Source of the DNA: Gemmobacter aquaticus
Lineage (GTDB): Bacteria > Pseudomonadota > Alphaproteobacteria > Rhodobacterales > Rhodobacteraceae
Direction: 5' to 3'
DNA length: 64,000 nucleotides
Assembly (NCBI RefSeq): GCF_007859075.1
Contig: NZ_VOAK01000011.1
Coordinates: forward strand, 1,302,001 to 1,366,000
Under the pieces are notes generated by a model. That model made no database searches, was not told the DNA's origin, and saw only the letters and a program-made list of their open reading frames with translations. Positions within the stretch are counted from its first letter, which is position 1, and each line of letters begins with the position of its first letter. This document shows, piece after piece, positions 1 through 64,000 of the stretch. Made by a program: the position numbers and the translations under genes.

Positions 1-262
1 CAGACAGACGGTCAGCCACACTTCAAGCAACGGCAAAAGCCTCTCAGGGCGGCTGAAGGCGGGTGGCTATTACCTCCGTGTCGCGGCCGAAAACACCGGG
101 CTCGGCTTCTCGGGCGATCCAGGTCGTCTGGTTGAATACTGGATGAATTCTCCCGGCCACCGCGCCAACATCCTCAACCCCAAGGTGACCGAGGCCGGAG
201 TGGGCTACGCCGCCGGGAATTCGCGCCCGGCATGGGTGCTGAATGTGGCTACGCCGCGCTGA
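1..262 (+). CDS. CAP/SCP-domain protein, C-terminal part (5' end outside window)
   Basis: The reading frame is open from the window edge (codons start at base 2) to a TGA at 260-262 and gives about 86 residues. The visible part contains AENTGLGF, then a YWMNSPGHRANIL segment and a terminal GVGYAAG...WVLNVATPR. This is the C-terminal signature of the CAP superfamily (SCP/PR-1/Ag5), in which the first Glu and the His of SPGHR line the conserved pocket. Bacterial CAP proteins are usually secreted; their molecular role is mostly unknown. The N-terminus, and so any signal peptide, lies outside the window. The stop is 3 bases from the end of the convergent sensor kinase. Confidence 0.85.
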   Translation, partial: RQTVSHTSSNGKSLSGRLKAGGYYLRVAAENTGLGFSGDPGRLVEYWMNSPGHRANILNPKVTEAGVGYAAGNSRPAWVLNVATPR

Positions 263-264
263 TC

Positions 265-1563
265 CTACCGCGCCAGCGACAGCTCTGCCCTAAGCCCGCC
301 CAGCGTCTCGCTTTCACCGAGTCGCAAGGCACCACCATGGCTGCGCGCCACGTCGGCCGCAATCGACAGGCCAAGCCCCACCCCGCCGCCCTTGTTCGGA
401 TCGCGCGCGCCATCGAGCCGCGCGAAAGGCTGCACTGCCTCATCCCGGCGATCCATCGGAATGCCGGGGCCGTTATCCTCGACCACAATGCGGGCAAAGC
501 GGTCGCCCACAATCACCGACACCCTTGTCTTGCCGGCAAATCGGCGGGCGTTGGTCAACAGGTTTTCCAACGCCCGAGATACGGCGGCGGACCGCAGTCG
601 CATCGGGACGGCACCGGTCGCAACCAGATCGACACTCTGGCCCGAGCGCGCGGCATTTTCGACCACATGGCGCACCAGCCCAACCAGATCGACCTCCTCG
701 GTCTCTTCCGTCGCATCGCCGCGCGCAAAGGCCAGGAACTCATCCACCAGCCGCTCCATATCGGCGACGTCACCAAGCAGAGCCGCGGTCTCCTCATCCT
801 CGGGCAGCATCGACAACCCCAGCTTCAGGCGGGTCAACGGTGTGCGCAGGTCATGGCTGACGCCCGACAGCATCCGGGTCCGGCTTTCCAGATAGCGCTC
901 GATCCGGGCCCGCATGTCCAGAAACGCCGCCCCTGCCGCGCGCACCTCGACTGCGCCGCGCGGCTTGTACGGGATGTGCTGCCCCTTGCCGAACGCCTCG
1001 GCCGCCATCGCCAGACGGCGGATGGGCGCCATCTGGTTGCGCAGGAACAGGTATGAAATCACCGTCATCAAGACCGAGGTGACGATCATCAGCACCAACA
1101 GCTGATGGGGGTTCGTCGCCGACATGCGCCGGCGGTCGATGCCCACACGCCAATTCCGCCCATCACGCTGGAAATCGGCCAGCACGCGATTGTCCTCGGC
1201 AAGCATGTCGGCGCCGGTGAAGCCCGGCACCTCGGCGCGCAGCGTCTCGGCAACCACGCTGCCCGACAGATCCCAGGCCTCGCGCCGGACCTCCGCAATC
1301 ACGCTGTCGACCGGCTCAAGGGTGAAACCCAGGCCGCTTGCCAGAACCTTTGCCTCTTGCATATCACCCGCACCCAGCCGGTCGAACACAAGGTTCAACT
1401 CGGTCGCGACGGCGCCGGTCATCTGCTGCGTCACCCGTTCAAAATGGCGTTGAATGAAGGCTATGGACACCACCAGCTGGATCGTCACGATGGGAACGAC
1501 CAGAATAAGCAGGGCCCGCCCGTAAAGGCTGCGCGGCAGAATGGATTTCAGGCGGAGTGTCAT
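265..1563 (-). CDS. EnvZ-like membrane sensor histidine kinase
   Basis: The 432-residue protein has a transmembrane segment near the N-terminus (about residues 13-33), a periplasmic loop, a second segment near 155-175, and a HAMP linker. The dimerisation/phosphoacceptor box reads SHDLRTPLTRLKLGL, with the phospho-accepting His in SHDLRTP. The ATPase domain has an N box (ALENLLTNARRF) and a G box (VVEDNGPGIP). Order and H-box wording match the EnvZ/RegB-like group that phosphorylates OmpR-type regulators. No response regulator is next to it in the window; it may lie just outside. It is transcribed divergently from the MBL-fold gene with a 48-base gap. Confidence 0.9.
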   Translation of the reverse strand: MTLRLKSILPRSLYGRALLILVVPIVTIQLVVSIAFIQRHFERVTQQMTGAVATELNLVFDRLGAGDMQEAKVLASGLGFTLEPVDSVIAEVRREAWDLSGSVVAETLRAEVPGFTGADMLAEDNRVLADFQRDGRNWRVGIDRRRMSATNPHQLLVLMIVTSVLMTVISYLFLRNQMAPIRRLAMAAEAFGKGQHIPYKPRGAVEVRAAGAAFLDMRARIERYLESRTRMLSGVSHDLRTPLTRLKLGLSMLPEDEETAALLGDVADMERLVDEFLAFARGDATEETEEVDLVGLVRHVVENAARSGQSVDLVATGAVPMRLRSAAVSRALENLLTNARRFAGKTRVSVIVGDRFARIVVEDNGPGIPMDRRDEAVQPFARLDGARDPNKGGGVGLGLSIAADVARSHGGALRLGESETLGGLRAELSLAR

Positions 1564-1611
1564 GCGCGCAGCCTAGCGCCGGGCCAACCGCAAGGAAAGA
1601 GGAGCAGACCG

Positions 1612-2496
1612 ATGGATTGCCCCTGGACAGTCGGAGCGGTTCAGCACCTGGAGCCAGACGTTCGGATGGTGCTGGCCCCGAACCCCTCGCCCATGACCCA
1701 TTGGGGCACCAACAGCTTCATCGTTGGCGAAGGGGATGTCACGGTCATCGACCCTGGCCCCGAGGATACCGCGCATCTGGCGGCACTGCTGCGCGCACTA
1801 CACCCATCCGAGCGCGTCACCCAAATCATTGTCACGCACGCCCACCGCGACCACTCAGGCCTGGCCCGCTCGCTTGCCGCCGCGACGGGAGCCCCGATTC
1901 TCGCCTTCGGCCCGGCGTCGTCCGGCAGGTCACCCCGGATGCGCGATGTGAGAGGGCACAGCGGCGAAGGGATCGACACGCATTTTGCGCCGGATGAGGT
2001 GATTGGCGAAGGAGACGTCCTTACAAACGGCGGGGCTGGCCTTACCGTACTCCACACTCCTGGTCACATGGGCGGGCACCTCTGTCTTGCACTGAACGAT
2101 CGCCTGTTTACCGGAGACCATGTGATGGGCTGGGCCCCGTCACTCGTCTCGCCCCCCGAAGGCGACATGACCGATTACATGACATCGCTGGAGCGGCTGT
2201 CTGCGGGGCCATGGCAGAAAGGCTATCCGGCACATGGCCTTCCGATCGAGGATCTCCCGGGGCGATGCGACTTCTTGCTGCAACACCGCCGATCCCGCGA
2301 ATCCGCAATCCTCGCGGCGTTGGACATGCCCGCCGATCTGGAGGCGCTGCAAAGTCGGGTCTATGCCGACGTTCCCGCGCAACTCCAATCTGCCGCACGT
2401 CGCAACCTATTGGCGCATCTCATTGATCTTGTTCACAAAGGCCAAATCACCGCAAACGGGCACGACTTGATTAACGCACGCTTTTCCCGCCCGTGA
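1612..2496 (+). CDS. MBL-fold metallo-hydrolase (LACTB2/GloB-like)
   Basis: The protein has 294 residues from the ATG at 1612, which has a purine-rich site (AAGGAAAGAGGAG) just upstream. The frame stays open far upstream, but that part overlaps the sensor kinase and is not plausible. The zinc motif THAHRDHSG near residue 70 is the classic HxHxDH of the metallo-beta-lactamase fold. Later ligands are HTPGHMGGH and GDHVMGW. A C-terminal helical extension (about residues 215-294) with a HL..L..KG pattern resembles the winged-helix tail of LACTB2-type enzymes. The family includes hydroxyacylglutathione hydrolases and small RNases, so the substrate cannot be assigned here. It is followed by tRNA-Asn. 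Confidence 0.88.
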   Translation: MDCPWTVGAVQHLEPDVRMVLAPNPSPMTHWGTNSFIVGEGDVTVIDPGPEDTAHLAALLRALHPSERVTQIIVTHAHRDHSGLARSLAAATGAPILAFGPASSGRSPRMRDVRGHSGEGIDTHFAPDEVIGEGDVLTNGGAGLTVLHTPGHMGGHLCLALNDRLFTGDHVMGWAPSLVSPPEGDMTDYMTSLERLSAGPWQKGYPAHGLPIEDLPGRCDFLLQHRRSRESAILAALDMPADLEALQSRVYADVPAQLQSAARRNLLAHLIDLVHKGQITANGHDLINARFSRP

Positions 2497-2586
2497 CGCC
2501 AAGATGAAATTTCCGCGCCCGGATCGATTTTTTCTGCCCACACCCCCTTGCGACCCCCGAAACCCGAAGCTATACACCCCCCGTGT

Positions 2587-2661
2587 TCCGGCGTAGCTCA
2601 GCGGTAGAGCAGTTGACTGTTAATCAATTGGTCGTAGGTTCGATCCCTACCGCCGGAGCCA
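2587..2661 (+). tRNA. tRNA-Asn (anticodon GTT)
   Basis: A complete cloverleaf is visible. The acceptor arms TCCGGCG (2587-2593) and CGCCGGA (2651-2657) pair, followed by discriminator G and an encoded CCA. The D arm is GCTC..GAGC, the anticodon loop CTGTTAA places GTT at 2619-2621, and the T arm is GTAGG TTCGATC CCTAC. It borders a gene-poor stretch, a common setting for integration at tRNA 3' ends, but no duplicate of the 3' end was seen in the window. Confidence 0.97.
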
Positions 2662-2692
2662 AAAATCCCTGAAAAATGAGATGATTGGCATT

Positions 2693-2740
2693 GCATACTA
2701 AGGTATGCGTCCGCACGTCCGCCACCGTCCGCGGCGGACG
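2693..2740. repeat. Two short inverted repeats behind tRNA-Asn
   Basis: GCATAC-TAAG-GTATGC (2693-2708) is a perfect 6-bp palindrome with a 4-base loop. CGTCCGC-G-GCGGACG (2726-2740) is a perfect 7-bp palindrome with a 1-base centre. Neither is followed by a T-run, so a terminator role for the tRNA is uncertain; protein-binding sites are equally possible. Confidence 0.45.
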
Positions 2741-2787
2741 ATGGAGCAGTTGACTTTCCCTGATGCTAGGTCGAGTCGGCAAAGCAA

Positions 2788-2810
2788 AAGCCCTCGAAAA
2801 GTCGGGGGCT
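2788..2810 (-). terminator. Rho-independent terminator of the small membrane-protein gene
   Basis: On the minus strand the stem AGCCCCCGA / TCGAGGGCT (one G-T pair) closes a CTTT loop and is followed by TTTTGCTTT. It lies 26 bases behind the stop of the minus-strand gene at 2836-3135, which supports that gene being a real transcription unit. Confidence 0.7.
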
Positions 2811-2835
2811 CTGTCGTATCGGTCAACGTTACGGG

Positions 2836-3135
2836 CTATGGGAAAAGCATCTGCCGCACAAACCGCAGGGCTATAATTGCAGCAGCCGCAGCGAAGAAAA
2901 GACTGAGCGCAAATAGCCGTGATTGTGACTTTGCATTTAATAGTTCGATCTTTTCCTGCTGCGCCAACTGCCTAACCATAAGTTCGTACTGCTCGCCCCT
3001 TGCAGGGGTTTCGTCTTTGCACCTGATGCTCTGGCCATACTTCTGGATTTCTTCTGGAGTTGGCTTCAACAGAAGTCCGAGTTCGGCCCTACGCGAACGA
3101 ATGGCTCGCAGTCTGCCAACCATCGAAAGCAGCAC
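2836..3135 (-). CDS. Small hypothetical membrane protein (start uncertain)
   Basis: This is a 99-residue frame from a GTG at 3135. The middle is basic and charged (RLRAIRSRRAELG; RQLAQQEKIELLNAKSQSR). The C-terminus is a single membrane helix (LFALSLFFAAAAAIIALRFV). The frame stays open upstream to a stop at 3199-3201, adding a second hydrophobic stretch (LIIVGGLTVAFF) but no ATG, so the true start may be a non-ATG codon near 3195. A seven-T run (minus strand) just upstream leaves room for a frameshift: an ATG at 3240 opens in another frame. Base composition is lower in GC than the neighbours. A terminator follows. Function is not recognised. Confidence 0.5.
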   Translation of the reverse strand: MLLSMVGRLRAIRSRRAELGLLLKPTPEEIQKYGQSIRCKDETPARGEQYELMVRQLAQQEKIELLNAKSQSRLFALSLFFAAAAAIIALRFVRQMLFP

Positions 3136-3201
3136 TAAGGCGACCTTCTCAGCTCCACTGAAGAAAGCAACTGTTAGACCGCCGACGATGATCAGGTTCT
3201 A

Positions 3202-3693
3202 AAAAAACGGGTAGGAGATGGAATCACTCTAACACTCATGGAACACCGCCCAAATCCAATGACAAAGCGCCCCATCAACCTTCCATCCGCCCCCCCGTGC
3301 TTCCTGCAGCAGCTGCACCAGACGATCTATCTGGGCGCTGCTGTGCCCCCCTAACCGGCCTGCGACATATTGAGGCGCAGCCTCGTGCCAAGTGTAGATG
3401 ACGGCCCGAAGTTTTCCTTAGGGGCCTTACTCGATCGACCCATGCAGCGCGGGCGCGAGCAGGGTTCGTCATGCCACCCGTCAAATGCCATGGACTCGCG
3501 ATGTGAATCCCTTCTGGCAGAAGTTCTGCAACGACGCCGGTGCTGTCGCTACTGGATGCAGGGCAAAGCCTTCCGGATCCCCGCAGGGCGAGCGTGGGGT
3601 CCCAGAGGACGCGCGCCAGCGCCTTCCTCCGACTTTCCGTTGCTTTGGCGGGACGCCTTGGCGCGCAGAGTGAATAGCAACACAACCGGGTTC
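3202..3693. other. Gene-poor stretch; no supported gene
   Basis: About 490 bases without a convincing gene. One minus-strand frame (3229-3417, about 62 codons, no ATG) has protein-like composition, including YTWHEAAPQYVAGRLGG and IDRLVQLLQEA, and may be the end of a decayed gene. It resembles no family I recognise. Longer open frames here are typical GC-rich shadows. Confidence 0.4.
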
Positions 3694-4353
3694 CTACGTC
3701 GCCTCGGCCCGAGAAAATTCTTCTGCGTTGCGCGCGGCAATGTCGGCAACGTCTGAAGCCTCGTCCGGCGTGCAGCCAACGGCCCGCAGAATGGCGCGCA
3801 CGATATCGGGAATGGCGCTGGCCTCAATCCGGCCGCTGCCGAACATCCGGGCGGCCTGCTCAGACAAGCCAATAACCAATCCAACCGCAAGCTCCACCGA
3901 GCCCACGCGGAGCTGGCCGAGCGACTGCGCACCCGCGAGATCATCACGAAGCCGCCATTGCACCGCCCGCCCAACATTCGGAAGCGCCGCAATGGCGTGG
4001 GCGGCAAGTCGGGCCTGGCCAGGGGCAACTGCAAGAAAGCCGAGAAAGAGCGTGACGCCCGTAGCCATACGTGTCAGCGGATCGGAAACGGCGGTTCGCG
4101 CGGGTTCCAGGCGTTCGATCAACTCCGCAATCAGCGCATCGCCCAATTCTGCCTGAAGCTCCGACATATCGGCGAAGTGAAGGTAGAAGGTTCCTTTCGC
4201 GACGCCAGCGCATTGAGTGACAGAGTCGACTGTCACTGTCGCGCTTTCCGCCGCAGAAAAACAGGTCCGCGCTGCATCGAGTATCGCGGCGCGTGTGCGG
4301 GCACGTTTCTCCCGGCCAATCTCTGCCCGTCGTTCCAAATTTACGCGCGCCAT
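3694..4353 (-). CDS. TetR/AcrR-family transcriptional regulator
   Basis: The protein has 219 residues from the ATG at 4353; the frame extends 16 codons upstream but MARVNLERR is the natural start. The N-terminal helix-turn-helix is clear: TRAAILDAARTCFS, then TVDSVTQCAGVAKGTFYLHF at about residues 38-57, the TetR recognition helix ending in the usual GTFYLHF. The C-terminal ligand domain is not assignable to a subgroup. It is transcribed away from the molybdopterin-enzyme gene at 5127, about 770 bases off, and could control that island, but no operator palindrome was found to prove it. Confidence 0.88.
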   Translation of the reverse strand: MARVNLERRAEIGREKRARTRAAILDAARTCFSAAESATVTVDSVTQCAGVAKGTFYLHFADMSELQAELGDALIAELIERLEPARTAVSDPLTRMATGVTLFLGFLAVAPGQARLAAHAIAALPNVGRAVQWRLRDDLAGAQSLGQLRVGSVELAVGLVIGLSEQAARMFGSGRIEASAIPDIVRAILRAVGCTPDEASDVADIAARNAEEFSRAEAT

Positions 4354-5126
4354 AGACGTTCGTTCCTGCTCTGCCCTTCCAGCCGGTCCGGGGCGGAGCA
4401 ATCCACCTCAGACCAGTTTGCGTTCAAACGGATAGTTCGCAATCCGCTGGCGCGCGCCCGGGTGGATACTATTGGCTTCACGTGCACGGTCAATCCTACG
4501 ACTGGAAAAGGCGCGGCTTCCGGTCTGGCGGCGCATCACAGGCACTTGTCCGATGTCGCCGGTCCCTTTTCAGGAGAGGCCTGTTGAACGAGCCCATGAC
4601 CGAGGGTTGTGGTATGCGCCCAAGTCAAAGCAGCAATGGGATCGTCGTCCGCTCTCCAGCTGACGTCAACCCACCACGCGAGCGGGACGCGGTACTATTG
4701 TGCCACGTACTATAGTCCTGTGGAACTGGGCCCCTGCGAGGCAGGATCGAGCAGAGCGCCGCCGATTGATCGCGATACCCATCAGGTTCAAGACCGCCTG
4801 CCCCCTGTCACAGCCATACAGGTAACGCGCCCGGACTGTGTACTCGGCGCCGTTGTCGTGGTCGATGTTTTCCGCGTTCATTCCGCTTCTCCCCCTGATT
4901 TCGATGACGTGCGGCGCGATACGCGACCTCGCCCCGCGGGCCATCGCCGCCAGCACATTCGTCCTTGCCCCCAAGCGCAACCGATTCCATATTGACCGCA
5001 TCGTCATATTGACTTTATCGTTCTCAAATAATTCAGATGCAGCTTCGGGGGAGGAAGACCGCATGGAATCGATAACCGCGCGCGCCGGCATGGCGCAGCC
5101 GCTGGCCTCTATTGGCTGACAAGCAA
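4354..5126. other. Gap between TetR gene and molybdopterin enzyme
   Basis: About 770 bases that should hold the promoters of the two divergent genes. The only coding signal recognised is the decayed FAD-monooxygenase fragment on the minus strand at 4768-4881. Other open frames here have no family pattern and no good ribosome-binding site. Confidence 0.5.
4768..4881 (-). pseudogene. Fragment of an FAD-dependent aromatic hydroxylase
   Basis: Within a minus-strand frame the segment GAEYTVRARYLYGCDRGQAV, followed by LNLMGI, matches the second FAD motif of the phenol/MhpA-type hydroxylases. The usual wording there is VRARYLVGCDGGRSxVRxLLGI. The key Gly after GCD is Arg and the S-x-V-R part is lost. 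No Rossmann N-terminus or C-terminal part of such an enzyme lies around it, so this looks like a remnant. Its place beside an aromatic catabolic island fits loss of an earlier hydroxylase. The recognition rests on about 25 residues only. Confidence 0.5.
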
Positions 5127-8100
5127 ATGGCGCGCCCCGCGATGTCCAAGCTCAGCTCAACGATGAAACGACAGGCACTCAGGACGATCCTGTTCGCCCT
5201 GCCGAAAGTCATGAACCTCAAGGCGTCGCGGCTGCCCGCCTTCTCTGAAAGCCTTAGGCAGCGCGACATCGTTGCATGGATCGGCCTTCAGGATGAAAGC
5301 ATCGGCCGCCTTCTGGAGATCCGCGACGGGCGTTTCCGTGCCCGCACGGGCAAGGCAAGCGAAGCTGAACTAACGATGACGTTCAGGGATGTGGCAACGG
5401 CACTCAAGATGCTGTCGCCCAACCGCGATCAGGGCGATATCATCCATGCTGCCAAGAATTTCAACGTCGTAACGACAGGGCCAGACGATCTGGTCATCTG
5501 GTTCGCCCAAACGCTGAATATGAACGATACTGCGGGCTTGCCGATGGGTACGCTTATGCGGGACGGTAGTCGGCGCTTTACCACCTGTACCAATGGCGGT
5601 CCGCTGTTCGTCTATGTCAAGGACGGCAAGATCCTGCGTGTCACTCCGATCGAATACGACAAGAATGACCCCGAAAGCTGGGTCATCGAGGCGCGCGGCC
5701 GCAAGTTCAGCCCACCACGGAGAGGTCTGGTCGCGCCACATGCCCTGGCGATGAAGTCCATGGTCTATTCAGACAAGCGCATCCTGCACCCGATGAAGCG
5801 GGTGGACTTTGATCCCGATGGTGAGCGTAATCCGCAGAACCGGGGCAAGTCGGGCTATGTGCAAATCACCTGGGACGAGGCGCTCGACATCGTCTCGAAG
5901 GAAATCAACCGGCAGAAGCGGGTCCATGGCCCCGGCTCGATCACGTTCCCCATGTCATCGCACCACATGTGGGGCAATGTCGGCTACTATCTCAGCTCTC
6001 TGATGCGCTTTGCCAACCTCATCGGCTTCACCCGTGTCGCCGCGAACCCCGACAGCTGGGAGGGTTGGTACTGGGGTGCGATGCACCACTACGGCAATTC
6101 GATGCGGATTGGCGTGCCTGCAGGTTATGGCGGCGTCGAGGATGCGCTGAAAGAAGCCGAGATGATCGTCTTCTGGTCCTGCGATCCCGAGAGCACCAAT
6201 GGCGCCTACGCCGGATTCGAGGGCACGCCGCGGCGTCTGTGGGCCAAGGAACTGGGTATAGAGTTCGTCCACATTGACCCGCACAACAACCCCACCGCCC
6301 AATTGTTGGGCGGGCGCTGGCTTCCCGTCAGACCGCAGACGGACGCGGCGCTCGCGCAGGCAATCATGTACGTCTGGGTGACCGAAGGGCTATACGACAA
6401 GGACTACGTTGCCAGTCGTACGACCGGCTTTGACGATTGGAAGGCCTACCTTCTGGGCGAAACCGATGGCATCGCCAAGACGCCCGAATGGCAAGAGGCG
6501 GAAACAGGTGTTCCTGCGCGCGACGTCCGTGCGTTGGCCCGGAAATGGGGTGGCCGCAAAGTCTATCTGGCCGTCGGCATGACAGGCGCGGGCTTCGGCG
6601 GGGCCGGCCGCGGCGCGACTGGCACGCAATGGGCGCGTTGCATGGTGCAGATGATGGCGATGCAGGGCTGGGGTAAGCCCGGTGTCAACTTCGGCGCCCT
6701 GCAGATCGGTGCCCCGAATGATTTGCACTTCTACTTTCCGGGTTATGCTGATGGCGGCATCTCAGGCGAATTGCTCTGGACCGGCAACGCCGTCAACAAC
6801 TATCAGCGGATGCCCCACATCCTGACAATGAACCCTGTCAAGCAGATGGTGCCGCGCCAGCAGCTTCCCGACGCGATCTTGACGGGCCAGGCCACGGGAT
6901 ATCTCTGGGATGGCATCTCGCAGGAGGCGCAATTCGCACCTTTCACCTACCCGATGCCGGGCTATTCGCCGATCCACATGATTTACCGCTATGGCGGATC
7001 GTCCATGAGCACTGTCACGCGCTCGGGCCGGTGGATCGACGCCTACCGCCACGAAAGCATCGAGTTCGTTGTTAACCAGTCAATATGGATGGAGGGCGAG
7101 GCGCAGTTTGCCGATATCATCCTTCCCGCATGCACCCAACTTGAACGCTGGGACATCGGCGAATGGTGCAACTCGGGCGGTTACGCCCATCATGGCACCA
7201 GCCTGGTCAACCACCGCGTCATAACCATGCAGCACAAGTGCATCGAGCCTCTCGGCGAGTCGCGCTCGGATTACGATATCTTCACGGCAATCCTCAGCCG
7301 TCTCGGCTTGGGCGCGGTCTTCACCGAGGGCTGCAGCGAACTCGACTGGGTCAAGCGGGTATTCGACTCATCCGATCTGCCCGATCACGTCAGCTGGAAA
7401 GCGTTCTGCCGCAAGGGCTATCACATGGTGGCGCCTGCCAAGGAGTCGCTTCGGGCGCCGGTGGACATGCGCTGGTTCGCCGAAGGACGCAACAAGGACC
7501 TGCCGGAACCACATCCCCTGCCCTCGCAATTCGCCGAAAAGTTCGGCACTGGCCTGCAGACACCAAGCGGCAAGTTTGAGTTTCTGCCCGAGCTATTCCG
7601 TCGGCACACCTCTGACAATCCCGAGCGCCAGCCACTCAATCACTACATCCCGTCGTGGGAAGGCATGCGCAACACAGAGCTTGCATCGCGCTATCCGATG
7701 CAGCTGATCGCCACGCACAGCCGCTACAGCTTCCACACCCACGCCGACGGCAAGAACAGCGCCATCAACCAGATCGAGGACCATCGCGCTCTCATCGCAG
7801 GTCACCGCTTCTGGCTATTGCGTCTCAATCCAGCCGACGCCGCTGCACGCGGGATCGGGCACCGCGATCTGGTCAAGGTCTACAATGACCGCGGCGCCGT
7901 GATCTGCGCCACCGACATCACGCCGCTGGTAGCCCCCGGCGTTCTCAAATCCTACGAGGCCAGCGCCGAGTACCAGATGGTCGAGGTCGCCGGCGAAACC
8001 GTCGAGATCGGGGGTTGCCTCAACCTGCTGACCTCGGACCGACCACAGGTCCGGGGCACCAGCAGCATGGCGCCCAATTCCTGCCTCGTCGAGATCGAGA

Positions 8101-8144
8101 AATGGGCCAATGCCGATGTCTTTCGGCAGGCGCGCGCAGCATAG
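5127..8144 (+). CDS. DMSO-reductase-family molybdopterin enzyme, transhydroxylase/resorcinol-hydroxylase-like large subunit with N-terminal SCP2-like domain
   Basis: The protein has 1005 residues from the ATG at 5127; a TTG at 5112 and ATGs at 5142 and 5163 are alternatives. From about residue 150 it follows the large subunit of Pelobacter pyrogallol-phloroglucinol transhydroxylase segment by segment: GGPLFVYVKDGKI, SSHHMWGNVGY, NPDSWEGW, WSCDPE, FYFPGYADGG, ADIILPACTQLERWD, GDGKNS-like HADGKNS, VEIEKW. As I recall that enzyme, His144, Asp174 and Ser175 (Mo ligand) fall at His279, Asp309 and Ser310 here with one constant offset; Tyr404 falls within FYFPGY. There is no N-terminal Fe-S motif, as in that enzyme. 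Residues about 15-131 look like an SCP2 sterol-carrier fold, which is extra. The likely job is hydroxyl transfer to, or hydroxylation of, a di- or trihydroxybenzene. The small subunit starts 9 bases downstream. Confidence 0.88.
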   Translation: MARPAMSKLSSTMKRQALRTILFALPKVMNLKASRLPAFSESLRQRDIVAWIGLQDESIGRLLEIRDGRFRARTGKASEAELTMTFRDVATALKMLSPNRDQGDIIHAAKNFNVVTTGPDDLVIWFAQTLNMNDTAGLPMGTLMRDGSRRFTTCTNGGPLFVYVKDGKILRVTPIEYDKNDPESWVIEARGRKFSPPRRGLVAPHALAMKSMVYSDKRILHPMKRVDFDPDGERNPQNRGKSGYVQITWDEALDIVSKEINRQKRVHGPGSITFPMSSHHMWGNVGYYLSSLMRFANLIGFTRVAANPDSWEGWYWGAMHHYGNSMRIGVPAGYGGVEDALKEAEMIVFWSCDPESTNGAYAGFEGTPRRLWAKELGIEFVHIDPHNNPTAQLLGGRWLPVRPQTDAALAQAIMYVWVTEGLYDKDYVASRTTGFDDWKAYLLGETDGIAKTPEWQEAETGVPARDVRALARKWGGRKVYLAVGMTGAGFGGAGRGATGTQWARCMVQMMAMQGWGKPGVNFGALQIGAPNDLHFYFPGYADGGISGELLWTGNAVNNYQRMPHILTMNPVKQMVPRQQLPDAILTGQATGYLWDGISQEAQFAPFTYPMPGYSPIHMIYRYGGSSMSTVTRSGRWIDAYRHESIEFVVNQSIWMEGEAQFADIILPACTQLERWDIGEWCNSGGYAHHGTSLVNHRVITMQHKCIEPLGESRSDYDIFTAILSRLGLGAVFTEGCSELDWVKRVFDSSDLPDHVSWKAFCRKGYHMVAPAKESLRAPVDMRWFAEGRNKDLPEPHPLPSQFAEKFGTGLQTPSGKFEFLPELFRRHTSDNPERQPLNHYIPSWEGMRNTELASRYPMQLIATHSRYSFHTHADGKNSAINQIEDHRALIAGHRFWLLRLNPADAAARGIGHRDLVKVYNDRGAVICATDITPLVAPGVLKSYEASAEYQMVEVAGETVEIGGCLNLLTSDRPQVRGTSSMAPNSCLVEIEKWANADVFRQARAA

Positions 8145-8153
8145 GAGGACCGC

Positions 8154-8990
8154 ATGACCAAGTGGAACCTGATCGTAAAGGTTGGCCGCTGCGAGAACTG
8201 CAACAACTGCGTGATCGCGAGCCGTGACGAACATGTCGGCAACGACTTTCCGGGCTATGCTGCGCCGGCCGAGGCGGTGGGCGACAGCCTGATCCGCATT
8301 CAGCGACGTGTACAGGGCAGCGCGCCGATGGTGGAGACCACCTATCTTCCGGTGATGTGCAACCATTGCGACAATGCGCCATGCATGGCGCGTGCTGGTG
8401 ACGCGATCCGCAAGCGCGATGACGGCATCATCATCATCGATCCTGTGAAGGCCAAGGGCCGCAAGGACATCGTCAAGTCCTGCCCCTACGGGGCAATCGT
8501 CTGGAATGAGGAGCAGCAACTGCCCCAAACCTGGATCTTCGACGCGCATCTGCTCGATCAGGGCGCCCGCGTGCCCCGCTGTCAGCAATCCTGTCCGACC
8601 GAGGTGTTCGAGGCGGTCAAGCTTGACGATGCGGCGATGCAGAAGAAGGTCGTGGCCGAGGGGCTGCGCCCGCTCCGCCCCGAACTAAACACCCGCCCCC
8701 GTGTCTGGTATGCCGGAATGGACCGCTGGACGACCTGCTTCATCGGTGGAAGCGTTAGCCATGAAGCGGACGGACTGATCGACTGCACCAAGGGCGCTGA
8801 AGTGCGGCTGATCCGCGACGGCAGCATTCTTTCGACAACCCTAACGGATGATTTCGGCGACTTTCAGTTCAAAGGGCTGATTGGTGACGGCAGCGCTTAT
8901 CGTGTGGAGGCGTCACATGCCATGGGAACAGCGGTCCAGACATGTGAACTGACCGACAGCGTTTATCTGGGCGAACTGCGTCTCACATAA
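8154..8990 (+). CDS. Fe-S small subunit of the transhydroxylase-like enzyme
   Basis: The protein has 278 residues with a strong site (AGGAGG) before the ATG. It aligns with the AthS-type small subunit: CENCNNC at 13-19, DFPGYAA, CNHCDNAPC at 69-77, SCPYG at 109-113, PRCQQSCP at 141-148, KPRVWY-like RPRVWY, and a C-terminal beta-sandwich of the Cna-B/carboxypeptidase-regulatory type (about 195-278) ending in a YLGELRL strand. Ligands differ from the family: position 23 is Ser instead of Cys, and the Cys pair of the last motif is Trp127 and Asp130. These positions, with Cys143, would hold one and the same [4Fe-4S] cluster, so two clusters rather than three are expected. It forms an operon with the large subunit. 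Confidence 0.88.
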   Translation: MTKWNLIVKVGRCENCNNCVIASRDEHVGNDFPGYAAPAEAVGDSLIRIQRRVQGSAPMVETTYLPVMCNHCDNAPCMARAGDAIRKRDDGIIIIDPVKAKGRKDIVKSCPYGAIVWNEEQQLPQTWIFDAHLLDQGARVPRCQQSCPTEVFEAVKLDDAAMQKKVVAEGLRPLRPELNTRPRVWYAGMDRWTTCFIGGSVSHEADGLIDCTKGAEVRLIRDGSILSTTLTDDFGDFQFKGLIGDGSAYRVEASHAMGTAVQTCELTDSVYLGELRLT

Positions 8991-9009
8991 CCCCAAATGA
9001 AAGGTAGGA

Positions 9010-9036
9010 CGGCCGATCATTAGCTTGGATCAGCCG
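9010..9036 (+). terminator. Hairpin behind the small-subunit gene
   Basis: CGGCCGATC (9010-9018) and GATCAGCCG (9028-9036) pair in 8 of 9 positions around a 9-base loop. The following CTCTTTT (9048-9054) is pyrimidine-rich but not a clean T-run. The hairpin lies between convergent genes, which fits termination. Confidence 0.4.
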
Positions 9037-9053
9037 CCCTCTCTGCGCTCTTT

Positions 9054-9731
9054 TCAGCCGTCGCTGGCCAGCGTTCCCGCGCCCAAAACAAACTTGAGGG
9101 TAGCTTGCAGGTGCTGCGACATCAACTCGACCGCAAGAGGCGCGTTTCTGGCGAGCGCGGCATACATGATCGCCGCGTGTTCGGCATCGATGTCGCGCTT
9201 GCCCAGCAGATGGGGACCCATCATTCGTCGGTAGCGCTCGGCCTGGAGGTAAGTCAGATTCCGCAGCTTGAGCCTCCAGGCATTCTGACATGCCGAGATC
9301 AGACCATCGTGAAAGGCATCGTGACGTTGAGTCCACAAAGGGTTCACCTTTCCATCCGGCCCGACAACATCGGTATTTGAAAGCAGGTGATAGGCAGAGA
9401 GGACACGGCCCTCCCAGTCCAGATCCCCGGCCGCAATTGACAGCTCGAGGCAGCGACACTCCAGCTCGACGCGAACCTCGGTCAGGTTGATCAAATCCTG
9501 GGCGGAGACCGGCGCCACAACGAAGCCCTTCTGAGGGGTGTTTTCGACCAGTCCATCAGAGGTAAGCCGCGCCAATGCCTCTCTGACTGCACCCTTGCTG
9601 ACATCGAAAGAGCTGCAGATTCCATCAATCCGCAGCTGCTCGCCCGGCTTGTATCTGCCGTTAAGAAGGTCACTTTTGATGGCGTTGTAGGTTTCAGCAG
9701 TCTTGCTGGTCGACACGTTCGGGCCCTCCAT
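9054..9731 (-). CDS. GntR/FadR-type (FCD) transcriptional regulator
   Basis: The 225-residue protein starts at the ATG at 9731. Residues about 10-75 form the GntR winged helix: IKSDLLNGRYKPGEQL, then SKGAVREALARLTSDGLVE and the wing QKGFVVAPVS. The C-terminal all-helical FCD domain has the expected metal-ligand pattern, with RVELEC and later His residues in RHDAFH, MGPHLLG and AEHAAIMYA. FCD regulators usually sense small carboxylic acids. It is divergent from the dioxygenase-hydrolase-BKACE-FadL genes, so it most likely controls them through the repeats at 9774-9802. Confidence 0.9.
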   Translation of the reverse strand: MEGPNVSTSKTAETYNAIKSDLLNGRYKPGEQLRIDGICSSFDVSKGAVREALARLTSDGLVENTPQKGFVVAPVSAQDLINLTEVRVELECRCLELSIAAGDLDWEGRVLSAYHLLSNTDVVGPDGKVNPLWTQRHDAFHDGLISACQNAWRLKLRNLTYLQAERYRRMMGPHLLGKRDIDAEHAAIMYAALARNAPLAVELMSQHLQATLKFVLGAGTLASDG

Positions 9732-9773
9732 TTCCGCTTAGATATCGCACGCACCACGCCGCAGGGCAAGATC

Positions 9774-9802
9774 GTCTACTTTTTCATTGCAAAGTCTACT
9801 TT
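9774..9802. promoter_or_regulatory. Candidate GntR operator: GTCTACTTT direct repeat
   Basis: GTCTACTTT occurs at 9774-9782 and again at 9794-9802, exactly 20 bases (about two helix turns) apart, in the divergent region between the GntR gene and the dioxygenase gene. Each copy contains GT-N2-AC, the core known for FadR-subfamily sites. Assignment to this regulator is inference. Confidence 0.5.
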
Positions 9803-9919
9803 ATGATATTAAGTATCCCATTAAGGTGCGGGGCTGTTGCGCCACGGGGAAGCGAGTCGTGCCCCGCAGGCAGGCGCGTAGCGTCCCCGGCGCGCCGACG
9901 TCTATGGGAGGGAGATGAC

Positions 9920-10816
9920 ATGAAGAAATTCGACCCCAAGGTGTTCCAGCTTGGCTATGTGGCGCTAGAGGCGCCCGACCTTGAGGAAACCCGGGACCAC
10001 TACATCGAAAACCTGGGTATGACCGAATTGGCACGGGGAGATGACGGGGCGGTTTACCTGTCGATCGGCCACTATCACCATGATCTGGTGCTGCGCCCGG
10101 CAGAGCAGAAATCACTGATGCACCTCGGCTATCAGCTGAAGCCGCATATCACGGTCGCTGACATGGCGCGTGCAGTGCAGGCGCTTGGTCTCAAGGCCGC
10201 AATCAAGACCGACAGCCAGCCGGGCGTTTCCGAGCTGGTCGAGGTCGTGGGGCCTGGCGGCAACATCTTCCAGTTCTACAACGAAATCGCGGCGCCGACG
10301 CCGGGCTACAAGCACTCCGGCGTGCCGATCCTTCGTCTGGGCCACGTTGCGGTGATCTCGCCCGAGGCCGAAAAGCTGATGGCGTTCTACGAAGACTTCC
10401 TTGGCTTCGTGAAGACCGACGACATTGCGGGTATTGCAAACTTCTACACCTGCAACCGCGAGCACCATGTCGTGAACATCGTTAACGTCCCGATGTCGCG
10501 CGTGCATCACATTGCCTTCGAACTGCGCGGCACGGCACATCATGCCCAAGCAGCCGATGCACTGGCGCGCGCCGGTGTGAACCAGCTTTGGGGGCCCGCA
10601 CGCCACACCGCAGGCCACAACATTGCCGGCTACCACTACGATCCGAACCAGGTGATGGTCGAGCTCTACACGGAGATGGACGTCTTCATTCCCGAACTGG
10701 GCATTCAGGAGCCGCGCCCTTGGCACGAAGAAACGCCGATGCGTCCCAAGAGCTGGCAGCCCCACGAACTGAACGCCTGGGGCGCCGAGTACGGCTTTAA
10801 CCTCGCCGCTGGCTGA
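9920..10816 (+). CDS. VOC-family extradiol ring-cleavage dioxygenase
   Basis: The protein has 298 residues from the ATG at 9920, preceded by GGGAGGGAG; the frame extends upstream without merit. Two vicinal-oxygen-chelate modules are visible: VFQLGYVALEAPDLEETRD opens the first, and LRLGHVAVISPEAEKLM the second at about residue 138. The second module carries the 2-His-1-Glu iron triad: His in LGHVAV, His in RVHHIAFEL and Glu in MVELYTEMD. Length and order match catechol 2,3-dioxygenase/BphC-type enzymes that open catecholic rings with O2. It is the first gene of the operon controlled by the divergent GntR. The exact substrate is unknown; a product of the upstream Mo enzyme is plausible. Confidence 0.88.
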   Translation: MKKFDPKVFQLGYVALEAPDLEETRDHYIENLGMTELARGDDGAVYLSIGHYHHDLVLRPAEQKSLMHLGYQLKPHITVADMARAVQALGLKAAIKTDSQPGVSELVEVVGPGGNIFQFYNEIAAPTPGYKHSGVPILRLGHVAVISPEAEKLMAFYEDFLGFVKTDDIAGIANFYTCNREHHVVNIVNVPMSRVHHIAFELRGTAHHAQAADALARAGVNQLWGPARHTAGHNIAGYHYDPNQVMVELYTEMDVFIPELGIQEPRPWHEETPMRPKSWQPHELNAWGAEYGFNLAAG

Positions 10817-10894
10817 AGTTGATCCGGCACAAGCCGTCTGCTGGCGAGCCAACGTCAGCAGGCCGCTTCTCCGGAAAAGTGAAAGAAACCAATC

Positions 10895-11761
10895 ATGAGA
10901 CTTGTACGTTTCTCCTCGGGCACTTCGCCCGCGGTTCTTGGCGTTTTGCTCGGGAACCGGGTGCATGCTCTGACGGATCTGGTGCCCAACGCCCCGTCGG
11001 ATCAGCGCGATGTGATTGCCGACTGGGATCGGCTAAGCACTGCGATCGCCGCCGCTGTGCCCAGCACCGGCGGACTGCCTCTGGATCAAGTGACACTGCG
11101 CGCTCCCATTGCCCGTCCGGGCAAGATTCTTGGGATTGGCCTGAACTATGCCGACCATATCGAGGAATCGAAGGATGCCGGGCTCACCATCCCGACCTCG
11201 CAAGTCTGGTTCGCCAAGCTGCCCACGTCGGTCAACGATCCGGATGGCGACATTGAGCTGCCAAAGGCGTCGCCTATGCTCGATTATGAGGTTGAACTGG
11301 TGGCTGTCATCGGCCGTGGCGGGCGCCACATCAGCCGAGAGGAGGCGCCCGCCCATGTGTTTGGCTACGCCGTGGGCAATGACTACACCGTGCGTGACTG
11401 GCAGCACCGGACGCCGCAATGGACGGTGGGCAAGTCCTTCGACACCCATTGCCCCTTTGGACCAGCCATTGTCACAGCCGACGAGGTCAGCGACCCGCAC
11501 GCGCTCGATATCCGGTGCTTTGTAAATGGCGAGCTGCGGCAAAATTCGAACACCCGGCATCTGGTCTTCAATCTTTGGGATCAGATCGCCGAACTTTCGC
11601 AAGCAATGACGCTGGAGCCCGGCGATCTGATCTTCACCGGCACACCAGGCGGGATTGGCTTCGGCTCGAAACCATATCGCCCGCTCAAGGTCGACGATGT
11701 CGTGCGAAGCGAGATCGACGGCATCGGAACGATCGAAAACCGCGTCGTCCAGGAACCGTGA
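10895..11761 (+). CDS. Fumarylacetoacetate hydrolase (FAH) family protein
   Basis: This is a 288-residue protein. After an N-terminal 70-residue cap (MRLVRFSSG...AVLGVLLG) comes the FAH core: GKILGIGLNYADH, the metal-binding E-x-E in LDYEVELVAVIGR, then GYAVGNDYTVRDWQ, and GDLIFTGTPGGIGFG near the C-terminus. Family members hydrolyse C-C bonds in beta-diketo or 2-oxo-acids, or decarboxylate/isomerise them, and commonly follow extradiol dioxygenases in meta-cleavage pathways. The gene lies 78 bases behind the dioxygenase on the same strand, so it probably processes the ring-opened product. Confidence 0.9.
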   Translation: MRLVRFSSGTSPAVLGVLLGNRVHALTDLVPNAPSDQRDVIADWDRLSTAIAAAVPSTGGLPLDQVTLRAPIARPGKILGIGLNYADHIEESKDAGLTIPTSQVWFAKLPTSVNDPDGDIELPKASPMLDYEVELVAVIGRGGRHISREEAPAHVFGYAVGNDYTVRDWQHRTPQWTVGKSFDTHCPFGPAIVTADEVSDPHALDIRCFVNGELRQNSNTRHLVFNLWDQIAELSQAMTLEPGDLIFTGTPGGIGFGSKPYRPLKVDDVVRSEIDGIGTIENRVVQEP

Positions 11762-11822
11762 ACTCATGGCGGGCGGTGAGTGCCGCTCGTTTCGTCAACT
11801 CCCGCTCAGGAGAAGTGTTCTG

Positions 11823-12749
11823 ATGTCGAAAAAGGCCATCATCACCTGCGCCATCACCGGCGGTGTCCACACACCTTCGATGTCCCCCTATCTGCCCGTC
11901 ACCCCTGAACAGATCGCCAGCGAAGCCGTGGCCGCCGCAGAGGCGGGAGCCGCGATCATCCATCTGCACGCCCGCCACCCTGAGGACGGCCGACCCGATC
12001 CGAGCCCCGCGCGCTACATGGAGTTCCTTCCTGCGATCAAGGAGCGGACCAACGCTATCCTGAACGTCACGACCGGCGGCGGCCAGGGCATGACGCTGGA
12101 GGAACGGTACGCCGCCGCAGTGGCGACAAAGCCTGAACTCGCCTCGATGAACATGGGGTCGTTCAACTTTGCGCTGTTCGAGGCGGTCGATCGGATCCCC
12201 AACTTCAAGCATGCCTGGGAACGGACTTATCTGGAAGGGTCGAAGAACTTTATCCTGTCAAACACCTTTGCACAGATCGAATACGGCATGCGCATGCTGA
12301 GCGATCACGGCACGCGTTTCGAGTTCGAGTGCTACGATGTCGGCCACCTGTACAACCTCGCCCACTTCGTGGACCGCGGACTGGTCAAGCCGCCGTTCTT
12401 CGTCCAGTGCATCTTCGGTATCCTTGGCGCGATCGGGCCTGATCCAGAAAACCTGCTGCACATGCGTGCCACGGCCGACCGGCTTTTTGGCAAGGACTAC
12501 CGGCTGTCGGTGCTGGCGGCCGGTCGTCACCAGATGCCCTTTGTCACGCTGAGCGCCATTCTCGGCGGCAACGTCCGGGTCGGGCTGGAGGATAGCCTAT
12601 CCCTTGGCCGAGGTAAGCTCGCGAAGTCAAACGCCGATCAGGTCAGCAAGATCCGCCGCATCCTTGACGAACTGGGCATCGATATCGCCACGCCGGACGA
12701 GGCTCGGGAAATGCTCCAGACCAAAGGGGCGGCAAACGTCGGTTTCTGA
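11823..12749 (+). CDS. Beta-keto acid cleavage enzyme (BKACE, DUF849)
   Basis: The protein has 308 residues from the ATG at 11823. It begins MSKKAIITCAITGGVHTP, with the zinc motif HLHAR near residue 50, NVTTGGG, the ELASMNMGS strand, and FECYDVGHL; HQMPFVTLSAILGGNVRVGLED closes the barrel. This is the DUF849/BKACE family (Kce-like), which condenses a beta-keto acid with acetyl-CoA to give acetoacetate and a new acyl-CoA. Here it would take the beta-keto acid formed by ring cleavage and hydrolysis and bring it into acyl-CoA metabolism. It sits 61 bases behind the FAH gene. Confidence 0.92.
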   Translation: MSKKAIITCAITGGVHTPSMSPYLPVTPEQIASEAVAAAEAGAAIIHLHARHPEDGRPDPSPARYMEFLPAIKERTNAILNVTTGGGQGMTLEERYAAAVATKPELASMNMGSFNFALFEAVDRIPNFKHAWERTYLEGSKNFILSNTFAQIEYGMRMLSDHGTRFEFECYDVGHLYNLAHFVDRGLVKPPFFVQCIFGILGAIGPDPENLLHMRATADRLFGKDYRLSVLAAGRHQMPFVTLSAILGGNVRVGLEDSLSLGRGKLAKSNADQVSKIRRILDELGIDIATPDEAREMLQTKGAANVGF

Positions 12750-12792
12750 CCGGCTTCAGCAAAGTTCACATCAAATTCATGGGGAGGAGAAC

Positions 12793-13929
12793 ATGAACGA
12801 ATTGCAGAGAACTGCGCGAAAGGCGCTTGGCACTGTGGCGCTTGCAACTGGAATCGGCGCGCCGGGCTTCGTGCATGCCGGCGCGCTGGAACAGGTGGTG
12901 CCAGACACGATCCGCCTGCTCTACGAAGAGGGAAGCCACCTGGAGTTCGGCACAATTTACGGCAAGCCCAAGCAAAGCGGCTCGGGTGCCACAATTCCTC
13001 TTGGTGGCGTTCCGACCACCATACCCGGCGAAACCGGTCAGATCTTCAACTCTTCGACCAGCTTCAACGGGGCATTCAAGACCGATCTTTCAGACAGCGT
13101 TTCGGTTCTGCTCGGGTTCGATCAACCCTACGCCGGCAACACGTCATATGGCGCCGGCACGTTTGCGGTTCCGGTCTACCAAGGCACTGATGCGCTGATG
13201 GAAACCTATCAGATCACGGGAGCGATTTCGTACGACGTGACTGATCAGGTCAAAGTCTTCGGAGGATTGCGCGCGCAGCGGTTCGACGCAGAATCCAATG
13301 TTGGGACCTTTGGCTATTCAGTAAATGCTGACAAGGATTGGGGCTATGGTTTCCTTGCGGGTGCGGCCTACGAGCGGCCCGAGATCGCGCTGCGCGTGGC
13401 CCTGACCTATTATTCGAGCATTGAGCACAACCTCAGCACGACTGAGTCTGTCGGCGGAAGCCTTTTCTACACCACCACTGATGTCGAAACGCCGCAATCA
13501 GTGAAGCTCGATTTCCAAACCGGTGTCGCGCCCAAGACCCTCGTGTTCGGCTATATCCGGTGGACAGACTGGACTCAGTTCAACGTGACGCCACCAGTTT
13601 TTGGAGAGGTCACGGGTGGCTTGCCGCTCGTTGCCTACGAGAGTGATGTCTGGACCTATAATATCGGGGTCGGGCGGCAACTCACAGATCGTCTGGCCGG
13701 GGCTTTCTCGATCACATACGAACCCGATACGAATGAAGCGATGCCGACGCTTGCCCCCTACGACGGGCAGCTGCTGGCAACCCTCGCGCTGAGCTACGAT
13801 ATGAACCCCTGGAACATCTCAGGCGGGGTGACTTTCGGAAAACTGGGCGATGCGCGCAATGCATTCGACACCGACTTCAATGACGGATCGATCTGGGGTG
13901 TTGGCGTCCGGGCATCGTACAACTTCTGA
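12793..13929 (+). CDS. FadL/TodX-like outer-membrane transport protein
   Basis: The protein has 378 residues from the ATG at 12793 with GGGGAGGAG upstream. A signal peptide ends near VHAGALEQ (residue about 30). The rest is beta-barrel-like with many short aromatic strands and ends in an aromatic residue (VGVRASYNF), as barrel proteins do. Segments such as DTIRLLYEEGSHLEFG, SVLLGFDQPYAGNTSYG and FGYIRWTDWTQFNV match the FadL/OmpP1/TodX group that takes up fatty acids or aromatic hydrocarbons. Placement at the end of the catabolic operon (44 bases behind BKACE) suggests uptake of the pathway substrate. Confidence 0.85.
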   Translation: MNELQRTARKALGTVALATGIGAPGFVHAGALEQVVPDTIRLLYEEGSHLEFGTIYGKPKQSGSGATIPLGGVPTTIPGETGQIFNSSTSFNGAFKTDLSDSVSVLLGFDQPYAGNTSYGAGTFAVPVYQGTDALMETYQITGAISYDVTDQVKVFGGLRAQRFDAESNVGTFGYSVNADKDWGYGFLAGAAYERPEIALRVALTYYSSIEHNLSTTESVGGSLFYTTTDVETPQSVKLDFQTGVAPKTLVFGYIRWTDWTQFNVTPPVFGEVTGGLPLVAYESDVWTYNIGVGRQLTDRLAGAFSITYEPDTNEAMPTLAPYDGQLLATLALSYDMNPWNISGGVTFGKLGDARNAFDTDFNDGSIWGVGVRASYNF

Positions 13930-14420
13930 TCTCGCGGCCCGGCTCGGCAGGACATCCGGAAAGTCGATGGCATGCAGCAATTCTTGGGCCAGTGCCCACC
14001 GAATTGCTGCCACCCGCCCCTGCAGGCCAGGTTATGTGTGCGTTTCCGCTGCTGCGTGGGCGGGGCGTATCCGCATCTCCCGCGCCTTCCGATCGCGGAC
14101 AGGCGTGGGAGAGAAGGCTGCATCACACTGCGGCCACCAAGCTTGAAATGGATGGGCAGGACAGTCGAGCCGCTCCGGGTTTGCCAGAGACCCCAACGCC
14201 TCAGCAAAGTGGAGAATGATGAGCAAGACGACGGGCGTTGGCGCATGAAATAACAGTAACTAACACCGAAGACCTTACGCCCTGACGCATGCCGGCCTTA
14301 ACCTGATCAGGTGGCATTGGCGCTCTGGCGCCCTTGGGCATCATGTCGGGAGCGGATCATGGCTTTGGAGGGACTTCGTCGGTCAGTCGCCACCACAAAG
14401 CGCTTCGGCAGGTGGTGATC
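13930..14420. other. Intergenic region before the SulP gene
   Basis: About 490 bases with no supported gene. It contains the conserved 12-base motif at 14254-14265. An open frame from a TTG at 14334 is continuous with SulP, but the ATG at 14421 is the better start. Confidence 0.5.
14254..14265 (+). promoter_or_regulatory. Shared motif CNGTAACYWACA, copy 1 (upstream of SulP)
   Basis: CAGTAACTAACA lies 156 bases before the SulP ATG. The same 12-base pattern recurs at 19345, 22736 (minus strand) and 25760, always between genes of the 14-26 kb block. Confidence 0.5.
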
Positions 14421-16187
14421 ATGGCGGTGCCGCACATCCCATCCAGTGCGTCGCGGCGATGGCCGATCCTGCAAAGTCTTCAGGGCTACCGGCAGGGCTG
14501 GATCGGAACCGACGTCTCGGCGGGCCTTGCGATCGCAGCTGTGGGGCTGCCCAGTGCGATTGCCTATCCCGCCATCGCAGGGCTTCCCCCTCAGACCGGG
14601 CTTTATGCCAGCATCGCCCCCCTTGTCGCCTATGCCATCTTTGGCCCGTCGCGACGCCTTGTGGTTGGCCCGGATGCGGCCACGATGACCGTCCTTGCCG
14701 CGATCCTGGGCAGTGTTGCCGTGCAATCGACCGATGATGCCGGCACAAGGCTGGCAATGGCCGCGCAACTGGCCTTGGCGGTCGGCTTGATGTGCTTTCT
14801 GGCCCGCGCGCTCAGGCTGGGGCTCATTGCCTCATTCCTGTCGCGCCCGATCCTCGTGGGATTCTTCGCCGGGATTTCGCTTTCGATCCTCGTCGGCCAA
14901 CTGGGGCGTATGACCGGGGTGAAGATCGAGGCTGACGGCCTGTTGCCGCCGCTGGCTGAGTTGATGACCAAGGCGGAGTTCATTCATTGGCCGACGCTCG
15001 TGCTTGCCATCACGATGTTCGCCCTGCTGCAAGGCGCGCGCTATATGCGGCTGCCCGTACCCGGATCGGTCATCGTGGTGGTGGTTTCGGTCCTTCTCTC
15101 CTTTGTGCTGGACCTGCAGGGCCGGGGCGTTGCCATCGTCGGTGACCTGCCCGAGGGACTGCCCACCTTTGCGCTGCCTTCGGGGCCATGGCTGCCGCTT
15201 GAGGCGCTGGTGCTGGGTTCGAGCGCCATCTTCCTCGTCAGCTTTGGCGCAGGCATCATCACCGCACGCAGTTTTGGTGCCCAGACCGGAGAGCCGGTTG
15301 ACGCCAACCGCGAGCTTGTGGGCTTTGGCGCGGCCAACATGGCGGCGGGGTTCTTTGGCGCATTCCCGGTCACCGCCTCGGATTCACGAACGGCGGTCAA
15401 TATCTCGGTCGGCGGGCAGTCGCAGATCTCAAGCCTCGTGGCGGCCGGGGCGCTGATCGCGACGCTGCTGTTTCTGGGCCCTGCGCTTCGCCTTTTGCCC
15501 ATCCCCGCGCTTGGGGCAATTCTCGCCTCAACTGCCATCGGTATGATCGACCTTGCCGCCCTGCGTCGGGTCTGGAGCATCAGCCGGATGGAGTTCGCCT
15601 TCGCGCTGATCGCCCTGCTTGGACCGCTCAGCCTTGGGGTGCTGCAGGGTGTGGCGATCGCCGTGGGGGCCAGCCTGGTCCACCTCTTGCGGCGAACGAT
15701 GCACCCCAATGATGCCATTCTCGGCCGCATTCCGGACCGTGCCGGGTTCTACAAGATGCACCGCTTTCCGCAGGCACGTCCTGTTCCAGGACTGGGGCTC
15801 TTCGTCATTCAGGGCAGCATCCTGTTCTTCAACGCGGAAGTTATCCAGAACCGGATACGCGAGATCGCCGCCACGCAACCACAGGGCACCCGCTGGCTGG
15901 TGATGGATGCCGGCGTCATCAGCCAGATCGACACCACCGGCGCCGAAATGCTGGGTGAGATCGCGGACGAATTCGCGGGGGCTGGTCTGCGCTTCGGCCT
16001 TGCCGAACTTCACGCAGAGCCGCGGGAACTGCTGAGGCGCGCGGGCGTGCTCGACCGTATCGGGGCGGAGATGATTTTTGACGATCTGGAAGACGCGTTG
16101 CGCGCCTTCGGCGCAGATCAGGCAAACCAATCAGGGGAGGATAAGAGCCATGGGCAAGAAATCGAAAAAGCAGAAGCACAAGGATGA
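14421..16187 (+). CDS. SulP-family anion permease with C-terminal STAS domain
   Basis: The protein has 588 residues from the ATG at 14421. The N-terminal SulP signature is AGLAIAAVGLPSAIAYPAIAG, followed by TGLYASIAPLVAYAIFGPSR and about ten further hydrophobic segments. Around residues 445-560 a soluble STAS domain follows, with LFVIQGSILFFNAE and RWLVMDAGVISQIDTTGAEML, the family's nucleotide-binding-like loop. SulP members carry sulfate, bicarbonate, dicarboxylates or other anions; the substrate is not readable here. The last 38 bases overlap the start of the PPK2 gene, so the two are likely co-translated. Confidence 0.92.
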   Translation: MAVPHIPSSASRRWPILQSLQGYRQGWIGTDVSAGLAIAAVGLPSAIAYPAIAGLPPQTGLYASIAPLVAYAIFGPSRRLVVGPDAATMTVLAAILGSVAVQSTDDAGTRLAMAAQLALAVGLMCFLARALRLGLIASFLSRPILVGFFAGISLSILVGQLGRMTGVKIEADGLLPPLAELMTKAEFIHWPTLVLAITMFALLQGARYMRLPVPGSVIVVVVSVLLSFVLDLQGRGVAIVGDLPEGLPTFALPSGPWLPLEALVLGSSAIFLVSFGAGIITARSFGAQTGEPVDANRELVGFGAANMAAGFFGAFPVTASDSRTAVNISVGGQSQISSLVAAGALIATLLFLGPALRLLPIPALGAILASTAIGMIDLAALRRVWSISRMEFAFALIALLGPLSLGVLQGVAIAVGASLVHLLRRTMHPNDAILGRIPDRAGFYKMHRFPQARPVPGLGLFVIQGSILFFNAEVIQNRIREIAATQPQGTRWLVMDAGVISQIDTTGAEMLGEIADEFAGAGLRFGLAELHAEPRELLRRAGVLDRIGAEMIFDDLEDALRAFGADQANQSGEDKSHGQEIEKAEAQG

Positions 16188-16989
16188 CCGCGTCGCGCAG
16201 CCTGTCGTCGCGTCCGAGGAGAACGGCTTTTCCTACGCGAAAGAGCTTGAGCGCCTGCAGACCGAGGTTGCCCATCTTCAGGCTTGGGTAAAAGACAGCG
16301 GCGCGCGGATTGTGATCATCTTTGAGGGGCGTGATGCCGCCGGAAAGGGCGGTGTCATTCGCCGCCTGACAGAGCGGGTCAGCCCCCGCGTCTTTCGCGT
16401 GGTTGCGATGCCCACGCCCAGCGACCGCGAGAAATCACAGATCTTCATGCAGCGCTATATTGCGCACCTGCCGGCGGCCGGTGAGGTCGTGATCTTTGAC
16501 CGTTCGTGGTACAATCGGCCGGGGGTTGAGCGTGTCATGGGGTTCTGCACGGAACATCAGGCGCGCCGCTTCCTTGAACTTGCTCCGAGGTTTGAGGCCG
16601 CAATCATAGAATCCGGGATCATCCTGCTGAAGTACTTCCTGGACGTCAGCGAAGCCGAGCAGGAGCGCAGATTCCGCCAGCGGATCGATGACCCGATGCG
16701 TCAATGGAAGCTGAGCCCGATGGACATCGAATCCTATCAGCGCTGGTGGGATTACACCGAAGCCTATTCAGACATGATCCGCATGACCGATACGCCCGCT
16801 GCGCCATGGTGGGTCGTGCCATCCGACGACAAGAAACGCGCAAGAATCAACGTGATCTCGCATATCCTGTCATCGATCCCATACAAACACGTGCCATTCG
16901 AAAAGCCGAAGCTTGGCAAGCGTCAGGCCCGGCCGAAGGATTTCGAGGCTGATATCGAGGTGCCGCGCACGGTACCTGACATGACATGA
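16150..16989 (+). CDS. ppk2: Polyphosphate kinase 2 family protein
   Basis: The protein has 279 residues from the ATG at 16150, inside the SulP 3' end. A short Lys-rich N-terminus (MGKKSKKQKHKDD) precedes the catalytic P-loop kinase fold: Walker A EGRDAAGKGG at about residue 60, Walker B DRSWYNRPGVERVMGF, the lid with RFRQRIDDPMRQWKLSPMD, and WWVVPSDDKKRARIN. This is the one-domain PPK2 pattern; such enzymes use polyphosphate to phosphorylate nucleoside di- or monophosphates, or run in reverse. Coupling to SulP and to ion and stress genes suggests a role in phosphate or energy stress. Confidence 0.93.
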   Translation: MGKKSKKQKHKDDRVAQPVVASEENGFSYAKELERLQTEVAHLQAWVKDSGARIVIIFEGRDAAGKGGVIRRLTERVSPRVFRVVAMPTPSDREKSQIFMQRYIAHLPAAGEVVIFDRSWYNRPGVERVMGFCTEHQARRFLELAPRFEAAIIESGIILLKYFLDVSEAEQERRFRQRIDDPMRQWKLSPMDIESYQRWWDYTEAYSDMIRMTDTPAAPWWVVPSDDKKRARINVISHILSSIPYKHVPFEKPKLGKRQARPKDFEADIEVPRTVPDMT

Positions 16990-17066
16990 TCTCTTGGGGA
17001 CTGCAGACCTGCGGTGTCCGTCAATGGCCAGTTATCGGAACGAAACAGAAAGACAGGAGCGTTGCG

Positions 17067-18173
17067 ATGAACCGTCTCTATCCACATAGTCTGGTTGCAG
17101 CGGCTGCGATGGCCTTGCTGGGCACCGAAGCCACCGCCCAGACCTTCGAGAATGACAGCGGCGGCTCGGTCCGGTTCTACGGGCAGTTCAGCCCGACCTG
17201 GTTGAGCTACGACGATGGCGAAGAGACCACGTCGACCCTTGCCGATAACGCCAACTCGAATTCCCGGCTCGGTTTCGTGATTACCCAGCCCTACGGCGAC
17301 AACACCCTGAAGCTGACATTCGAGACCGCCTTGGGCTTTGTGCAGACCAGCGAGGTGATGAACGACGACGTGCCAGACTGGATTGACTGGCAACGTACAG
17401 ACCTGCGCAAGTTCGAGGCCGCCTGGGAAGGGCAATACGGCACAATCACCTTCGGTCAGGGCAGCATGGCAACAGATGGGGCTGCGACGCTGGATGCATC
17501 GGGCACCAGCATCGCAGGCACAGTGACCGTCGATGACGTGGCGGGCGGCTTTGCCTTCCGCGACAGCGACGGCGTGCTGTCAGATGTTACGGTGGGCGAT
17601 GCCTTCAATGATCTCGACGGTGGTCGGCGCTTCCGTCTGCGCTATGACACGCCCGACTATTCCGGTTTCAGCCTAGCCTTCGCCTATGGCCAGAACATCC
17701 TCGCCGAGGATGATGACACCGACTATTACGACGCAGCACTGCGCTGGTCCGGCGAGACGGGCGATTTCGATCTTTCTGCGGCAGCGGGCTATGCCTGGGC
17801 CGACCCGGATGACGGTGACACGCAAGAGCAGTTCTCTGCCTCGGCAACCCTGCTGCACCGTCCGACGGGCCTCAATCTTGCGCTGTCTGGCGGTACCGAC
17901 CCCGACGGCGGCAGCTACGGATACATCAAGGCAGGATGGATCGGCGATATCTTCACCGTCGGCTCCACGGCGCTGTCCATCGACTACTACGACGGGCAGG
18001 ACTTTGTGACCGACGGGTCGAGTTCGCAGGCCTTCGGCGTCTCGGCGGTGCAGACCTTCAAGGACCTCGATCTCGAAGTCTACGCTGGCTGGCGCAGCTA
18101 CGAATATGCCGACGATGCAGCCGACTATCAGGATGCAGAATCCGTCCTGCTTGGAGCGCGCTGGCGTTTCTGA
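17067..18173 (+). CDS. Outer-membrane porin
   Basis: The protein has 368 residues from the ATG at 17067 with ACAGGAG upstream. The signal peptide is MNRLYPHSLVAAAAMALLG, cleaved near ATAQTFE. The mature part starts with GGSVRFYGQFSPTWLSYDDG, shows repeated two-sided strands, strong acidity (DDDTDYYDAALRWSG) and the terminal strand ESVLLGARWRF with C-terminal Phe recognised by the BAM machinery. This matches alphaproteobacterial general porins of 16 strands. Aspartate-rich loops suggest a cation preference (inference). Confidence 0.85.
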   Translation: MNRLYPHSLVAAAAMALLGTEATAQTFENDSGGSVRFYGQFSPTWLSYDDGEETTSTLADNANSNSRLGFVITQPYGDNTLKLTFETALGFVQTSEVMNDDVPDWIDWQRTDLRKFEAAWEGQYGTITFGQGSMATDGAATLDASGTSIAGTVTVDDVAGGFAFRDSDGVLSDVTVGDAFNDLDGGRRFRLRYDTPDYSGFSLAFAYGQNILAEDDDTDYYDAALRWSGETGDFDLSAAAGYAWADPDDGDTQEQFSASATLLHRPTGLNLALSGGTDPDGGSYGYIKAGWIGDIFTVGSTALSIDYYDGQDFVTDGSSSQAFGVSAVQTFKDLDLEVYAGWRSYEYADDAADYQDAESVLLGARWRF

Positions 18174-18226
18174 AGGGCAGATAGCCGGTCGGGATTTGCC
18201 CAAGCGGGCACAGCAGGAGCCAAGGG

Positions 18227-19318
18227 ATGGGACATCTTCTGACGGAAATCCGGAAAAATCCGATGCTGTGGCTCTTGGTCGCCGTGCCGGTGGTCCTTGT
18301 GGCCGAGCGCACCAAACCAGATGCGCACACGCTGCTGTTTCTGCTGTCTGTGCTGGCCATCGTCCCGCTTGCTGCCCTTCTCAGCCGCGCGACCGAGGCG
18401 GTGGCCGCGCGCACAGGCGACAGCATCGGAGGGTTGCTCAACGCGACGCTGGGCAACCTGACAGAGATGGTGATCGCCTTTGCCGCGCTGAAGGCGGGCC
18501 AGTATGCCCTTGTAAAGGCCTCGATTGCCGGTGCGATCGTCACCAATTCACTGTTCATGCTGGGCGGGGCGATGCTACTTGGCGGGCTGCGCTATCACGT
18601 CCAGACCTTCAACGTCGTCGCTGCGCGGCTTCAGGCGATGCTGCTCTTTGCGGCAACCGTTGCGCTGCTGGTGCCCTCGCTGATCACGGCAGCCGACCGC
18701 GTGCCCGCAGGCCCGGCCGTTCAGAACCTCAGCGCGGCGCTGGCCGTGCTGCTGATCCTTGCCTACGGGCTGGGACTCGTCTTTTCGCTCGGAACGCACC
18801 GGTCAGAACTCGCCGCGATCGGACCGGAAAGCGAGCACGAGGAAACCTGGCCGCTTGCCCTCAGCATTGGCGTGCTGGCCGGTGTCACGGTTCTTGTGGC
18901 ACTCGTGTCCGAGATATTCGTCGCCTCGGTTGAGGTCGCGGGCCATTCGCTCGGGCTGTCCCCTGCCTTTATCGGTTTCATCGTGGTGGCGCTGGTGGGG
19001 GCCGCAGCCGAGATGACAACGGCCTTTTCAGCCGCTATGCGCGACCGGCTTGACCTTGCCATCGGCATCGCGCTTGGCAGCGCCGTGCAGATTGCGCTGT
19101 TCGTGGCGCCACTTATGGTACTCCTCAGCTATGTGATCGGCCCGACGCCGATGGGTCTGCAGTTCTGGCCCGGCGCGGTCATCATGATGATGATCGCCGC
19201 CCTGACCGCGCGGTTTCTGACATCGGGCGGGCGGTCCACCTGGTTCGTGGGCGTGATGATCCTGGTCGTCTATGCGATTTTCGGGCTGACACTCTACCTT
19301 ATCCCGCCGACACCCTGA
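18227..19318 (+). CDS. cax: Calcium/proton exchanger (CaCA family, Cax/ChaA-like)
   Basis: The 363-residue integral membrane protein has about 11 hydrophobic segments in two related halves. The signature c-repeats are GGLLNATLGNLTEMVIAFAA (about residue 67) and the second-half FIVVALVGAAAEMTTAFSAA, each with the membrane Glu that binds Ca2+. An acidic stretch between the halves (GPESEHEETW) is typical. It exports Ca2+ in exchange for protons across the inner membrane. It lies 53 bases behind the porin on the same strand, in a block rich in ion-handling genes. Confidence 0.93.
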   Translation: MGHLLTEIRKNPMLWLLVAVPVVLVAERTKPDAHTLLFLLSVLAIVPLAALLSRATEAVAARTGDSIGGLLNATLGNLTEMVIAFAALKAGQYALVKASIAGAIVTNSLFMLGGAMLLGGLRYHVQTFNVVAARLQAMLLFAATVALLVPSLITAADRVPAGPAVQNLSAALAVLLILAYGLGLVFSLGTHRSELAAIGPESEHEETWPLALSIGVLAGVTVLVALVSEIFVASVEVAGHSLGLSPAFIGFIVVALVGAAAEMTTAFSAAMRDRLDLAIGIALGSAVQIALFVAPLMVLLSYVIGPTPMGLQFWPGAVIMMMIAALTARFLTSGGRSTWFVGVMILVVYAIFGLTLYLIPPTP

Positions 19319-19344
19319 ACGCTTGGGGCCATCCGGGCATGTCA

Positions 19345-19356
19345 CTGTAACCAACA
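19345..19356 (+). promoter_or_regulatory. Shared motif CNGTAACYWACA, copy 2 (upstream of DUF3300 gene)
   Basis: CTGTAACCAACA lies in the gap between the Ca2+/H+ exchanger and the DUF3300 gene, 201 bases before the latter's ATG. Confidence 0.5.
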
Positions 19357-19556
19357 CCCCGGGGGCTGGATCGCGACCTGCGGTCTGGCCTAGCTTGGAA
19401 CCGTGATGACCCGCAGGTGTGGGTATGAGCAAGGGATATGGTCAGGTTGCCTGTTGCGTTGGCGCTACCTGAGCGTCGCAACGAGCCTGGGCCGTCATAC
19501 GGCACTCGCGCTGGCGTTTCGCAATGCCCGTGCAATCTTCGCGGAGGATGCTCAGC

Positions 19557-21224
19557 ATGTCTGACAGAAAACGACGCCTGACACACCCGGCCCTGCTTGC
19601 CTGCATCGTCACCTTGGCCACCGGCTCGGTCACGATGGCGCAGCCTCTGGTTGGCGACGGAACGCTGGCCTGCGGAGGGGCGTACACGGTTGTGGCAGGC
19701 GACACGCTTAGCGCCCTTTCCGGGCGGGCATACGGTGATCCGCAGCTTTATGGCTTCATCGCCGATGCCAACTGGGACAGCCTTGGCGGCAATCCAGAAA
19801 ATGTCTCGGTCGGCATGACCCTGACCATCCCTTGCATCGATGCCTCGGGCAAGGTCGTCACGGCGAAAGAGGCCGCCACGCAGGCCTCGTCCATCCAGGC
19901 GGCCATCGCCGCCGAAGGTCCGCTGACGCCCGAGCAGCTTGATACGCTCTTCGGGCCGGTTGCACTGTTTCCCGACCCCGTGCTCTCACAGTTGCTGGTC
20001 GCCGTGACCTTTCCGCTGGACGTCGTGAAAGCCGGGCGCTTCGTCGCCGAGAACGCCGATACGCCCGCCAAAGAGCGTGCAGCCAAGGCCGCGACCCAGC
20101 CGTGGGACCAGAGCGTTCGGGATCTGGCCGCCGCTTTTCCCGATCTTGTCACCCGGATGAGTGATCATATCGACTGGACCGAGCAGGCGGGCGAGGCCGT
20201 TATCGCCCAGACCGACGGCGTGCTGGACGCGATCCAGCGGCTTCGGTCCGAGGCGCAGGACAATGGCTATCTTGCCAACAACGCCGCCCAGACAGTCGTG
20301 ACCCAAGGCGAGACGATCCAGATCACACCGACCGACCCCGGCGTGATTTATGTGCCGGCCTACGACAGTCAGGTGGTCTATACCGTGCCGGCGACCTCTC
20401 CGCCGCCCTACTATTATGACGACTACGACGATGTCGGTTGGGATGACGCCCTGCTGACTGGCGGCATCATCTTGGGCAGCGCGATCATCCTCGATGAAAT
20501 CTTCGATGATGACGACTGGGACGGCTGGGATGACTGGAACAACGATGTCGACCTCGACTGGGACCGCGGCGACATCACCATTGATCGTGGCGACATCAAC
20601 ATCGACAGGGACAATATCAATATCGACCGGGACAACATCAATATCGACCGCGACAACGTAAACATCGACCGGGATAATCTCGGCAACCGCGTCGATCGCG
20701 AGAACCTCGGCAATCTTGCCGACCGGGAACGGCCCGAAGGTGGCCGCACCAGTATCGGCGACATGGACCGCCCGCAGATCGGCAACCTTCCCGCCGGTGC
20801 AGCAGGTGCGGCAGGTGCGGCCGGTGCGGCCTCCATCGCAAGCAAGGCCAGCCGTGACGCGGCACGGGAAAAGATCAACACACGCCAGAAGGCCGGCGGC
20901 AGCGTGGCCAAGCTACCGGCAACGCGCCCCGCCAGCGCAAAACGCCCTGATGCTGCGTCCCGCCCATCGGCGACAACGCGCCCTGCAACCGCTTCGCGCC
21001 CCTCGGCTGCGACGCGTCCATCAACAACCACGCGCAAGTCAACGGTATCGAAGCCCTCGACACAACGCGCCCCGACGGCGCGCGCGCCGAGCCGGTCAAA
21101 CACCTTCTCCAAACCCTCGGGCAGTTCACGCGCATCGGCGGCCAGCAGCCGCGGGCGCAGCAGCGCAGGTGGCCGGTCAGGTGGCGGCCGGTCAGGTGGC
21201 GGCAGTCGTGGCGGACGGAGGTAA
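19557..21224 (+). CDS. Secreted LysM + DUF3300 protein with Asp-rich repeats and basic tail
   Basis: The protein has 555 residues from the ATG at 19557, which has GCGGAGG upstream; an ATG at 19524 would add 11 residues. After a signal peptide (ending near VTMAQPL) comes a LysM module (GGAYTVVAGDTLSALSGRAYG...LTIPC, about 40-95). The DUF3300 core follows (about 125-280: LDTLFGPVALFPDPVLSQLL, YVPAYDSQVVY). The C-terminal half is low complexity: an acidic run, six DRDNINI-type heptads, Ala/Gly runs, a long Pro-Ser-Thr-Arg region and a final Gly-Ser-Arg tail. LysM suggests peptidoglycan binding in the periplasm. DUF3300 is of unknown function. It is paired with the DUF2950 gene 4 bases downstream. 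Confidence 0.88.
   Translation: MSDRKRRLTHPALLACIVTLATGSVTMAQPLVGDGTLACGGAYTVVAGDTLSALSGRAYGDPQLYGFIADANWDSLGGNPENVSVGMTLTIPCIDASGKVVTAKEAATQASSIQAAIAAEGPLTPEQLDTLFGPVALFPDPVLSQLLVAVTFPLDVVKAGRFVAENADTPAKERAAKAATQPWDQSVRDLAAAFPDLVTRMSDHIDWTEQAGEAVIAQTDGVLDAIQRLRSEAQDNGYLANNAAQTVVTQGETIQITPTDPGVIYVPAYDSQVVYTVPATSPPPYYYDDYDDVGWDDALLTGGIILGSAIILDEIFDDDDWDGWDDWNNDVDLDWDRGDITIDRGDINIDRDNINIDRDNINIDRDNVNIDRDNLGNRVDRENLGNLADRERPEGGRTSIGDMDRPQIGNLPAGAAGAAGAAGAASIASKASRDAAREKINTRQKAGGSVAKLPATRPASAKRPDAASRPSATTRPATASRPSAATRPSTTTRKSTVSKPSTQRAPTARAPSRSNTFSKPSGSSRASAASSRGRSSAGGRSGGGRSGGGSRGGRR
20562..20687 (+). repeat. 21-bp tandem repeat coding for DRDNINI heptads
   Basis: Six in-frame 21-bp units encode DRGDITI, DRGDINI, DRDNINI, DRDNINI, DRDNVNI and DRDNLGN, followed by a degenerate DRENLGN copy. 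The inner units are nearly identical at DNA level, indicating recent expansion or slippage. Confidence 0.85.
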
Positions 21225-21228
21225 CAAG

Positions 21229-22140
21229 ATGGGAGCGTCAATCATGAGGAACGTTTTGATTGCCCTGATTGCGACCAGCGGTGCCGCATGGGCTGATCCG
21301 ACCGTTTATCCGACCCCTGAGGCTGCGGTGGCCGATCTGATCAAGGCACTGGATGCGAAAGACCGGGCCGCCGTTCTCGGGATTTTTGGCCCTGAGGCCG
21401 AGGACATCCTGTCAACCGGAGACGCGGAGGAAGACCGCAAGATCTGGGGTGGTTTCCTGACGGATGCCAAAAGCAAAACCCTGATAGAGCCCGAGGGCGA
21501 AGATCGCGCCACGCTGATGGTCGGGCGCGAACTCTGGCCCTTCCCCGCCCCGCTGGTACGTCAGGCTAAAGGTTGGAGCTTCGATGCCGAAGCCGCCCGT
21601 GAAGAGGTGCTGATGCGCCGCATCGGCCAGAACGAGCTGACGATTATCGAGATCATGCGACGCGCCTCTGCGATTCAGCGGTTGTATCGTCGTACGGACC
21701 ACGATGGCGATGGGGTGATGGAATTCGCGGCCTCGGTTCTCTCCAGCCCCGGCGCGAAGGACGGCCTGTACTGGCAAGAGGCGCCCGGCGAGGACCCGAG
21801 CCCGTTTGACGAAAAGCTCGCACGGGCCAGCCTGACAGGGTACAGCGTTGACGGAACGGACCGCGATCCTGAGCCCTATGAGGGATATTACTTCCGCATC
21901 CTTCAGGGACAGGGCGCCAAAGCACCCGGCGGGGCCTACAGCTATCTGGTCAATGGCAACATGGTCGCCGGATACGCCGTGGTCGCCTATCCGGCCATCT
22001 ATGGCGATACCGGCATCATGAGCTTCATGGTCGGTGAGAACGGCGTGGTTCTTGAGGCGGATCTGGGCGAAGAAACCTTGAAGACCGCGATGGCCATCGA
22101 GCTGTTCGATCCCGGCGAGGAATGGGTGCCGGTCGAATGA
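21229..22140 (+). CDS. Secreted DUF2950 family protein
   Basis: The protein has 303 residues from the ATG at 21229 with CGGAGG upstream; ATG 21244 is an alternative. Residues 1-22 form a signal peptide ending AAWADP. The rest matches DUF2950: YPTPEAAVADLIKALDAKD, LWPFPAPLVR, TDHDGDGVMEFAASVLSSPGAKDGLYW, YYFRILQGQG, AYSYLVNGNMVAGYAVVAYPA and the end GIMSFMVGENGVVLEADLG. The function of the family is unknown. It often follows a DUF3300 gene, as here (4-base gap), so the two periplasmic proteins probably act together. Confidence 0.9.
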   Translation: MGASIMRNVLIALIATSGAAWADPTVYPTPEAAVADLIKALDAKDRAAVLGIFGPEAEDILSTGDAEEDRKIWGGFLTDAKSKTLIEPEGEDRATLMVGRELWPFPAPLVRQAKGWSFDAEAAREEVLMRRIGQNELTIIEIMRRASAIQRLYRRTDHDGDGVMEFAASVLSSPGAKDGLYWQEAPGEDPSPFDEKLARASLTGYSVDGTDRDPEPYEGYYFRILQGQGAKAPGGAYSYLVNGNMVAGYAVVAYPAIYGDTGIMSFMVGENGVVLEADLGEETLKTAMAIELFDPGEEWVPVE

Positions 22141-22146
22141 AGAATG

Positions 22147-22203
22147 CCCCTGCGCGTACAAGCGGCGCGCGTGGGGGAAAATGACAGGCCCCGCGAGCCT
22201 GTC
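22147..22203. terminator. Two hairpins between convergent genes
   Basis: CCCC-T-GCGCG ... CGCGC-GT-GGGG (22147-22176) and the perfect 7-bp stem GACAGGC / GCCTGTC (22183-22203) lie between the DUF2950 gene and the convergent gene at 22212. The second stem is followed on the minus side by TTTTCCC only weakly; two-way termination is likely but not certain. Confidence 0.5.
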
Positions 22204-22211
22204 GTGCGGCG

Positions 22212-22604
22212 TTATTTTCCCAGCTTCATTTTCACGACCCGCGCCACGATGCCGCGTGTGATCGCATAGGGCAGGAAGCCAAAGATGAAGGCAACCAGCA
22301 CCGCCTCGCCCGGATAGACCTTTCCGAAAACCAGGGTCTGATAAATGACATCAAGCGTAAGCGCCACGATTAGAAGGCGCCCGATCCGCTGCATGGCATC
22401 GCGCAAGAGCGCCCGTCGGCCCTTTGCGCCCGTGACGAGCGCAACAAGAAATGCAGGCCCCGCAGTTCGCCCGTCGCGAACCCCGTCGCGAAGGGCAAGA
22501 AGCGCCGCCACTGTCGGTTGCATGATGAAGCGGAACGACAGCGGCCCGTCCGGGCGGCTGAACATGTCGTGCCAGACACGCTGGGCGATCTCGTGAACGT
22601 CCAT
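22212..22604 (-). CDS. Conserved hypothetical inner-membrane protein
   Basis: The protein has 130 residues. A soluble N-terminus (MDVHEIAQRVWHDMFSRPDGPLSFRFIMQP) is followed by three hydrophobic stretches (about 30-55, 75-92 and 95-118) and a basic end (ARVVKMKLGK). No function is recognised. The shared motif lies 132 bases upstream in the same orientation, which ties it to the surrounding block. Confidence 0.75.
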   Translation of the reverse strand: MDVHEIAQRVWHDMFSRPDGPLSFRFIMQPTVAALLALRDGVRDGRTAGPAFLVALVTGAKGRRALLRDAMQRIGRLLIVALTLDVIYQTLVFGKVYPGEAVLVAFIFGFLPYAITRGIVARVVKMKLGK

Positions 22605-22918
22605 TCAGGTTTCTCCTTCGTGCCCGCGTCCAAATCGACATTTCCGGTCAAATGGCCCGGCACGCCCGACCACCGCACCTATGCCGCTACCGATGTGAGT
22701 AGAAGATGCTTTGCCGCGCAAGGGAACCCTGCATCTGTAAGTTACGGTGTCGCGGGCTTTACATGAGCGGGAGCGCCTTGCCGATCACTGAGACAAGACC
22801 CTGCGGTCATGATCCGGGCGGATACATTTTCGCGACGTGCGGGCAAATCAGCGATTGCAAGGCCAAGTGGCTTCGAACGAAACTCGCACAGCATTCTAAC
22901 AAGCGAAGAGGAAGTCTG
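22605..22918. other. Divergent intergenic region
   Basis: About 310 bases without a gene, between two divergent genes. It holds motif copy 3 at 22736-22747 on the minus strand. No clear -35/-10 pair was picked out. Confidence 0.5.
22736..22747 (-). promoter_or_regulatory. Shared motif CNGTAACYWACA, copy 3
   Basis: On the minus strand the sequence is CCGTAACTTACA. It is oriented toward the gene ending at 22212 (132 bases upstream of its start) and lies 171 bases from the divergent gene at 22919. Confidence 0.5.
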
Positions 22919-23281
22919 ATGAAACCTGCACTCCAGGATTGCGCACGGAAACAAACGCTCCGTCAGTGGTCAGGCATGAGGCTCGCGTGCACGCTCCTCG
23001 CCGCGCTGACGATGCCGTCGCAGGGCTTCGCAGAGGGCGCGAGTTTCCGTGATTTTCCCGTCGTGATCTTCTGTAATTATAATAACCTGGAACATGCCTA
23101 CTACTTCTCACAGCTCGATATGGATGGCCGTGCGATCTACATGACGCCGGACCGTCAAGCCGGCACGATAACTCTTGAGGGGATCGCCGAGAGGATCGGG
23201 GGAGACAGATCCGGCAATTGCGCGCGCAAGACGCTGGATGAACTGCGTACAGACGGCCAGGCGTACGACTTGACGAAGTGA
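22919..23281 (+). CDS. Small secreted hypothetical protein
   Basis: The protein has 120 residues from the ATG at 22919 with GAAGAGGAAG upstream. A basic start and hydrophobic core (MRLACTLLAALTMPSQGFAEG) indicate a signal peptide cleaved after about residue 40. The mature part (SFRDFPVVIFCNYNNLEHAY onward) has two Cys (CNYNN and GNCARK) that could form a disulfide. No family is recognised. It shares a divergent upstream region, with the common motif, with the membrane-protein gene at 22212. Confidence 0.65.
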   Translation: MKPALQDCARKQTLRQWSGMRLACTLLAALTMPSQGFAEGASFRDFPVVIFCNYNNLEHAYYFSQLDMDGRAIYMTPDRQAGTITLEGIAERIGGDRSGNCARKTLDELRTDGQAYDLTK

Positions 23282-23613
23282 CACGGAAACGTCGTGCAGC
23301 GCCCCGGACTTGATCCGGGGCGAAGCCGGATCAGCTGGGATATCGGCGATGTCAGAGCTTCCGCCACCCCCGTCGATGTTGGCGGATTTGACGTCCAGCG
23401 ACCCGGCGCAAACCGCATCGAAAACCTTTGCACCAGCAGTCACGACCGGATCGAAGACTTCAACCTCGGATCCTTCCAGTTGCTTGGCACCGCGCGTCAT
23501 TGACACCAACGGCCTCATCCGCGCCGTCATCCTGCGCAAGCAGGCTATCAACAATCATGCCTCTGCAATCGCGGTAGCAAGGCGGCCATTGACGGCGAAA
23601 ATGAACGAGGCAG
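23282..23613. other. Intergenic region with repeat palindrome
   Basis: About 330 bases between convergent genes. Apart from the palindrome at 23301-23321, no gene or site is supported; short open frames here lack ribosome-binding sites and family pattern. Confidence 0.5.
23301..23321. repeat. Extragenic palindrome, alphaproteobacterial REP-like
   Basis: GCCCCGGA-CTTGA-TCCGGGGC is a perfect 8-bp stem with a 5-base loop, 20 bases behind the gene at 22919. The same wording (CCCCGGACTTGATCCGGGG) is familiar as a dispersed intergenic palindrome in many alphaproteobacteria. Only this one copy was noticed in the window. It may also serve as a terminator. Confidence 0.6.
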
Positions 23614-25272
23614 TCAGAGTCGTTCCCGTGCCTGCGACCTGGGCCTTGCGCTGAAGCCGACACTACTCAGGCCCGCCTTGCGCAGCGATTGGCCGAGGGC
23701 TGCGATCAGATCCTCATGCAAGTTACGGGAACGCAGGTCCTCTTCGATGTGACAGCCGTAATCGGGGTCGACGCGCTCCAACTGGACCACCGCCGCGCGG
23801 GCCTCGTCCTCCAACCCAAGCTCGGCGGCAGCGGCCGCCCGCATGATATGGGTATAGATCACTTCCGGTGCTTGGGCCTTTCGTGCCTCCTCCAATGCCG
23901 CGTCGTAACGGCCCGCAGAATAATGATAGAGGAATGCGGTGATGCGATAGAGGACGAACAAAAACGGGTCGCGCGTGACCGCTTCGCAGTAGAGTTGCAT
24001 CGCGGGTTCCCATTGCATCCTCATGGCCAGACGCAAGGACAGATCAGCTGTAAGTTCCGCGTCATTCGGGTTCAGCCGCATCGCGGTCCGATACGACGAC
24101 AAACTCTCCTCAACCTGCAGGGCGAACCACTGCGCAAGAGCAAGCGCGTGGAAGGCGCTGCTGGAATTTGGCGCAAGATGCACCGCCCGAATTGCCAGCC
24201 CCATCGCCGCCTCGCGCAGCCCCTGAGCCTCGCCGCCGTCAACGTACTTCAGGCGCACGGCATTGATATAGTGCATCGACAGACTGGCCAGACCCTCGGC
24301 ATAGCCGGGGTCCTGCGCAACGGCCCGCTCAAGACCACGGCGCACATCCGCGAACCGCGCGCGGTCGTAGGTGCGGATGAAGTCATAATAGTCGAGGACG
24401 GCACGATAGCTGCCGATGTGGAGCGGGCTCTCTCCCTCACTGTCGAGCGCGCGACTATGAAGGATGCCGTAGGGTTGAGCCAGCCGTTGGACGACCTGAT
24501 TGGCGATCTCGTTGCGCAGATGGATAAGCTCGGCGGGGATCAGGTAACGCTGGAACCGCTCGGTCCAGACGAAGCGGCCAGAGGGAAGTTCCTGCAGCAG
24601 CAGGTCAATGGTCAGGCCTGAGGCGCTGAATGTCACGGTGCCCGACAGCACAAAATCCACGTCATAGTCAGCCGCGAGGAGGTGCAGATCAGGATGTGTC
24701 GCCACACCATCGCCCTCGATAATGCCAAAGACCTGCACGCTGTCGAAACGCGTGAGCCCCATGATCAGCTGCCGGGCAAAGCCTGCACCGAAACTGCCAA
24801 AGCCCGCATCTGGCCCCTCTTGCTCCAGGTGACTGACGAAGATGCGCGGCCCCCGTCCCGCTCGACAAGTTGGTACCTTTGCCCTCGGTGGCGGCGCCAA
24901 GGGGGGCTCAATGCCACCACCTTCGACACGCTCAAAGTTGGGAACATAGGTTCCCTTCGGGATCACGATCCGCACGCGGTCGGTGGCACCTGCAGTCAGA
25001 TAGTAATGTTCAAGTGCACGGCGAAGTCGTCCAGCCTCTATCCGCACGATGGAATCTTGCTGGGGGTCAAAGTCATCGCTGCGCCCGAAGGCCGCCGTAG
25101 CGATGGTATAGGCCTTGATCCGGCTTGCCCGCCCGGCCAGTGTCTCTTCGACGACAAAGGTCAGAAACTTGCGATGCCTGACCGACGATGCGAACCCCGC
25201 CGATGAGTTGACCTGCGCAAGTTCGTCCAGCACATCCTGAGATGTAAGCCCGGCAGGCAGATCGCTGGCCAA
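23614..25272 (-). CDS. TPR-repeat protein with N-terminal DNA-binding-like and adenylate-cyclase-associated regions
   Basis: The start is set at a TTG at 25272 because CGGAGGTG lies 4-5 bases before it, giving 552 residues; an upstream ATG at 25386 would add 38 residues of poor quality. Residues about 8-100 (QDVLDELAQVNSSAGFASS, RHRKFLTFVVEETLAG, SIVRIEAGRLRRALEHYY, VRIVIPKGTYVPNF) match the N-terminal domain found in front of TPR/adenylate-cyclase-like signalling proteins. Next is a TolB-N-like region (FGAGFARQLIMGLTRFDSVQVFG...YDVDFVLSGTVTFSASGLTI). The C-terminal half is TPR-like helices. No catalytic cyclase domain is present. A regulatory role is inferred. Confidence 0.72.
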   Translation of the reverse strand: MASDLPAGLTSQDVLDELAQVNSSAGFASSVRHRKFLTFVVEETLAGRASRIKAYTIATAAFGRSDDFDPQQDSIVRIEAGRLRRALEHYYLTAGATDRVRIVIPKGTYVPNFERVEGGGIEPPLAPPPRAKVPTCRAGRGPRIFVSHLEQEGPDAGFGSFGAGFARQLIMGLTRFDSVQVFGIIEGDGVATHPDLHLLAADYDVDFVLSGTVTFSASGLTIDLLLQELPSGRFVWTERFQRYLIPAELIHLRNEIANQVVQRLAQPYGILHSRALDSEGESPLHIGSYRAVLDYYDFIRTYDRARFADVRRGLERAVAQDPGYAEGLASLSMHYINAVRLKYVDGGEAQGLREAAMGLAIRAVHLAPNSSSAFHALALAQWFALQVEESLSSYRTAMRLNPNDAELTADLSLRLAMRMQWEPAMQLYCEAVTRDPFLFVLYRITAFLYHYSAGRYDAALEEARKAQAPEVIYTHIMRAAAAAELGLEDEARAAVVQLERVDPDYGCHIEEDLRSRNLHEDLIAALGQSLRKAGLSSVGFSARPRSQARERL

Positions 25273-25404
25273 GTTGCACCTCCGCCGAAATAATGAACCC
25301 CGATGTTTATATGGACACCAGATTTCTGCTTTGAGCCTAGTGAACGGTCGGCCATCAAACAAGCGTGAATTCGCGACGGATCCCACCCCCCGGCCCGCAT
25401 CACG

Positions 25405-25416
25405 TCACGGTTACAT
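25405..25416 (-). promoter_or_regulatory. Degenerate copy of the shared motif
   Basis: The minus strand reads ATGTAACCGTGA, keeping TGTAACC of copy 2 but not the ACA end. It lies 132 bases upstream of the TTG start of the TPR-protein gene, the same distance and orientation as copy 3 to its gene. Confidence 0.3.
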
Positions 25417-25473
25417 ACTTTATTTTGGGCGCTGAACCCGCATTCTTGGCCATCAACTTTGCGGGGGAAGCCC

Positions 25474-25740
25474 ATGGGCCAAGCATACCAGCAAAGCTCC
25501 GGCTTTCGTCGGCTTCTTTCAAGGTTTCCGGGGCGCGAGGATGCGATCCGACTTGCCGCACTCAAAGACCAACGGTTCCGGGCTTTGTGCGACGATCTGC
25601 TTCTCGCGATCGAAACACTCGAGCGGTTCGAGCATCGCCCAGATGCCGCACACCGCATCGAGATCCCCGAGTACCGACGCCTCATCGCCGAACTTGAGGC
25701 AGAACTCGTGGACTATTTCGCAACGCGGCGGCGCGGCTGA
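25474..25740 (+). CDS. Small hypothetical helical protein
   Basis: The protein has 88 residues from the ATG at 25474, preceded by GGGGGAAG. The sequence is almost all charged helix: FRRLLSRFPGREDAIRLAAL, DQRFRALCDDLLLAIETLERF, EYRRLIAELEAELVDYF. A two-helix or coiled-coil adaptor is likely. No signal or membrane segment is present. No function is recognised. It lies directly before the motif copy and the decarboxylase gene. Confidence 0.65.
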   Translation: MGQAYQQSSGFRRLLSRFPGREDAIRLAALKDQRFRALCDDLLLAIETLERFEHRPDAAHRIEIPEYRRLIAELEAELVDYFATRRRG

Positions 25741-25759
25741 ACCCGCCTGCAAAACGTCA

Positions 25760-25771
25760 CCGTAACTAACA
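25760..25771 (+). promoter_or_regulatory. Shared motif CNGTAACYWACA, copy 4 (upstream of decarboxylase)
   Basis: CCGTAACTAACA lies 91 bases before the ATG of the decarboxylase gene. Confidence 0.5.
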
Positions 25772-25861
25772 TGCCGCCAATGGAGCAACCCGAGAGCCAG
25801 AACCTAGGCTTTTCCAAGGGCCAGCGGAAAACGCGCAACAAAATTCGATTGGAGGACCCCG

Positions 25862-28603
25862 ATGAACAAGCAAAGAACCGCGTCAAAATCCAGGCCAGCC
25901 GACCAGGATCGCATCGACAACCTGTTTTCCGTCCCTGGGGCCCGCGCTGATCGCTGGCGTGCCTTGCATTCTGCCGCTGTCGACTGGGCGCGCGGACATG
26001 CAGGCCGCGAACCGGTGGAAGCGGCACTTGAGGATTTTGGCGCCTACGAGGAGTTTTTCGCCTATCCCGGCCAGCGGCTTGTATCGGTCCTTAAAGATCG
26101 CATCGCGACAGGAGATGCTGAGGGCGCCGCGCGCCTTGCCCGCCGCCTGTCGGAATCCATCCTGACACGTTCCTACAAACACGATACCGGTGCTTGGGAC
26201 GCGGTGGACCAATCCACCGAACCGTCTGTCGAGCTTTCGTCAAGCTTCAGCACGCGCGAAGGAACACATCGCCCCTACTTTGAAATGCTGGTCGTGTCGC
26301 CCTATGCGGCTGAACGCGGAGCCCTGATCGGGGCCGAGATGCGCAAACTGCGCCGGCGCGAAGATCCCTTCGTCTATGAAACCGTCTCCGTCCCCTCGTT
26401 CGAGGACGCGGTCTGCGCCATCCTTCTCAACCCCGCCATCGCGGCTGTCACCTTGTACGAAGGCTTTGAGTTCGCGTCGCGCCATGCCGCGCCAGTGCTG
26501 CGCAGCGTTCTCGCTGCGGCAGGCTTTGACGAGGCGCATCTTCGGGGCGAGGATATGCTGCTGGCCCTGGCAGACGGGCTGAAACGCCTGCGGCCAGAGA
26601 TCGACATCTACATCCTTTCGGACCGGCATGTGGAGCGGATCGCAGGTGATGCGCGCGCTACGTCCGTACGCCGCGTCCTCTACTCGGTCGAGGAAATGCT
26701 GGAGTTGCACCTATCGGTGCTTGAAGGCGTCGGCGACCGTTTCCGTACACCCTTCTTCGACAATCTGAAGAAATACGCGACGCGGCCGATCAGCACGTTC
26801 CATGCCCTGCCGATTGCGCGCGGAAAGTCTGTGTTCAAGTCAGACTGGATCCGCGACATGGGCGAGTTCTACGGCCTGAACATCTTCCTTGCGGAATCGA
26901 GTGCGACGACCGGTGGCCTAGACAGCCTTCTGGAACCGACGGGCAACATCAAGGAAGCGCAAGAGATGGCCGCGCGCGCGTTCGGCGCCGACCATGTCTT
27001 TTTCGTCACCAACGGCACCTCCACATCGAACAAGATGGTTCACCAGGCCCTGATTGCGCCGGGCGACATCGTTCTGCTGGATCGCAACTGCCACAAGTCG
27101 CACCATTACGGGCTTGTCCTCGCGGGTGGGCAGCCCCTCTACATCGACGCCTTCCCGATGACGGAATACTCGATGTATGGGGCGGTGCCGCTGAAGCGCA
27201 TCAAGAAGGCACTGCTTGACCTGAAGGCCGAAGGTCGACTTGATCGCGCCAAGATGGTTGACCTGACGAACTGCACCTTCGATGGTCACATCTACAATTG
27301 CCGCCGGGTGATGGAGGAATGCCTTGCCATCAAGCCGGACCTGATCTTCCTCTGGGATGAGGCATGGTTCGGCTTCGCGCACTGGTCGCCGTTCCTGCGA
27401 CCCCGCACCGCCATGGGAGCCGCCGATACCATCGAGAAATGGATGGCGGACCCCGCCTCAGTCACCGCCTGGGAGAAGCAGCAGGCAGAATTGGGCGATA
27501 ACCCATCGTCCGAGAAACTTCTGGCAACACGCCTGATCCCGGACCCGCGCAAGATCAAGATCCGCGTCTATCAGACCAACTCGACGCACAAGTCGATGTC
27601 TGCCCTGCGGCAGGGCTCGATGGTGCTGGTGCGGGACGTAGACTTCCGCACGGTCGAGGCACAGTTCCACGAGGCTGTGTTCACCCACGCCTCGACCTCG
27701 CCCAATCAACAGCTGATCGCCAGCCTCGATGTGGCGCGGCGACAGATGGAGCTGGAGGGCTACGGACTTGTCGCCAACGCAATCGAGATCGCGCTCGATA
27801 TCCGGCGCGAGGTGAACCGGCATCCGCTTATATCGAAGTACTTCCGTATCCTTGGCGCCGACGAGATGGTGCCTGCGGAATACCGCGAAAGCGGCTTTGT
27901 CGATTTCATGACCGAAGGCATGAATTTTGCCGATCAGGTCCGCTCGATGAACGAGGACGAGTTCTGTCTGGATCCCACGCGCATCACGCTTGTGTGCGGC
28001 ACGGCGGGCTTTGACGGAACGCAGTTCAAGAAGCTGATGGCCGATGAACACGACATCCAGTTCAACAAGACCTCGCGCAATTCGGTTTTGCTTCAGTCGA
28101 ATATCAACAACACGCGCAGCGACGTCGCGCAGTTGATCAGGGTGCTGATGCAGATCTGCGATCAGATCGAGGATCAGTTGGCACAAGGCGGCGACAATGG
28201 TCGCAAGCTTTTCGCGGCCCGCGTCAAATCCCTGATGGAGGATGTGCCGGACTTGCCCGACTTCAGCCATTTCCACGAGGCTTATCGCGGGGATGCAGGC
28301 AAGCTGACGCCAGAGGGCGACATGCGCCGGGCCTTCTACGGCGCCTACTACCCCGAAGGGTGCGAGTATGTGCCCATTGACAGCGCGGAATGCGATCAGC
28401 GGCTGAAGCAAGGGCCCGAGATGATCTCGGCGAATTTCGTGATTCCCTATCCGCCGGGATTTCCGATCCTCGTGCCGGGACAGGTCGTGACCCAGGCCAC
28501 AATCGACTTCATGCGCAAGCTCGATGTGAAAGAGATCCACGGCTACGAACGCGCCCGCGGCCTGAAGCTCATCCGGCCCGACCACGCGGCCGACAGGCAC
28601 TGA
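25862..28603 (+). CDS. Orn/Lys/Arg-type PLP decarboxylase with long N-terminal extension
   Basis: The protein has 913 residues with GGAGGA before the ATG. The PLP core is clear: FVTNGTSTSNKMVHQAL, LLDRNCHKSHHYG, FLWDEAWFGFAHWSP and the Schiff-base Lys at about residue 577 in NSTHKSMSALRQGS. The C-terminal domain includes FNKTSRNSVLLQSNINNTRS. A receiver-like wing (about 135-215, EMLVVSPYAAERGALIGAEM) precedes the core. Biodegradative decarboxylases are usually 710-755 residues with the Lys near 355-390, so about 130 N-terminal residues are extra. These enzymes consume a proton per amino acid. Which amino acid is used cannot be read. Two AspT-like exchangers follow, suggesting a decarboxylation/antiport cycle. 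Confidence 0.88.
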   Translation: MNKQRTASKSRPADQDRIDNLFSVPGARADRWRALHSAAVDWARGHAGREPVEAALEDFGAYEEFFAYPGQRLVSVLKDRIATGDAEGAARLARRLSESILTRSYKHDTGAWDAVDQSTEPSVELSSSFSTREGTHRPYFEMLVVSPYAAERGALIGAEMRKLRRREDPFVYETVSVPSFEDAVCAILLNPAIAAVTLYEGFEFASRHAAPVLRSVLAAAGFDEAHLRGEDMLLALADGLKRLRPEIDIYILSDRHVERIAGDARATSVRRVLYSVEEMLELHLSVLEGVGDRFRTPFFDNLKKYATRPISTFHALPIARGKSVFKSDWIRDMGEFYGLNIFLAESSATTGGLDSLLEPTGNIKEAQEMAARAFGADHVFFVTNGTSTSNKMVHQALIAPGDIVLLDRNCHKSHHYGLVLAGGQPLYIDAFPMTEYSMYGAVPLKRIKKALLDLKAEGRLDRAKMVDLTNCTFDGHIYNCRRVMEECLAIKPDLIFLWDEAWFGFAHWSPFLRPRTAMGAADTIEKWMADPASVTAWEKQQAELGDNPSSEKLLATRLIPDPRKIKIRVYQTNSTHKSMSALRQGSMVLVRDVDFRTVEAQFHEAVFTHASTSPNQQLIASLDVARRQMELEGYGLVANAIEIALDIRREVNRHPLISKYFRILGADEMVPAEYRESGFVDFMTEGMNFADQVRSMNEDEFCLDPTRITLVCGTAGFDGTQFKKLMADEHDIQFNKTSRNSVLLQSNINNTRSDVAQLIRVLMQICDQIEDQLAQGGDNGRKLFAARVKSLMEDVPDLPDFSHFHEAYRGDAGKLTPEGDMRRAFYGAYYPEGCEYVPIDSAECDQRLKQGPEMISANFVIPYPPGFPILVPGQVVTQATIDFMRKLDVKEIHGYERARGLKLIRPDHAADRH

Positions 28604-28704
28604 ACTCGGACAACCGATCGCCGGGGGATGCCCCGGCGGTCAAGGCACCCGTTCGACACCCCCCTGCTCCCGGTCGGACGTTCACGCTTCACGAGGGATG
28701 ACAC

Positions 28705-30396
28705 ATGTTGAACTACATCGCAGAGACGTTGCGCGGGAATCCTCAACTGGCGATTTTCGTCACATTGGCCATCGGTTACTGGATCGGCGCCCGCCGGTTC
28801 GGCAGTTTCAGCCTCGGCGCCGTGACCGGAACGCTGCTTGTCGGCATTCTCGTCGGTCAGATCGGCATCGAGATCTCTGGTCAGGTGAAGTCGATCTTCT
28901 TCATCATGTTCCTGTTTGCGGTGGGCTTTGGCGTCGGCCCGCAATTCGTCCGCGGCATTGCATCGGACGGGGCGCCCCAGGCTTTGTTCGCCGTGGTTGT
29001 ATCGACGCTGTGCTTGCTTTCGGTCTACATCGCAGCACTTGTGGCGGGCTACGGTCCCGGCCTTGCCGCAGGGCTGCTTGCCGGGGCGCAGACAATCTCG
29101 GCCTCTATGGGGCTTGCGACCGATGCGATCAACGCCTCGGGCCTGACGCCCGAAGAGGCGAAGGCCCAGTTGGACCTGATGCCGGTGTCCTATGCCATCA
29201 CCTATCTGTTCGGCACGGTCGGAACGGGTTGGATACTCGCGTTTCTTGGCCCAAAAATCCTGCGCATCGATATCGCGGCAGAGTGCGCGCGCTATGAGCG
29301 TGAGATGTCGGCTGGGGCAACCGAGTCCGGCTTCATCAGCGGGCGTCGCAAGCGCGAGTTTCGTGCGTATCAGATCCGCGAGGGCGGAAAGGCGGTCGGC
29401 CTGACAATCGGACAGGCCGAACGCGACCTGCTCCCCGGTGAGCGGATCTTCGTCGAGGGGCTTCGCCGCAACGGCGAGATCATCGCGCATGCCATCGATA
29501 CCGTCCTGAAACCTGGCGACGTGGTGGCCGTCGCCGGTCGGCGCGAGGTGCTGGTGAACGTGCTGGGTTCGGGCGTTGAGGTTGATGACGCGGAGCTGCT
29601 TGATGTCCCCGTCGAGGCGGTGGACGTCCTGATCACCAACAAGGCGCTCGATGGCCGCACTTTGGCCGACGCCGGACAAGAACCCTATGCCCGTGGGGTA
29701 TTTCTGAACTCGATCCGGCGCGGCTCGGCCGCGGTCAGCATCCCTGTGTTGCCGCAGACAAAGCTCAATCGCGGCGACATTCTGCGGGTATCCGGCACGA
29801 CCGCTTCTATCAACCGGTTCGTCGCAGCTGCCGGCTTTGCTGACAGACCCGTGACCGTCACCAATATGACGCTGGTCGGACTTGCGATCCTGATCGGAGG
29901 ACTGATCGGGGCCTATGTCCTGCCGATTGGCGGCGTTCCGATCACCCTGTCCACGTCGGGCGGTGCGCTCATTGCCGGGATCTTTGTGGGCTGGCTGCGC
30001 ACAGTGAAACCGCAGATCGGGAACGTCCCGCAACCGACACTCTGGTTCATGAACTCTGTCGGCCTGAATGTCTTTATCGCGATTGTGGGGATCAGCTCGG
30101 GTCCGACCTTCATCGCAGGGCTGAAAGAGGCGGGCTTTGGCATCTTCTTCTGGGGATTGTTCGCCACCGGCGCGCCCATGCTGCTTGCCCCCCTGATCGG
30201 CAAGTACATCTTCCGCTTTGACCCGGCGATCAACCTTGGCTGCTGCGGCGGCGCGCGCACCTCGACCGCTTCGGTGGCGATGGTGGGCGAGGTGGCGAAG
30301 TCTGATGTGCCGATGCTGGGATACACGGTCCCCTATGCCGTCTCGAACACGCTGCTGACCCTTTGGGGACTTGTCATCGTCCTTCTGATTATCTGA
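28705..30396 (+). CDS. AspT-like antiporter (AAE family), first copy
   Basis: The 563-residue membrane protein has the AspT layout: an N-terminal membrane half of about five segments (AIFVTLAIGYWIGARRFGSF, FFIMFLFAVGFGVGPQFVRGI, AGAQTISASMGLATDAI), two cytoplasmic TrkA-C (RCK-C) domains (about 205-375, FRAYQIREGGKAVGLTIGQA and ERIFVEGLRRNGE), and a second membrane half ending PMLGYTVPYAVSNTLLTLWG. The related Tetragenococcus AspT swaps aspartate for alanine beside a decarboxylase. Here the partner is an Orn/Lys/Arg-type enzyme, so the exchanged pair may differ. It lies 101 bases behind the decarboxylase. Confidence 0.9.
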   Translation: MLNYIAETLRGNPQLAIFVTLAIGYWIGARRFGSFSLGAVTGTLLVGILVGQIGIEISGQVKSIFFIMFLFAVGFGVGPQFVRGIASDGAPQALFAVVVSTLCLLSVYIAALVAGYGPGLAAGLLAGAQTISASMGLATDAINASGLTPEEAKAQLDLMPVSYAITYLFGTVGTGWILAFLGPKILRIDIAAECARYEREMSAGATESGFISGRRKREFRAYQIREGGKAVGLTIGQAERDLLPGERIFVEGLRRNGEIIAHAIDTVLKPGDVVAVAGRREVLVNVLGSGVEVDDAELLDVPVEAVDVLITNKALDGRTLADAGQEPYARGVFLNSIRRGSAAVSIPVLPQTKLNRGDILRVSGTTASINRFVAAAGFADRPVTVTNMTLVGLAILIGGLIGAYVLPIGGVPITLSTSGGALIAGIFVGWLRTVKPQIGNVPQPTLWFMNSVGLNVFIAIVGISSGPTFIAGLKEAGFGIFFWGLFATGAPMLLAPLIGKYIFRFDPAINLGCCGGARTSTASVAMVGEVAKSDVPMLGYTVPYAVSNTLLTLWGLVIVLLII

Positions 30397-30462
30397 CGGC
30401 CCTTGATCAAGGGCCGCTGACTTTACGGCAAAGGCAGAGAGTTCCATCAGTGGAGTGCGGCC

Positions 30463-32157
30463 ATGGAATGGCTTTCCGGTTTTCTCGAATCCTACCCCGA
30501 GTTGGCGGTCTTCCTTGCGATCTCGATCGGGTACATGCTTGGCGATGTGAAGATCGGGGGCTTTTCCTTTGGGCCCGTGACCGGATCGTTGGTCGCTGGA
30601 ATCCTGATCGGCCAGATCGCCGAAGTGCCCGTCTCGGCAATGGCGAAGTCCTTCCTGTTCCTGCTCTTTCTGTTTGGTATCGGCTATTCGGTCGGGCCGC
30701 AGTTCATGCAAGCAATGAAGCGGGACGGATTGCGCGCCGTCCTGCTCGCCTCTGTCTGCACGACGACGGGGCTGCTCGTTGCCTATACGGCCTCACGGAT
30801 TCTGGGTCTTGATCCGGGGTATTCCGCCGGAATGCTCTCTGGCGGGCTGACCCAAAGCGCAGCAATGGGCACCGCGACAGAGGCGATCAACAATCTTGCG
30901 ATCCCATTGGAGGAGCAGCAACGCTACGTCGCCCACGTGGGGGTTGCAGATGCTGTCTGCTATCTTTTCGGCGTAGTGGGTGCGATCTGGTTCTGCAGTT
31001 CGCTCGCCCCCAAACTGCTTGGCGCAGATCTTGAGGCTGAAGCCAGGAAGATGGAGGCGGAGCTTGGGCTGGAGCCCACCCATCAGGGGGTTCTGTCCGG
31101 CTACCGCCAGTTCGAGATGCGTGCCTACCGGCTGCCCGCAAATGCCGAGGTGGTGGGCCTGACCATCCAGCAGGCCGAACAGCGCCGTGCTGAGGACCGT
31201 TTTTTCATCCCGCGTCTTCGCCGCGAGGGGAACATCCTTCTCGCCACCCCGGACCTGGTCCTTAAGGCTGGGGATGTGATTGCCGTAACCGGACGTCGCA
31301 AGGCGATGATCGAAAAGATCGGCGACCCGCATGATGCCGAGATTGACGACTTTGAGTTGCTGGATATCCCCATGAAGGTTGTCGATGTCCTGATGTCGCG
31401 ACGCGAACTCGACGGGCGCCAACTGGCTGACATCGCGACAGAGCCCTGGACGCGCGGGATCTATCTGCGCACATTGCGGCGCGGTGCAGAGAATGTGCCG
31501 ATTGGCGCAAAGATGGAGCTGTTTCGGGGGGACGTGCTGACGCTGGTCGGCCCGGAAGATGCGGTAGATGCTGCCGCGAAGAAGATCGGACCGATCATTG
31601 CCCCGACAACCAGCACCGATTTCGTAGTGCTTGGTCTGGCCATCTTTCTCGGCGGGATGGTGGGCGTGCTGGTCAAGTTCACCATTGGCGGCGCGGTCAT
31701 TTCGCTTGGAACGAGCGTCGGGGCGCTGGTCGCAGGTCTTGTCGTGGGGCACATGCGCACAAGGCATCCGCTTTTCGGGCGCATCCCGGATGGTGCCGTG
31801 GCGCTGATGACCTCGCTTGGGCTGGCCGCCTTTGTCGCGATGACAGGGCTTCACGCGGGCCCGGTGTTCCTCGATGCGCTGCGCGATGCAGGCATCGGTC
31901 TCTTCTTCGGTGGCATGGCGGTGACTCTGACGCCGCTCCTCGTGGGCCTCGCCTTCGGCCGTTACATCCTGCGGATGCCGCCAGTCCTGCTACTCGGCGC
32001 GCTTGCCGGCGCGTTGACGATGACAGCCGCAATGGGCGCCGTGCAACAGAGGTCGAAAAGTCCGGTTGCAGTTTTGGGTTACACCCCGGCCTATCCGATC
32101 GCGAACATCCTGCTTACCCTCTGGGGAACGGTGATCGTGATCCTGACCGCCGGCTGA
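30463..32157 (+). CDS. AspT-like antiporter (AAE family), second copy
   Basis: This 564-residue paralogue of the preceding gene has the same architecture: membrane half (SIGYMLGDVKIGGFSFGPVTG, LFLLFLFGIGYSVGPQFMQA, GGLTQSAAMGTATEA), two TrkA-C domains (about 210-380, FEMRAYRLPANAEVVGLTIQ, RFFIPRLRREGNILLATPD), and the C-terminal half ending VLGYTPAYPIANILLTLWG. The copies are clearly diverged (for example GAQTISASMGLATDAI against GGLTQSAAMGTATEAI), so they are old duplicates. They may form a heteromer or serve two substrates. The gap is 66 bases, in one operon with the decarboxylase. Confidence 0.9.
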   Translation: MEWLSGFLESYPELAVFLAISIGYMLGDVKIGGFSFGPVTGSLVAGILIGQIAEVPVSAMAKSFLFLLFLFGIGYSVGPQFMQAMKRDGLRAVLLASVCTTTGLLVAYTASRILGLDPGYSAGMLSGGLTQSAAMGTATEAINNLAIPLEEQQRYVAHVGVADAVCYLFGVVGAIWFCSSLAPKLLGADLEAEARKMEAELGLEPTHQGVLSGYRQFEMRAYRLPANAEVVGLTIQQAEQRRAEDRFFIPRLRREGNILLATPDLVLKAGDVIAVTGRRKAMIEKIGDPHDAEIDDFELLDIPMKVVDVLMSRRELDGRQLADIATEPWTRGIYLRTLRRGAENVPIGAKMELFRGDVLTLVGPEDAVDAAAKKIGPIIAPTTSTDFVVLGLAIFLGGMVGVLVKFTIGGAVISLGTSVGALVAGLVVGHMRTRHPLFGRIPDGAVALMTSLGLAAFVAMTGLHAGPVFLDALRDAGIGLFFGGMAVTLTPLLVGLAFGRYILRMPPVLLLGALAGALTMTAAMGAVQQRSKSPVAVLGYTPAYPIANILLTLWGTVIVILTAG

Positions 32158-32212
32158 ATGCCCGGGGTGCAAGGCACGGGCCGGCAGGACGGTGATGGGC
32201 CAAGGAGGTTTC

Positions 32213-32233
32213 ATGTCCGTTCGCAACGGATAA
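32213..32233 (+). other. Orphan Shine-Dalgarno plus six-codon frame
   Basis: A near-perfect site AAGGAGG lies 5-6 bases before an ATG that opens only MSVRNG and a TAA. The coding bases contain the palindrome TCCGTT-CGC-AACGGA. It lies 55 bases behind the second antiporter. It could be the leftover start of a deleted gene or a leader element. Confidence 0.35.
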
Positions 32234-32291
32234 CGACCCGTGGGCCAGCGGGCACCCGCGAGTGCCAATCAGGAAATCCGGCTGCCGCCGA

Positions 32292-32633
32292 TCAGTCCTT
32301 CTTGCGCTGTTCCTGCAAAGCCCGGATCACCGCTTCGGCCAAAGTGGAAACGGTCAAAACGAAGATGCCGATCCCTACGACGAGGAACGCCACTGTGAAC
32401 AACTTGCCCGGGATTGTCCTGGGCGCCAGATCGCCATACCCGACCGTCGCCATCGAGACGACCGAAAAGTAGAAGGCGTCGAGGACCCCCCAGCCCTCGA
32501 TAAGCCAGAACCCAAGGGTACCTGCTCCGGCCACCAAAGCCGATATCAGCAGCAGTGCCTGCACGCGGGGCGCCCGAAACGCCATGTGCAACGCACGGCT
32601 GATTTCGATATATGCGACAAAGAGGTTCCTCAT
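32292..32633 (-). CDS. Two-TM potassium channel subunit (Ion_trans_2)
   Basis: The protein has 113 residues from the ATG at 32633 (the frame extends 29 codons further without a good start). The layout is short helix, TM1 (VQALLLISALVAGAGTLGFWL), pore loop and TM2 (LFTVAFLVVGIGIFVLTVSTL). The selectivity filter is TVGYGD within VVSMATVGYGDLAPRT, diagnostic for K+ channels. A charged C-terminus (IRALQEQRKKD) lacks an RCK domain. It probably assembles as a tetramer in the inner membrane. It is convergent to the antiporter operon. Confidence 0.88.
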   Translation of the reverse strand: MRNLFVAYIEISRALHMAFRAPRVQALLLISALVAGAGTLGFWLIEGWGVLDAFYFSVVSMATVGYGDLAPRTIPGKLFTVAFLVVGIGIFVLTVSTLAEAVIRALQEQRKKD

Positions 32634-33226
32634 GATCACACTACCTAAAGCCTTCCGTCGCACCCCACAATAATGAGCATCATGGCAGGTGCGTGCGTGC
32701 TCCACCCGCCAGAAGGCCAAACATCAAGTGCTTTGGAAAGGGACGACGATCCGGGCTTGGCCCGCATGCCGCTGGGCGTACCCAGCTTGAGCGCCCCACC
32801 GCGGTCACACGCGGTATGCATGCGACAGACGCGGCGATCGACTCGGCAGGCTGCCTGTCAACTTGACTGCCCCGACTTTGTTGCCCCGAGACCAGTCGTG
32901 AAACATGCGCACCACAGATCCGACGTGCAATCGCCACGCGCGAAAACCTATCGCGCCTTAACACGCTCAGATTGCGCATCTGATGAAAATCTAACCAACC
33001 TTGACACTTCTGCGCTTGGCCTATTGCAGGCGGCACTTGCCTTACAAACCAATCTCCGACACCTTGAGCCGTGCGGAATTTTGTTGAACCGCGACTGATG
33101 CTTACGAAATTGCCTCGGCCAATGGCTGAAATCCCTTCCAATAAAGAACAGGTTGGTTCCTTACGGGTGCCACTGACAGGACGACAATCACCGCAGGTCT
33201 GACCGAACTCTTGTAGGATGTGAAGA
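32634..33226. other. Intergenic region, nothing certain
   Basis: About 590 bases between divergent genes. A TTGACA at 33001-33006 is followed 15 bases later by TATTGC (33022-33027), a possible weak promoter toward the glycosyltransferase gene. A long minus-strand open frame (32680-33321) has no family pattern and overlaps the start of the next gene; it is not supported. Confidence 0.35.
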
Positions 33227-34414
33227 ATGACATTGGTTGGTTCATCGAACAAACTGATGACAAACCTTCGTCGGGCAAAGCGCGCGGCCGAAGAGGGTCG
33301 GCTGGCTGGCTCTCTCGCCAACCTGAACGCGCGACTGGCCCAGCAGACACCCCGACGGATCCTCGCGATCAGTGATCGACAGCACTATACCAGTGAACAG
33401 CAATTCGCCCCGCTGATCCGGCATCGGCAATCCATAGCAGCACGGCTCGGGCTGGTTTTCGAATTCGCCACCATAGAGGCGCTCGACCGTCTGATCGAGC
33501 GCGGTTTTGCAGGATATACCGCCGTCGGGATCAAGCTTGGCTGGAGCACCCCGAAAGCCGAGGCAGAACGGCTCGCCACGCGGCTTTTCGCCGCCGCGCG
33601 TCAGGCTGGCGCCAGAACCCTTGTGTTCGACGGGGATGATGATCTTTGCGTGCTATGGGCGCCCGTCATCGGCGCGGCGGATGCCTATATCAAGAAACAT
33701 CGCTTTGCCGACAATCAGGCTTATATGCGCGGCTACGTCGGCAAGACCAACCTCACCGATTATGTCCACCGCACCTATGGCATCAGTTTTGACGAGAACC
33801 TGATCCCGCGCGTCGATGCCTTGCAGCCTGACCAGATCAACAAGATTGTTCTTGGATGGAATATCGCGCTCGATGACAAGATCCATGACCTCGCCAACGA
33901 TCTTGGGCCGGACACGCTATCGCATCAGCGTGACATCGATCTCGGCTGCCGCGCCAGCGTTGGCCCGGACAGATGGATCTACGGCATGCGTCACGCCGCA
34001 ACCAGCGCAATGGAGGCAATGGCGGACAGCTACCGTGTCCACGCCCCCACCAATCGCGTGCCGCAGGACGAATACTATGACGAGATGCTCCGCGCGCGCC
34101 TGTCCGTCAGCCCTTTTGGCTACGGAGAGCTTTGCTGGCGTGATTTCGAGGCGATCCTGTGCGGCAGTGTCCTTGTAAAGCCCGACATGTCCCATGCCGT
34201 GACCTGGCCAGACATTTTCGTTCCCCACGAGACCTACATCCCCGTAGCCTGGGACTTCAGCAACCTGCGTGACGTCTGCACCCCCTACCTCGAGGATGAA
34301 GGCGCGCGCCGCAAGATCGCCGAGACCGCCCGCGACCGCCTGATGACGGCGCTGAAACCCGAGGTTTTCATCAAACGTCTTGAACAGACCATGAAGCAGG
34401 CAGGCGTCCTCTAG
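33227..34414 (+). CDS. Putative glycosyltransferase (exostosin/CgeB-like)
   Basis: The protein has 395 residues. The N-terminal half is poorly conserved in pattern; a DGDDDLC segment lies near residue 138. The C-terminal half has the look of a GT-B nucleotide-sugar half: DEYYDEMLRARLSVSPFGYG, then ELCWRDFEAILCGSVLVKPD, a typical glycosyltransferase sequence with the Glu-Ala-x-x-x-Gly element and a following PHETYIPVAWDFSNL. No signal or membrane segment is seen. The acceptor is unknown. It stands alone, with a 78-base gap to the SRAP gene. Confidence 0.55.
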   Translation: MTLVGSSNKLMTNLRRAKRAAEEGRLAGSLANLNARLAQQTPRRILAISDRQHYTSEQQFAPLIRHRQSIAARLGLVFEFATIEALDRLIERGFAGYTAVGIKLGWSTPKAEAERLATRLFAAARQAGARTLVFDGDDDLCVLWAPVIGAADAYIKKHRFADNQAYMRGYVGKTNLTDYVHRTYGISFDENLIPRVDALQPDQINKIVLGWNIALDDKIHDLANDLGPDTLSHQRDIDLGCRASVGPDRWIYGMRHAATSAMEAMADSYRVHAPTNRVPQDEYYDEMLRARLSVSPFGYGELCWRDFEAILCGSVLVKPDMSHAVTWPDIFVPHETYIPVAWDFSNLRDVCTPYLEDEGARRKIAETARDRLMTALKPEVFIKRLEQTMKQAGVL

Positions 34415-34492
34415 TCGCCCGCGACCCGGATTGGCCTGCAGGTCTTTGCACGCTACTTTGGGCACGCATCCGGTTGCAACACGGAGACGGCT

Positions 34493-35113
34493 ATGTGTGG
34501 GCGCTTTGTGGACCCCAATCTGCGCAGTGAGGGACTGGATACCTCGTGGCTGAAGATTACCCCGTTCCCGAGACGCTTTAATGTAAAGCCGACACAAGAT
34601 GTGCTGATCCTCGCAAAACCCACGCTTGAGCCGCTGATCGCCCGCTGGTGGCTGGTCCCCTCATGGTTCAAGGGAGAGGACGTGAAGGACTGGAAGGCCA
34701 CCACCTTCAACGCGCGGATTGAAGAGGCGAAAGACAAGCCTGCCTTTCGCGCGGTCTGGCGCCACGGCAGATGCCTGATACCTGCGGCGGGTTACTACGA
34801 ATGGACCGGCGAACGGGGACACAAGCAACCCCACTTCATCCGCCCGGCTGGTAACGAAGAGACGATGTTCTTCGCAGGTCTCGGCTCGCGCTGGCGCGAG
34901 GTGCTGACCTGCACGATCCTGACCCGCGCCGCAAATGAATCAACCTCCGACCTTCACCCGCGCATGCCCGTGATTCTGAACACGGAAGAGCGCGAGGCAT
35001 GGTTGGGTGGATCGGATGATCCCGGCCTTGGCGCGGGTGTGCAGCTACGCCACCATTCCGTTCGCCCCTTCGGCATCGCCGACGACGGCCCGGTGCTGAT
35101 CGAAGAGATCTAG
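34493..35113 (+). CDS. SOS-response-associated peptidase / abasic-site protein (YedK/HMCES)
   Basis: The 206-residue protein has the SRAP hallmarks. The catalytic Cys is residue 2 (MCGRF), exposed after Met removal; the Asn of RFNVKPTQ and the Glu of GYYEWTG follow; and the His is in DLHPRMPVIL. YedK/HMCES forms a thiazolidine crosslink with abasic sites in single-stranded DNA and shields them during replication. Length fits the family (about 220 residues). tRNA-Leu follows on the other strand. Confidence 0.93.
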   Translation: MCGRFVDPNLRSEGLDTSWLKITPFPRRFNVKPTQDVLILAKPTLEPLIARWWLVPSWFKGEDVKDWKATTFNARIEEAKDKPAFRAVWRHGRCLIPAAGYYEWTGERGHKQPHFIRPAGNEETMFFAGLGSRWREVLTCTILTRAANESTSDLHPRMPVILNTEEREAWLGGSDDPGLGAGVQLRHHSVRPFGIADDGPVLIEEI

Positions 35114-35141
35114 CGACGAGAGGATTGCCAGTTGGGGGGAT

Positions 35142-35225
35142 TGGTGCGGGTGGTCGGACTCGAACCGACACTCCTTGCGGAAACAGAGTTTGAGTCTGTC
35201 GCGTCTACCATTCCGCCACACCCGC
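35142..35225 (-). tRNA. tRNA-Leu (anticodon CAA)
   Basis: On the minus strand the acceptor arms GCGGGTG and CACCCGC pair, followed by A and an encoded CCA. The anticodon loop CTCAAAC gives CAA (bases 35190-35192). A long variable arm (TTTCCGCAAGGAGT region) marks a class II tRNA. The T arm is GTCGG TTCGAGT CCGAC. Confidence 0.96.
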
Positions 35226-35351
35226 ACATTTCTAACGGCCGCATGGTAGATGACAGGCTGATCGCCTGACCGCGGACGCCCGAACTCTCTACTTGAACAG
35301 ATCGGGATTGTTCAAGCGCTTTCGCAGGCTTCGTTCACCGGATGGCGCACC

Positions 35352-36203
35352 TTACAACTGACGCGCAGAGAAGGTGTCACACTGCCCGATGTCGCCCGTC
35401 TTGTAGCCGCGCATGAACCAGCGCGCGCGCTGCTCCGAAGTGCCATGAGTGAAGGTATGCGGCATCGGCACCCGGCCCGCGTTGCGCTGCAGCGTGTCGT
35501 CACCGATCCGATGGGCTGCGTTCACCGCCTCTTCAATGTCACCCTGCTGCAGCGAGCCGAACTGCGCATCTGCACCGCGCGCCCAGACGCCAGAGAAACA
35601 GTCGGCCTGAAGCTCGATCCGCACCGAGACCGCGTTGCTTTCAGCCTCAGACGCCTGCATGCGATACTTGTTCGCCTTCCCGAGGATACCAAGCTCATCC
35701 TGCACGTGATGGGCCACCTCATGCGCGACGACATAGGCGGCGGCGAAATCCCCGCCTGCGCCCAGCTCATGTGTCATCGTGGCGAAAAAGTCCGTGTCCA
35801 GATACACCTTCTTGTCCTGTGGGCAATAGAACGGCCCAGTCGCGCCCGAGGCGCTGCCGCAAGGCGATGGCGTGACCCCCTTGTACAGGACAAGCGTCAC
35901 CGGCTGGTAGCTCATTCCGGCCTGTTCGGGCAGAACCCGCGCCCAGACCTCTTCGGTATCTGCCAGCACGACCGATACGAAATTCGCGGCCTCCTGATCG
36001 GCTTCGGTGATCTCGACATTCCCGCTGCCGCCGATCTCACCACCGCCTTGCAGGAAGGGGCTGACGTCCACACCGAATACCGCGCCCAGCAAAAGCAGGA
36101 CCAGGACCCCCCCGATGCCACCGACCGCGACACCGCCGCGCCGTGGCCCCTGCGCCCGCCGGTCCTCGATGTTGCTGCTTCCCCGACGGCCACGCCATTC
36201 CAT
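35352..36203 (-). CDS. Neutral zinc metallopeptidase (YpfJ-like, Zn_peptidase_2)
   Basis: The protein has 283 residues from the ATG at 36203 with GGAGG upstream. MEWRGRRGSSNIEDRRAQG is the stereotyped cytoplasmic N-terminus of this family. A single membrane helix follows (GGIGGVLVLLLLGAVFG), then a periplasmic domain with FYCPQDKKVYLD, the zinc motif HEVAHHVQ, the ESNAVSVRIELQADCFSGVWA helix with the third ligand Glu, and the end HGTSEQRARWFMRGY. The physiological substrate is unknown. Confidence 0.93.
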   Translation of the reverse strand: MEWRGRRGSSNIEDRRAQGPRRGGVAVGGIGGVLVLLLLGAVFGVDVSPFLQGGGEIGGSGNVEITEADQEAANFVSVVLADTEEVWARVLPEQAGMSYQPVTLVLYKGVTPSPCGSASGATGPFYCPQDKKVYLDTDFFATMTHELGAGGDFAAAYVVAHEVAHHVQDELGILGKANKYRMQASEAESNAVSVRIELQADCFSGVWARGADAQFGSLQQGDIEEAVNAAHRIGDDTLQRNAGRVPMPHTFTHGTSEQRARWFMRGYKTGDIGQCDTFSARQL

Positions 36204-36353
36204 CGCGTATCCTCCATCAACCCATTGTGAAACTCTAACCGAGCCTTGGGGCACAAAGGAAGCCCTGACCACGCCATCGGCGCTTGACTTGCCCCGCCGC
36301 GCTGCGGCAACTGCGACAGGGTGCCCTCGCGGGCCAGATCACGGGAAGGGCCG

Positions 36354-36935
36354 ATGTTCCGCAAGCTCTATGACTGGACGCTAAGACAAGCCGCCTCCCC
36401 ACGGGCCGAGCCGGTTCTGGGTGCGATCTCCTTCGTCGAAAGCTCGGTCTTTCCGATACCGGCGGATGTGCTGTTCGTGCCCATGTGCCTGTCGCGCCCC
36501 GAGCGGGCGATGCGCTATGCGCTGATCGCCACCGTCACCTCGGTTCTGGGCGGTATCTTCGGATGGGCGATCGGTCTGTGGTTCTTTGATCTGATCGCGC
36601 AACCGGTTCTGGAGTTCTACGGCAAGCTCGACGCCTTCAACGCGCTCAAAAGCGAAACCGGCGAGACGGCGATCCTGGTCATGCTGGTCACATCAGGGCT
36701 GTCGCACCTGCCACCCATGAAGGTAGTCACGATCCTGTCCGGCGTGGTGGCGTTTGATCTGAAGCTCTTCATCATTTCTGCCATCATCGCGCGCGGAGGG
36801 CGGTTCTACCTGCTAGCATGGCTGCTGCAGCGCCACGGGCTGGCCATCACCGGGTTTATCGAACGCCGGCTTCCTTGGGTCGCTCTGGTGACCTGTCTCG
36901 CGCTGGCGGGCGGCGCCTTCCTTCTGAAGCACTAA
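36354..36935 (+). CDS. YqaA/DedA-like membrane protein
   Basis: The protein has 193 residues from the ATG at 36354 (GGGAAGGG upstream). Segments FVESSVFPIPADVLFVPMCL, IATVTSVLGGIFGWAIGLWF and the Arg/Gly-rich FIISAIIARGGRFYLLAWLL are characteristic of the YqaA branch of the SNARE-associated/DedA superfamily. DedA proteins have been linked to lipid-carrier flipping; YqaA itself is unassigned. It lies 9 bases before dsbB. Confidence 0.88.
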   Translation: MFRKLYDWTLRQAASPRAEPVLGAISFVESSVFPIPADVLFVPMCLSRPERAMRYALIATVTSVLGGIFGWAIGLWFFDLIAQPVLEFYGKLDAFNALKSETGETAILVMLVTSGLSHLPPMKVVTILSGVVAFDLKLFIISAIIARGGRFYLLAWLLQRHGLAITGFIERRLPWVALVTCLALAGGAFLLKH

Positions 36936-36944
36936 GGGCAGACC

Positions 36945-37418
36945 ATGGTTCTGACACGCTACAACATCCTGATCCTCGTGGCAGCGGGCGGCTCGGCCGC
37001 GCTTTTGCTGGGGGCGCTAGCCTTCCAGTACATCGGTGGTCTTGCACCTTGCGCATTATGCATCTGGCAACGCTGGCCGCATCTGGTGGCGGTTCTGCTG
37101 GGTGCCTTGGGGCTGTTCGTGGGCGGTGGCCGTCTGATTCCCGCACTTGGTGGCCTTGCGGCGCTGACCTCTGCGGGCATCGGCGTGTTCCATGTGGGCG
37201 TCGAGCAGAAATGGTGGGAAGGCCTCGCCAGCTGCTCTGCCGGGTCGATCAGCGGCGTCAGCACGGCGGACCTTCTGAACCCTGCAGTCGATGTGGCGCA
37301 AGTGGTGCGTTGCGACGAGATTCCGTGGCAGATGCTGGGCGTATCGATGGCCGGCTGGAACGTGCTGGCCTCGGTCGCCCTTGCGATGATCTGGTTCGCG
37401 CTGGCGCGCCGCCCCTGA
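36945..37418 (+). CDS. dsbB: Disulfide bond formation protein DsbB
   Basis: The 157-residue inner-membrane protein has four hydrophobic helices. The first periplasmic loop carries the CxxC pair (APCALCIWQRWPH), which passes electrons to quinone. The second loop has the Cys pair that reoxidises DsbA: LASCSAGS and VVRCDEIPW. The Gln-Arg after the first pair is the usual quinone-proximal element. It forms an operon with the YqaA-like gene 9 bases upstream. Confidence 0.93.
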   Translation: MVLTRYNILILVAAGGSAALLLGALAFQYIGGLAPCALCIWQRWPHLVAVLLGALGLFVGGGRLIPALGGLAALTSAGIGVFHVGVEQKWWEGLASCSAGSISGVSTADLLNPAVDVAQVVRCDEIPWQMLGVSMAGWNVLASVALAMIWFALARRP

Positions 37419-37472
37419 GCGCGCGCGGGGCTAGTCCGCGCGGCCCAGTCCACCCGGCCCAGTCCGCCCGGC

Positions 37473-38663
37473 CTAGTCCGCGCCGTCCGACCCGAACAGT
37501 CGGGCATGTTCCTGAATCGCGAAGCGGTCGGTCATGCCGGCAACATAGTCCGCCACGATGCGCGCAAGCTCGGTCTCGGACTGTGCGGCCTCAACGTCGG
37601 CACGCCATTCCTGGGGCAGCATCTCGGGCTGGCGCAGGAACAGCGGGAACAGATCGTCCAGCATCGCTGTGACCTTGGCCCGCACCTCGACGACCGAGGG
37701 CGCACGATACATCCGATGGAACAGGAAGCTGCGCACCGCCTTGAGGTCCTGATAGAGCGGCTTGGAGAAGCGGATGATCGTTGTGCCCATCGCGCGGATC
37801 TCGTCCACCGATTTTGGCTGCGCGGCATCTAGCCGGTTCTGCGCAACGTGGATCACGTCCTCGACCATTGTGCCGAAGACGCGGCGAAGTGCCTCATGCC
37901 GGCGACGCATGCGATCCAGACCGGGGTAGATCCGGTCAACCAGTTCGAACGCGGGCCCGGTGACGGGCAGTTCCATCAGGTCGTCCTCGGTAAACAGACC
38001 CGAACGCAGACCATCATGCAGATCGTGGTGTGAATAGGCGACGTCATCGGCAATCGCTGCCACCTGCGCCTCGGCGCTGGCGTGGGTGGAAAGCTCAAGA
38101 TCCCACAGCGCATTGGCCTGAACCAGCGCGTAGGGCAAGGGGTCTGGCGCGTGCTTCGGGTCGGCGTTGGGGCCGGTCAGCGGGCCATTGTGCTTGGCAA
38201 TGCCTTCAAGGCTTTCCCAGGTCAGATTCAGACCGTCGAAATCGGCGTAATGACGCTCCAGCCGCGTGACGATGCGCAGGGCCTGCGCGTTGTGGTCAAA
38301 GCCGCCATAAGGCTCCATCAGACGCGCCAGCGCGTCCTCGCCGGTATGGCCAAAGGGCGTATGGCCCAGATCATGCGCCAGCGCGATACATTCGGCCAGA
38401 TCGGTATTCAGGCCAAGCACGCCTGAAATCGTGCGTGCAACCTGCGCCACCTCGATCGAGTGGGTCAGGCGGGTGCGGTAATAGTCGCCCTCATGTTCGA
38501 CAAAGACCTGCGTCTTGTGCTTGAGCCGGCGAAAGGCCGAGGAATGGATGATCCGGTCCCTGTCGCGCTGAAAAGGAGAGCGGAAGGTGGACATGCTTTC
38601 GGGAAAGCGGCGCCCGCGCGAAGCTTCGGGCAGGCAGGCGAAGGGAGCAAGAGTCTGGGTCAT
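37473..38663 (-). CDS. dgt: Deoxyguanosinetriphosphate triphosphohydrolase-like HD protein
   Basis: The protein has 396 residues. It opens PFQRDRDRIIHSSAFRRLKHKTQVFV, the stereotyped dGTPase start, then THSIEVAQVARTISGVLGLN and ALAHDLGHTPFGHTGEDAL with the HD metal ligands, and VAYSHHDLHDGLRSGLF with the distal Asp. It hydrolyses dGTP (or other dNTPs) to nucleoside and tripolyphosphate. Alphaproteobacterial members are of the non-E. coli type. It diverges from the erpA-like gene with about 65 bases between. Confidence 0.93.
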   Translation of the reverse strand: MTQTLAPFACLPEASRGRRFPESMSTFRSPFQRDRDRIIHSSAFRRLKHKTQVFVEHEGDYYRTRLTHSIEVAQVARTISGVLGLNTDLAECIALAHDLGHTPFGHTGEDALARLMEPYGGFDHNAQALRIVTRLERHYADFDGLNLTWESLEGIAKHNGPLTGPNADPKHAPDPLPYALVQANALWDLELSTHASAEAQVAAIADDVAYSHHDLHDGLRSGLFTEDDLMELPVTGPAFELVDRIYPGLDRMRRRHEALRRVFGTMVEDVIHVAQNRLDAAQPKSVDEIRAMGTTIIRFSKPLYQDLKAVRSFLFHRMYRAPSVVEVRAKVTAMLDDLFPLFLRQPEMLPQEWRADVEAAQSETELARIVADYVAGMTDRFAIQEHARLFGSDGAD

Positions 38664-38727
38664 TCAATCCGGCAGGCAGAACGGCGGCTTGTGCCACGCT
38701 GTCTTGATCCTATATGATGAAAAACCC

Positions 38728-39117
38728 ATGAAGGATATGGAAATTCCGCAGATGGACCTGAAGCTTCCGGCCGACAGCCCTGCCCCCTTGCCCGCCACTG
38801 GCCCCCGCGTGACGGACCGCGCCTTTGCGCGATTGGCCGAGATCGAGGAAATGACCGGCGCCCGCAAGCCGTTGCGTGTTGCGGTGTCGGGCGGCGGATG
38901 TTCGGGTTTTCAGTATGACATCCGCCTCGACGACGCCGCGCCCGATGATCTGGTGATGGAACGTGACGGCCAAAGGGTTCTGGTCGATCCGGTGTCGCTG
39001 CCCTTCCTGCAGAATGCAGTCATCGATTTCACCGAAGAATTGATCGGCGCGCGCTTCGTGATCGACAATCCTGACGCCAGTTCAAGCTGCGGATGCGGAA
39101 CGTCGTTTTCCTTCTGA
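38728..39117 (+). CDS. erpA: A-type iron-sulfur carrier (ErpA/HesB family)
   Basis: The protein has 129 residues from the ATG at 38728 (38737 also possible). The A-type scaffold signature is complete: RVTDRAFARLAEI, LRVAVSGGGCSGFQYDI with the first Cys, FLQNAVIDFTEELIGARFVI and the terminal CGCG pair in SSCGCGTSFSF. It delivers [2Fe-2S]/[4Fe-4S] clusters to apo-enzymes. The last 36 bases overlap the end of the convergent transporter gene. Confidence 0.9.
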   Translation: MKDMEIPQMDLKLPADSPAPLPATGPRVTDRAFARLAEIEEMTGARKPLRVAVSGGGCSGFQYDIRLDDAAPDDLVMERDGQRVLVDPVSLPFLQNAVIDFTEELIGARFVIDNPDASSSCGCGTSFSF

Positions 39118-40008
39118 GTTCTGCGCGCGTCTTTGGGCCTGCACCAGCCAGAGCCCAGAGGCGATGACAAGGCCCGCACCGGCCCAGACATTGGCACCCG
39201 TCGGTTCGCCAAAGACGAAATGCCCGACCAGAACCATCCAGACGAACTGGATGTTCCCGATCTGCAGTGCCACATGCGCCGGGATCAGACGCACGACCAT
39301 GACCATCAGCCAGCGCGTGGCCAGCAGGAACAGCGTGTACAGCGCCAGAAGGCCCATGTCCTGGGTCTGCATCGGTTTCCAGACCAGTGGCAGCAGCAAA
39401 AGGCCCAGCACCGCGCAGGCCATCTGGGCGTAGAACACCTGGGCGAAGGCATGGGTGTGGCTGCGGCAAATCCCGCGTGACAGAACGATCGAGGCCGCAC
39501 CTGTCAGGCTTGCGCCAAGGCCGAGCATGTGCCCGCGCGTGACGCCGGGAATACCCTCGGGGAACAGAAAGAACATGCCCGTCATGCCAAAGGCCAGCGC
39601 AATCCAGACCGCAAGACCGATCCGTTCCTTCAGGATCGGGCCGGACAGGACTGCGGCAAAGATCGGCAGGATCGCGATAAAGGGAAACATCTCTGCAAAG
39701 GGCAACTCGCGATAGGCCAGAAAGAACCCCACCGTACTGATGGCGCCCAGCATTGAGCGCAGCGCCACGCGACCGGGCGCCCCGGTCCTCAGCACGATGT
39801 CACGACTGCCCGCGAGCGACATGAGCAACCCGATCGTCACTGCAATCAGCCCTGCCCCGGCCATGAGTTGCGGCGCGGCATAGCTTGCGACCAGATCCTT
39901 TGCCAAGGCATCTGCGCTGACAGAGACCAGTGTATTGAGAACTGCCAACCCCGCCCCAAGAAGGGCGGCCCCCTGCAAGACCCTTGGCCGTGCCGGGAAT
40001 GTCGTCAT
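39082..40008 (-). CDS. EamA/DMT-superfamily transporter
   Basis: The 308-residue protein has ten hydrophobic segments in two EamA repeats. The first contains LRSMLGAISTVGFFLAYRELPFAEMFPFIAI and the second ALQIGNIQFVWMVLVGHFVFGEP, the usual E-P end of the conserved helix pair. These transporters export amino acids or small metabolites. Its start (ATGA at 40005-40008) overlaps the stop of the 365-residue gene, so the two are translationally coupled; with the MPCSN-repeat peptide upstream it could act as exporter for that group (inference). Confidence 0.88.
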   Translation of the reverse strand: MTTFPARPRVLQGAALLGAGLAVLNTLVSVSADALAKDLVASYAAPQLMAGAGLIAVTIGLLMSLAGSRDIVLRTGAPGRVALRSMLGAISTVGFFLAYRELPFAEMFPFIAILPIFAAVLSGPILKERIGLAVWIALAFGMTGMFFLFPEGIPGVTRGHMLGLGASLTGAASIVLSRGICRSHTHAFAQVFYAQMACAVLGLLLLPLVWKPMQTQDMGLLALYTLFLLATRWLMVMVVRLIPAHVALQIGNIQFVWMVLVGHFVFGEPTGANVWAGAGLVIASGLWLVQAQRRAQNSEGKRRSASAA

Positions 40009-41102
40009 GCGCGGCCCCGTCTGGCACTGCCCTCAGGCATCGCGCCTGTACGCGCGAAGGCCCTGAAGAATGCCGCAAATTCGGGTGAACCTGCCGCCCC
40101 GCTATCGGCAACCGCCAAGGCATGGGCACTGACCCTGGTCGCGCAGGCCTTGCGCATCGCGTCCCAATCATCCGACCGGGCAGGCCCCAGTGCGCGCAGC
40201 GCCTGCGACCATTCACGTAGTGGCGATACGTGCAAAACTGGCAGGCGAAAACTCATCGGACCTGAACCATGGATTTCCGTGAAAGCAGCATTGCCCATAG
40301 TGCCGATCAACCATTGGCTGACAAGATAATTGTGATAGGCATCCGAGGAATCCGGGCAGGGACGGCTATCGATACGGAACTTTCCAGCCTCGGCGGCTAG
40401 GTAGTCTGCCCAAAGCGCGGGCAGATCCTGCCCGGCGTGACGCAGCGCGACACAGACCTCGGCCAGCAGATCGGCATTCTGGTCGAGATGGGCAAGGCAG
40501 CCCAGCATGTGCAGGCTTTCCAGCACTTGCGAAGGGAGCTGCAAGGATGTGCGGCCATAGTCGCCCAGATAGAACACCGCATGGACCAGATCATAGGCCG
40601 CCCGCGGGTTGGGCAGGGCAAAGGTTTGCGGGCGGCTGGCAAAGCCGAGCAGACGCTCGGTCAGCCCCGGCATCTCAACCTTATGTCCGGCGCGGGCCAG
40701 CAGATGGCGCACCTCGGCGCGCTGAAGGTCGTTCACCTCACTTGCTGGCCAATCCTCGGTGATGATCCATTCAGCCATACGGGTGGAGAGTCCCGTGGGC
40801 ATTCCCAAGGCTTCGAGATTCACGACAACATTCAGGATCAGCCGATAATACTGCGGATGAAAGGCCAGCATATCTGCGGCCTCATCCAGAAACGGGCGAT
40901 AGACAGCAAGTGCTGCCACAGGCACCCGCGCCCCGGTCGCCGCAAGGATGCCCAGCACCTCGGCGTTTTCCTTCAGCCAAAACGGATCGCCCGTCCGGCG
41001 CCGATGTAAGGCGAAGGCTTCCAGAAGGCGATGCAGCCCCCCGTCCTGCGACAGGGGGCGCGCGCTCTGCGAGCGGAAGGCAAGGCGGATCACATTTGAC
41101 AT
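40005..41102 (-). CDS. Hypothetical helical protein, partner of the repeat peptide gene
   Basis: This is a 365-residue soluble protein. It begins MSNVIRLAFRS and is largely alpha-helical, with regularly spaced segments such as GLHRLLEAFALHRRRTGDPFW, AFHPQYYRLILNVVVNLEAL, YDLVHAVFYLGDYGR and LESLHMLGCLAHLDQNADLL. That pattern resembles helical-repeat folds. SSDAYHNYLVSQWLIGTMGN may be a functional patch. No catalytic motif, signal peptide or membrane helix is seen and I recognise no family with a known role. It lies between the repeat-peptide gene (80 bases upstream) and the EamA transporter (4-base overlap). Confidence 0.75.
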   Translation of the reverse strand: MSNVIRLAFRSQSARPLSQDGGLHRLLEAFALHRRRTGDPFWLKENAEVLGILAATGARVPVAALAVYRPFLDEAADMLAFHPQYYRLILNVVVNLEALGMPTGLSTRMAEWIITEDWPASEVNDLQRAEVRHLLARAGHKVEMPGLTERLLGFASRPQTFALPNPRAAYDLVHAVFYLGDYGRTSLQLPSQVLESLHMLGCLAHLDQNADLLAEVCVALRHAGQDLPALWADYLAAEAGKFRIDSRPCPDSSDAYHNYLVSQWLIGTMGNAAFTEIHGSGPMSFRLPVLHVSPLREWSQALRALGPARSDDWDAMRKACATRVSAHALAVADSGAAGSPEFAAFFRAFARTGAMPEGSARRGRA

Positions 41103-41182
41103 CGTGTTCTTCTCGCCCGGCCTGCGCTGTGCCCCGCCAGACGCCGGGTCGCAGCCGGTTCAGTCTGGCGGCAGGCGCTGGA

Positions 41183-41437
41183 TCAGTTGGAGCAGGGCAT
41201 CACGGCCGCATGGCCGCCGCCGATCATATCTCCGCCCTCGATGTTCGAGCAGGGCATCAGGTCAGCCGCAATCCCGGTTTCGACGTTCGAGCAGGGCATC
41301 AGCGCAACATCCCCACCAGCCAGCATATCGCCGCCTTCGATGTTGGAGCAGGGCATCAGGTCGGCCGCATGGCCCATGGTCATGTCGAGCGCGGTGTCGA
41401 CGATGGTTTCTTGGGCAATCTTGCGAAGGGCAGTCAT
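41183..41437 (-). CDS. 84-residue peptide with four MPCSN repeats (candidate repetitive precursor)
   Basis: It starts at an ATG at 41437 with GGAGTG 9 bases upstream. Residues 1-23 look like a leader: a helical MTALRKIAQETIVDTALDMT ending before MGH. The rest carries AADLMPCSN, VALMPCSN, AADLMPCSN and AAVMPCSN, with the Cys at 30, 49, 63 and 82. Spacings 19, 14, 19 show a doubled 33-residue unit. Linkers are IEGGDMLAGGD, VETGI and IEGGDMIGGGH. The protein ends directly after the last MPCSN. Cys occurs only in the repeats. A leader plus Cys-containing repeated cores is the layout of multi-core RiPP precursors, but metal binding or an adhesive role is also possible. No known modification enzyme is adjacent. 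Confidence 0.72.
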   Translation of the reverse strand: MTALRKIAQETIVDTALDMTMGHAADLMPCSNIEGGDMLAGGDVALMPCSNVETGIAADLMPCSNIEGGDMIGGGHAAVMPCSN

Positions 41438-41776
41438 GGTTCAACACTCCGGTTGGGTGGAAAGACCCCCTCAGCGTTGCGCTTGACAGTTGTTTTTACA
41501 AACGATTTTGCATCCACAGGTTGTTCGCAGACCTGTCCACATCAGCTTTGCCGGGTAAGCCAATGACCTTGGCCAAAGTCCGCGTCGGGGTGCGTTTAAT
41601 CCACCGACGCGTGACACGCACTTATGCACACAACCCTAGATTTATGCCGATTCGCGCGCCTTCCGGCCTGGGTAGCAGGGGTGGGAAAGGATACCGGCCC
41701 TTGCCATGCCGCTGGCCAGCGGCGATAGAGAAAACCGGTCACCGACCTGACAAAGGTTGGCCAGCGGAGGGATGCC
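41438..41776. other. Divergent control region between repeat peptide and xth genes
   Basis: About 340 bases without a gene. An inverted repeat ACAGGT (41516-41521) / ACCTGT (41531-41536) and AT-rich sequence around 41489-41510 lie about 50-100 bases before the peptide gene. TTGACA at 41483-41488 points to the plus strand. Two TGTGGA-like words near 41511-41540 on the minus strand resemble degenerate DnaA boxes but are too weak to call. Confidence 0.4.
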
Positions 41777-42586
41777 ATGAAGATCGCCACGTTCAACATC
41801 AACGGCATCCGCGCGCGGATCGAGGCGCTGCCGCGCTGGCTGTCAGAGGCGCGCCCCGATGTCGTGGCGCTGCAGGAGATCAAGACGGTTGACGAAGGTT
41901 TCCCGCGCGAGCTTTTCGAGGATATGGGCTATCGCGTGGAAACCCACGGCCAGAAAAGCTTCAACGGGGTGGCGATCCTCTCACGCCTGCCGCTTGAGGA
42001 TGTCTCGCGCGGGCTTCCGGGCGACGACAGCGACGAGCAAGCCCGATGGATCGAGGCGACCGTAATGGGCGACAAGCGCGCAGTTCGGCTCTGCGCGCTC
42101 TATCTGCCCAACGGAAACCCCGTTGAGTTTGACGCAGCTGACCGCCCGCTGCACACCGGGAAATACGGCTACAAGCTCAACTGGATGCGCCGGATGCGCG
42201 CGCATGCGCAGACCTTGCTGGACCGGGAGGAACCGTTGGTCCTTGCGGGCGACTACAACATCATCCCGCAGGCCGAGGATGCCGCCCGCCCCGAGGCCTG
42301 GGCGCGCGATGCGCTGTTCCTGCCCGAAAGCCGCGCGGCCTTCCGCCAGATCCTGAACCTTGGACTGACAGAGGCCTTCCGCGCCCGGCATGCGGGGCCG
42401 GGGCACTATTCATTCTGGGACTATCAGGCCGGCGCATGGGAGCGGAACAACGGCATCCGCATCGACCATCTGCTGCTCAGCCCGCAGGCGGCTGACCTTC
42501 TGCGCGATGCAGGCATCGATCGTGACGTGCGCGCCGGAGAAAAGCCCTCCGATCACGTACCGGTCTGGATCGAGCTCGACACCTGA
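41777..42586 (+). CDS. xth: Exodeoxyribonuclease III
   Basis: The protein has 269 residues with GGAGGGATGCC before the ATG. The EEP-nuclease fold shows in order: MKIATFNINGIRARIEALPRWL with the Asn ligand, VALQEIKT with the metal Glu, YGYKLNWMRRM, GDYNIIPQAEDA with Asp/Asn, and the final SDHVPVWIEL with catalytic Asp-His. It removes 3' phosphates and cuts at abasic sites in DNA repair. Length matches E. coli XthA (268). Confidence 0.95.
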   Translation: MKIATFNINGIRARIEALPRWLSEARPDVVALQEIKTVDEGFPRELFEDMGYRVETHGQKSFNGVAILSRLPLEDVSRGLPGDDSDEQARWIEATVMGDKRAVRLCALYLPNGNPVEFDAADRPLHTGKYGYKLNWMRRMRAHAQTLLDREEPLVLAGDYNIIPQAEDAARPEAWARDALFLPESRAAFRQILNLGLTEAFRARHAGPGHYSFWDYQAGAWERNNGIRIDHLLLSPQAADLLRDAGIDRDVRAGEKPSDHVPVWIELDT

Positions 42587-42595
42587 TCCTGGCGA

Positions 42596-43783
42596 TCAAC
42601 CGCGGGTGACGTCGAACCCGTGGACCCAATCGAACCGGGCAAGACCTGCCCCCGGTGCGATCCGCCCACCGATGCGCAGCACCGCATGGGCAATCTCGCG
42701 CCCGATGCCCGACAGATGATAGGCGCGCGCGTTCCGGTTTGCGGCAGCCACGATCCGCGTGCAACGCTCGGCCCGCGCAGACTGGTAGGCCGCAAGCGCC
42801 GCATCGCCAGGTCCGTGCGTATCAAGCATCTGTGCCAGCACCCAGGCATCCTCAAGCGCCATATTGGCGCCCTGTGCCAGAAACGGCAGGGTCGGATGCG
42901 CGGCGTCACCCAGAATGGCGGCACATCCCTTGGGAAGCGCCCTGCCCCAGACGGCCGCGACCGGATGGCGGAACAGCCCCCACAGCCAGCATTGTTCCAC
43001 CTGCTCAAGCCAGCCGATGACACGCGGCCCGAACTCCTCAAAGGCCAGACGCAGCGCCATGGGATCGTCGCGCAGGTTCCACCCCTCTTCGACCCAGTCC
43101 CGCCGCTCTTCGACGGCCACGATGTTGCGCAGAAGCCCGCCTCGAAGGGGATAGCTGACCAGATGCCGCCCATCGCCCATATGCACCTCGGCGATTGCCG
43201 GGTCGGAGGGGTCGCCCGGAATCACGGCGCGCCAGGCCACCTGACCGGTGAAGAAGGGTCGCGACGCGCCGTTCAGTGCGGGGCGCAGCATCGAATGGAG
43301 CCCATCCGCCCCGATCACCAGTGGTGCCGATATGCGTTCGCCCACACCGGTTTCAATGACCGGGATCTGCCCCGAAAGATCAACCTGCGCGACCCGCTGC
43401 AACAGCCGTATCTGCACACCGGCCGCGCGCGCGGCTTCGGCAAGAAGGTCAATCAGATCGGCGCGGTGCATGAAATGCCAGCCCAGATCCGGGCGCAGGC
43501 GGGCCAGATCCATGCGCAGCACGCTGGCCCCGTCACGCCCGTCGCACAGATGCACGGCCTGCGCCCTCGGCCCGACCTCGTTCAGCCGTGTTTCAAGACC
43601 AAGGGCGCGCAACACGGCTGCACCGTTTGGCGTGATCTGCAAACCCGCGCCCACTTCGCGGATCGCCTCGGCCTGCTCGAGCACAGTGACGCGCGCGCCG
43701 CGCATCGCAAGAGCCCGGGCGACGGTCAGGCCCGCGACCCCTGCCCCGAGCACCGTAACCTCGCGCCCTTCGATCTGCCCCAT
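42596..43783 (-). CDS. FAD-dependent monooxygenase (salicylate-hydroxylase/UbiH-like)
   Basis: The protein has 395 residues from the ATG at 43783, with CCGGAGG upstream; the longer frame is rejected. The Rossmann FAD motif is VTVLGAGVAGLTVARALAMRG, then EVGAGLQITPNGAAVLRALGL, the second motif LVIGADGLHSMLRPAL, and the third GCAAILGDAAHPTLPFLAQGANMALEDAWVLA. This is the class A flavoprotein hydroxylase pattern of 3-hydroxybenzoate/salicylate-type enzymes. The substrate is not readable. The gene begins 15 bases after a strong terminator that follows dksA. Confidence 0.9.
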   Translation of the reverse strand: MGQIEGREVTVLGAGVAGLTVARALAMRGARVTVLEQAEAIREVGAGLQITPNGAAVLRALGLETRLNEVGPRAQAVHLCDGRDGASVLRMDLARLRPDLGWHFMHRADLIDLLAEAARAAGVQIRLLQRVAQVDLSGQIPVIETGVGERISAPLVIGADGLHSMLRPALNGASRPFFTGQVAWRAVIPGDPSDPAIAEVHMGDGRHLVSYPLRGGLLRNIVAVEERRDWVEEGWNLRDDPMALRLAFEEFGPRVIGWLEQVEQCWLWGLFRHPVAAVWGRALPKGCAAILGDAAHPTLPFLAQGANMALEDAWVLAQMLDTHGPGDAALAAYQSARAERCTRIVAAANRNARAYHLSGIGREIAHAVLRIGGRIAPGAGLARFDWVHGFDVTRG

Positions 43784-43798
43784 CTCAAGCCTCCGGAC

Positions 43799-43834
43799 AA
43801 AAAAAATCCGGGCGCGGGGTTTGCCCCGGCCCGG
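43799..43834 (-). terminator. Strong rho-independent terminator behind dksA
   Basis: On the minus strand the stem CCGGGC-CGGGG pairs with CCCCG-C-GCCCGG (11 pairs, one bulge) around a CAAA loop and runs into a T-tract (A8 on the plus strand at 43799-43806). It lies 52 bases behind the dksA stop. Confidence 0.85.
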
Positions 43835-43886
43835 CACGACAATCTGTCAGCTTGCCGCGCAGCACAACTGCGCTGCAAGGTCGCGG

Positions 43887-44309
43887 TCACTCGTCGCGAT
43901 GCACCTTCTCGCGCCGTTCGTGCCGTTCCTGCGCCTCGAGCGTCATGGTGGCAATCGGACGCGCATCCAGCCGTTTCAGGCTGATCGGCTCGCCGGTAAC
44001 CTCACAGTACCCGTATTCGCCATTTTCGATCCGGCGCAGCGCGGCATCGATCTTGGAGATCAGCTTGCGCTGGCGGTCGCGTGTACGCAGTTCAAGCGCG
44101 CGGTCGGTCTCTTCGCTGGCGCGGTCTGCCAGATCGGGGACGTTGCGGGCACTTTCATGCAGGTTGTCGATGGTTTCCGCGCTTTGATCGAGCAGTTCCT
44201 GCTTCCAGATCGCCAATTTCCGCCGGAAATACTCCAGCTGGCGTTCATTCATGAACGGTTCATCTTCCGCAGGGCGGTAATCATCGGGGAGAAATAGTTC
44301 GGCCTTCAT
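43887..44309 (-). CDS. dksA: RNA polymerase-binding protein DksA, one-cysteine type
   Basis: The protein has 140 residues. The coiled-coil domain contains NERQLEYFRRKLAIWKQELL and the tip-like DLADRASEETDRALELRTRDR, where Asp and Ala at the tip act near the polymerase active site. The zinc-finger region reads YGYCEVTGEPISLKRLDARP, then TMTLEAQERHE; only one of the four canonical Cys is left. This variant is known from alphaproteobacteria such as Rhodobacter. It modulates rRNA and stress transcription with ppGpp. It has its own terminator. Confidence 0.92.
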   Translation of the reverse strand: MKAELFLPDDYRPAEDEPFMNERQLEYFRRKLAIWKQELLDQSAETIDNLHESARNVPDLADRASEETDRALELRTRDRQRKLISKIDAALRRIENGEYGYCEVTGEPISLKRLDARPIATMTLEAQERHERREKVHRDE

Positions 44310-44469
44310 CGCAGCACTCCACTCGTGCGACCGCGCCAGCCTAAGCCGAGCGGCGCGCCTGGTGCGGCCCTCGTAACGGAAGCTGATACCTTTGTCACTA
44401 GCAGTTGCGATGATTTCGTGCCGACACTAGGGTGCCCCCACCACAGATTGCACCGACCGCGGACAAACC

Positions 44470-45309
44470 ATGAAATTCGGATCAACCTCCAGCTACATCG
44501 CCTCGGACGATCTGGCCGTCGCGGTCAATGCGGCGATCACCCTGCAACGCCCCCTTCTGGTGAAGGGCGAACCGGGTACAGGCAAGACAGAACTTGCGCG
44601 CCAGGTTGCCGAAAGCCTGGGCCTGCCGATGATGGAATGGAACATCAAAAGCACCACCAAGGCGCAGCAGGGTCTGTACGAGTATGATGCCGTAAGTCGT
44701 TTGCGCGACAGTCAGTTGGGCGACGAGCGCGTGCATGACGTGCGCAACTATATCCGCAAGGGCAAGCTCTGGCAGGCGTTCGAGGCCGACACCCGCGTGG
44801 TGCTTCTGATCGACGAGATCGACAAGGCCGACATCGAGTTTCCCAACGACCTTTTGCAGGAACTCGACCGGATGGAGTTCCACGTCTATGAGACGTCCGA
44901 GACGGTGCGCGCACGCCATCGCCCGATCGTCATCATCACGTCGAACAACGAAAAGGAACTGCCCGACGCCTTTTTGCGGCGCTGCTTTTTCCACTTCATC
45001 CGCTTTCCGGATGCCGACACGCTGCGCGCCATCGTCGATGTGCATTTCCCCGGTATCAGGGAATCACTCCTCACTACCGCGCTGACGCAGTTCTACGAGA
45101 TTCGCGAAACGCCGGGGCTGAAGAAGAAGCCTTCGACCTCGGAGGTGCTGGACTGGCTGAAGCTGCTGCTGGCCGAGAATCTGACCGCCGAGGACCTGAA
45201 GCGTGATGCCCGCAGCCTTCTGCCGCGCCTGCACGGTGCGCTTTTGAAGAACGAACAGGACGTGCATCTGTTTGAACGTCTGGCATTTGCGTCACGCGGG
45301 CGGGTGTGA
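44470..45309 (+). CDS. MoxR-type AAA+ ATPase
   Basis: The protein has 279 residues. Walker A is GEPGTGKTEL at about residue 36, the specific MEWNIKSTTKAQQGLYEYDAV follows, Walker B is VVLLIDEIDKADIEFPNDLL, and sensor 1 is IVIITSNNEKELPDAFLRRC. The C-terminal lid contains KKPSTSEVLDWLKLLL. MoxR ATPases act with VWA-domain proteins as metal-insertion or complex-assembly chaperones. The VWA partner lies at 46891 in the same run, separated by a lipoprotein gene and a small membrane-protein gene. Confidence 0.92.
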   Translation: MKFGSTSSYIASDDLAVAVNAAITLQRPLLVKGEPGTGKTELARQVAESLGLPMMEWNIKSTTKAQQGLYEYDAVSRLRDSQLGDERVHDVRNYIRKGKLWQAFEADTRVVLLIDEIDKADIEFPNDLLQELDRMEFHVYETSETVRARHRPIVIITSNNEKELPDAFLRRCFFHFIRFPDADTLRAIVDVHFPGIRESLLTTALTQFYEIRETPGLKKKPSTSEVLDWLKLLLAENLTAEDLKRDARSLLPRLHGALLKNEQDVHLFERLAFASRGRV

Positions 45310-45367
45310 TCGCATCCGCCTTCCGCGATGGCTCGACTTGGCGCGCGCGCTCGGGTCAGATGGCGGT

Positions 45368-46726
45368 ATGAGATATCTGTTCGGGATCGTCTGCCTTGCC
45401 CTTGCGGCCTGCGCGCCGGATGACAGGCACCAGCCGGTCACGGAGCGGCCGGAACCCGTGGCAGGCGTGACACGCGCCAATACGGAACTTGCGCGCGATT
45501 TCCTCGACCTTTCGTTCCGGCTTGAAAGCGGCCGCCACCTGCCCGTCCTTTCGCGATTCGAGGGGCCAGTCACGGTCAGGCTTGTCCCGCCTGCCCCGCC
45601 GCTTGCCTCGGAAGACCTTGACGCCCTCCTCGGTCGTCTGCGGGCCGAGGCCGGGGTGGATCTGCACCGAGTCAACGGTCCGGCGGCAATCACCATCTCG
45701 TTCGTGCCGCATGCGCAGATCACCGAGGCGATGCCAGAGGTAGCCTGCTTTGTCGTGCCCGGCGTGTCGGACTGGGCCGGGTATCTGGCGGCGCGTGGCA
45801 CCCGGCAGCTCGACTGGTCGCGCCTTGGGCAGCGCCAGCGGATCGCAGTCTTCCTGCCCTCGGATTCCACTCCGCAGGAAGTGCGCGATTGCCTGCATGA
45901 AGAACTGGCGCAAGCCTTAGGCCCGCTGAACGACCTCTACCGGTTGCCGGACAGCATTCTGAACGATGACAACTTTCACAACACGCTGACCACCTTCGAT
46001 ATGCTGGTCCTGCGGATCTACACCGGGCCCGAGTTGCGATCCGGCATGCGGCGCAGCGAGGTGGCCGCTTTGCTGCCCGATCTGCTGCGACAGTTGAATC
46101 CGGCTGGAGAGAGCGCGCCGCCCGCCCATTCGGGCGGCCCCGAACCCCAGATCTGGCACAGCGCGATCTCGCGCGCGACGGACCGGCAGAACCCGGTTGC
46201 GCAGCGCAGGGCCGCCGCCGCCCATGCGCTGCGGATCGCCAGGGCTGAGGGCTGGAAGGATGGCCGGCTTGCCTTCTCGCTGTTTCTGAACGGACGTTTG
46301 CTGGTGGGCCGCAACCCGAAGGCCGCATGGGACAACCTGCTTGATGCCCGCAAGATCTATGCCCGCCTGCCCGACGCACAGATCCATGCCGCGCATGTGG
46401 ACATGCAACTGGCCGCAATTGCGCTGGCGGCAGACGCCCTTTCTCTGGCGATAGAGATTGCCGATGGCGCAATCCCCGTGGCCCGTGATGCCGGGAACTC
46501 GGCGCTGCTTGCCACGCTGATCCTGATCAAGGCCGAAGCGCTGGATCGCGGTGGGCAGCATCAGGCGGCCAAGGCGCTGCGCCTCGACAGTGCCGGTCCT
46601 GCGCGCTATGGCTTTGGCGATGATGCGGCGGCAGAGCTGTTGCAGGATGTGGCCGTGATCGGGCGTAGCAACAGCGCGACCGTCAGCCCGCCGCAAGATA
46701 CCCGTTCCGGGCAGGAGGAAGAATGA
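45368..46726 (+). CDS. DUF2927 lipoprotein with helical C-terminal part
   Basis: The protein has 452 residues from the ATG at 45368. The lipoprotein signal is MRYLFGIVCLALAACAPDD with lipobox LAAC. The DUF2927 domain (about 50-235: RFEGPVTVRLV, ACFVVPGVSDWAGYL, RQRIAVFLPSDSTPQEVRDCL HEELAQALGPLNDLYRLPDS) contains a HEELAQ helix that recalls a zinc-peptidase motif (HExxQ), metal binding unproven. A C-terminal helical region with Ala-rich repeats (about 270-420) could be TPR-like. Its stop overlaps the next ATG by 4 bases (ATGA). Confidence 0.8.
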   Translation: MRYLFGIVCLALAACAPDDRHQPVTERPEPVAGVTRANTELARDFLDLSFRLESGRHLPVLSRFEGPVTVRLVPPAPPLASEDLDALLGRLRAEAGVDLHRVNGPAAITISFVPHAQITEAMPEVACFVVPGVSDWAGYLAARGTRQLDWSRLGQRQRIAVFLPSDSTPQEVRDCLHEELAQALGPLNDLYRLPDSILNDDNFHNTLTTFDMLVLRIYTGPELRSGMRRSEVAALLPDLLRQLNPAGESAPPAHSGGPEPQIWHSAISRATDRQNPVAQRRAAAAHALRIARAEGWKDGRLAFSLFLNGRLLVGRNPKAAWDNLLDARKIYARLPDAQIHAAHVDMQLAAIALAADALSLAIEIADGAIPVARDAGNSALLATLILIKAEALDRGGQHQAAKALRLDSAGPARYGFGDDAAAELLQDVAVIGRSNSATVSPPQDTRSGQEEE

Positions 46727-46887
46727 TCGTCATCACCGCCGCAATCTTTGGCGCACTACTCGGGGCGCTTCGGGCGCGGCAGCACGGCGGCTCGCGCCTT
46801 GACATGGCACAATGGGCAGCGGGCTTTGCCATCCTCTTCGCGGTGATCGGCATGATTGCCAGCATCGCGATCGCGCGCATGGCCTGA
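46723..46887 (+). CDS. Small two-helix membrane protein, 54 residues
   Basis: The ATG at 46723 overlaps the DUF2927 stop (ATGA), with GGAGGAAGA upstream; TGA at 46885-46887. The sequence has a first hydrophobic helix (MIVITAAIFGALLGALRA), a short basic linker (RQHGGSRLD) and a second helix (WAAGFAILFAVIGMIASIAI). It lies 3 bases before the VWA gene. Tight coupling on both sides and good composition support it as real; it probably anchors or regulates the MoxR-VWA system. Confidence 0.75.
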   Translation: MIVITAAIFGALLGALRARQHGGSRLDMAQWAAGFAILFAVIGMIASIAIARMA

Positions 46888-46890
46888 CCG

Positions 46891-48072
46891 ATGTTCCTGC
46901 CCTTCTTCGAGACGCTGCGCCGGCAGGGCGTGCCGGTCTCGCCGAAGGAATATCTTGCCTTTCTGGAGGGCCTTGCCGCCGGTCTGGTCACCTACGACGC
47001 CGAGGGGTTCTATTACCTCGCGCGCACCGCCATGGTAAAGGACGAGCGCCACCTCGACCGCTTTGACCGCGCCTTTGCGGAGTCCTTCAAGGGGCTGGAG
47101 GCGATCAGCGCCGATCAGGTGCTGAAAGCCATCGCCCTGCCCGGTGACTGGCTGAAGAAGCTGGCCGAAAAGCACCTGACCGCCGAAGAAAAGGCCCGGA
47201 TCGAGGCCCTCGGCGGCTTTGACAAGCTGATGGAGACGCTGCGCCAACGCCTCGCTGAACAGAAGGGCCGTCATCAGGGCGGCAACAAGTGGGTGGGCAC
47301 CGCCGGAACCTCGCCCTTTGGCGCCCATGGCTACAACCCCGAGGGGGTTCGGATCGGTCAGGACGAAAGCCGCCATCAGCGCGCGGTCAAGGTCTGGGAC
47401 CGTCGCGATTTCCGCAACCTTGACGACCGGGTCGAGCTGGGCACGCGCAACATCAAGGTGGCGCTGCGCCGGCTGCGCAGATGGGCGCGTGACGGTGCGG
47501 CCGAGGAGCTGGATCTCGACGGCACCATCCGCGCGACCGCCGATCATGGCTGGCTCGACGTGCAGACCCGGCCCGAGCGGCGGAACGCGGTGAAGGTGCT
47601 GCTGTTCCTCGATGTGGGGGGCAGCATGGACCCCTATATCCGCGTGATGGACGAGCTCTTCAGCGCAGCGCGGGCCGAGTTCAAGCACCTGAAGCACTTC
47701 TACTTCCACAATTGCCTCTATGAGGGGCTGTGGACCGACAACGCCCGCCGCTGGAACGAACAGACCCCGACATGGGAGGTGCTTCGGACCTATGGCCCGG
47801 ACTACAAGGCGATTTTCGTGGGTGATGCCTCGATGAGCCCCTATGAGATCCTGCATCCCGGCGGCGCAAACGAACACTGGAACCCCGAGGCCGGGCAGGT
47901 CTGGCTTGAGCGCGCCTGCACCCAATGGCCCAACCACCTGTGGATCAATCCTGTGCGCGAAGACCACTGGCACTACACCCAATCGATCCGGCTGATCCGT
48001 GATATCTTTGGCGGGCATATGGTGCCGATGACGCTTGAGGGGATCGCGCGCGGGATCAAGGAGTTGCGATGA
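46891..48072 (+). CDS. VWA-domain protein, CoxE/YeaD-like, MoxR partner
   Basis: The protein has 393 residues. The N-terminal half is helical (FFETLRRQGVPVSPKEYLAF, LEGLAAGLVTYDAEGFYYLA, RFDRAFAESFKGLEAI); the middle has WVGTAGTSPFGAHGYNPEGV. The VWA domain starts at about residue 230 with VKVLLFLDVGGSMDPYIRVM, where the MIDAS is D-x-G-G-S instead of D-x-S-x-S. It ends in WLERACTQWPNHLWINPV. This is the CoxE-like group that acts with a MoxR ATPase. The next gene overlaps by 4 bases. Confidence 0.9.
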   Translation: MFLPFFETLRRQGVPVSPKEYLAFLEGLAAGLVTYDAEGFYYLARTAMVKDERHLDRFDRAFAESFKGLEAISADQVLKAIALPGDWLKKLAEKHLTAEEKARIEALGGFDKLMETLRQRLAEQKGRHQGGNKWVGTAGTSPFGAHGYNPEGVRIGQDESRHQRAVKVWDRRDFRNLDDRVELGTRNIKVALRRLRRWARDGAAEELDLDGTIRATADHGWLDVQTRPERRNAVKVLLFLDVGGSMDPYIRVMDELFSAARAEFKHLKHFYFHNCLYEGLWTDNARRWNEQTPTWEVLRTYGPDYKAIFVGDASMSPYEILHPGGANEHWNPEAGQVWLERACTQWPNHLWINPVREDHWHYTQSIRLIRDIFGGHMVPMTLEGIARGIKELR

Positions 48073-48431
48073 CAACGCTGTGGCGCAGGCATCCAAGACT
48101 GGTGGCGGCCTTTCTGGTCGCGCTGTCACTTGCACTCTTCTTCACCGGCAAGATCGTCTGGCGCACCGTCTGGTGGTCGCAGCACCAGCAGGAACAGGTC
48201 ATGCCCTGGATGACCGTGGGCTATGTCGGGCGAAGCTGGGGCCTCGACCCGCGCGAGATCGACGAACGTGCCGGCCTGCCCATTCCCGAGGGCAAGCCGC
48301 TGACGTTGAAAGACATCGCCACCGAACGCGGCGTCCCGGTCGCCGAGATTGTCACATTGGTTGAATCCACCGTACAGCAAATGCTGGAGGAAGAGGCTGC
48401 GCGCCACCAGACCGAGGGTCAATCCCCGTGA
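48069..48431 (+). CDS. Hypothetical membrane-anchored protein
   Basis: The protein has 120 residues, with its ATG overlapping the VWA stop (ATGA) and its stop overlapping the DedA start. There is one N-terminal membrane helix (LVAAFLVALSLALFFTGKIV). The soluble part has MTVGYVGRSWGLDPREIDER and LTLKDIATERGVPVAEIVTLVE, an HTH-like pair of helices that recalls small scaffolding domains rather than DNA binding. It is part of the MoxR-VWA-DedA run. Confidence 0.78.
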   Translation: MTTLWRRHPRLVAAFLVALSLALFFTGKIVWRTVWWSQHQQEQVMPWMTVGYVGRSWGLDPREIDERAGLPIPEGKPLTLKDIATERGVPVAEIVTLVESTVQQMLEEEAARHQTEGQSP

Positions 48432-49027
48432 CCGACTGGTTCCTAGGTCTGGTGCCGGTCTATGGGCTCTGGCTGATCGCATTGGTCACCTTTGCCTCTT
48501 GCCTCGCCCTGCCCATGCCAGCCTCTGTCGTCATGCTGGCGGCAGGTGGCTTTGCGGCCTCGGGCGATCTGGTGCTGTGGCAGGTCATGGCGGCCGCAAT
48601 TCTGGGCGCCGTCGTGGGCGATCAGCTTGGGTTCAGCATAGGGCGGGCCGGTGGCACGACATTGGTCGAGCGGTTGTCGGGCGGCGCCCGCGCGCCGCTG
48701 ATCCTGCGCGCCCAAGGGATGATGGAGGCGCGCGGAGGCATTGCCGTCTTCCTCTCACGCTGGCTGTTCTCGCCGCTCGGGCCCTATGTGAACCTGCTCT
48801 CGGGCGCATTGCGGCAGCGGTGGGTGCCCTTCACCTTCTGGGGCGTCTCGGGCGAGGTGGTCTGGTGCAGCCTTTATGTGCTCATGGGCTGGTACTTCGC
48901 GGGCAACCTTTCGGCAGCTTCTGACCTTCTGGGTTCGGTTCTGGGGCTGGTCGCTACTGGTACGGCGGTCGTGGTTCTGGGCGCCTGGCTTGTGGCGCTT
49001 GCGCGGCGCGAGCGTGGAGAGGGCTGA
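48428..49027 (+). CDS. DedA-family membrane protein
   Basis: The 199-residue protein has about five hydrophobic segments. Family marks are FASCLALPMPASVVMLAAGG, the glycine-rich GAVVGDQLGFSIGRAGG, and the conserved arginine-containing FLSRWLFSPLGPYVNLLSG followed by FTFWGVSGEVVWCSLYVLMG. DedA/VTT proteins are linked to recycling of undecaprenyl phosphate and phospholipids and to membrane stress. It overlaps the preceding gene by 4 bases. Confidence 0.9.
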   Translation: MTDWFLGLVPVYGLWLIALVTFASCLALPMPASVVMLAAGGFAASGDLVLWQVMAAAILGAVVGDQLGFSIGRAGGTTLVERLSGGARAPLILRAQGMMEARGGIAVFLSRWLFSPLGPYVNLLSGALRQRWVPFTFWGVSGEVVWCSLYVLMGWYFAGNLSAASDLLGSVLGLVATGTAVVVLGAWLVALARRERGEG

Positions 49028-49066
49028 CCCCTTTGCCGGACGCCACAGCATGACCATATCAGTCGC

Positions 49067-49774
49067 ATGTTGAAGCTCACGCCCATCCTTCTTGCGCTGA
49101 TCTATGCGTTTCTGATGTACCGCTTCTCGGTCTGGCGGACGCAGAAGATGCTTGACCAGAACTCGCGCCCCTTGCGCGAACCCGGCCTTCAGCCCGTGCT
49201 GGAGCGTCTGGCCCGTGCCCTCGATCTGCCAAGCATTCATGTGCACGTGTTTCAGGTCGATCCGGTCAACGGACTTGCTGCGCCAGACGGGCGCATCTTC
49301 CTGACCGAGGGCTTTTTGCGCAAGTTCCGCGCGGGGCTTGTTTCGGCGGACGAGATCGCCTCGGTCATCGCGCATGAACTTGGGCACGTCGCCCTCGGCC
49401 ACACCCGGCGGCGCATGATCGACTTTACGGGCGCGAATGCTGTCTTCGTCATGCTGACCGCCCTTCTGGCCCGCTTTATCCCCTTCATCGGGATCTGGAT
49501 CGCGCAGATGGTATCGGCGGCCCTGATGGCCCGCCTGTCGCGCCGGGACGAATTTGAGGCCGACGCCTATGCCTCGGCATTGCTCATCAAGGCAGGGATC
49601 GGCACGGCGCCGCAGAAATCGCTTCTCGCCAAACTCGGACGCTTGACGGGGGCGCAAGGCAGCCCGCCTGCATGGCTGATGTCGCACCCCCCGACCCCCG
49701 ACCGCGTCGCGGCGATCGAGGGGAACGAGGCGCGCTGGCTGCGCCCCGGTGCAAGCGACGCTTCCGCCCGTTGA
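49067..49774 (+). CDS. M48-family zinc metalloprotease
   Basis: The 235-residue protein has an N-terminal membrane helix (LTPILLALIYAFLMYRF). The peptidase domain shows PDGRIFLTEGFLRKF, the zinc motif IAHELGHVALGH at about residue 103, a second hydrophobic stretch (FVMLTALLARFIPFIGIWIA) and the third-ligand motif SRRDEFEADAYA. It ends in SHPPTPDRVAAIE, as in HtpX/BepA-type enzymes. It probably degrades damaged membrane or periplasmic proteins. Confidence 0.9.
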   Translation: MLKLTPILLALIYAFLMYRFSVWRTQKMLDQNSRPLREPGLQPVLERLARALDLPSIHVHVFQVDPVNGLAAPDGRIFLTEGFLRKFRAGLVSADEIASVIAHELGHVALGHTRRRMIDFTGANAVFVMLTALLARFIPFIGIWIAQMVSAALMARLSRRDEFEADAYASALLIKAGIGTAPQKSLLAKLGRLTGAQGSPPAWLMSHPPTPDRVAAIEGNEARWLRPGASDASAR

Positions 49775-49833
49775 TCGCGCCCTTGCGCCCGGCCCCCGTT
49801 GACGGCGCCCTTGCGCCCGGCCAAGGTCTGGCC

Positions 49834-52626
49834 ATGACAGTTGCGCCCTTCGCCTCCCGGCTGACCCGTACGCCCCTTGCCTTTGATCCCGCCCGCGGCG
49901 CTGACATGCGCGCGCGCTTCAGCGATCTTTCGCCCGAACTGTGTGATCTTCTGGAGGGGACCGCGGGCTCATCGCCCTATCTTGCCGGGCTGATGGAAAA
50001 GGAAGAGGGCTGGCTGCGCGAGGCCCTGGCAGGCGCGCCGGAAACCGCCATGGACGAGACCGTCCGCGCCGCCCGCGCGCTGGACCTGGATGCATTGGCG
50101 AGCGGCCTGCGTCAGGCCAAGCGCCGCGTGGCCTTGCTGACCGCGCTGGCGGATCTGGGGGGCGTCTGGCGTCTGGAAGAGGTGACGGGCGCCCTGTCCT
50201 TGCTGGCCGACACGGCGGTAGACCAATGCCTGCGCCGACTGGTTGCCGACGAGATTCGGCGCGGCAAGCTGCCCGGCCAGCAGCCCGAGGATGCCGAGAC
50301 CGCCGCAGGGATGGTGGCGCTGGCCATGGGCAAGGGCGGCGCTGGCGAGTTGAACTATTCGTCCGACATCGACCTGATCTGCCTGTTCGATCAGGACCGA
50401 TACGGCGCAGACTGGCAGGAGGCCCGCACGTCGTTCATCCGCGTCACGCGGAAGATGGCGTCGCTTCTGTCCGACATCACCGCCGAGGGCTATGTCTTTC
50501 GCACGGACCTGCGCCTGCGCCCCGATGCCAGCGTAACGCCCGTCTGCATCTCGATGGCAGCGGCCGAGGCCTATTACGAGGCGCAAGGCCGCACATGGGA
50601 GCGCGCGGCCTATATCAAGGCGCGCGCCGCCGCCGGTGACATTGCGGCGGGTGAGCGATTCCTGAAGGCGCTGACCCCCTTTGTCTGGCGCAAGCATCTG
50701 GATTTTACGGCAATTCAGGATGCACATGACATGCGGCTGCGAATCCGGGACCACCGAGGGCTGCATGGGCCGATCACGCTGGAAGGCCATAACATGAAGC
50801 TCGGTCAGGGCGGCATCCGCGAAATCGAGTTCTACACCCAGACCCGGCAGCTGATCGCCGGCGGGCGCGACCCCAGCCTGCGCGACCGCACAACGGTGGG
50901 CGGGCTTGCAGCATTGTCGGCGAAGGGCTGGGTTCCGCCCGAGGTGGCCGAGGAGCTGACCACGCTCTACCGCGCGCACCGCGAACTGGAGCATCGCCTG
51001 CAAATGGTTGCCGACAACCAGACCCATTCACTGCCTACCTCTGCTGAAGGCATCGCGCGCATTGCACATTTCAGCGGCGAGGGCGATGTGGCCCGGTTCC
51101 GCGAAGGGCTGCTTGAGCGGCTGCGCCGGACCGACACGCTGACCGAAGGATTCTTTGCCCCCGCCCCCGCCGAAACCGGACCCGAGCTATCTGATAGTGC
51201 CCGCTCCATCGTCGAGGGATGGCGGAATTATCCGGCGCTGCGGTCGGAGCGTGCGATCCAGATTTTCAAACGTTTGCGGCCCACGCTTCTGAAATCGCTG
51301 GGCCGAGCGGCGAACCCCGATGAGGCGCTGCTCGCTCTGGATGGGTTTCTGGCCGGGCTTCCGGCCGGGGTGCAGCTCTTTGCGCTGTTCGACGCCAACT
51401 CGGTTCTCATTGACCTGATCGTCGATATCGCGGGCACCACGCCCGCCCTGGCAAGCTATCTCAGCCGCAACGCCGGGGTGCTGGATGCGGTGATCGGCGG
51501 CAGTTTCTGGGCGCCATGGCCCGGTACAGCGCAATTGCGGGCCGAGCTTGCGCAGGTCATGGCGGATGCACCCGATTATGAACGCAAGCTCGACGCCGCC
51601 CGCCGCTGGATGAAGGAATGGCACTTCCGTATTGGCGTGCATCACCTGCGCGGGCTGATTGATGCCTTTGAGGCCGGAAAGGATTATGCCGATCTGGCCG
51701 AGGCGGTGGTCAGCGCGCTCTGGCCTGTGGTGGGGGCCGAGTTTGCCCGCAAGCATGGCCCTGCCCCCGGTCGCGGCGCGGTCGTTCTCGGCATGGGCAG
51801 TCTGGGCGCGGGTCGTTTGAATGCTGGGTCGGATCTGGACCTGATCGTGATCTATGACGCCGAAGGCGTTGAGACCAGTGACGGCCCCAAACCCCTTGCC
51901 ACACGCCCCTATTTCGCCCGCTTGACGCAGGCCATGGTGACCGCGCTGACCGCGCAAACAGCCGAGGGTCGGCTCTACGAGGTCGATATGCGCCTGCGCC
52001 CCTCGGGCCGTCAGGGGCCTGTTGCCACCTCTCTGCAAAGCTTCCGCGCCTACCAGATGGATGAGGCATGGACCTGGGAGCATCTTGCGCTCACACGCGC
52101 GCGCAGCCTCGCCGGGACCCCGGCCCTTGCCGAAGACGTCGAGGCGATACGGCGCGAGGTCTTGCAGGCCAAGTCAAAGGGCGAAGGCGTGATCGCCGAT
52201 GTCGCACAGATGCGGGGCCGCCTGCAGGCAGCCAAACCCCCGTCCGGCGCGTGGGAGGCCAAGAATGGCGCAGGCCGCATCATGGATATCGAACTGCTGG
52301 CGCAGACCGCCTGCCTGCGAAGCGCAAGTCCGGCCCGCAGGGTCGAACAGCAACTGCTGGCTGGCGTGAAAGGCGGCGATCTGTCGGTTTCCGACGAGAC
52401 GGCCCTGCTTGGTGCCTACAGGTTGCTCTGGCGGCTTCAGGCAGGCACACGCCTTCTGACCGCAGGTCGGCTCGATCTTGCCAGCATTGGCGAGGGCGGA
52501 CGGGCCTTTCTGGTGCGCGAAACCGGCGCGGCAGATGCCGACACGCTGTCCGAACGGCTTGATGCCGCCGTGGCAGAGGCGGCAGCCGTGATCGACAGGT
52601 TCATGGGGGATGTCGATGCAAGCTGA
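49834..52626 (+). CDS. glnE: Glutamine synthetase adenylyltransferase/deadenylylase
   Basis: The protein has 930 residues from the ATG at 49834; the frame is open upstream but overlaps the M48 gene. Two nucleotidyltransferase domains are present. The N-terminal deadenylylase half has MGKGGAGELNYSSDIDLICL (about residue 165) and TDLRLRPDASVTPVC; the C-terminal adenylylase half has GMGSLGAGRLNAGSDLDLIV (about residue 650) and EVDMRLRPSGRQGPVA. LGQGGIREIEFYTQTRQL and MDIELLAQTACLR are the linking helical domains. It controls glutamine synthetase by reversible AMP transfer in response to GlnB/GlnK. Confidence 0.95.
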   Translation: MTVAPFASRLTRTPLAFDPARGADMRARFSDLSPELCDLLEGTAGSSPYLAGLMEKEEGWLREALAGAPETAMDETVRAARALDLDALASGLRQAKRRVALLTALADLGGVWRLEEVTGALSLLADTAVDQCLRRLVADEIRRGKLPGQQPEDAETAAGMVALAMGKGGAGELNYSSDIDLICLFDQDRYGADWQEARTSFIRVTRKMASLLSDITAEGYVFRTDLRLRPDASVTPVCISMAAAEAYYEAQGRTWERAAYIKARAAAGDIAAGERFLKALTPFVWRKHLDFTAIQDAHDMRLRIRDHRGLHGPITLEGHNMKLGQGGIREIEFYTQTRQLIAGGRDPSLRDRTTVGGLAALSAKGWVPPEVAEELTTLYRAHRELEHRLQMVADNQTHSLPTSAEGIARIAHFSGEGDVARFREGLLERLRRTDTLTEGFFAPAPAETGPELSDSARSIVEGWRNYPALRSERAIQIFKRLRPTLLKSLGRAANPDEALLALDGFLAGLPAGVQLFALFDANSVLIDLIVDIAGTTPALASYLSRNAGVLDAVIGGSFWAPWPGTAQLRAELAQVMADAPDYERKLDAARRWMKEWHFRIGVHHLRGLIDAFEAGKDYADLAEAVVSALWPVVGAEFARKHGPAPGRGAVVLGMGSLGAGRLNAGSDLDLIVIYDAEGVETSDGPKPLATRPYFARLTQAMVTALTAQTAEGRLYEVDMRLRPSGRQGPVATSLQSFRAYQMDEAWTWEHLALTRARSLAGTPALAEDVEAIRREVLQAKSKGEGVIADVAQMRGRLQAAKPPSGAWEAKNGAGRIMDIELLAQTACLRSASPARRVEQQLLAGVKGGDLSVSDETALLGAYRLLWRLQAGTRLLTAGRLDLASIGEGGRAFLVRETGAADADTLSERLDAAVAEAAAVIDRFMGDVDAS

Positions 52627-52882
52627 ACAGGCCGACCCGAAGGGGCTGATCCGCGAAAGCTATGCGATAGAGGGTATCTCGGATGCCGAATGCCGGTCGA
52701 TCTTCATCGACTGGGCCATCGGCCTGCCAGTGGGGATCGACAATACAATGGCGCTACAGGCGCTGCTTGACCGCTATGGCAGCCAATCGGACCATCCGAT
52801 GACGCAGGTGCTGACCGAAGCGCTCAAGACCCCGCCACCCACAGGTCGGCGTGGTGGTCGCGCCGGCAGGCTGGGCGCATAA
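52610..52882 (+). CDS. Small hypothetical protein coupled to glnE
   Basis: The protein has 90 residues, starting inside the glnE 3' end (17-base overlap; ATG at 52616 also possible). It has AECRSIFIDWAIGLPVGIDN and TMALQALLDRYGSQSDHPMT, both helical, and a basic end (TGRRGGRAGRLGA). It is soluble, with no recognised domain. Conserved linkage to glnE would suggest a role in nitrogen control, but that is a guess. A terminator follows at once. Confidence 0.72.
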   Translation: MSMQAEQADPKGLIRESYAIEGISDAECRSIFIDWAIGLPVGIDNTMALQALLDRYGSQSDHPMTQVLTEALKTPPPTGRRGGRAGRLGA

Positions 52883-52885
52883 AGC

Positions 52886-52903
52886 GGGGGGCCAAGGCCC
52901 CCC
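52886..52903. terminator. Shared terminator between glnE operon and eda
   Basis: GGGGGGCC and GGCCCCCC form a perfect 8-bp inverted repeat with AA between them, located 3 bases after one stop and 9 bases before the end of the convergent eda gene. There is no T-run on either side. Confidence 0.55.
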
Positions 52904-52912
52904 ATCTAAGCC

Positions 52913-53554
52913 TCAGCGCGGCAGGGCGGCGGCCTCGGCCGCAAGCTTTTCGATCCCCGCCCAGTCACCCGCCTGCATCAGCGCCTTGGGCGCGACCCAG
53001 CTTCCGCCGACGCAGAGGACGTTTTTCAGCTTCAGATACTCCGGCGCCTTGGCGAGCGTGATGCCACCCGTCGGGCAGAAACTGACCTGCGGCAGCGGCG
53101 CCCCGATCGAGGCCAGCGCAGACGCCCCCCCGTTTGATTCCGCCGGGAAGAATTTTTGCACGGTATAGCCACGCTCCATCAGCGCCATCACCTCGGAACA
53201 GGTGGCAGCTCCAGCAAGCAGCGGCAGGTCATATTCCTCACAGGCGTCAAGCAGCCGGTCGGTCGCCCCCGGCGAGACGCCGAAGGTGGCGCCCGCAGCC
53301 TTGGCGGCCTTCACATCGGCAGGCGTCAGCAATGTGCCGGCCCCCACCACACCGCCTTCAACCTCGGCCATGGCGCGGATCACGTCCAGCGCGACCGGCG
53401 TGCGCAACGTGACTTCCAGCGCGGGAAGGCCGCCTTTCACCAGGGCTTGCGCCAATGGCTTTGCATGGGCCAGCTCCTCGATCACCAGAACGGGGACAAC
53501 GGGGGCAAGGTGGCAAATCTCGGCGGCTTTGACAGAGGCTTCGGCGGGGGTCAT
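52913..53554 (-). CDS. eda: KDPG aldolase (2-dehydro-3-deoxyphosphogluconate aldolase)
   Basis: The protein has 213 residues from the ATG at 53554 with CAGGAG upstream; the longer frame (to 53644) is rejected. The class I aldolase barrel shows APVVPVLVIEELAHAKPLAQ, ALEVTLRT with the catalytic Glu, GAGTLLTPADVKAAKAAGA, the Schiff-base Lys in YTVQKFFPAES and FCPTGGITLAKAPEYL. It splits KDPG into pyruvate and glyceraldehyde 3-phosphate, the last step of the Entner-Doudoroff pathway. It is the second gene after edd, 107 bases between them. Confidence 0.95.
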   Translation of the reverse strand: MTPAEASVKAAEICHLAPVVPVLVIEELAHAKPLAQALVKGGLPALEVTLRTPVALDVIRAMAEVEGGVVGAGTLLTPADVKAAKAAGATFGVSPGATDRLLDACEEYDLPLLAGAATCSEVMALMERGYTVQKFFPAESNGGASALASIGAPLPQVSFCPTGGITLAKAPEYLKLKNVLCVGGSWVAPKALMQAGDWAGIEKLAAEAAALPR

Positions 53555-53661
53555 CTTCTTCTCCTGCTGTCCGGGCGGACCCGGCGGTTGTCCTGACGCA
53601 AGGGCAGTCTGGGGCGTTTTGGGGCGGCGCGCGCCGGGGGTCAATGCCCCGGCGGCATATG

Positions 53662-55467
53662 TCAGAATAGGACCGAGGCCCCCTCGGTCGCGTTGCCCAC
53701 GGTGCGGCGGAAAGTCTCGAACAACTCGCGCCCGATGCCATGGGTATTGCCGGACAGGTCGGCCACCACAGGCTCGCGGGTATCAAAACCGTCAGCAAGA
53801 ACGCTCAGCGTGCCAGCAACCGCATCGAGGCGAACGATATCGCCGTCACGCAGCCGCGCAAGCGGGCCACCCATCGCAGCCTCGGGCGCGACATGGATTG
53901 CTGCAGGAACCTTGCCGCTGGCCCCCGACATGCGACCGTCGGTGACAAGCGCCACCTTCAGCCCGCGGTCCTGCAGAACCGACAACATTGGTGTCAACGA
54001 ATGCAGCTCGGGCATGCCATTGGCGCGCGGCCCCTGAAAGCGCACAACGACCACAGTGTCTGTGGTGAACTCGCCCGCCTTGAAGGCGCGCTTCACGTCG
54101 TCCTGATTGTGGAAGATGCGGGCGGGCGCCTCGATCACATGGCGTTCGGGGGCAACGGCGGAAACCTTGATGACGCCGCGCCCCAGATTGCCGGTCAGTT
54201 GCTTCAGCCCGCCAGTCTTCGCAAACGGGTCTGTCGCCGGGCGCAGGATCTTGTCATTCAGCGTCTCGGCCGAGCCGGGTTGCCATTCCAGCTTGCCGTC
54301 GATCAGCTTGGGCTCTTGGCGATAGAGGTCAAGCCCGTCGCCCGCCACGGTCTTGGCATCGGGATGCAAGAGACCCGCATCGAGCAGTTGGCCGATCATG
54401 TAGCCCAGCCCGCCAGCGGCGTGGAAATGGTTCACATCGGCCAGACCGTTGGGATAGACCTTCGCCATCAAGGGCACGACATCCGAAATGTCCGAGAAAT
54501 CCTCAAGGTCAAGGATGATGCCCGCCGCCCGCGCCATGGCCGGCAGGTGCAGCACCAGATTGGTCGACCCCCCCGTTGCCATCAGCCCGACAAGTCCGTT
54601 CACGAAGGCACGCTCGTCAAGGATCTCGCCCACCGGACGATAGTCGTTGCCCTGCGCCGTGATCTGGGCCGCACGCTCAACGGCGGCGACGGTCAGCGCC
54701 TCACGCAATGGCGTGTTAGGGTTCACGAAGCTCGCGCCCGGCAGATGCAGGCCCATGAACTCCATCAGCATCTGGTTGGTATTTGCCGTGCCGTAGAAGG
54801 TGCAGGTTCCGGGGCCGTGATAGCTGGCCATCTCGGATTCCATCAACTTGTCGCGGCCGACCTCGCCCAAGGCGAACTGCTGACGGACCTTGGCCTTTTC
54901 ATCGTTCGGAATGCCGCTGGTCATCGGCCCCGCGGGGACAAAGACCGCCGGAACATGGCTGAAGGTCGCAGCCCCGATAATCAGACCCGGCACGATCTTG
55001 TCGCAGACGCCAAGGTAAAGTGCGGCATCAAAGGTATTGTGGCTCATCGACACCCCGGTCGCGAGCGCAATCACGTCGCGCGAGAAAAGCGAAAGCTCCA
55101 TCCCCGGCTGGCCCTGCGTCACGCCATCGCACATCGCAGGCACGCCGCCCGCAACTTGTGCCGTGGCGCCCGCCTTGCGCGCAGCCGTTCGGATCAGTTC
55201 GGGAAACACCTCATAGGGCTGATGGGCCGAGAGCATGTCGTTATAGGCGGTCACGATCCCGATATTGGGCAGACGCCCTTCGGCAAGGGCGGCCTTGTCG
55301 GCCCCCATCGCCGCATAGGCATGGGCCTGGTTTCCACAGGCCAGATGTGCACGCGCCGGTCCCGAGGCGGCCGCGTCACCCATGCGTTTGAGATATTCGC
55401 CCCGCTGCACCTGCGACCGGTTGCGAATGCGGTCCGTCACACGGGCGATGGTTGAATTCAGCGTCAT
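53662..55467 (-). CDS. edd: Phosphogluconate dehydratase
   Basis: The 601-residue protein belongs to the IlvD/Edd family. Its marks are [80 protein letters not shown], and near the end [20 protein letters not shown]. The conserved Cys residues hold an Fe-S cluster. It converts 6-phosphogluconate to KDPG. A palindromic operator lies 45 bases before the start (55512-55523). Confidence 0.95.
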
Positions 55468-55511
55468 GGCGGGCTCCGTTGGCTGCGGCTAGCTTCTTTT
55501 TACCAGCAACC

Positions 55512-55523
55512 GTTAGCGCTAAC
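55512..55523. promoter_or_regulatory. Palindromic operator upstream of edd (LacI-type)
   Basis: GTTAGCGCTAAC is a perfect 12-bp palindrome with the central CG typical of LacI-family sites. It lies 45 bases upstream of edd, in the divergent gap to the methyltransferase gene. LacI-type regulators of sugar-acid and central carbon genes in alphaproteobacteria use sites of this kind; none is encoded in the window. Confidence 0.65.
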
Positions 55524-55683
55524 AACCCTGATGGCCACAAATCCCCAAAATTTGATCATCACGGCCACCCGCAAACAGCCTGCGCCCATGCAGCGGCATC
55601 GTCAACCTTTGGCTTCCGGGGGTTTCCGCGGCGGGCAGAAACGGCTAAGGCGAAGTATCTGCCGGACCACAGGACCCCCGACC

Positions 55684-56892
55684 ATGACCGATATGCCCTC
55701 TGCCGACCTGCGCAAGGTTGTCCGCCTCAAACCCAAGGCCGAGGCCCGCGCCATTCGCCATGGCTTTCCGTGGGTCTACGCGGATGAGCTGGTCACCGAC
55801 CGGCGCACCCAATCTCTGCCCCCCGGCGCCCTTGCCGTGCTGGAGGATGGCGAGCGGCGGCCGCTCGGCCTTGTTACAGTCAATGTGAAATCGAAGATCA
55901 TCGCCCGGATGCTCGACCGCGACCCCGAGGCGGTGATCGATGAGAACTGGTTTGCGGCGCGGCTGACGCGTGCGCTGGATCTGCGGGAACGCCTGTTCGA
56001 CGCCCCCTACTATCGCCTGATCCATGCCGAGGCGGATGGCCTGCCCGGTGTGGTGATCGACCGTTTCGGCGATGCCGCGGTGATCCAGCCCAATGCTGCC
56101 TGGGCCGAGACACATATCGACGCCCTCGCCGCAGCACTGCGCAAGGTGACGGGGGTGACGACGGTCATCAAGAACGGCACCGGCCGCTCGCGCAGCCTGG
56201 AAGGTCTGCCCGAGGAAACCACCGTGCTGGCCGGCGGCGTATCCGGCCCGATTCCGGTGTTGATGAATGGCGCCACCTATATGGCCGATGTGATGGGCGG
56301 GCAGAAGACCGGCCTCTTCTACGACCAGCGCCCGAACCACGCCTTTGCCGCGCGACTGGCCAAGGGCGCGCGGGTGCTTGATGTATTCTCCCACGTCGGC
56401 GGCTTTGCCCTTGCGGCGCTGGCGGGCGGCGCGGAAAGCGCGCTTGCCGTCGATGCCTCGGCCGCGGCGCTGACCCTTGCGACCGAAGGCGCCGCTGCAA
56501 GTGGTGTGGCCGATCGCTTTGCCACCCGGCAGGGCGATGCGTTCGAGGTGCTCGAGGCACTTGGGGCCGAAGGCGCACGATATGATCTAGTGATCTGCGA
56601 CCCGCCCGCCTTTGCGCCAGCCAAGCCCGCGCTTGAGGCGGGCCTTCGCGCCTATGAACGGATTGCGCGGCTTGCCGCACCGCTGGTTGCACCGGGCGGG
56701 TATCTCATCCTCTGCTCCTGCTCACATGCCGCAGACCTGTCAAGCTTCCGCAACGCCTCGGCGCGCGGCATTGGGCGGGCTGGACGGCGCGGGCAGATCC
56801 TGCACACCGGCTTTGCCGGACCAGACCACCCGCTGCTGCCGCAGCTTGCCGAAAGCGGCTATCTGAAGTCGCTGGTCTTCCGGCTGGACTGA
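55684..56892 (+). CDS. Class I SAM-dependent rRNA methyltransferase (RlmI-like, PUA domain)
   Basis: The protein has 402 residues from the ATG at 55684. The N-terminal PUA-like domain (about 5-75) has RHGFPWVYADELVTDRRTQS and PGALAVLEDGERRPLGLVTV. The EEHEE-type linker has YRLIHAEADGLPGVVIDRFG. The Rossmann domain has motif I RVLDVFSHVGGFALAALAGG, motif IV LVICDPPAFAPAK and LAPGGYLILCSCSH, where the Cys is the possible catalytic base. This matches RlmI-type m5C methyltransferases of 23S rRNA. The PIN-domain gene starts in the stop codon (TGATG). Confidence 0.9.
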   Translation: MTDMPSADLRKVVRLKPKAEARAIRHGFPWVYADELVTDRRTQSLPPGALAVLEDGERRPLGLVTVNVKSKIIARMLDRDPEAVIDENWFAARLTRALDLRERLFDAPYYRLIHAEADGLPGVVIDRFGDAAVIQPNAAWAETHIDALAAALRKVTGVTTVIKNGTGRSRSLEGLPEETTVLAGGVSGPIPVLMNGATYMADVMGGQKTGLFYDQRPNHAFAARLAKGARVLDVFSHVGGFALAALAGGAESALAVDASAAALTLATEGAAASGVADRFATRQGDAFEVLEALGAEGARYDLVICDPPAFAPAKPALEAGLRAYERIARLAAPLVAPGGYLILCSCSHAADLSSFRNASARGIGRAGRRGQILHTGFAGPDHPLLPQLAESGYLKSLVFRLD

Positions 56893-57455
56893 TGCGCGTC
56901 GTCCTTGACGCTTGCGTCCTGTTTCCGTCCGTCCTGCGCTCGCTGCTGCTGCGGGCGGCCGAGGCGGGGATGTTCGAGCCTGTCTGGTCAGACCGCATCA
57001 TCGAGGAATGGCAGCGCGCGGCCCTGCGCCTTGGGCCTGATGCCGTCGCAGATGCCGAGATGGATGCCCGCGCCATGCGGGTGGCCTTTCCCCGCGCAAT
57101 GGCGCGCGCCCGCCCGGATATCGAGGCGCAGCACATCCTGCCGGATCCGAACGACCTGCATGTGCTGGCCTGCGCCATCGGATCGGGCGCCGATGCGATC
57201 CTGACGTTCAATGCCGTGGACTTTCCGCGCCATGTTCTGCAGGCAGAACAACTCGACCGCCGCGACCCCGACGGCTTCCTGTGGGAATTGTGGTCGCGCG
57301 CGCCTGACAAGATGGGCGCCATTATCCATGACCTGCATGCCGAGGCCGAACGTCGCGCGGGTGCGCCTGTCTCGCTGAAGGCGCTGCTTAAGCGCAACCG
57401 CCTGAACCGGCTTGCCAAGGCGATCGACGCGCCGGGCCTGCCTGCATCTTCCTGA
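56892..57455 (+). CDS. PIN-domain protein (putative RNase)
   Basis: The protein has 187 residues. PIN acidic residues are visible: Asp6 in VVLDACVLFPS, Glu in IIEEWQRA, and the paired DPNDLHVLACAIGSGADAIL TFN segment ending AVDFP. The family contains toxin RNases, but no antitoxin gene is adjacent and the C-terminus is longer (about 55 residues, ending in RNRLNRLAKAI). It is coupled to an rRNA methyltransferase gene (1-base overlap), so a role in RNA processing is more likely than toxicity (inference). Confidence 0.82.
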   Translation: MRVVLDACVLFPSVLRSLLLRAAEAGMFEPVWSDRIIEEWQRAALRLGPDAVADAEMDARAMRVAFPRAMARARPDIEAQHILPDPNDLHVLACAIGSGADAILTFNAVDFPRHVLQAEQLDRRDPDGFLWELWSRAPDKMGAIIHDLHAEAERRAGAPVSLKALLKRNRLNRLAKAIDAPGLPASS

Positions 57456-57480
57456 TCGCTGCTGCTGACGGAGAGTTCCT

Positions 57481-57948
57481 TTGTCGAAATCCCTCGCCCG
57501 CGTCGTTGCCGCCCTTGAGGTCGCAGGCATCCCCGCCAGCCCGTTGGAGATGGGCGACTGCCGCACCGCCCAACAGGCGGCCGATGCCGCGGGCTGCGCG
57601 CTGGACCAGATCGTCAAATCCATCCTGTTCGCCGGTGAGACGTCGTCGCGTCTGTATCTGTTCCTTACGGCAGGGGGAAATCAGGTGGACACGGCCAAGG
57701 CATCGGCCCTTGCGGGTGAGCCTCTGGGCCGCGCGGATGCGCGACAGGTGCGCGACGTGACGGGCTTTGCCATCGGCGGGGTCAGCCCGGTGGGCCACCT
57801 GACCCCCTCGCCCGAGTTCTTTGACCCGAGGCTTCTGGACTTTCCGGTGATCTGGGGTGCGGCGGGCACGCCCCGCCACATCTTCCCGATCGCCCCGCAA
57901 GACTTGCTGCGCATCACATCGGCCCGCGTCGCGGACTTCACCGCGTGA
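57481..57948 (+). CDS. YbaK/ProX-type aminoacyl-tRNA deacylase
   Basis: The protein has 155 residues from a TTG at 57481, with GGAGAG upstream; no ATG is available in the right place. The fold shows AAGCALDQIVKSILFAGE with the conserved Lys, YLFLTAGGNQVDTAKASALAG, FAIGGVSPVGHLTPSPEFFD and the end VIWGAAGTPRHIFPIAPQDL. The family hydrolyses mischarged Cys- or Ala-tRNAs. It lies 25 bases behind the PIN gene, forming an RNA-related group. Confidence 0.9.
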   Translation: MSKSLARVVAALEVAGIPASPLEMGDCRTAQQAADAAGCALDQIVKSILFAGETSSRLYLFLTAGGNQVDTAKASALAGEPLGRADARQVRDVTGFAIGGVSPVGHLTPSPEFFDPRLLDFPVIWGAAGTPRHIFPIAPQDLLRITSARVADFTA

Positions 57949-57955
57949 CGCAAAG

Positions 57956-58024
57956 ATACCGGAAGGTATTTTTCTTGACCCAAAACATACCTTGCGGTAT
58001 GGATCAAACATTCCGAGAGGTATG
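57956..58024 (+). promoter_or_regulatory. Promoter with three TetR operators (CATACC-N4-GGTATG)
   Basis: Three inverted repeats with 4-base centres are present: ATACC-GGAA-GGTAT (57956-57969), CATACC-TTGC-GGTATG (57986-58001, perfect) and CATTCC-GAGA-GGTATG (58009-58024). A promoter TTGACC (57975-57980), 17-base spacer, TATGGA (57998-58003) is overlapped by the second site. The TetR gene begins 6 bases after the third site, so self-repression is very likely. Confidence 0.85.
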
Positions 58025-58029
58025 TTGCC

Positions 58030-58596
58030 ATGACCGCCGCCCATCGTCGTCCCAAGACACCTGATCAGACGCGCCGCGCCCTGCTGGATGCGGCGGCGGC
58101 GCAGGCCTTGGCGCATGGGATGGCCGCCCTCTCGCTGCCCATCGTGGCCGAGGCGGCCGGCGTGACCAAGGGCGCGCTCTTTCATCACTTCGGGTCGAAA
58201 CAGGGGCTGATCGAGGCGCTTTGCGCCGACCTGATCGCCCGCATCGATGAAGAGATCGACGAGGTGCTGGCGCGCGATGTGGGCGGTTATGGTACCTTTA
58301 CCCGTGCCTATGTCACCTGCACCTTCGCCCCGCGCGGAAGTGCCTCGCCCTGGACATCGCTGTCGATCTCGGCGGTGGCCGATCCGGGGCTCGCCCGCAT
58401 CTGGGCCGACTGGATGAACGACCGCCTGCGCCGCCATGCCGATACCGACACCAGTCCGGATCTGGACGTGGTGCGGCTTGCAACCGACGGCTACTGGCTT
58501 TCGACCTTGCAGGCAACTACGCGCACCGAACCACCCGACCAGTTGTTCCAGCGCCTGCTCGCCCTGACCCATCCCGCTGCCATTTCTGCCGAATGA
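58030..58596 (+). CDS. TetR-family repressor of the SMR efflux gene
   Basis: The protein has 188 residues. The N-terminal HTH is TRRALLDAAAAQALAHGMAA, then LPIVAEAAGVTKGALFHHFGSK, the standard recognition helix. GLIEALCADLIARIDEEID begins the ligand domain, which belongs to the TetR_C_6-like group (WLSTLQATTRTEPP near the end). Its promoter carries three copies of the operator palindrome. It is coupled to the SMR gene, which it presumably represses together with itself until a drug or cation is bound. Confidence 0.92.
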   Translation: MTAAHRRPKTPDQTRRALLDAAAAQALAHGMAALSLPIVAEAAGVTKGALFHHFGSKQGLIEALCADLIARIDEEIDEVLARDVGGYGTFTRAYVTCTFAPRGSASPWTSLSISAVADPGLARIWADWMNDRLRRHADTDTSPDLDVVRLATDGYWLSTLQATTRTEPPDQLFQRLLALTHPAAISAE

Positions 58597-58604
58597 GACC
58601 TGCC

Positions 58605-58946
58605 ATGTCGCCTACCGTCCTCTATTCCCTCCTTGGCGTTGCAATCCTGCTCGAGGTGGTCGGAACGACCCTGCTTGCGCAGACTGCGCAGTTCACCCGC
58701 CCACTGCCAACGCTGGGCACGGCGCTGTGCTATGCGGTCTCGTTCTATTGCCTGTCGATCATTACCTCATCGCTGCCCGTGGGCGTCGTCTATGCTGTGT
58801 GGAGCGGGCTTGGCATCGTCTTTGTCGCCGGACTGAACTTCGTGCTTTTCCGGCAGGCGCTGGACCCCTGGGCCATGTTCGGGATGGTGCTGATCGTGGC
58901 AGGTGTTCTGGTGATAAACCTGATGTCGCGCTCGGCAGCGCATTAA
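58605..58946 (+). CDS. Small multidrug resistance (SMR) transporter, EmrE/QacE-like
   Basis: The protein has 113 residues from the ATG at 58605; an ATG at 58593 overlaps the TetR stop by 4 bases and would add four residues. There are four membrane helices. The first has VAILLEVVGTTLLAQT with the membrane Glu (equivalent of EmrE Glu14), next TALCYAVSFYCLSIITSSLP, then VGVVYAVWSGLGIVFVAGLN with the conserved Tyr-Ala-x-Trp-x-Gly, and MVLIVAGVLVINLMS. It acts as a dimer exporting cationic compounds in exchange for protons. Confidence 0.93.
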   Translation: MSPTVLYSLLGVAILLEVVGTTLLAQTAQFTRPLPTLGTALCYAVSFYCLSIITSSLPVGVVYAVWSGLGIVFVAGLNFVLFRQALDPWAMFGMVLIVAGVLVINLMSRSAAH

Positions 58947-59023
58947 TGTAAAAATCTTTCACATCACCTCTTGCGTCGATCGTAGCGCCCTCCCATCTTC
59001 GATCATGTGAAGGACATTCACAT
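58947..59023. promoter_or_regulatory. Paired TTCACAT inverted repeats before the DUF2852 gene
   Basis: ATGTGAA-GGACA-TTCACAT (59005-59023) is a perfect 7-bp inverted repeat. A looser copy, TGTAAAAATCTTTCACA, lies at 58947-58963, 58 bases upstream. They resemble CRP/FNR-class half sites (TGTGA/TCACA) but with one extra base in the centre. The nearer copy is 24 bases before the ATG, where it could block transcription or fold in the mRNA leader. Confidence 0.5.
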
Positions 59024-59047
59024 TGAACTCGAACCGGGAGACCGCCG

Positions 59048-59491
59048 ATGCATACCGCACAACCCGCCGCCATCATGGGCGGCCGCCCCAATCCGCTGAG
59101 ACGCGCCGAAGCCTGGCTTGACCAGCGCGGCCGCCCGGCCTGGATCATTACCATGGTGCTGGGCTTTGTCCTGTTCTGGCCGCTTGGTCTGGCCACGCTT
59201 GGCTACATGATCTTCGCCGGAAAGTTCAAACGCCACACCTTTGGTCAGGAGGACCACAGCATGTTCTGCCGTCATCGTCGTTCGCACCATCACGCCGCCT
59301 GGCGCAGCTCGGGCAATACCGCGTTTGACGCCTACAAGTCGGAAACACTGAAGCGCCTTGAAGACGAACAGGAAGCCTTTGAATCCTTCCTGCAGCGCCT
59401 GCGCGAAGCCAAGGACAAGCAGGAATTCGACCGCTTCATGGACGAGCGCGCCACCAAGGCCGCCGCCCCCGTGACCGAACCTGCCGCCTGA
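59048..59491 (+). CDS. DUF2852 membrane protein
   Basis: The protein has 147 residues with CGGGAG upstream. The N-terminal part has one membrane helix (AWIITMVLGFVLFWPLGLAT, LGYMIFAGK), then a His/Arg-rich stretch (MFCRHRRSHHHAAWRSSGN) and the family's hallmark GNTAFDAYKSETLKRLEDEQ, AFESFLQRLREAKDKQEFDRFMDER. DUF2852 is common in Rhodobacterales and Rhizobiales and of unknown function. The His-rich part could bind metal. Its expression is probably regulated through the TTCACAT repeats. Confidence 0.9.
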   Translation: MHTAQPAAIMGGRPNPLRRAEAWLDQRGRPAWIITMVLGFVLFWPLGLATLGYMIFAGKFKRHTFGQEDHSMFCRHRRSHHHAAWRSSGNTAFDAYKSETLKRLEDEQEAFESFLQRLREAKDKQEFDRFMDERATKAAAPVTEPAA

Positions 59492-59498
59492 TCTTTCA

Positions 59499-59525
59499 GG
59501 GCGGGGGGCATTGCATCCCCCGCCC
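59499..59525 (+). terminator. GC-rich hairpin behind the DUF2852 gene
   Basis: GGGCGGGGG (59499-59507) and CCCCCGCCC (59517-59525) form a perfect 9-bp stem with a 9-base loop, 8 bases after the stop. No T-run follows. Confidence 0.6.
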
Positions 59526-59565
59526 GTCGCCCCATCTATAGCCAGTTATGCGCAAAGAGACCGCC

Positions 59566-60012
59566 ATGTATGCCCTGCCCACGGACCAACGCCTGCCCGA
59601 TCCGGTGACACACGCCGAATTCTACCAGGGTGTCACGCTGAAACGTGGCTTCGCCTGGATCATCGACACCATCCTGATCGCGCTCATCACGGCGGTGATC
59701 GTTGTTCTGACGGTAGGTGTCGGGCTGTTCATCCTGCCACTTGTATTCCTGACCGTCAGCTTCCTCTATCGCGTCTTCACGCTCGCGGGCAGCTCGGCCA
59801 CCCCCGGAATGCGGATGATGAACATCCAGTTCCTGACGCGCGAGGGTGAGAATTTCGATCTGGCCCATGCCTTCCTGCACACGCTGGGTTACACGCTGTC
59901 GATCGGCACACTGCTGGTACAGATCCTGTCGGTGTTCCTGATGTTCGGCTCGGCCCGCGGACAGGGCCTGACCGACCATGTTCTGGGCACGGTTGCCATC
60001 AATCGGGTCTGA
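59566..60012 (+). CDS. RDD-family membrane protein
   Basis: The protein has 148 residues from the ATG at 59566, chosen because AAAGAGA lies upstream; the ATG at 59548 would add six residues. The RDD signature is at the start of the domain ([20 protein letters not shown], with the R-x-x-D pattern), followed by helices [20 protein letters not shown] and [20 protein letters not shown] and the element [15 protein letters not shown]. It ends [15 protein letters not shown]. The RDD family function is largely unknown; some members are cation antiporters. Confidence 0.9.
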
Positions 60013-60122
60013 TCTCCGGTCAAGCTCCAGCAGGCTCGCAGAAATTTGTTGCAGGGCGCTTGGCGACAGGCGTCCTGCTTGCTAACGTTGCCTCCGTTCA
60101 CCCATGGCACGGGCTGGCATCC

Positions 60123-60959
60123 ATGCGTCATACGCTTCCTATAGCGCCTCAGTTCTACGTGACAGCTCCGCAACCCTGCCCCTATCTGGATGGCCGGATG
60201 GAGCGGAAGTTGTTCACCGCGCTTCAAGGGGAACACGCACAGCGCCTGAATGATGCGCTGTCGAAACAGGGCTTCCGGCGCAGCCAGAACGTGCTCTATC
60301 GACCATCCTGCGCGGAATGTTCGGCCTGCCTTTCGGCGCGCATCCGGGTCGCTGATTTCCAGCCCAACCGCACGCAGCGCAAGATCCTGCGCCGCAATGC
60401 CGACCTGCGCCGGAACGCGACCAGCCCATGGGCTACCGAAGACCAGTATGCCCTGTTCCGTCGCTATCTGGACGAACGCCACGCCGACGGCGGGATGGCC
60501 GACATGGACATCTTCGAATTCGCCGCGATGATCGAGGAAACGCCGATCCGCAGTCGGGTAATCGAATACTCCCGTCCTGCCCGCGATGGCGGACGCAGGT
60601 CCGAGCTTGCCGCTGTCAGCCTGACCGATGTCTTCGATGACGGGCTGAGCATGGTCTACAGCTTTTACGAGCCCGACCTGCAGAACGACAGCCTTGGCAC
60701 CTATCTGATCCTTGACCATGTCGAGATCGCGCGCGAGGCGGGGCTGCCTTACGTCTACCTTGGCTACTGGGTGCCGGGCAGCCGCAAGATGGGGTACAAG
60801 GCCCGCTTCGGCGCGCTGGAGATTTACAAGGGCGGAGCCTGGCAGGACATCGGCGCGCCCGACGATCATACGGCAGAACTGCACCCGCTTTCGGTCGATC
60901 CGATTGCCGAGCAGGTCGCCCGGATCGCCCTGCCCGAGGCACGCGGCACCGCCGACTGA
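60123..60959 (+). CDS. bpt: Aspartate/glutamate leucyltransferase (Bpt, N-end rule)
   Basis: The protein has 278 residues from the ATG at 60123; the frame opens earlier at 60060 without support. Family marks are [40 protein letters not shown] with the clustered Cys, SRVIEYSRP, and the acyltransferase core [40 protein letters not shown]. Bpt-type enzymes attach Leu to N-terminal Asp or Glu and send proteins to ClpAP. Length and motifs match alphaproteobacterial Bpt. Confidence 0.93.
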
Positions 60960-61177
60960 TCGGCAACGCGTCGCAACCGGACAGCGACTTTCCACACAGA
61001 CAGACGCCGCACTGCGGCAAGCGATGACGTTGAGTCAGGCCGACTCGGCCGCCGAATCTTGCCATTGGAAACCTGATTCACCGCCAACATTTGCATTTAT
61101 TCCCAGAACAAGCCCAACAGACGCAATAATAGTTCAATATTTCTCACCCCTGCGACACTTTTGGCGCCGATTTGCCA

Positions 61178-61206
61178 TTGACGGCCCCGGACAGCCCCCA
61201 TAAGGT
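61178..61206 (+). promoter_or_regulatory. Promoter of the ilvBN leader
   Basis: TTGACG (61178-61183), a 17-base spacer, and TAAGGT (61201-61206) lie 32 bases before the leader-peptide ATG, so a transcript would start near 61213 and include the attenuator. Confidence 0.7.
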
Positions 61207-61238
61207 CCGGCTCTATCGAAACTCATGGGGTAGGCGGA

Positions 61239-61286
61239 ATGTCGTCGCTTCTTGTCATCGTAGGGATCACGCGCATGGGCCGGTGA
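61239..61286 (+). CDS. ilv leader peptide (MSSLLVIVGITRMGR)
   Basis: This is a 15-residue peptide, with GGTAGGCGG upstream of its ATG. Six of seven consecutive codons (61248-61268) are for Leu, Leu, Val, Ile, Val and, after a Gly, Ile: exactly the three amino acids made by the pathway downstream. The TGA lies at the foot of the antiterminator hairpin. Stalling of the ribosome in this run, when charged branched-chain tRNAs are short, is the expected sensing step. Confidence 0.88.
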   Translation: MSSLLVIVGITRMGR

Positions 61287-61339
61287 CGGTTGACCATCCG
61301 GTTCCCCATGCGCCCCCGAGGAAACTCCGGGGGCTTTTT
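61271..61339 (+). promoter_or_regulatory. ilvBN attenuator: antiterminator and terminator hairpins
   Basis: Antiterminator: GCGCATGGG (61271-61279) pairs perfectly with CCCATGCGC (61305-61313), with inner CCGG/CCGG pairs. Terminator: GCCCCCG-AG (61312-61320), loop GAAA, CT-C-CGGGGGC (to 61334), then TTTTT. The two share bases 61312-61313 and cannot both be complete. A ribosome stalled in the Leu/Val/Ile codons leaves the first hairpin free and transcription continues; one reaching the stop at 61286 covers its 5' arm and the terminator forms. Confidence 0.88.
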
Positions 61340-61387
61340 CATAGGCCCAAGCCAGCCGCGGCAACTTGCGGCACAGAGGAAGAGAAC

Positions 61388-63154
61388 ATGACCAAGGCGA
61401 ATGCGGGCACCATGTCCGGTGCGAAGATGATCGTGAAGGCGCTGAAGGATCAGGGGGTGGAGGTCGTCTTCGGCTACCCCGGCGGCGCCGTGCTTCCGAT
61501 CTATGATGAACTCTTCCTGCAAAACGACATTCGCCACATCCTTGTCCGCCACGAGCAAGGTGCGATCCACATGGCCGAAGGCTATGCCCGCTCGACCGGC
61601 AAGCCGGGCGTGGCGCTGGTGACCTCTGGCCCGGGTGCGACCAACGCGGTGACCGGCCTGACCGATGCGCTGCTCGACTCCATCCCGTTGGTGGTGCTCT
61701 CGGGTCAGGTGCCCACGTTCATGATCGGCACCGACGGCTTTCAGGAAGCCGATACCGTGGGGATCACCCGTCCCTGCACCAAGATGAACTGGCTGGTGAA
61801 AGAGACCGAGCGCCTGGCCGAGACCATCCACACTGCCTTCCATGTGGCGACGACGGGCCGTCCGGGGCCGGTGCTTGTCGACATTCCCAAGGATGTGCAG
61901 TTCGCCACCGGCGAATACACCGCCCCCGAACGGGTCAAGACCTCGCATTATCAGCCCAAGGTGAAAGGCGATATCGACCAGATCACCCGCCTGGTGGAGC
62001 TTCTGGAGAAGGCCGAGCGGCCGGTTTTCTATACCGGCGGCGGCGTGATCAACTCGGGCCCCGCAGCAAGCCAGCTTCTGCGCGAACTGGTGGATGCCAC
62101 GGGCTTTCCGGTCACCTCGACCCTGATGGGTCTGGGCGCCTATCCGGCGTCGGGGCGGAACTGGCTGGGCATGCTGGGCATGCACGGCCTTTATGAGGCG
62201 AACCTCGCCATGCATGGGTGCGATCTGATGATCAACATCGGTGCGCGCTTTGATGACCGCATCACCGGCCGGGTCAAGGACTTCAGCCCCGACTCTGTGA
62301 AGGCACATATCGATATCGACCCCTCCTCGATCAACAAGGTGATCCGCGTTGATGTGCCGATCCTGGGCGATGTGGGTCATGTGCTGGAAGACCTGCTGCG
62401 CATCTGGAAATCGCGCGGCCGCAAGGTGAACAAGGAAGGCCTTGCTAAGTGGTGGTCGCAGATCAAGGAGTGGCAGGCCGTCAACTGCCTCGACTTCAAG
62501 AACAGCGAAAAGACCATCAAGCCGCAGTATGCGCTCCAACGTCTGGAGGCGCTGACAAAAGGCATGGATCGCTACATCACCACCGAGGTTGGCCAGCACC
62601 AGATGTGGGCCGCGCAGTATCTGGGCTTTGAGGCTCCGAACCGCTGGATGACAAGCGGCGGCCTTGGCACGATGGGCTACGGCCTGCCCGCCTCGATCGG
62701 CGTGCAGATCGCCCACCCTGAGGCGCTGGTCATCAACGTGGCGGGCGAGGCAAGCTGGCTGATGAACATGCAGGAAATGGGCACCGCGATGCAGTTCCGC
62801 GCACCGGTGAAGCAGTTCATCCTGAACAACGAACGTCTGGGCATGGTGCGCCAGTGGCAAGAGCTGCTGCATGGCGAGCGCTACTCGCACAGCTGGTCGG
62901 AAAGCCTGCCGGATTTCGTGAAACTGGCCGAGGCCTTTGGCTGCAAGGGCATCAAGTGCAGCGACCCCAAAGACCTCGATGACGCGATCATGGAGATGAT
63001 CCGCTATGACGGCCCGGTGATCTTCGATTGCCTCGTCGAGAAGCACGAAAACTGCTTCCCGATGATCCCCTCGGGCAAGCCCCATAACGAGATGCTTCTG
63101 GGCGAGGCCGAGACGCAGGGCGTGATCAAGGCCGGCGGAGCGGTGCTGGTGTGA
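61388..63154 (+). CDS. ilvB: Acetolactate synthase large subunit
   Basis: The protein has 588 residues from the ATG at 61388, with GAGGAAGAG upstream. It starts MSGAKMIVKALKDQGVEVVF-GYPGGAVLPIYDELF, with the ThDP Glu in RHEQGAIHMAEGYAR. FAD-domain and central parts (YTGGGVINSG, LMGLGAYPASGRNWLGMLGM) follow. The C-terminal ThDP motif reads NVAGEASWLMNMQEMGTA, where the usual Gly-Asp-Gly is Gly-Glu-Ala. It makes acetolactate or acetohydroxybutyrate for Val, Leu and Ile. It is controlled by the attenuator upstream; ilvN follows after 65 bases. Confidence 0.95.
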   Translation: MTKANAGTMSGAKMIVKALKDQGVEVVFGYPGGAVLPIYDELFLQNDIRHILVRHEQGAIHMAEGYARSTGKPGVALVTSGPGATNAVTGLTDALLDSIPLVVLSGQVPTFMIGTDGFQEADTVGITRPCTKMNWLVKETERLAETIHTAFHVATTGRPGPVLVDIPKDVQFATGEYTAPERVKTSHYQPKVKGDIDQITRLVELLEKAERPVFYTGGGVINSGPAASQLLRELVDATGFPVTSTLMGLGAYPASGRNWLGMLGMHGLYEANLAMHGCDLMINIGARFDDRITGRVKDFSPDSVKAHIDIDPSSINKVIRVDVPILGDVGHVLEDLLRIWKSRGRKVNKEGLAKWWSQIKEWQAVNCLDFKNSEKTIKPQYALQRLEALTKGMDRYITTEVGQHQMWAAQYLGFEAPNRWMTSGGLGTMGYGLPASIGVQIAHPEALVINVAGEASWLMNMQEMGTAMQFRAPVKQFILNNERLGMVRQWQELLHGERYSHSWSESLPDFVKLAEAFGCKGIKCSDPKDLDDAIMEMIRYDGPVIFDCLVEKHENCFPMIPSGKPHNEMLLGEAETQGVIKAGGAVLV

Positions 63155-63219
63155 CCCGACATGTGGGGGCCATGCCCCCACACCCCCAAGGTATTTTTGC
63201 CAGAATGAAAGGGAGCCCC

Positions 63220-63780
63220 ATGACGGCGCTCAACATCAAACGCGGCTCGACGAGCCATTCTGCCTATGATCTGCGCGACCCCTTCACCGAGGTGATCGAG
63301 AGCCATACGCTGGCTGTGACGGTCGTCAACGAAAGCGGTGTGCTGGCACGCGTGATCGGGCTTTTCTCGGGCCGGGGCTACAACATCGACAGCCTGACCG
63401 TGGCCGAGGTGGACCATGAAGGCCACCGCAGCCGCATCACCATCGTGACACGCGGCACGCCGCACGTGATCGAGCAGATCAAGGCGCAGCTTGGCCGTCT
63501 GGTTCCGGTTTTCGAGGTGCACGACCTGACCGTCGAAGGACCGAGCGTTCAGCGTGAACTGGCGCTGATCAAGGTGGCGGGCAAGGGCGATCACAGGATC
63601 GAGGCGCTGCGGCTGGCCGAGATCTTCCGCGCCAATGTGGTCGATTCCACGTTGGAGAGCTTTGTGTTCGAGATGACCGGCACGCCCGAAAAGATCGACG
63701 CCTTTGCCGATCTGATGCGCCCGCTGGGTCTGTGCGAGATCGCACGCACCGGCGTCGCCGCATTGTCGCGCGGGGTCTAA
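63220..63780 (+). CDS. ilvN: Acetolactate synthase small (regulatory) subunit
   Basis: The protein has 186 residues from the ATG at 63220 with GGGAG upstream; the frame opens at 63151 without merit. The N-terminal ACT domain is SHTLAVTVVNESGVLARVIG, LFSGRGYNIDSLTVAEVDHE, where valine binds for feedback inhibition. The second domain has VQRELALIKVAGKG and ANVVDSTLESFVFEMTGTPE. It stabilises and regulates the large subunit. The stop codon is repeated in a short tandem duplication just downstream. Confidence 0.95.
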   Translation: MTALNIKRGSTSHSAYDLRDPFTEVIESHTLAVTVVNESGVLARVIGLFSGRGYNIDSLTVAEVDHEGHRSRITIVTRGTPHVIEQIKAQLGRLVPVFEVHDLTVEGPSVQRELALIKVAGKGDHRIEALRLAEIFRANVVDSTLESFVFEMTGTPEKIDAFADLMRPLGLCEIARTGVAALSRGV

Positions 63781-63809
63781 GGCGCGGGGTCTAAAGACGC
63801 GGGGTCTAA
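63770..63809 (+). repeat. Triple GCGGGGTCTAA repeat at the ilvN stop
   Basis: GCGGGGTCTAA occurs at 63770-63780 (containing the ilvN stop), 63784-63794 and 63799-63809, with periods of 14 and 15 bases. This looks like a local tandem duplication of the gene's last codons. Confidence 0.8.
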
Positions 63810-63815
63810 AGACGC

Positions 63816-63839
63816 GCGGGGCCCGGTGACGGGCCCCGC
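63816..63839. terminator. Terminator between ilvN and the convergent hydratase gene
   Basis: GCGGGGCCCG and CGGGCCCCGC form a perfect 10-bp stem with a GTGA tetraloop, followed by TTTCGC on the plus strand. It can serve both converging genes. Confidence 0.75.
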
Positions 63840-63847
63840 TTTCGCGA

Positions 63848-64000
63848 TCAGGCGCCGGTAAAGCGCGGCGCGCGTTTCTGCAGGAAGGCCGCCACACCCT
63901 CGCGGAAGTCAGCAGTGCGACCAGCCTCGCCCTGAAGGCGCGCCTCAAGCGCGAGTTGCGTCGGCAGATCGTTCGAGGGCGCGGCGCGCAGCGCCTGCTT
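63848..64000 (-). CDS. Enoyl-CoA hydratase/isomerase family, C-terminal part (5' end outside window)
   Basis: Fifty residues are visible up to a TGA at 63848-63850. The end LALEARLQGEAGRTADFREG, then VAAFLQKRAPRFTGA, is the standard C-terminus of crotonase-family enoyl-CoA hydratases (DFxEGVxAFLEKRxPxFTG). The catalytic part lies beyond the window edge, so the substrate class cannot be told. Confidence 0.85.
   Translation of the reverse strand, partial: KQALRAAPSNDLPTQLALEARLQGEAGRTADFREGVAAFLQKRAPRFTGA

Follow-up and report, generated by a model that had tools for sequence, protein, structure and literature searches.

Gene content of the locus

The window, by which we mean the whole 64,000-nucleotide stretch of Gemmobacter aquaticus DNA that was analyzed, carries three consecutive genes on one strand, encoding a short repetitive peptide, a protein of the family DUF6902 and an EamA-type transporter (Table 1). 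Two genes on the opposite strand, one ErpA-like and one with a PF03372 domain that we take to be exonuclease III, flank this set. A tRNA-Leu (CAA) lies a few kb from the locus, at window positions 35142-35225.

Table 1. Features of the peptide/DUF6902 locus, in window coordinates
Feature	Position	Strand	Basis and remarks
84-aa precursor-like peptide	41183..41437	(-)	Leader residues ~1-23 and four MPCSN cores
DUF6902 protein, 365 aa, presumed maturase	40005..41102	(-)	Pfam PF21843, 361.5 bits; PF21836, 58.1 bits
EamA-type transporter	39082..40008	(-)	Pfam PF00892; 4-base overlap with DUF6902 gene
ErpA-like Fe-S protein gene	38755..39117	(+)	Pfam PF01521, synteny; conserved flank, outside the system
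Exonuclease III-like gene	41777..42586	(+)	Pfam PF03372, synteny; conserved flank, outside the system
Region upstream of peptide gene	41438..41640	(-)	Only degenerate TGTGGATGC, TGTGGACAG of the relatives' TGTGNATAA element

The MPCSN motif starts at residues 28, 47, 61 and 80 of the peptide, the only cysteines are those at residues 30, 49, 63 and 82, and the C-terminus falls exactly on the fourth motif; among 20,000 shuffles of the peptide, the 5-mer count never exceeded two. An earlier note on this DNA had described four MPCSN motifs holding all the cysteines and a duplicated 33-residue unit reaching the exact C-terminus, and this description holds: the final 33 residues and the 33 before them agree at 24 positions, 15 with the same codon and 9 with synonymous codons, so the likeness of the repeats does not come only from recent copying. 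The same note had placed an unknown 365-residue gene downstream on the same strand and an EamA gene overlapping it by 4 bases. Both genes are where it put them, with 80 bases separating the peptide gene from its neighbor, and the unknown protein can now be named as a DUF6902 member homologous to DUF6895.

At curated Pfam and NCBIfam cut-offs, neither the window peptide nor seven of its relatives gave a match, and the genome carrying the window holds one such peptide. Used as a query, the peptide matched in 6 of 295 genomes, including the window's own; the other five matches had E-values of 0.003-0.008, and one of these (L003) is a true relative on reading. The peptide query being nearly useless, relatives were gathered by searching with DUF6902.

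The DUF6902 protein and its conserved residues

The 365-residue protein scores far above the Pfam cut-off for DUF6902 (cut-off 27, E = 5.3e-108) and also exceeds that for DUF6895 (cut-off 23.8, E = 1.2e-15). Aligning the two families directly with hhalign (59 DUF6902 rows, 10 DUF6895 rows) gave a probability of 96.7% and an E-value of 3.5e-10, over an alignment that reaches only residue ~240; the YH motif beyond was matched in a multiple alignment instead. Row set A1 comprised the window and 63 of the 67 fetched loci (all but L067, L068, L071 and L073); row set A2 comprised the window and 58 of 80 loci (L120 contains N, L142 and L195 are short frames, and the rest were omitted for size).

Seven residues, Y170, H174, G183, D211, E215, Y256 and H257, are retained in 125-127 of 127 aligned DUF6902 proteins, and their counterparts are invariant in the 10 DUF6895 rows, so that both families share the motifs Y-x3-H, D-x3-E and YH. 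This count, like the tree described below, covers 127 of 132 distinct DUF6902 proteins (without L067, L120, L142, L171 and L195). H174, D211, E215, Y256 and H257 are retained in 126 of the 127, the exception being L073. We infer that the residues shared between the two families are acid/base catalytic residues. Searches by sequence for a related solved structure returned only scattered matches (E = 0.25-0.81), and Pfam at E-values up to 1 reported DUF6902 and DUF6895 only, with no calcineurin-like metallophosphatase domain at the sequence level.

Distribution and linkage

Of 248 genomes sampled from the window's family, 69 carry DUF6902, the window's own genome counted, and a 299-genome sample of the phylum gave 4 with it, all four from that same family; on plasmids, the window DUF6902 had no match. 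Scanning named genomes yielded 387 confirmed relatives, the nearest in Gemmobacter, of which the best 80 were kept. Together with 67 fetched loci and the window, these gave 148 loci with 132 distinct DUF6902 proteins and 16 duplicate pairs.

DUF6902 is preceded on the same strand by a repetitive peptide in 146 of 147 testable loci (L171 begins at a contig edge and was left out), so the linkage between the two genes that the earlier note had put forward as a check is nearly constant. Several peptides run into contig edges or are masked in part, with their cores still visible; ten loci were read by eye (L048, L050, L060, L065, L069, L073, L084, L101, L121 and L128). The distance between the two genes is mostly 30 to 180 bases, reaching 343 in L084.

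The sole testable locus without a peptide, L073 (DUF6902 at 3902-4996), serves as a natural control. Its protein carries Q, L, R, L and T in place of H174, D211, E215, Y256 and H257, and keeps 18 of 37 near-invariant positions, where the other DUF6902 proteins keep at least 35. L073 sits at the usual site between ErpA and exonuclease III flanks, has the longest end branch in the tree and gave no match to EamA. Loss of these residues is as expected from loss of the substrate, in what is a single event, and the L073 protein may be a remnant or may have taken on a new role.

With duplicates counted, 119 of the 147 related loci have an EamA gene like that of the window after DUF6902; others, such as that of Marivita, keep the peptide and DUF6902 but gave no such EamA match. 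EamA is a frequent but dispensable third gene, and the exporter is the weaker part of what the earlier note proposed. The five Pfam-scanned genes of the locus include neither a protease nor a dedicated peptide exporter.

The chromosomal site is also conserved. Exonuclease III lies upstream in 135 of the 147 related loci, and ErpA and Dgt each lie downstream in 125. All 20 examined genomes without DUF6902 have the ErpA gene, and 15 of them have exonuclease III within the same ~1.5 kb flank stretch, ~70 to 1400 bases away; the module thus resembles an insert that a genome either has or lacks within a gene order of older date.

Variation and selection in the repeats

Repeat number, whose variation among homologues had been proposed as a test of a multi-core peptide, ranges from 2 to 20 cores across 129 peptides; this is an approximate, automated count that used a distance limit, since long overlapping open reading frames compete. 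The leader, predicted to be conserved, bears this out among the 104 leaders fitting our pattern, with A at position 3 in 79 and K at position 6 in 81, although the pattern requires K, R or H at residues 4-9 and the lysine frequency is therefore partly selected for. Termination is also regular, 94 of the 129 peptides ending at the same distance past the last core.

Repeats follow the approximate grammar G-[DE]-[AG]-[VT]-x-[MLA]-F-[TS]-S-[GSW]-x-x-P, with core types including MFSSGSAP, FTSWSGP, FTSGL, FTTSC, FTNWC, FTCGL, MMCCS, MPASN and MPCSN. We compared copies within single peptides at the codon level (sets of 121 and 123 loci; composition was taken from the 129 peptides and upstream regions from 123 loci). 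Across 123 loci, pN/pS was 0.86 in the linker (-12 to -7), 0.46 in the pre-core frame (-6 to -1), 0.11 at the glycine at -6, 0.30 at core positions +4 to +6 and 0.08 at core positions 0 to +3. Copies were picked on positions 0 to +3 only, so the values at other positions are free of selection bias, aside from the small weight that the glycine had in motif choice; with pS at ~0.5-0.7, synonymous differences are frequent and all ratios are rough. Choosing copies by amino-acid likeness of the core, which is biased, gave 0.33 for the core and 0.85 for the linker (121 loci). Cores differ in sequence but evolve under purifying selection.

Mapped onto the DUF6902 tree, which has many weak forks, core type changes 38 times, against 67-79 changes in 100 shuffles. 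Core type therefore tracks the enzyme tree yet has switched many times, as if DUF6902 tolerates new cores.

An upstream element resembling the DnaA box

Within 260 bases upstream of the peptide gene, TGTGNATAA occurs on either strand in 78 of 123 loci (e.g. L117, L037 and L079). It is missing in 45, the window's among them: the exact TGTGGATAA is absent from the window locus, and degenerate copies of TGTGNATAA lie at ~41490-41560. Controls gave TGTGNATAA in 0 of 1168 tiles and in 0 of 15 ErpA-exonuclease III intervals from genomes without the module; the tiles are mostly coding, so part of this contrast may be composition. The sites are most frequent near -120 and -200 relative to the start, and one strand predominates, with TGTGGATAA in 67 and TTATCCACA in 15. 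However, TGTGGATAAC is rare in whole genomes, with only 5 to 8 occurrences in each of six, and by coordinates one of these occurrences is at the peptide locus in three of the six. The element TGTGNATAA is complementary to TTATCCACA, the DnaA box of E. coli; a Rhodobacteraceae oriC study used this box as well (PMC6699656).

Interpretation and alternatives

The precursor/enzyme family is real, widespread and coherent. The case for a RiPP-type system is strong: the locus encodes a precursor with a conserved leader and a variable core beside a linked candidate maturation enzyme, and the multi-core design suggested by the earlier note gains support from the variation in repeat number, the conserved leader and the linkage at 146 of 147 testable loci. 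With moderate confidence, we favor a multi-core RiPP-type precursor whose cores would be modified, most likely epimerized, by DUF6902. Epimerization is the plausible part of this reading, by analogy. The label comes for DUF6902 solely from homology to DUF6895, a protein of which is called a lasso peptide epimerase in one title of 2026 (doi 10.1021/acscatal.5c08590), cited as reference 371 of PMC13352647.

For modification, epimerization, recognition, cleavage, export and function, we infer the following scheme. The core system would consist of two genes, peptide and DUF6902, often joined by an EamA transporter. DUF6902 would recognize the conserved N-terminal leader and/or a conserved frame, G-[DE]-x-[VT]-x-[ML]-F, that precedes each core, and would modify the cores, most likely epimerizing one residue per core from L to D through the paired acid/base residues H174, D211/E215 and Y256-H257. 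Linkers would presumably be cleaved, setting short peptides free, or the chain may act whole once modified, and EamA may export the product in the species having it.

The strongest competitor keeps the same precursor/maturase pair and has DUF6902 modify the cores by a reaction other than epimerization, for instance at Ser, Thr or Cys side chains or at the backbone. We consider this unlikely, though well ahead of the other alternatives. Cores are indeed rich in Ser and Thr, some with Cys, and the two families are distant enough for their chemistries to differ, since the DUF6902 and DUF6895 rows are only 18-24% identical to the window protein. However, the invariant H, D, E and YH residues are common to both families, and the cores have no one side chain in common: the residue at +2, although Ser in 78%, can also be T, C, A or N.

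Alternatively, the repeats could form a folded protein, either a solenoid or a cysteine metal site, with DUF6902 as its chaperone or binding partner. A core spacing of mostly 20-21 residues would suit such a fold, but spacings range from 8 to 22 (also 13, 14, 16, 17 and 19), several of them mixed inside one peptide, and we regard this explanation as improbable. The zinc site built by the four cysteines, which the earlier note had named as the explanation that would overturn its proposal, fares no better, because the repeats of 58 of the 129 peptides lack Cys and the relative G. serpentinus, also a Gemmobacter, has MPASN in place of MPCSN; the metal-site candidate was rejected on this absence of conserved Cys. 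A toxin-antitoxin or defense pair, suggested by the arrangement of a short gene with a longer one behind it on one strand, is very improbable, as PADLOC matched none of the peptide, DUF6902 and EamA proteins, and to our knowledge neither a constant chromosomal site nor a conserved core grammar is typical of such pairs.

Returning to the precursor modified by DUF6902, we tentatively extend it to a further proposal that we hold to be possible and still doubtful: DUF6902 may represent a new class making multi-core ribosomal peptides with D-amino acids at one site across the family, the cores being free to diverge while the enzyme stays, with transcription in many species controlled by a DnaA-box-like element, which would couple production to the replication cycle. 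Among the papers listed for DUF6902/DUF6895, lasso and other peptide epimerases, multicore peptides, and RiPPs of Rhodobacteraceae and Roseobacter, none described the peptide/DUF6902 system, which is weak evidence of novelty since subscription papers fell largely outside the coverage. The analysis joins an uncharacterized family to its likely substrate and suggests that DUF6895-type enzymes act beyond lasso peptides; the loci supply both a set of residues for mutation and natural substrates of low and high core number. If the epimerase reading is true, a single enzyme would invert many sites along one ribosomal chain.

Comparison with known systems

Multi-core RiPP precursors such as those of dikaritins and cyanobactins carry a leader followed by repeated cores whose number varies among homologues. 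The peptides described here share this layout and its variable copy number. They differ in that the enzymes of those pathways are absent among the Pfam-scanned genes of the locus, where there is one linked partner, of another family.

MslH is a Ca-dependent lasso peptide epimerase with two His/Asp pairs and a calcineurin-like fold (PMC10406935). The likeness is peptide epimerization by paired residues, which we propose for DUF6902 by analogy; the difference is the fold, the window protein matching only DUF6902 and DUF6895 in Pfam.

DUF6895 (PF21836) is the closest comparison, with the window protein over its cut-off and the three motifs held in common. We inspected nine DUF6895 loci (L108, L109, L196, L197, L198, L199, L200, L201 and L202). 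A short peptide gene lies directly upstream of DUF6895 in six (L108, L109, L196, L197, L198 and L202), and L199 has a short open reading frame two genes away. L108 and L109 come from other Pseudomonadota and carry G[PR]W[FY]-type cores beside DUF6895: L108 (751-1350) has two peptide copies, ending GRWYVYVGTEE and GPWFVLAGDQT, and L109 (2407-2838) has a single two-core peptide with two GPW motifs. On Streptomyces plasmids, DUF6895 genes form adjacent pairs (L199, 3718-5603; L201, 3559-5801), and the L199 pair has genes for a serine hydrolase and a P450 beside it. Among the five DUF6895 stretches that carry annotation, none has a gene annotated as a lasso synthase. Unlike DUF6895, DUF6902 has all its hits in the phylum sample within the window's family, and it is a separate Pfam family whose putative substrates are multi-core repeats.
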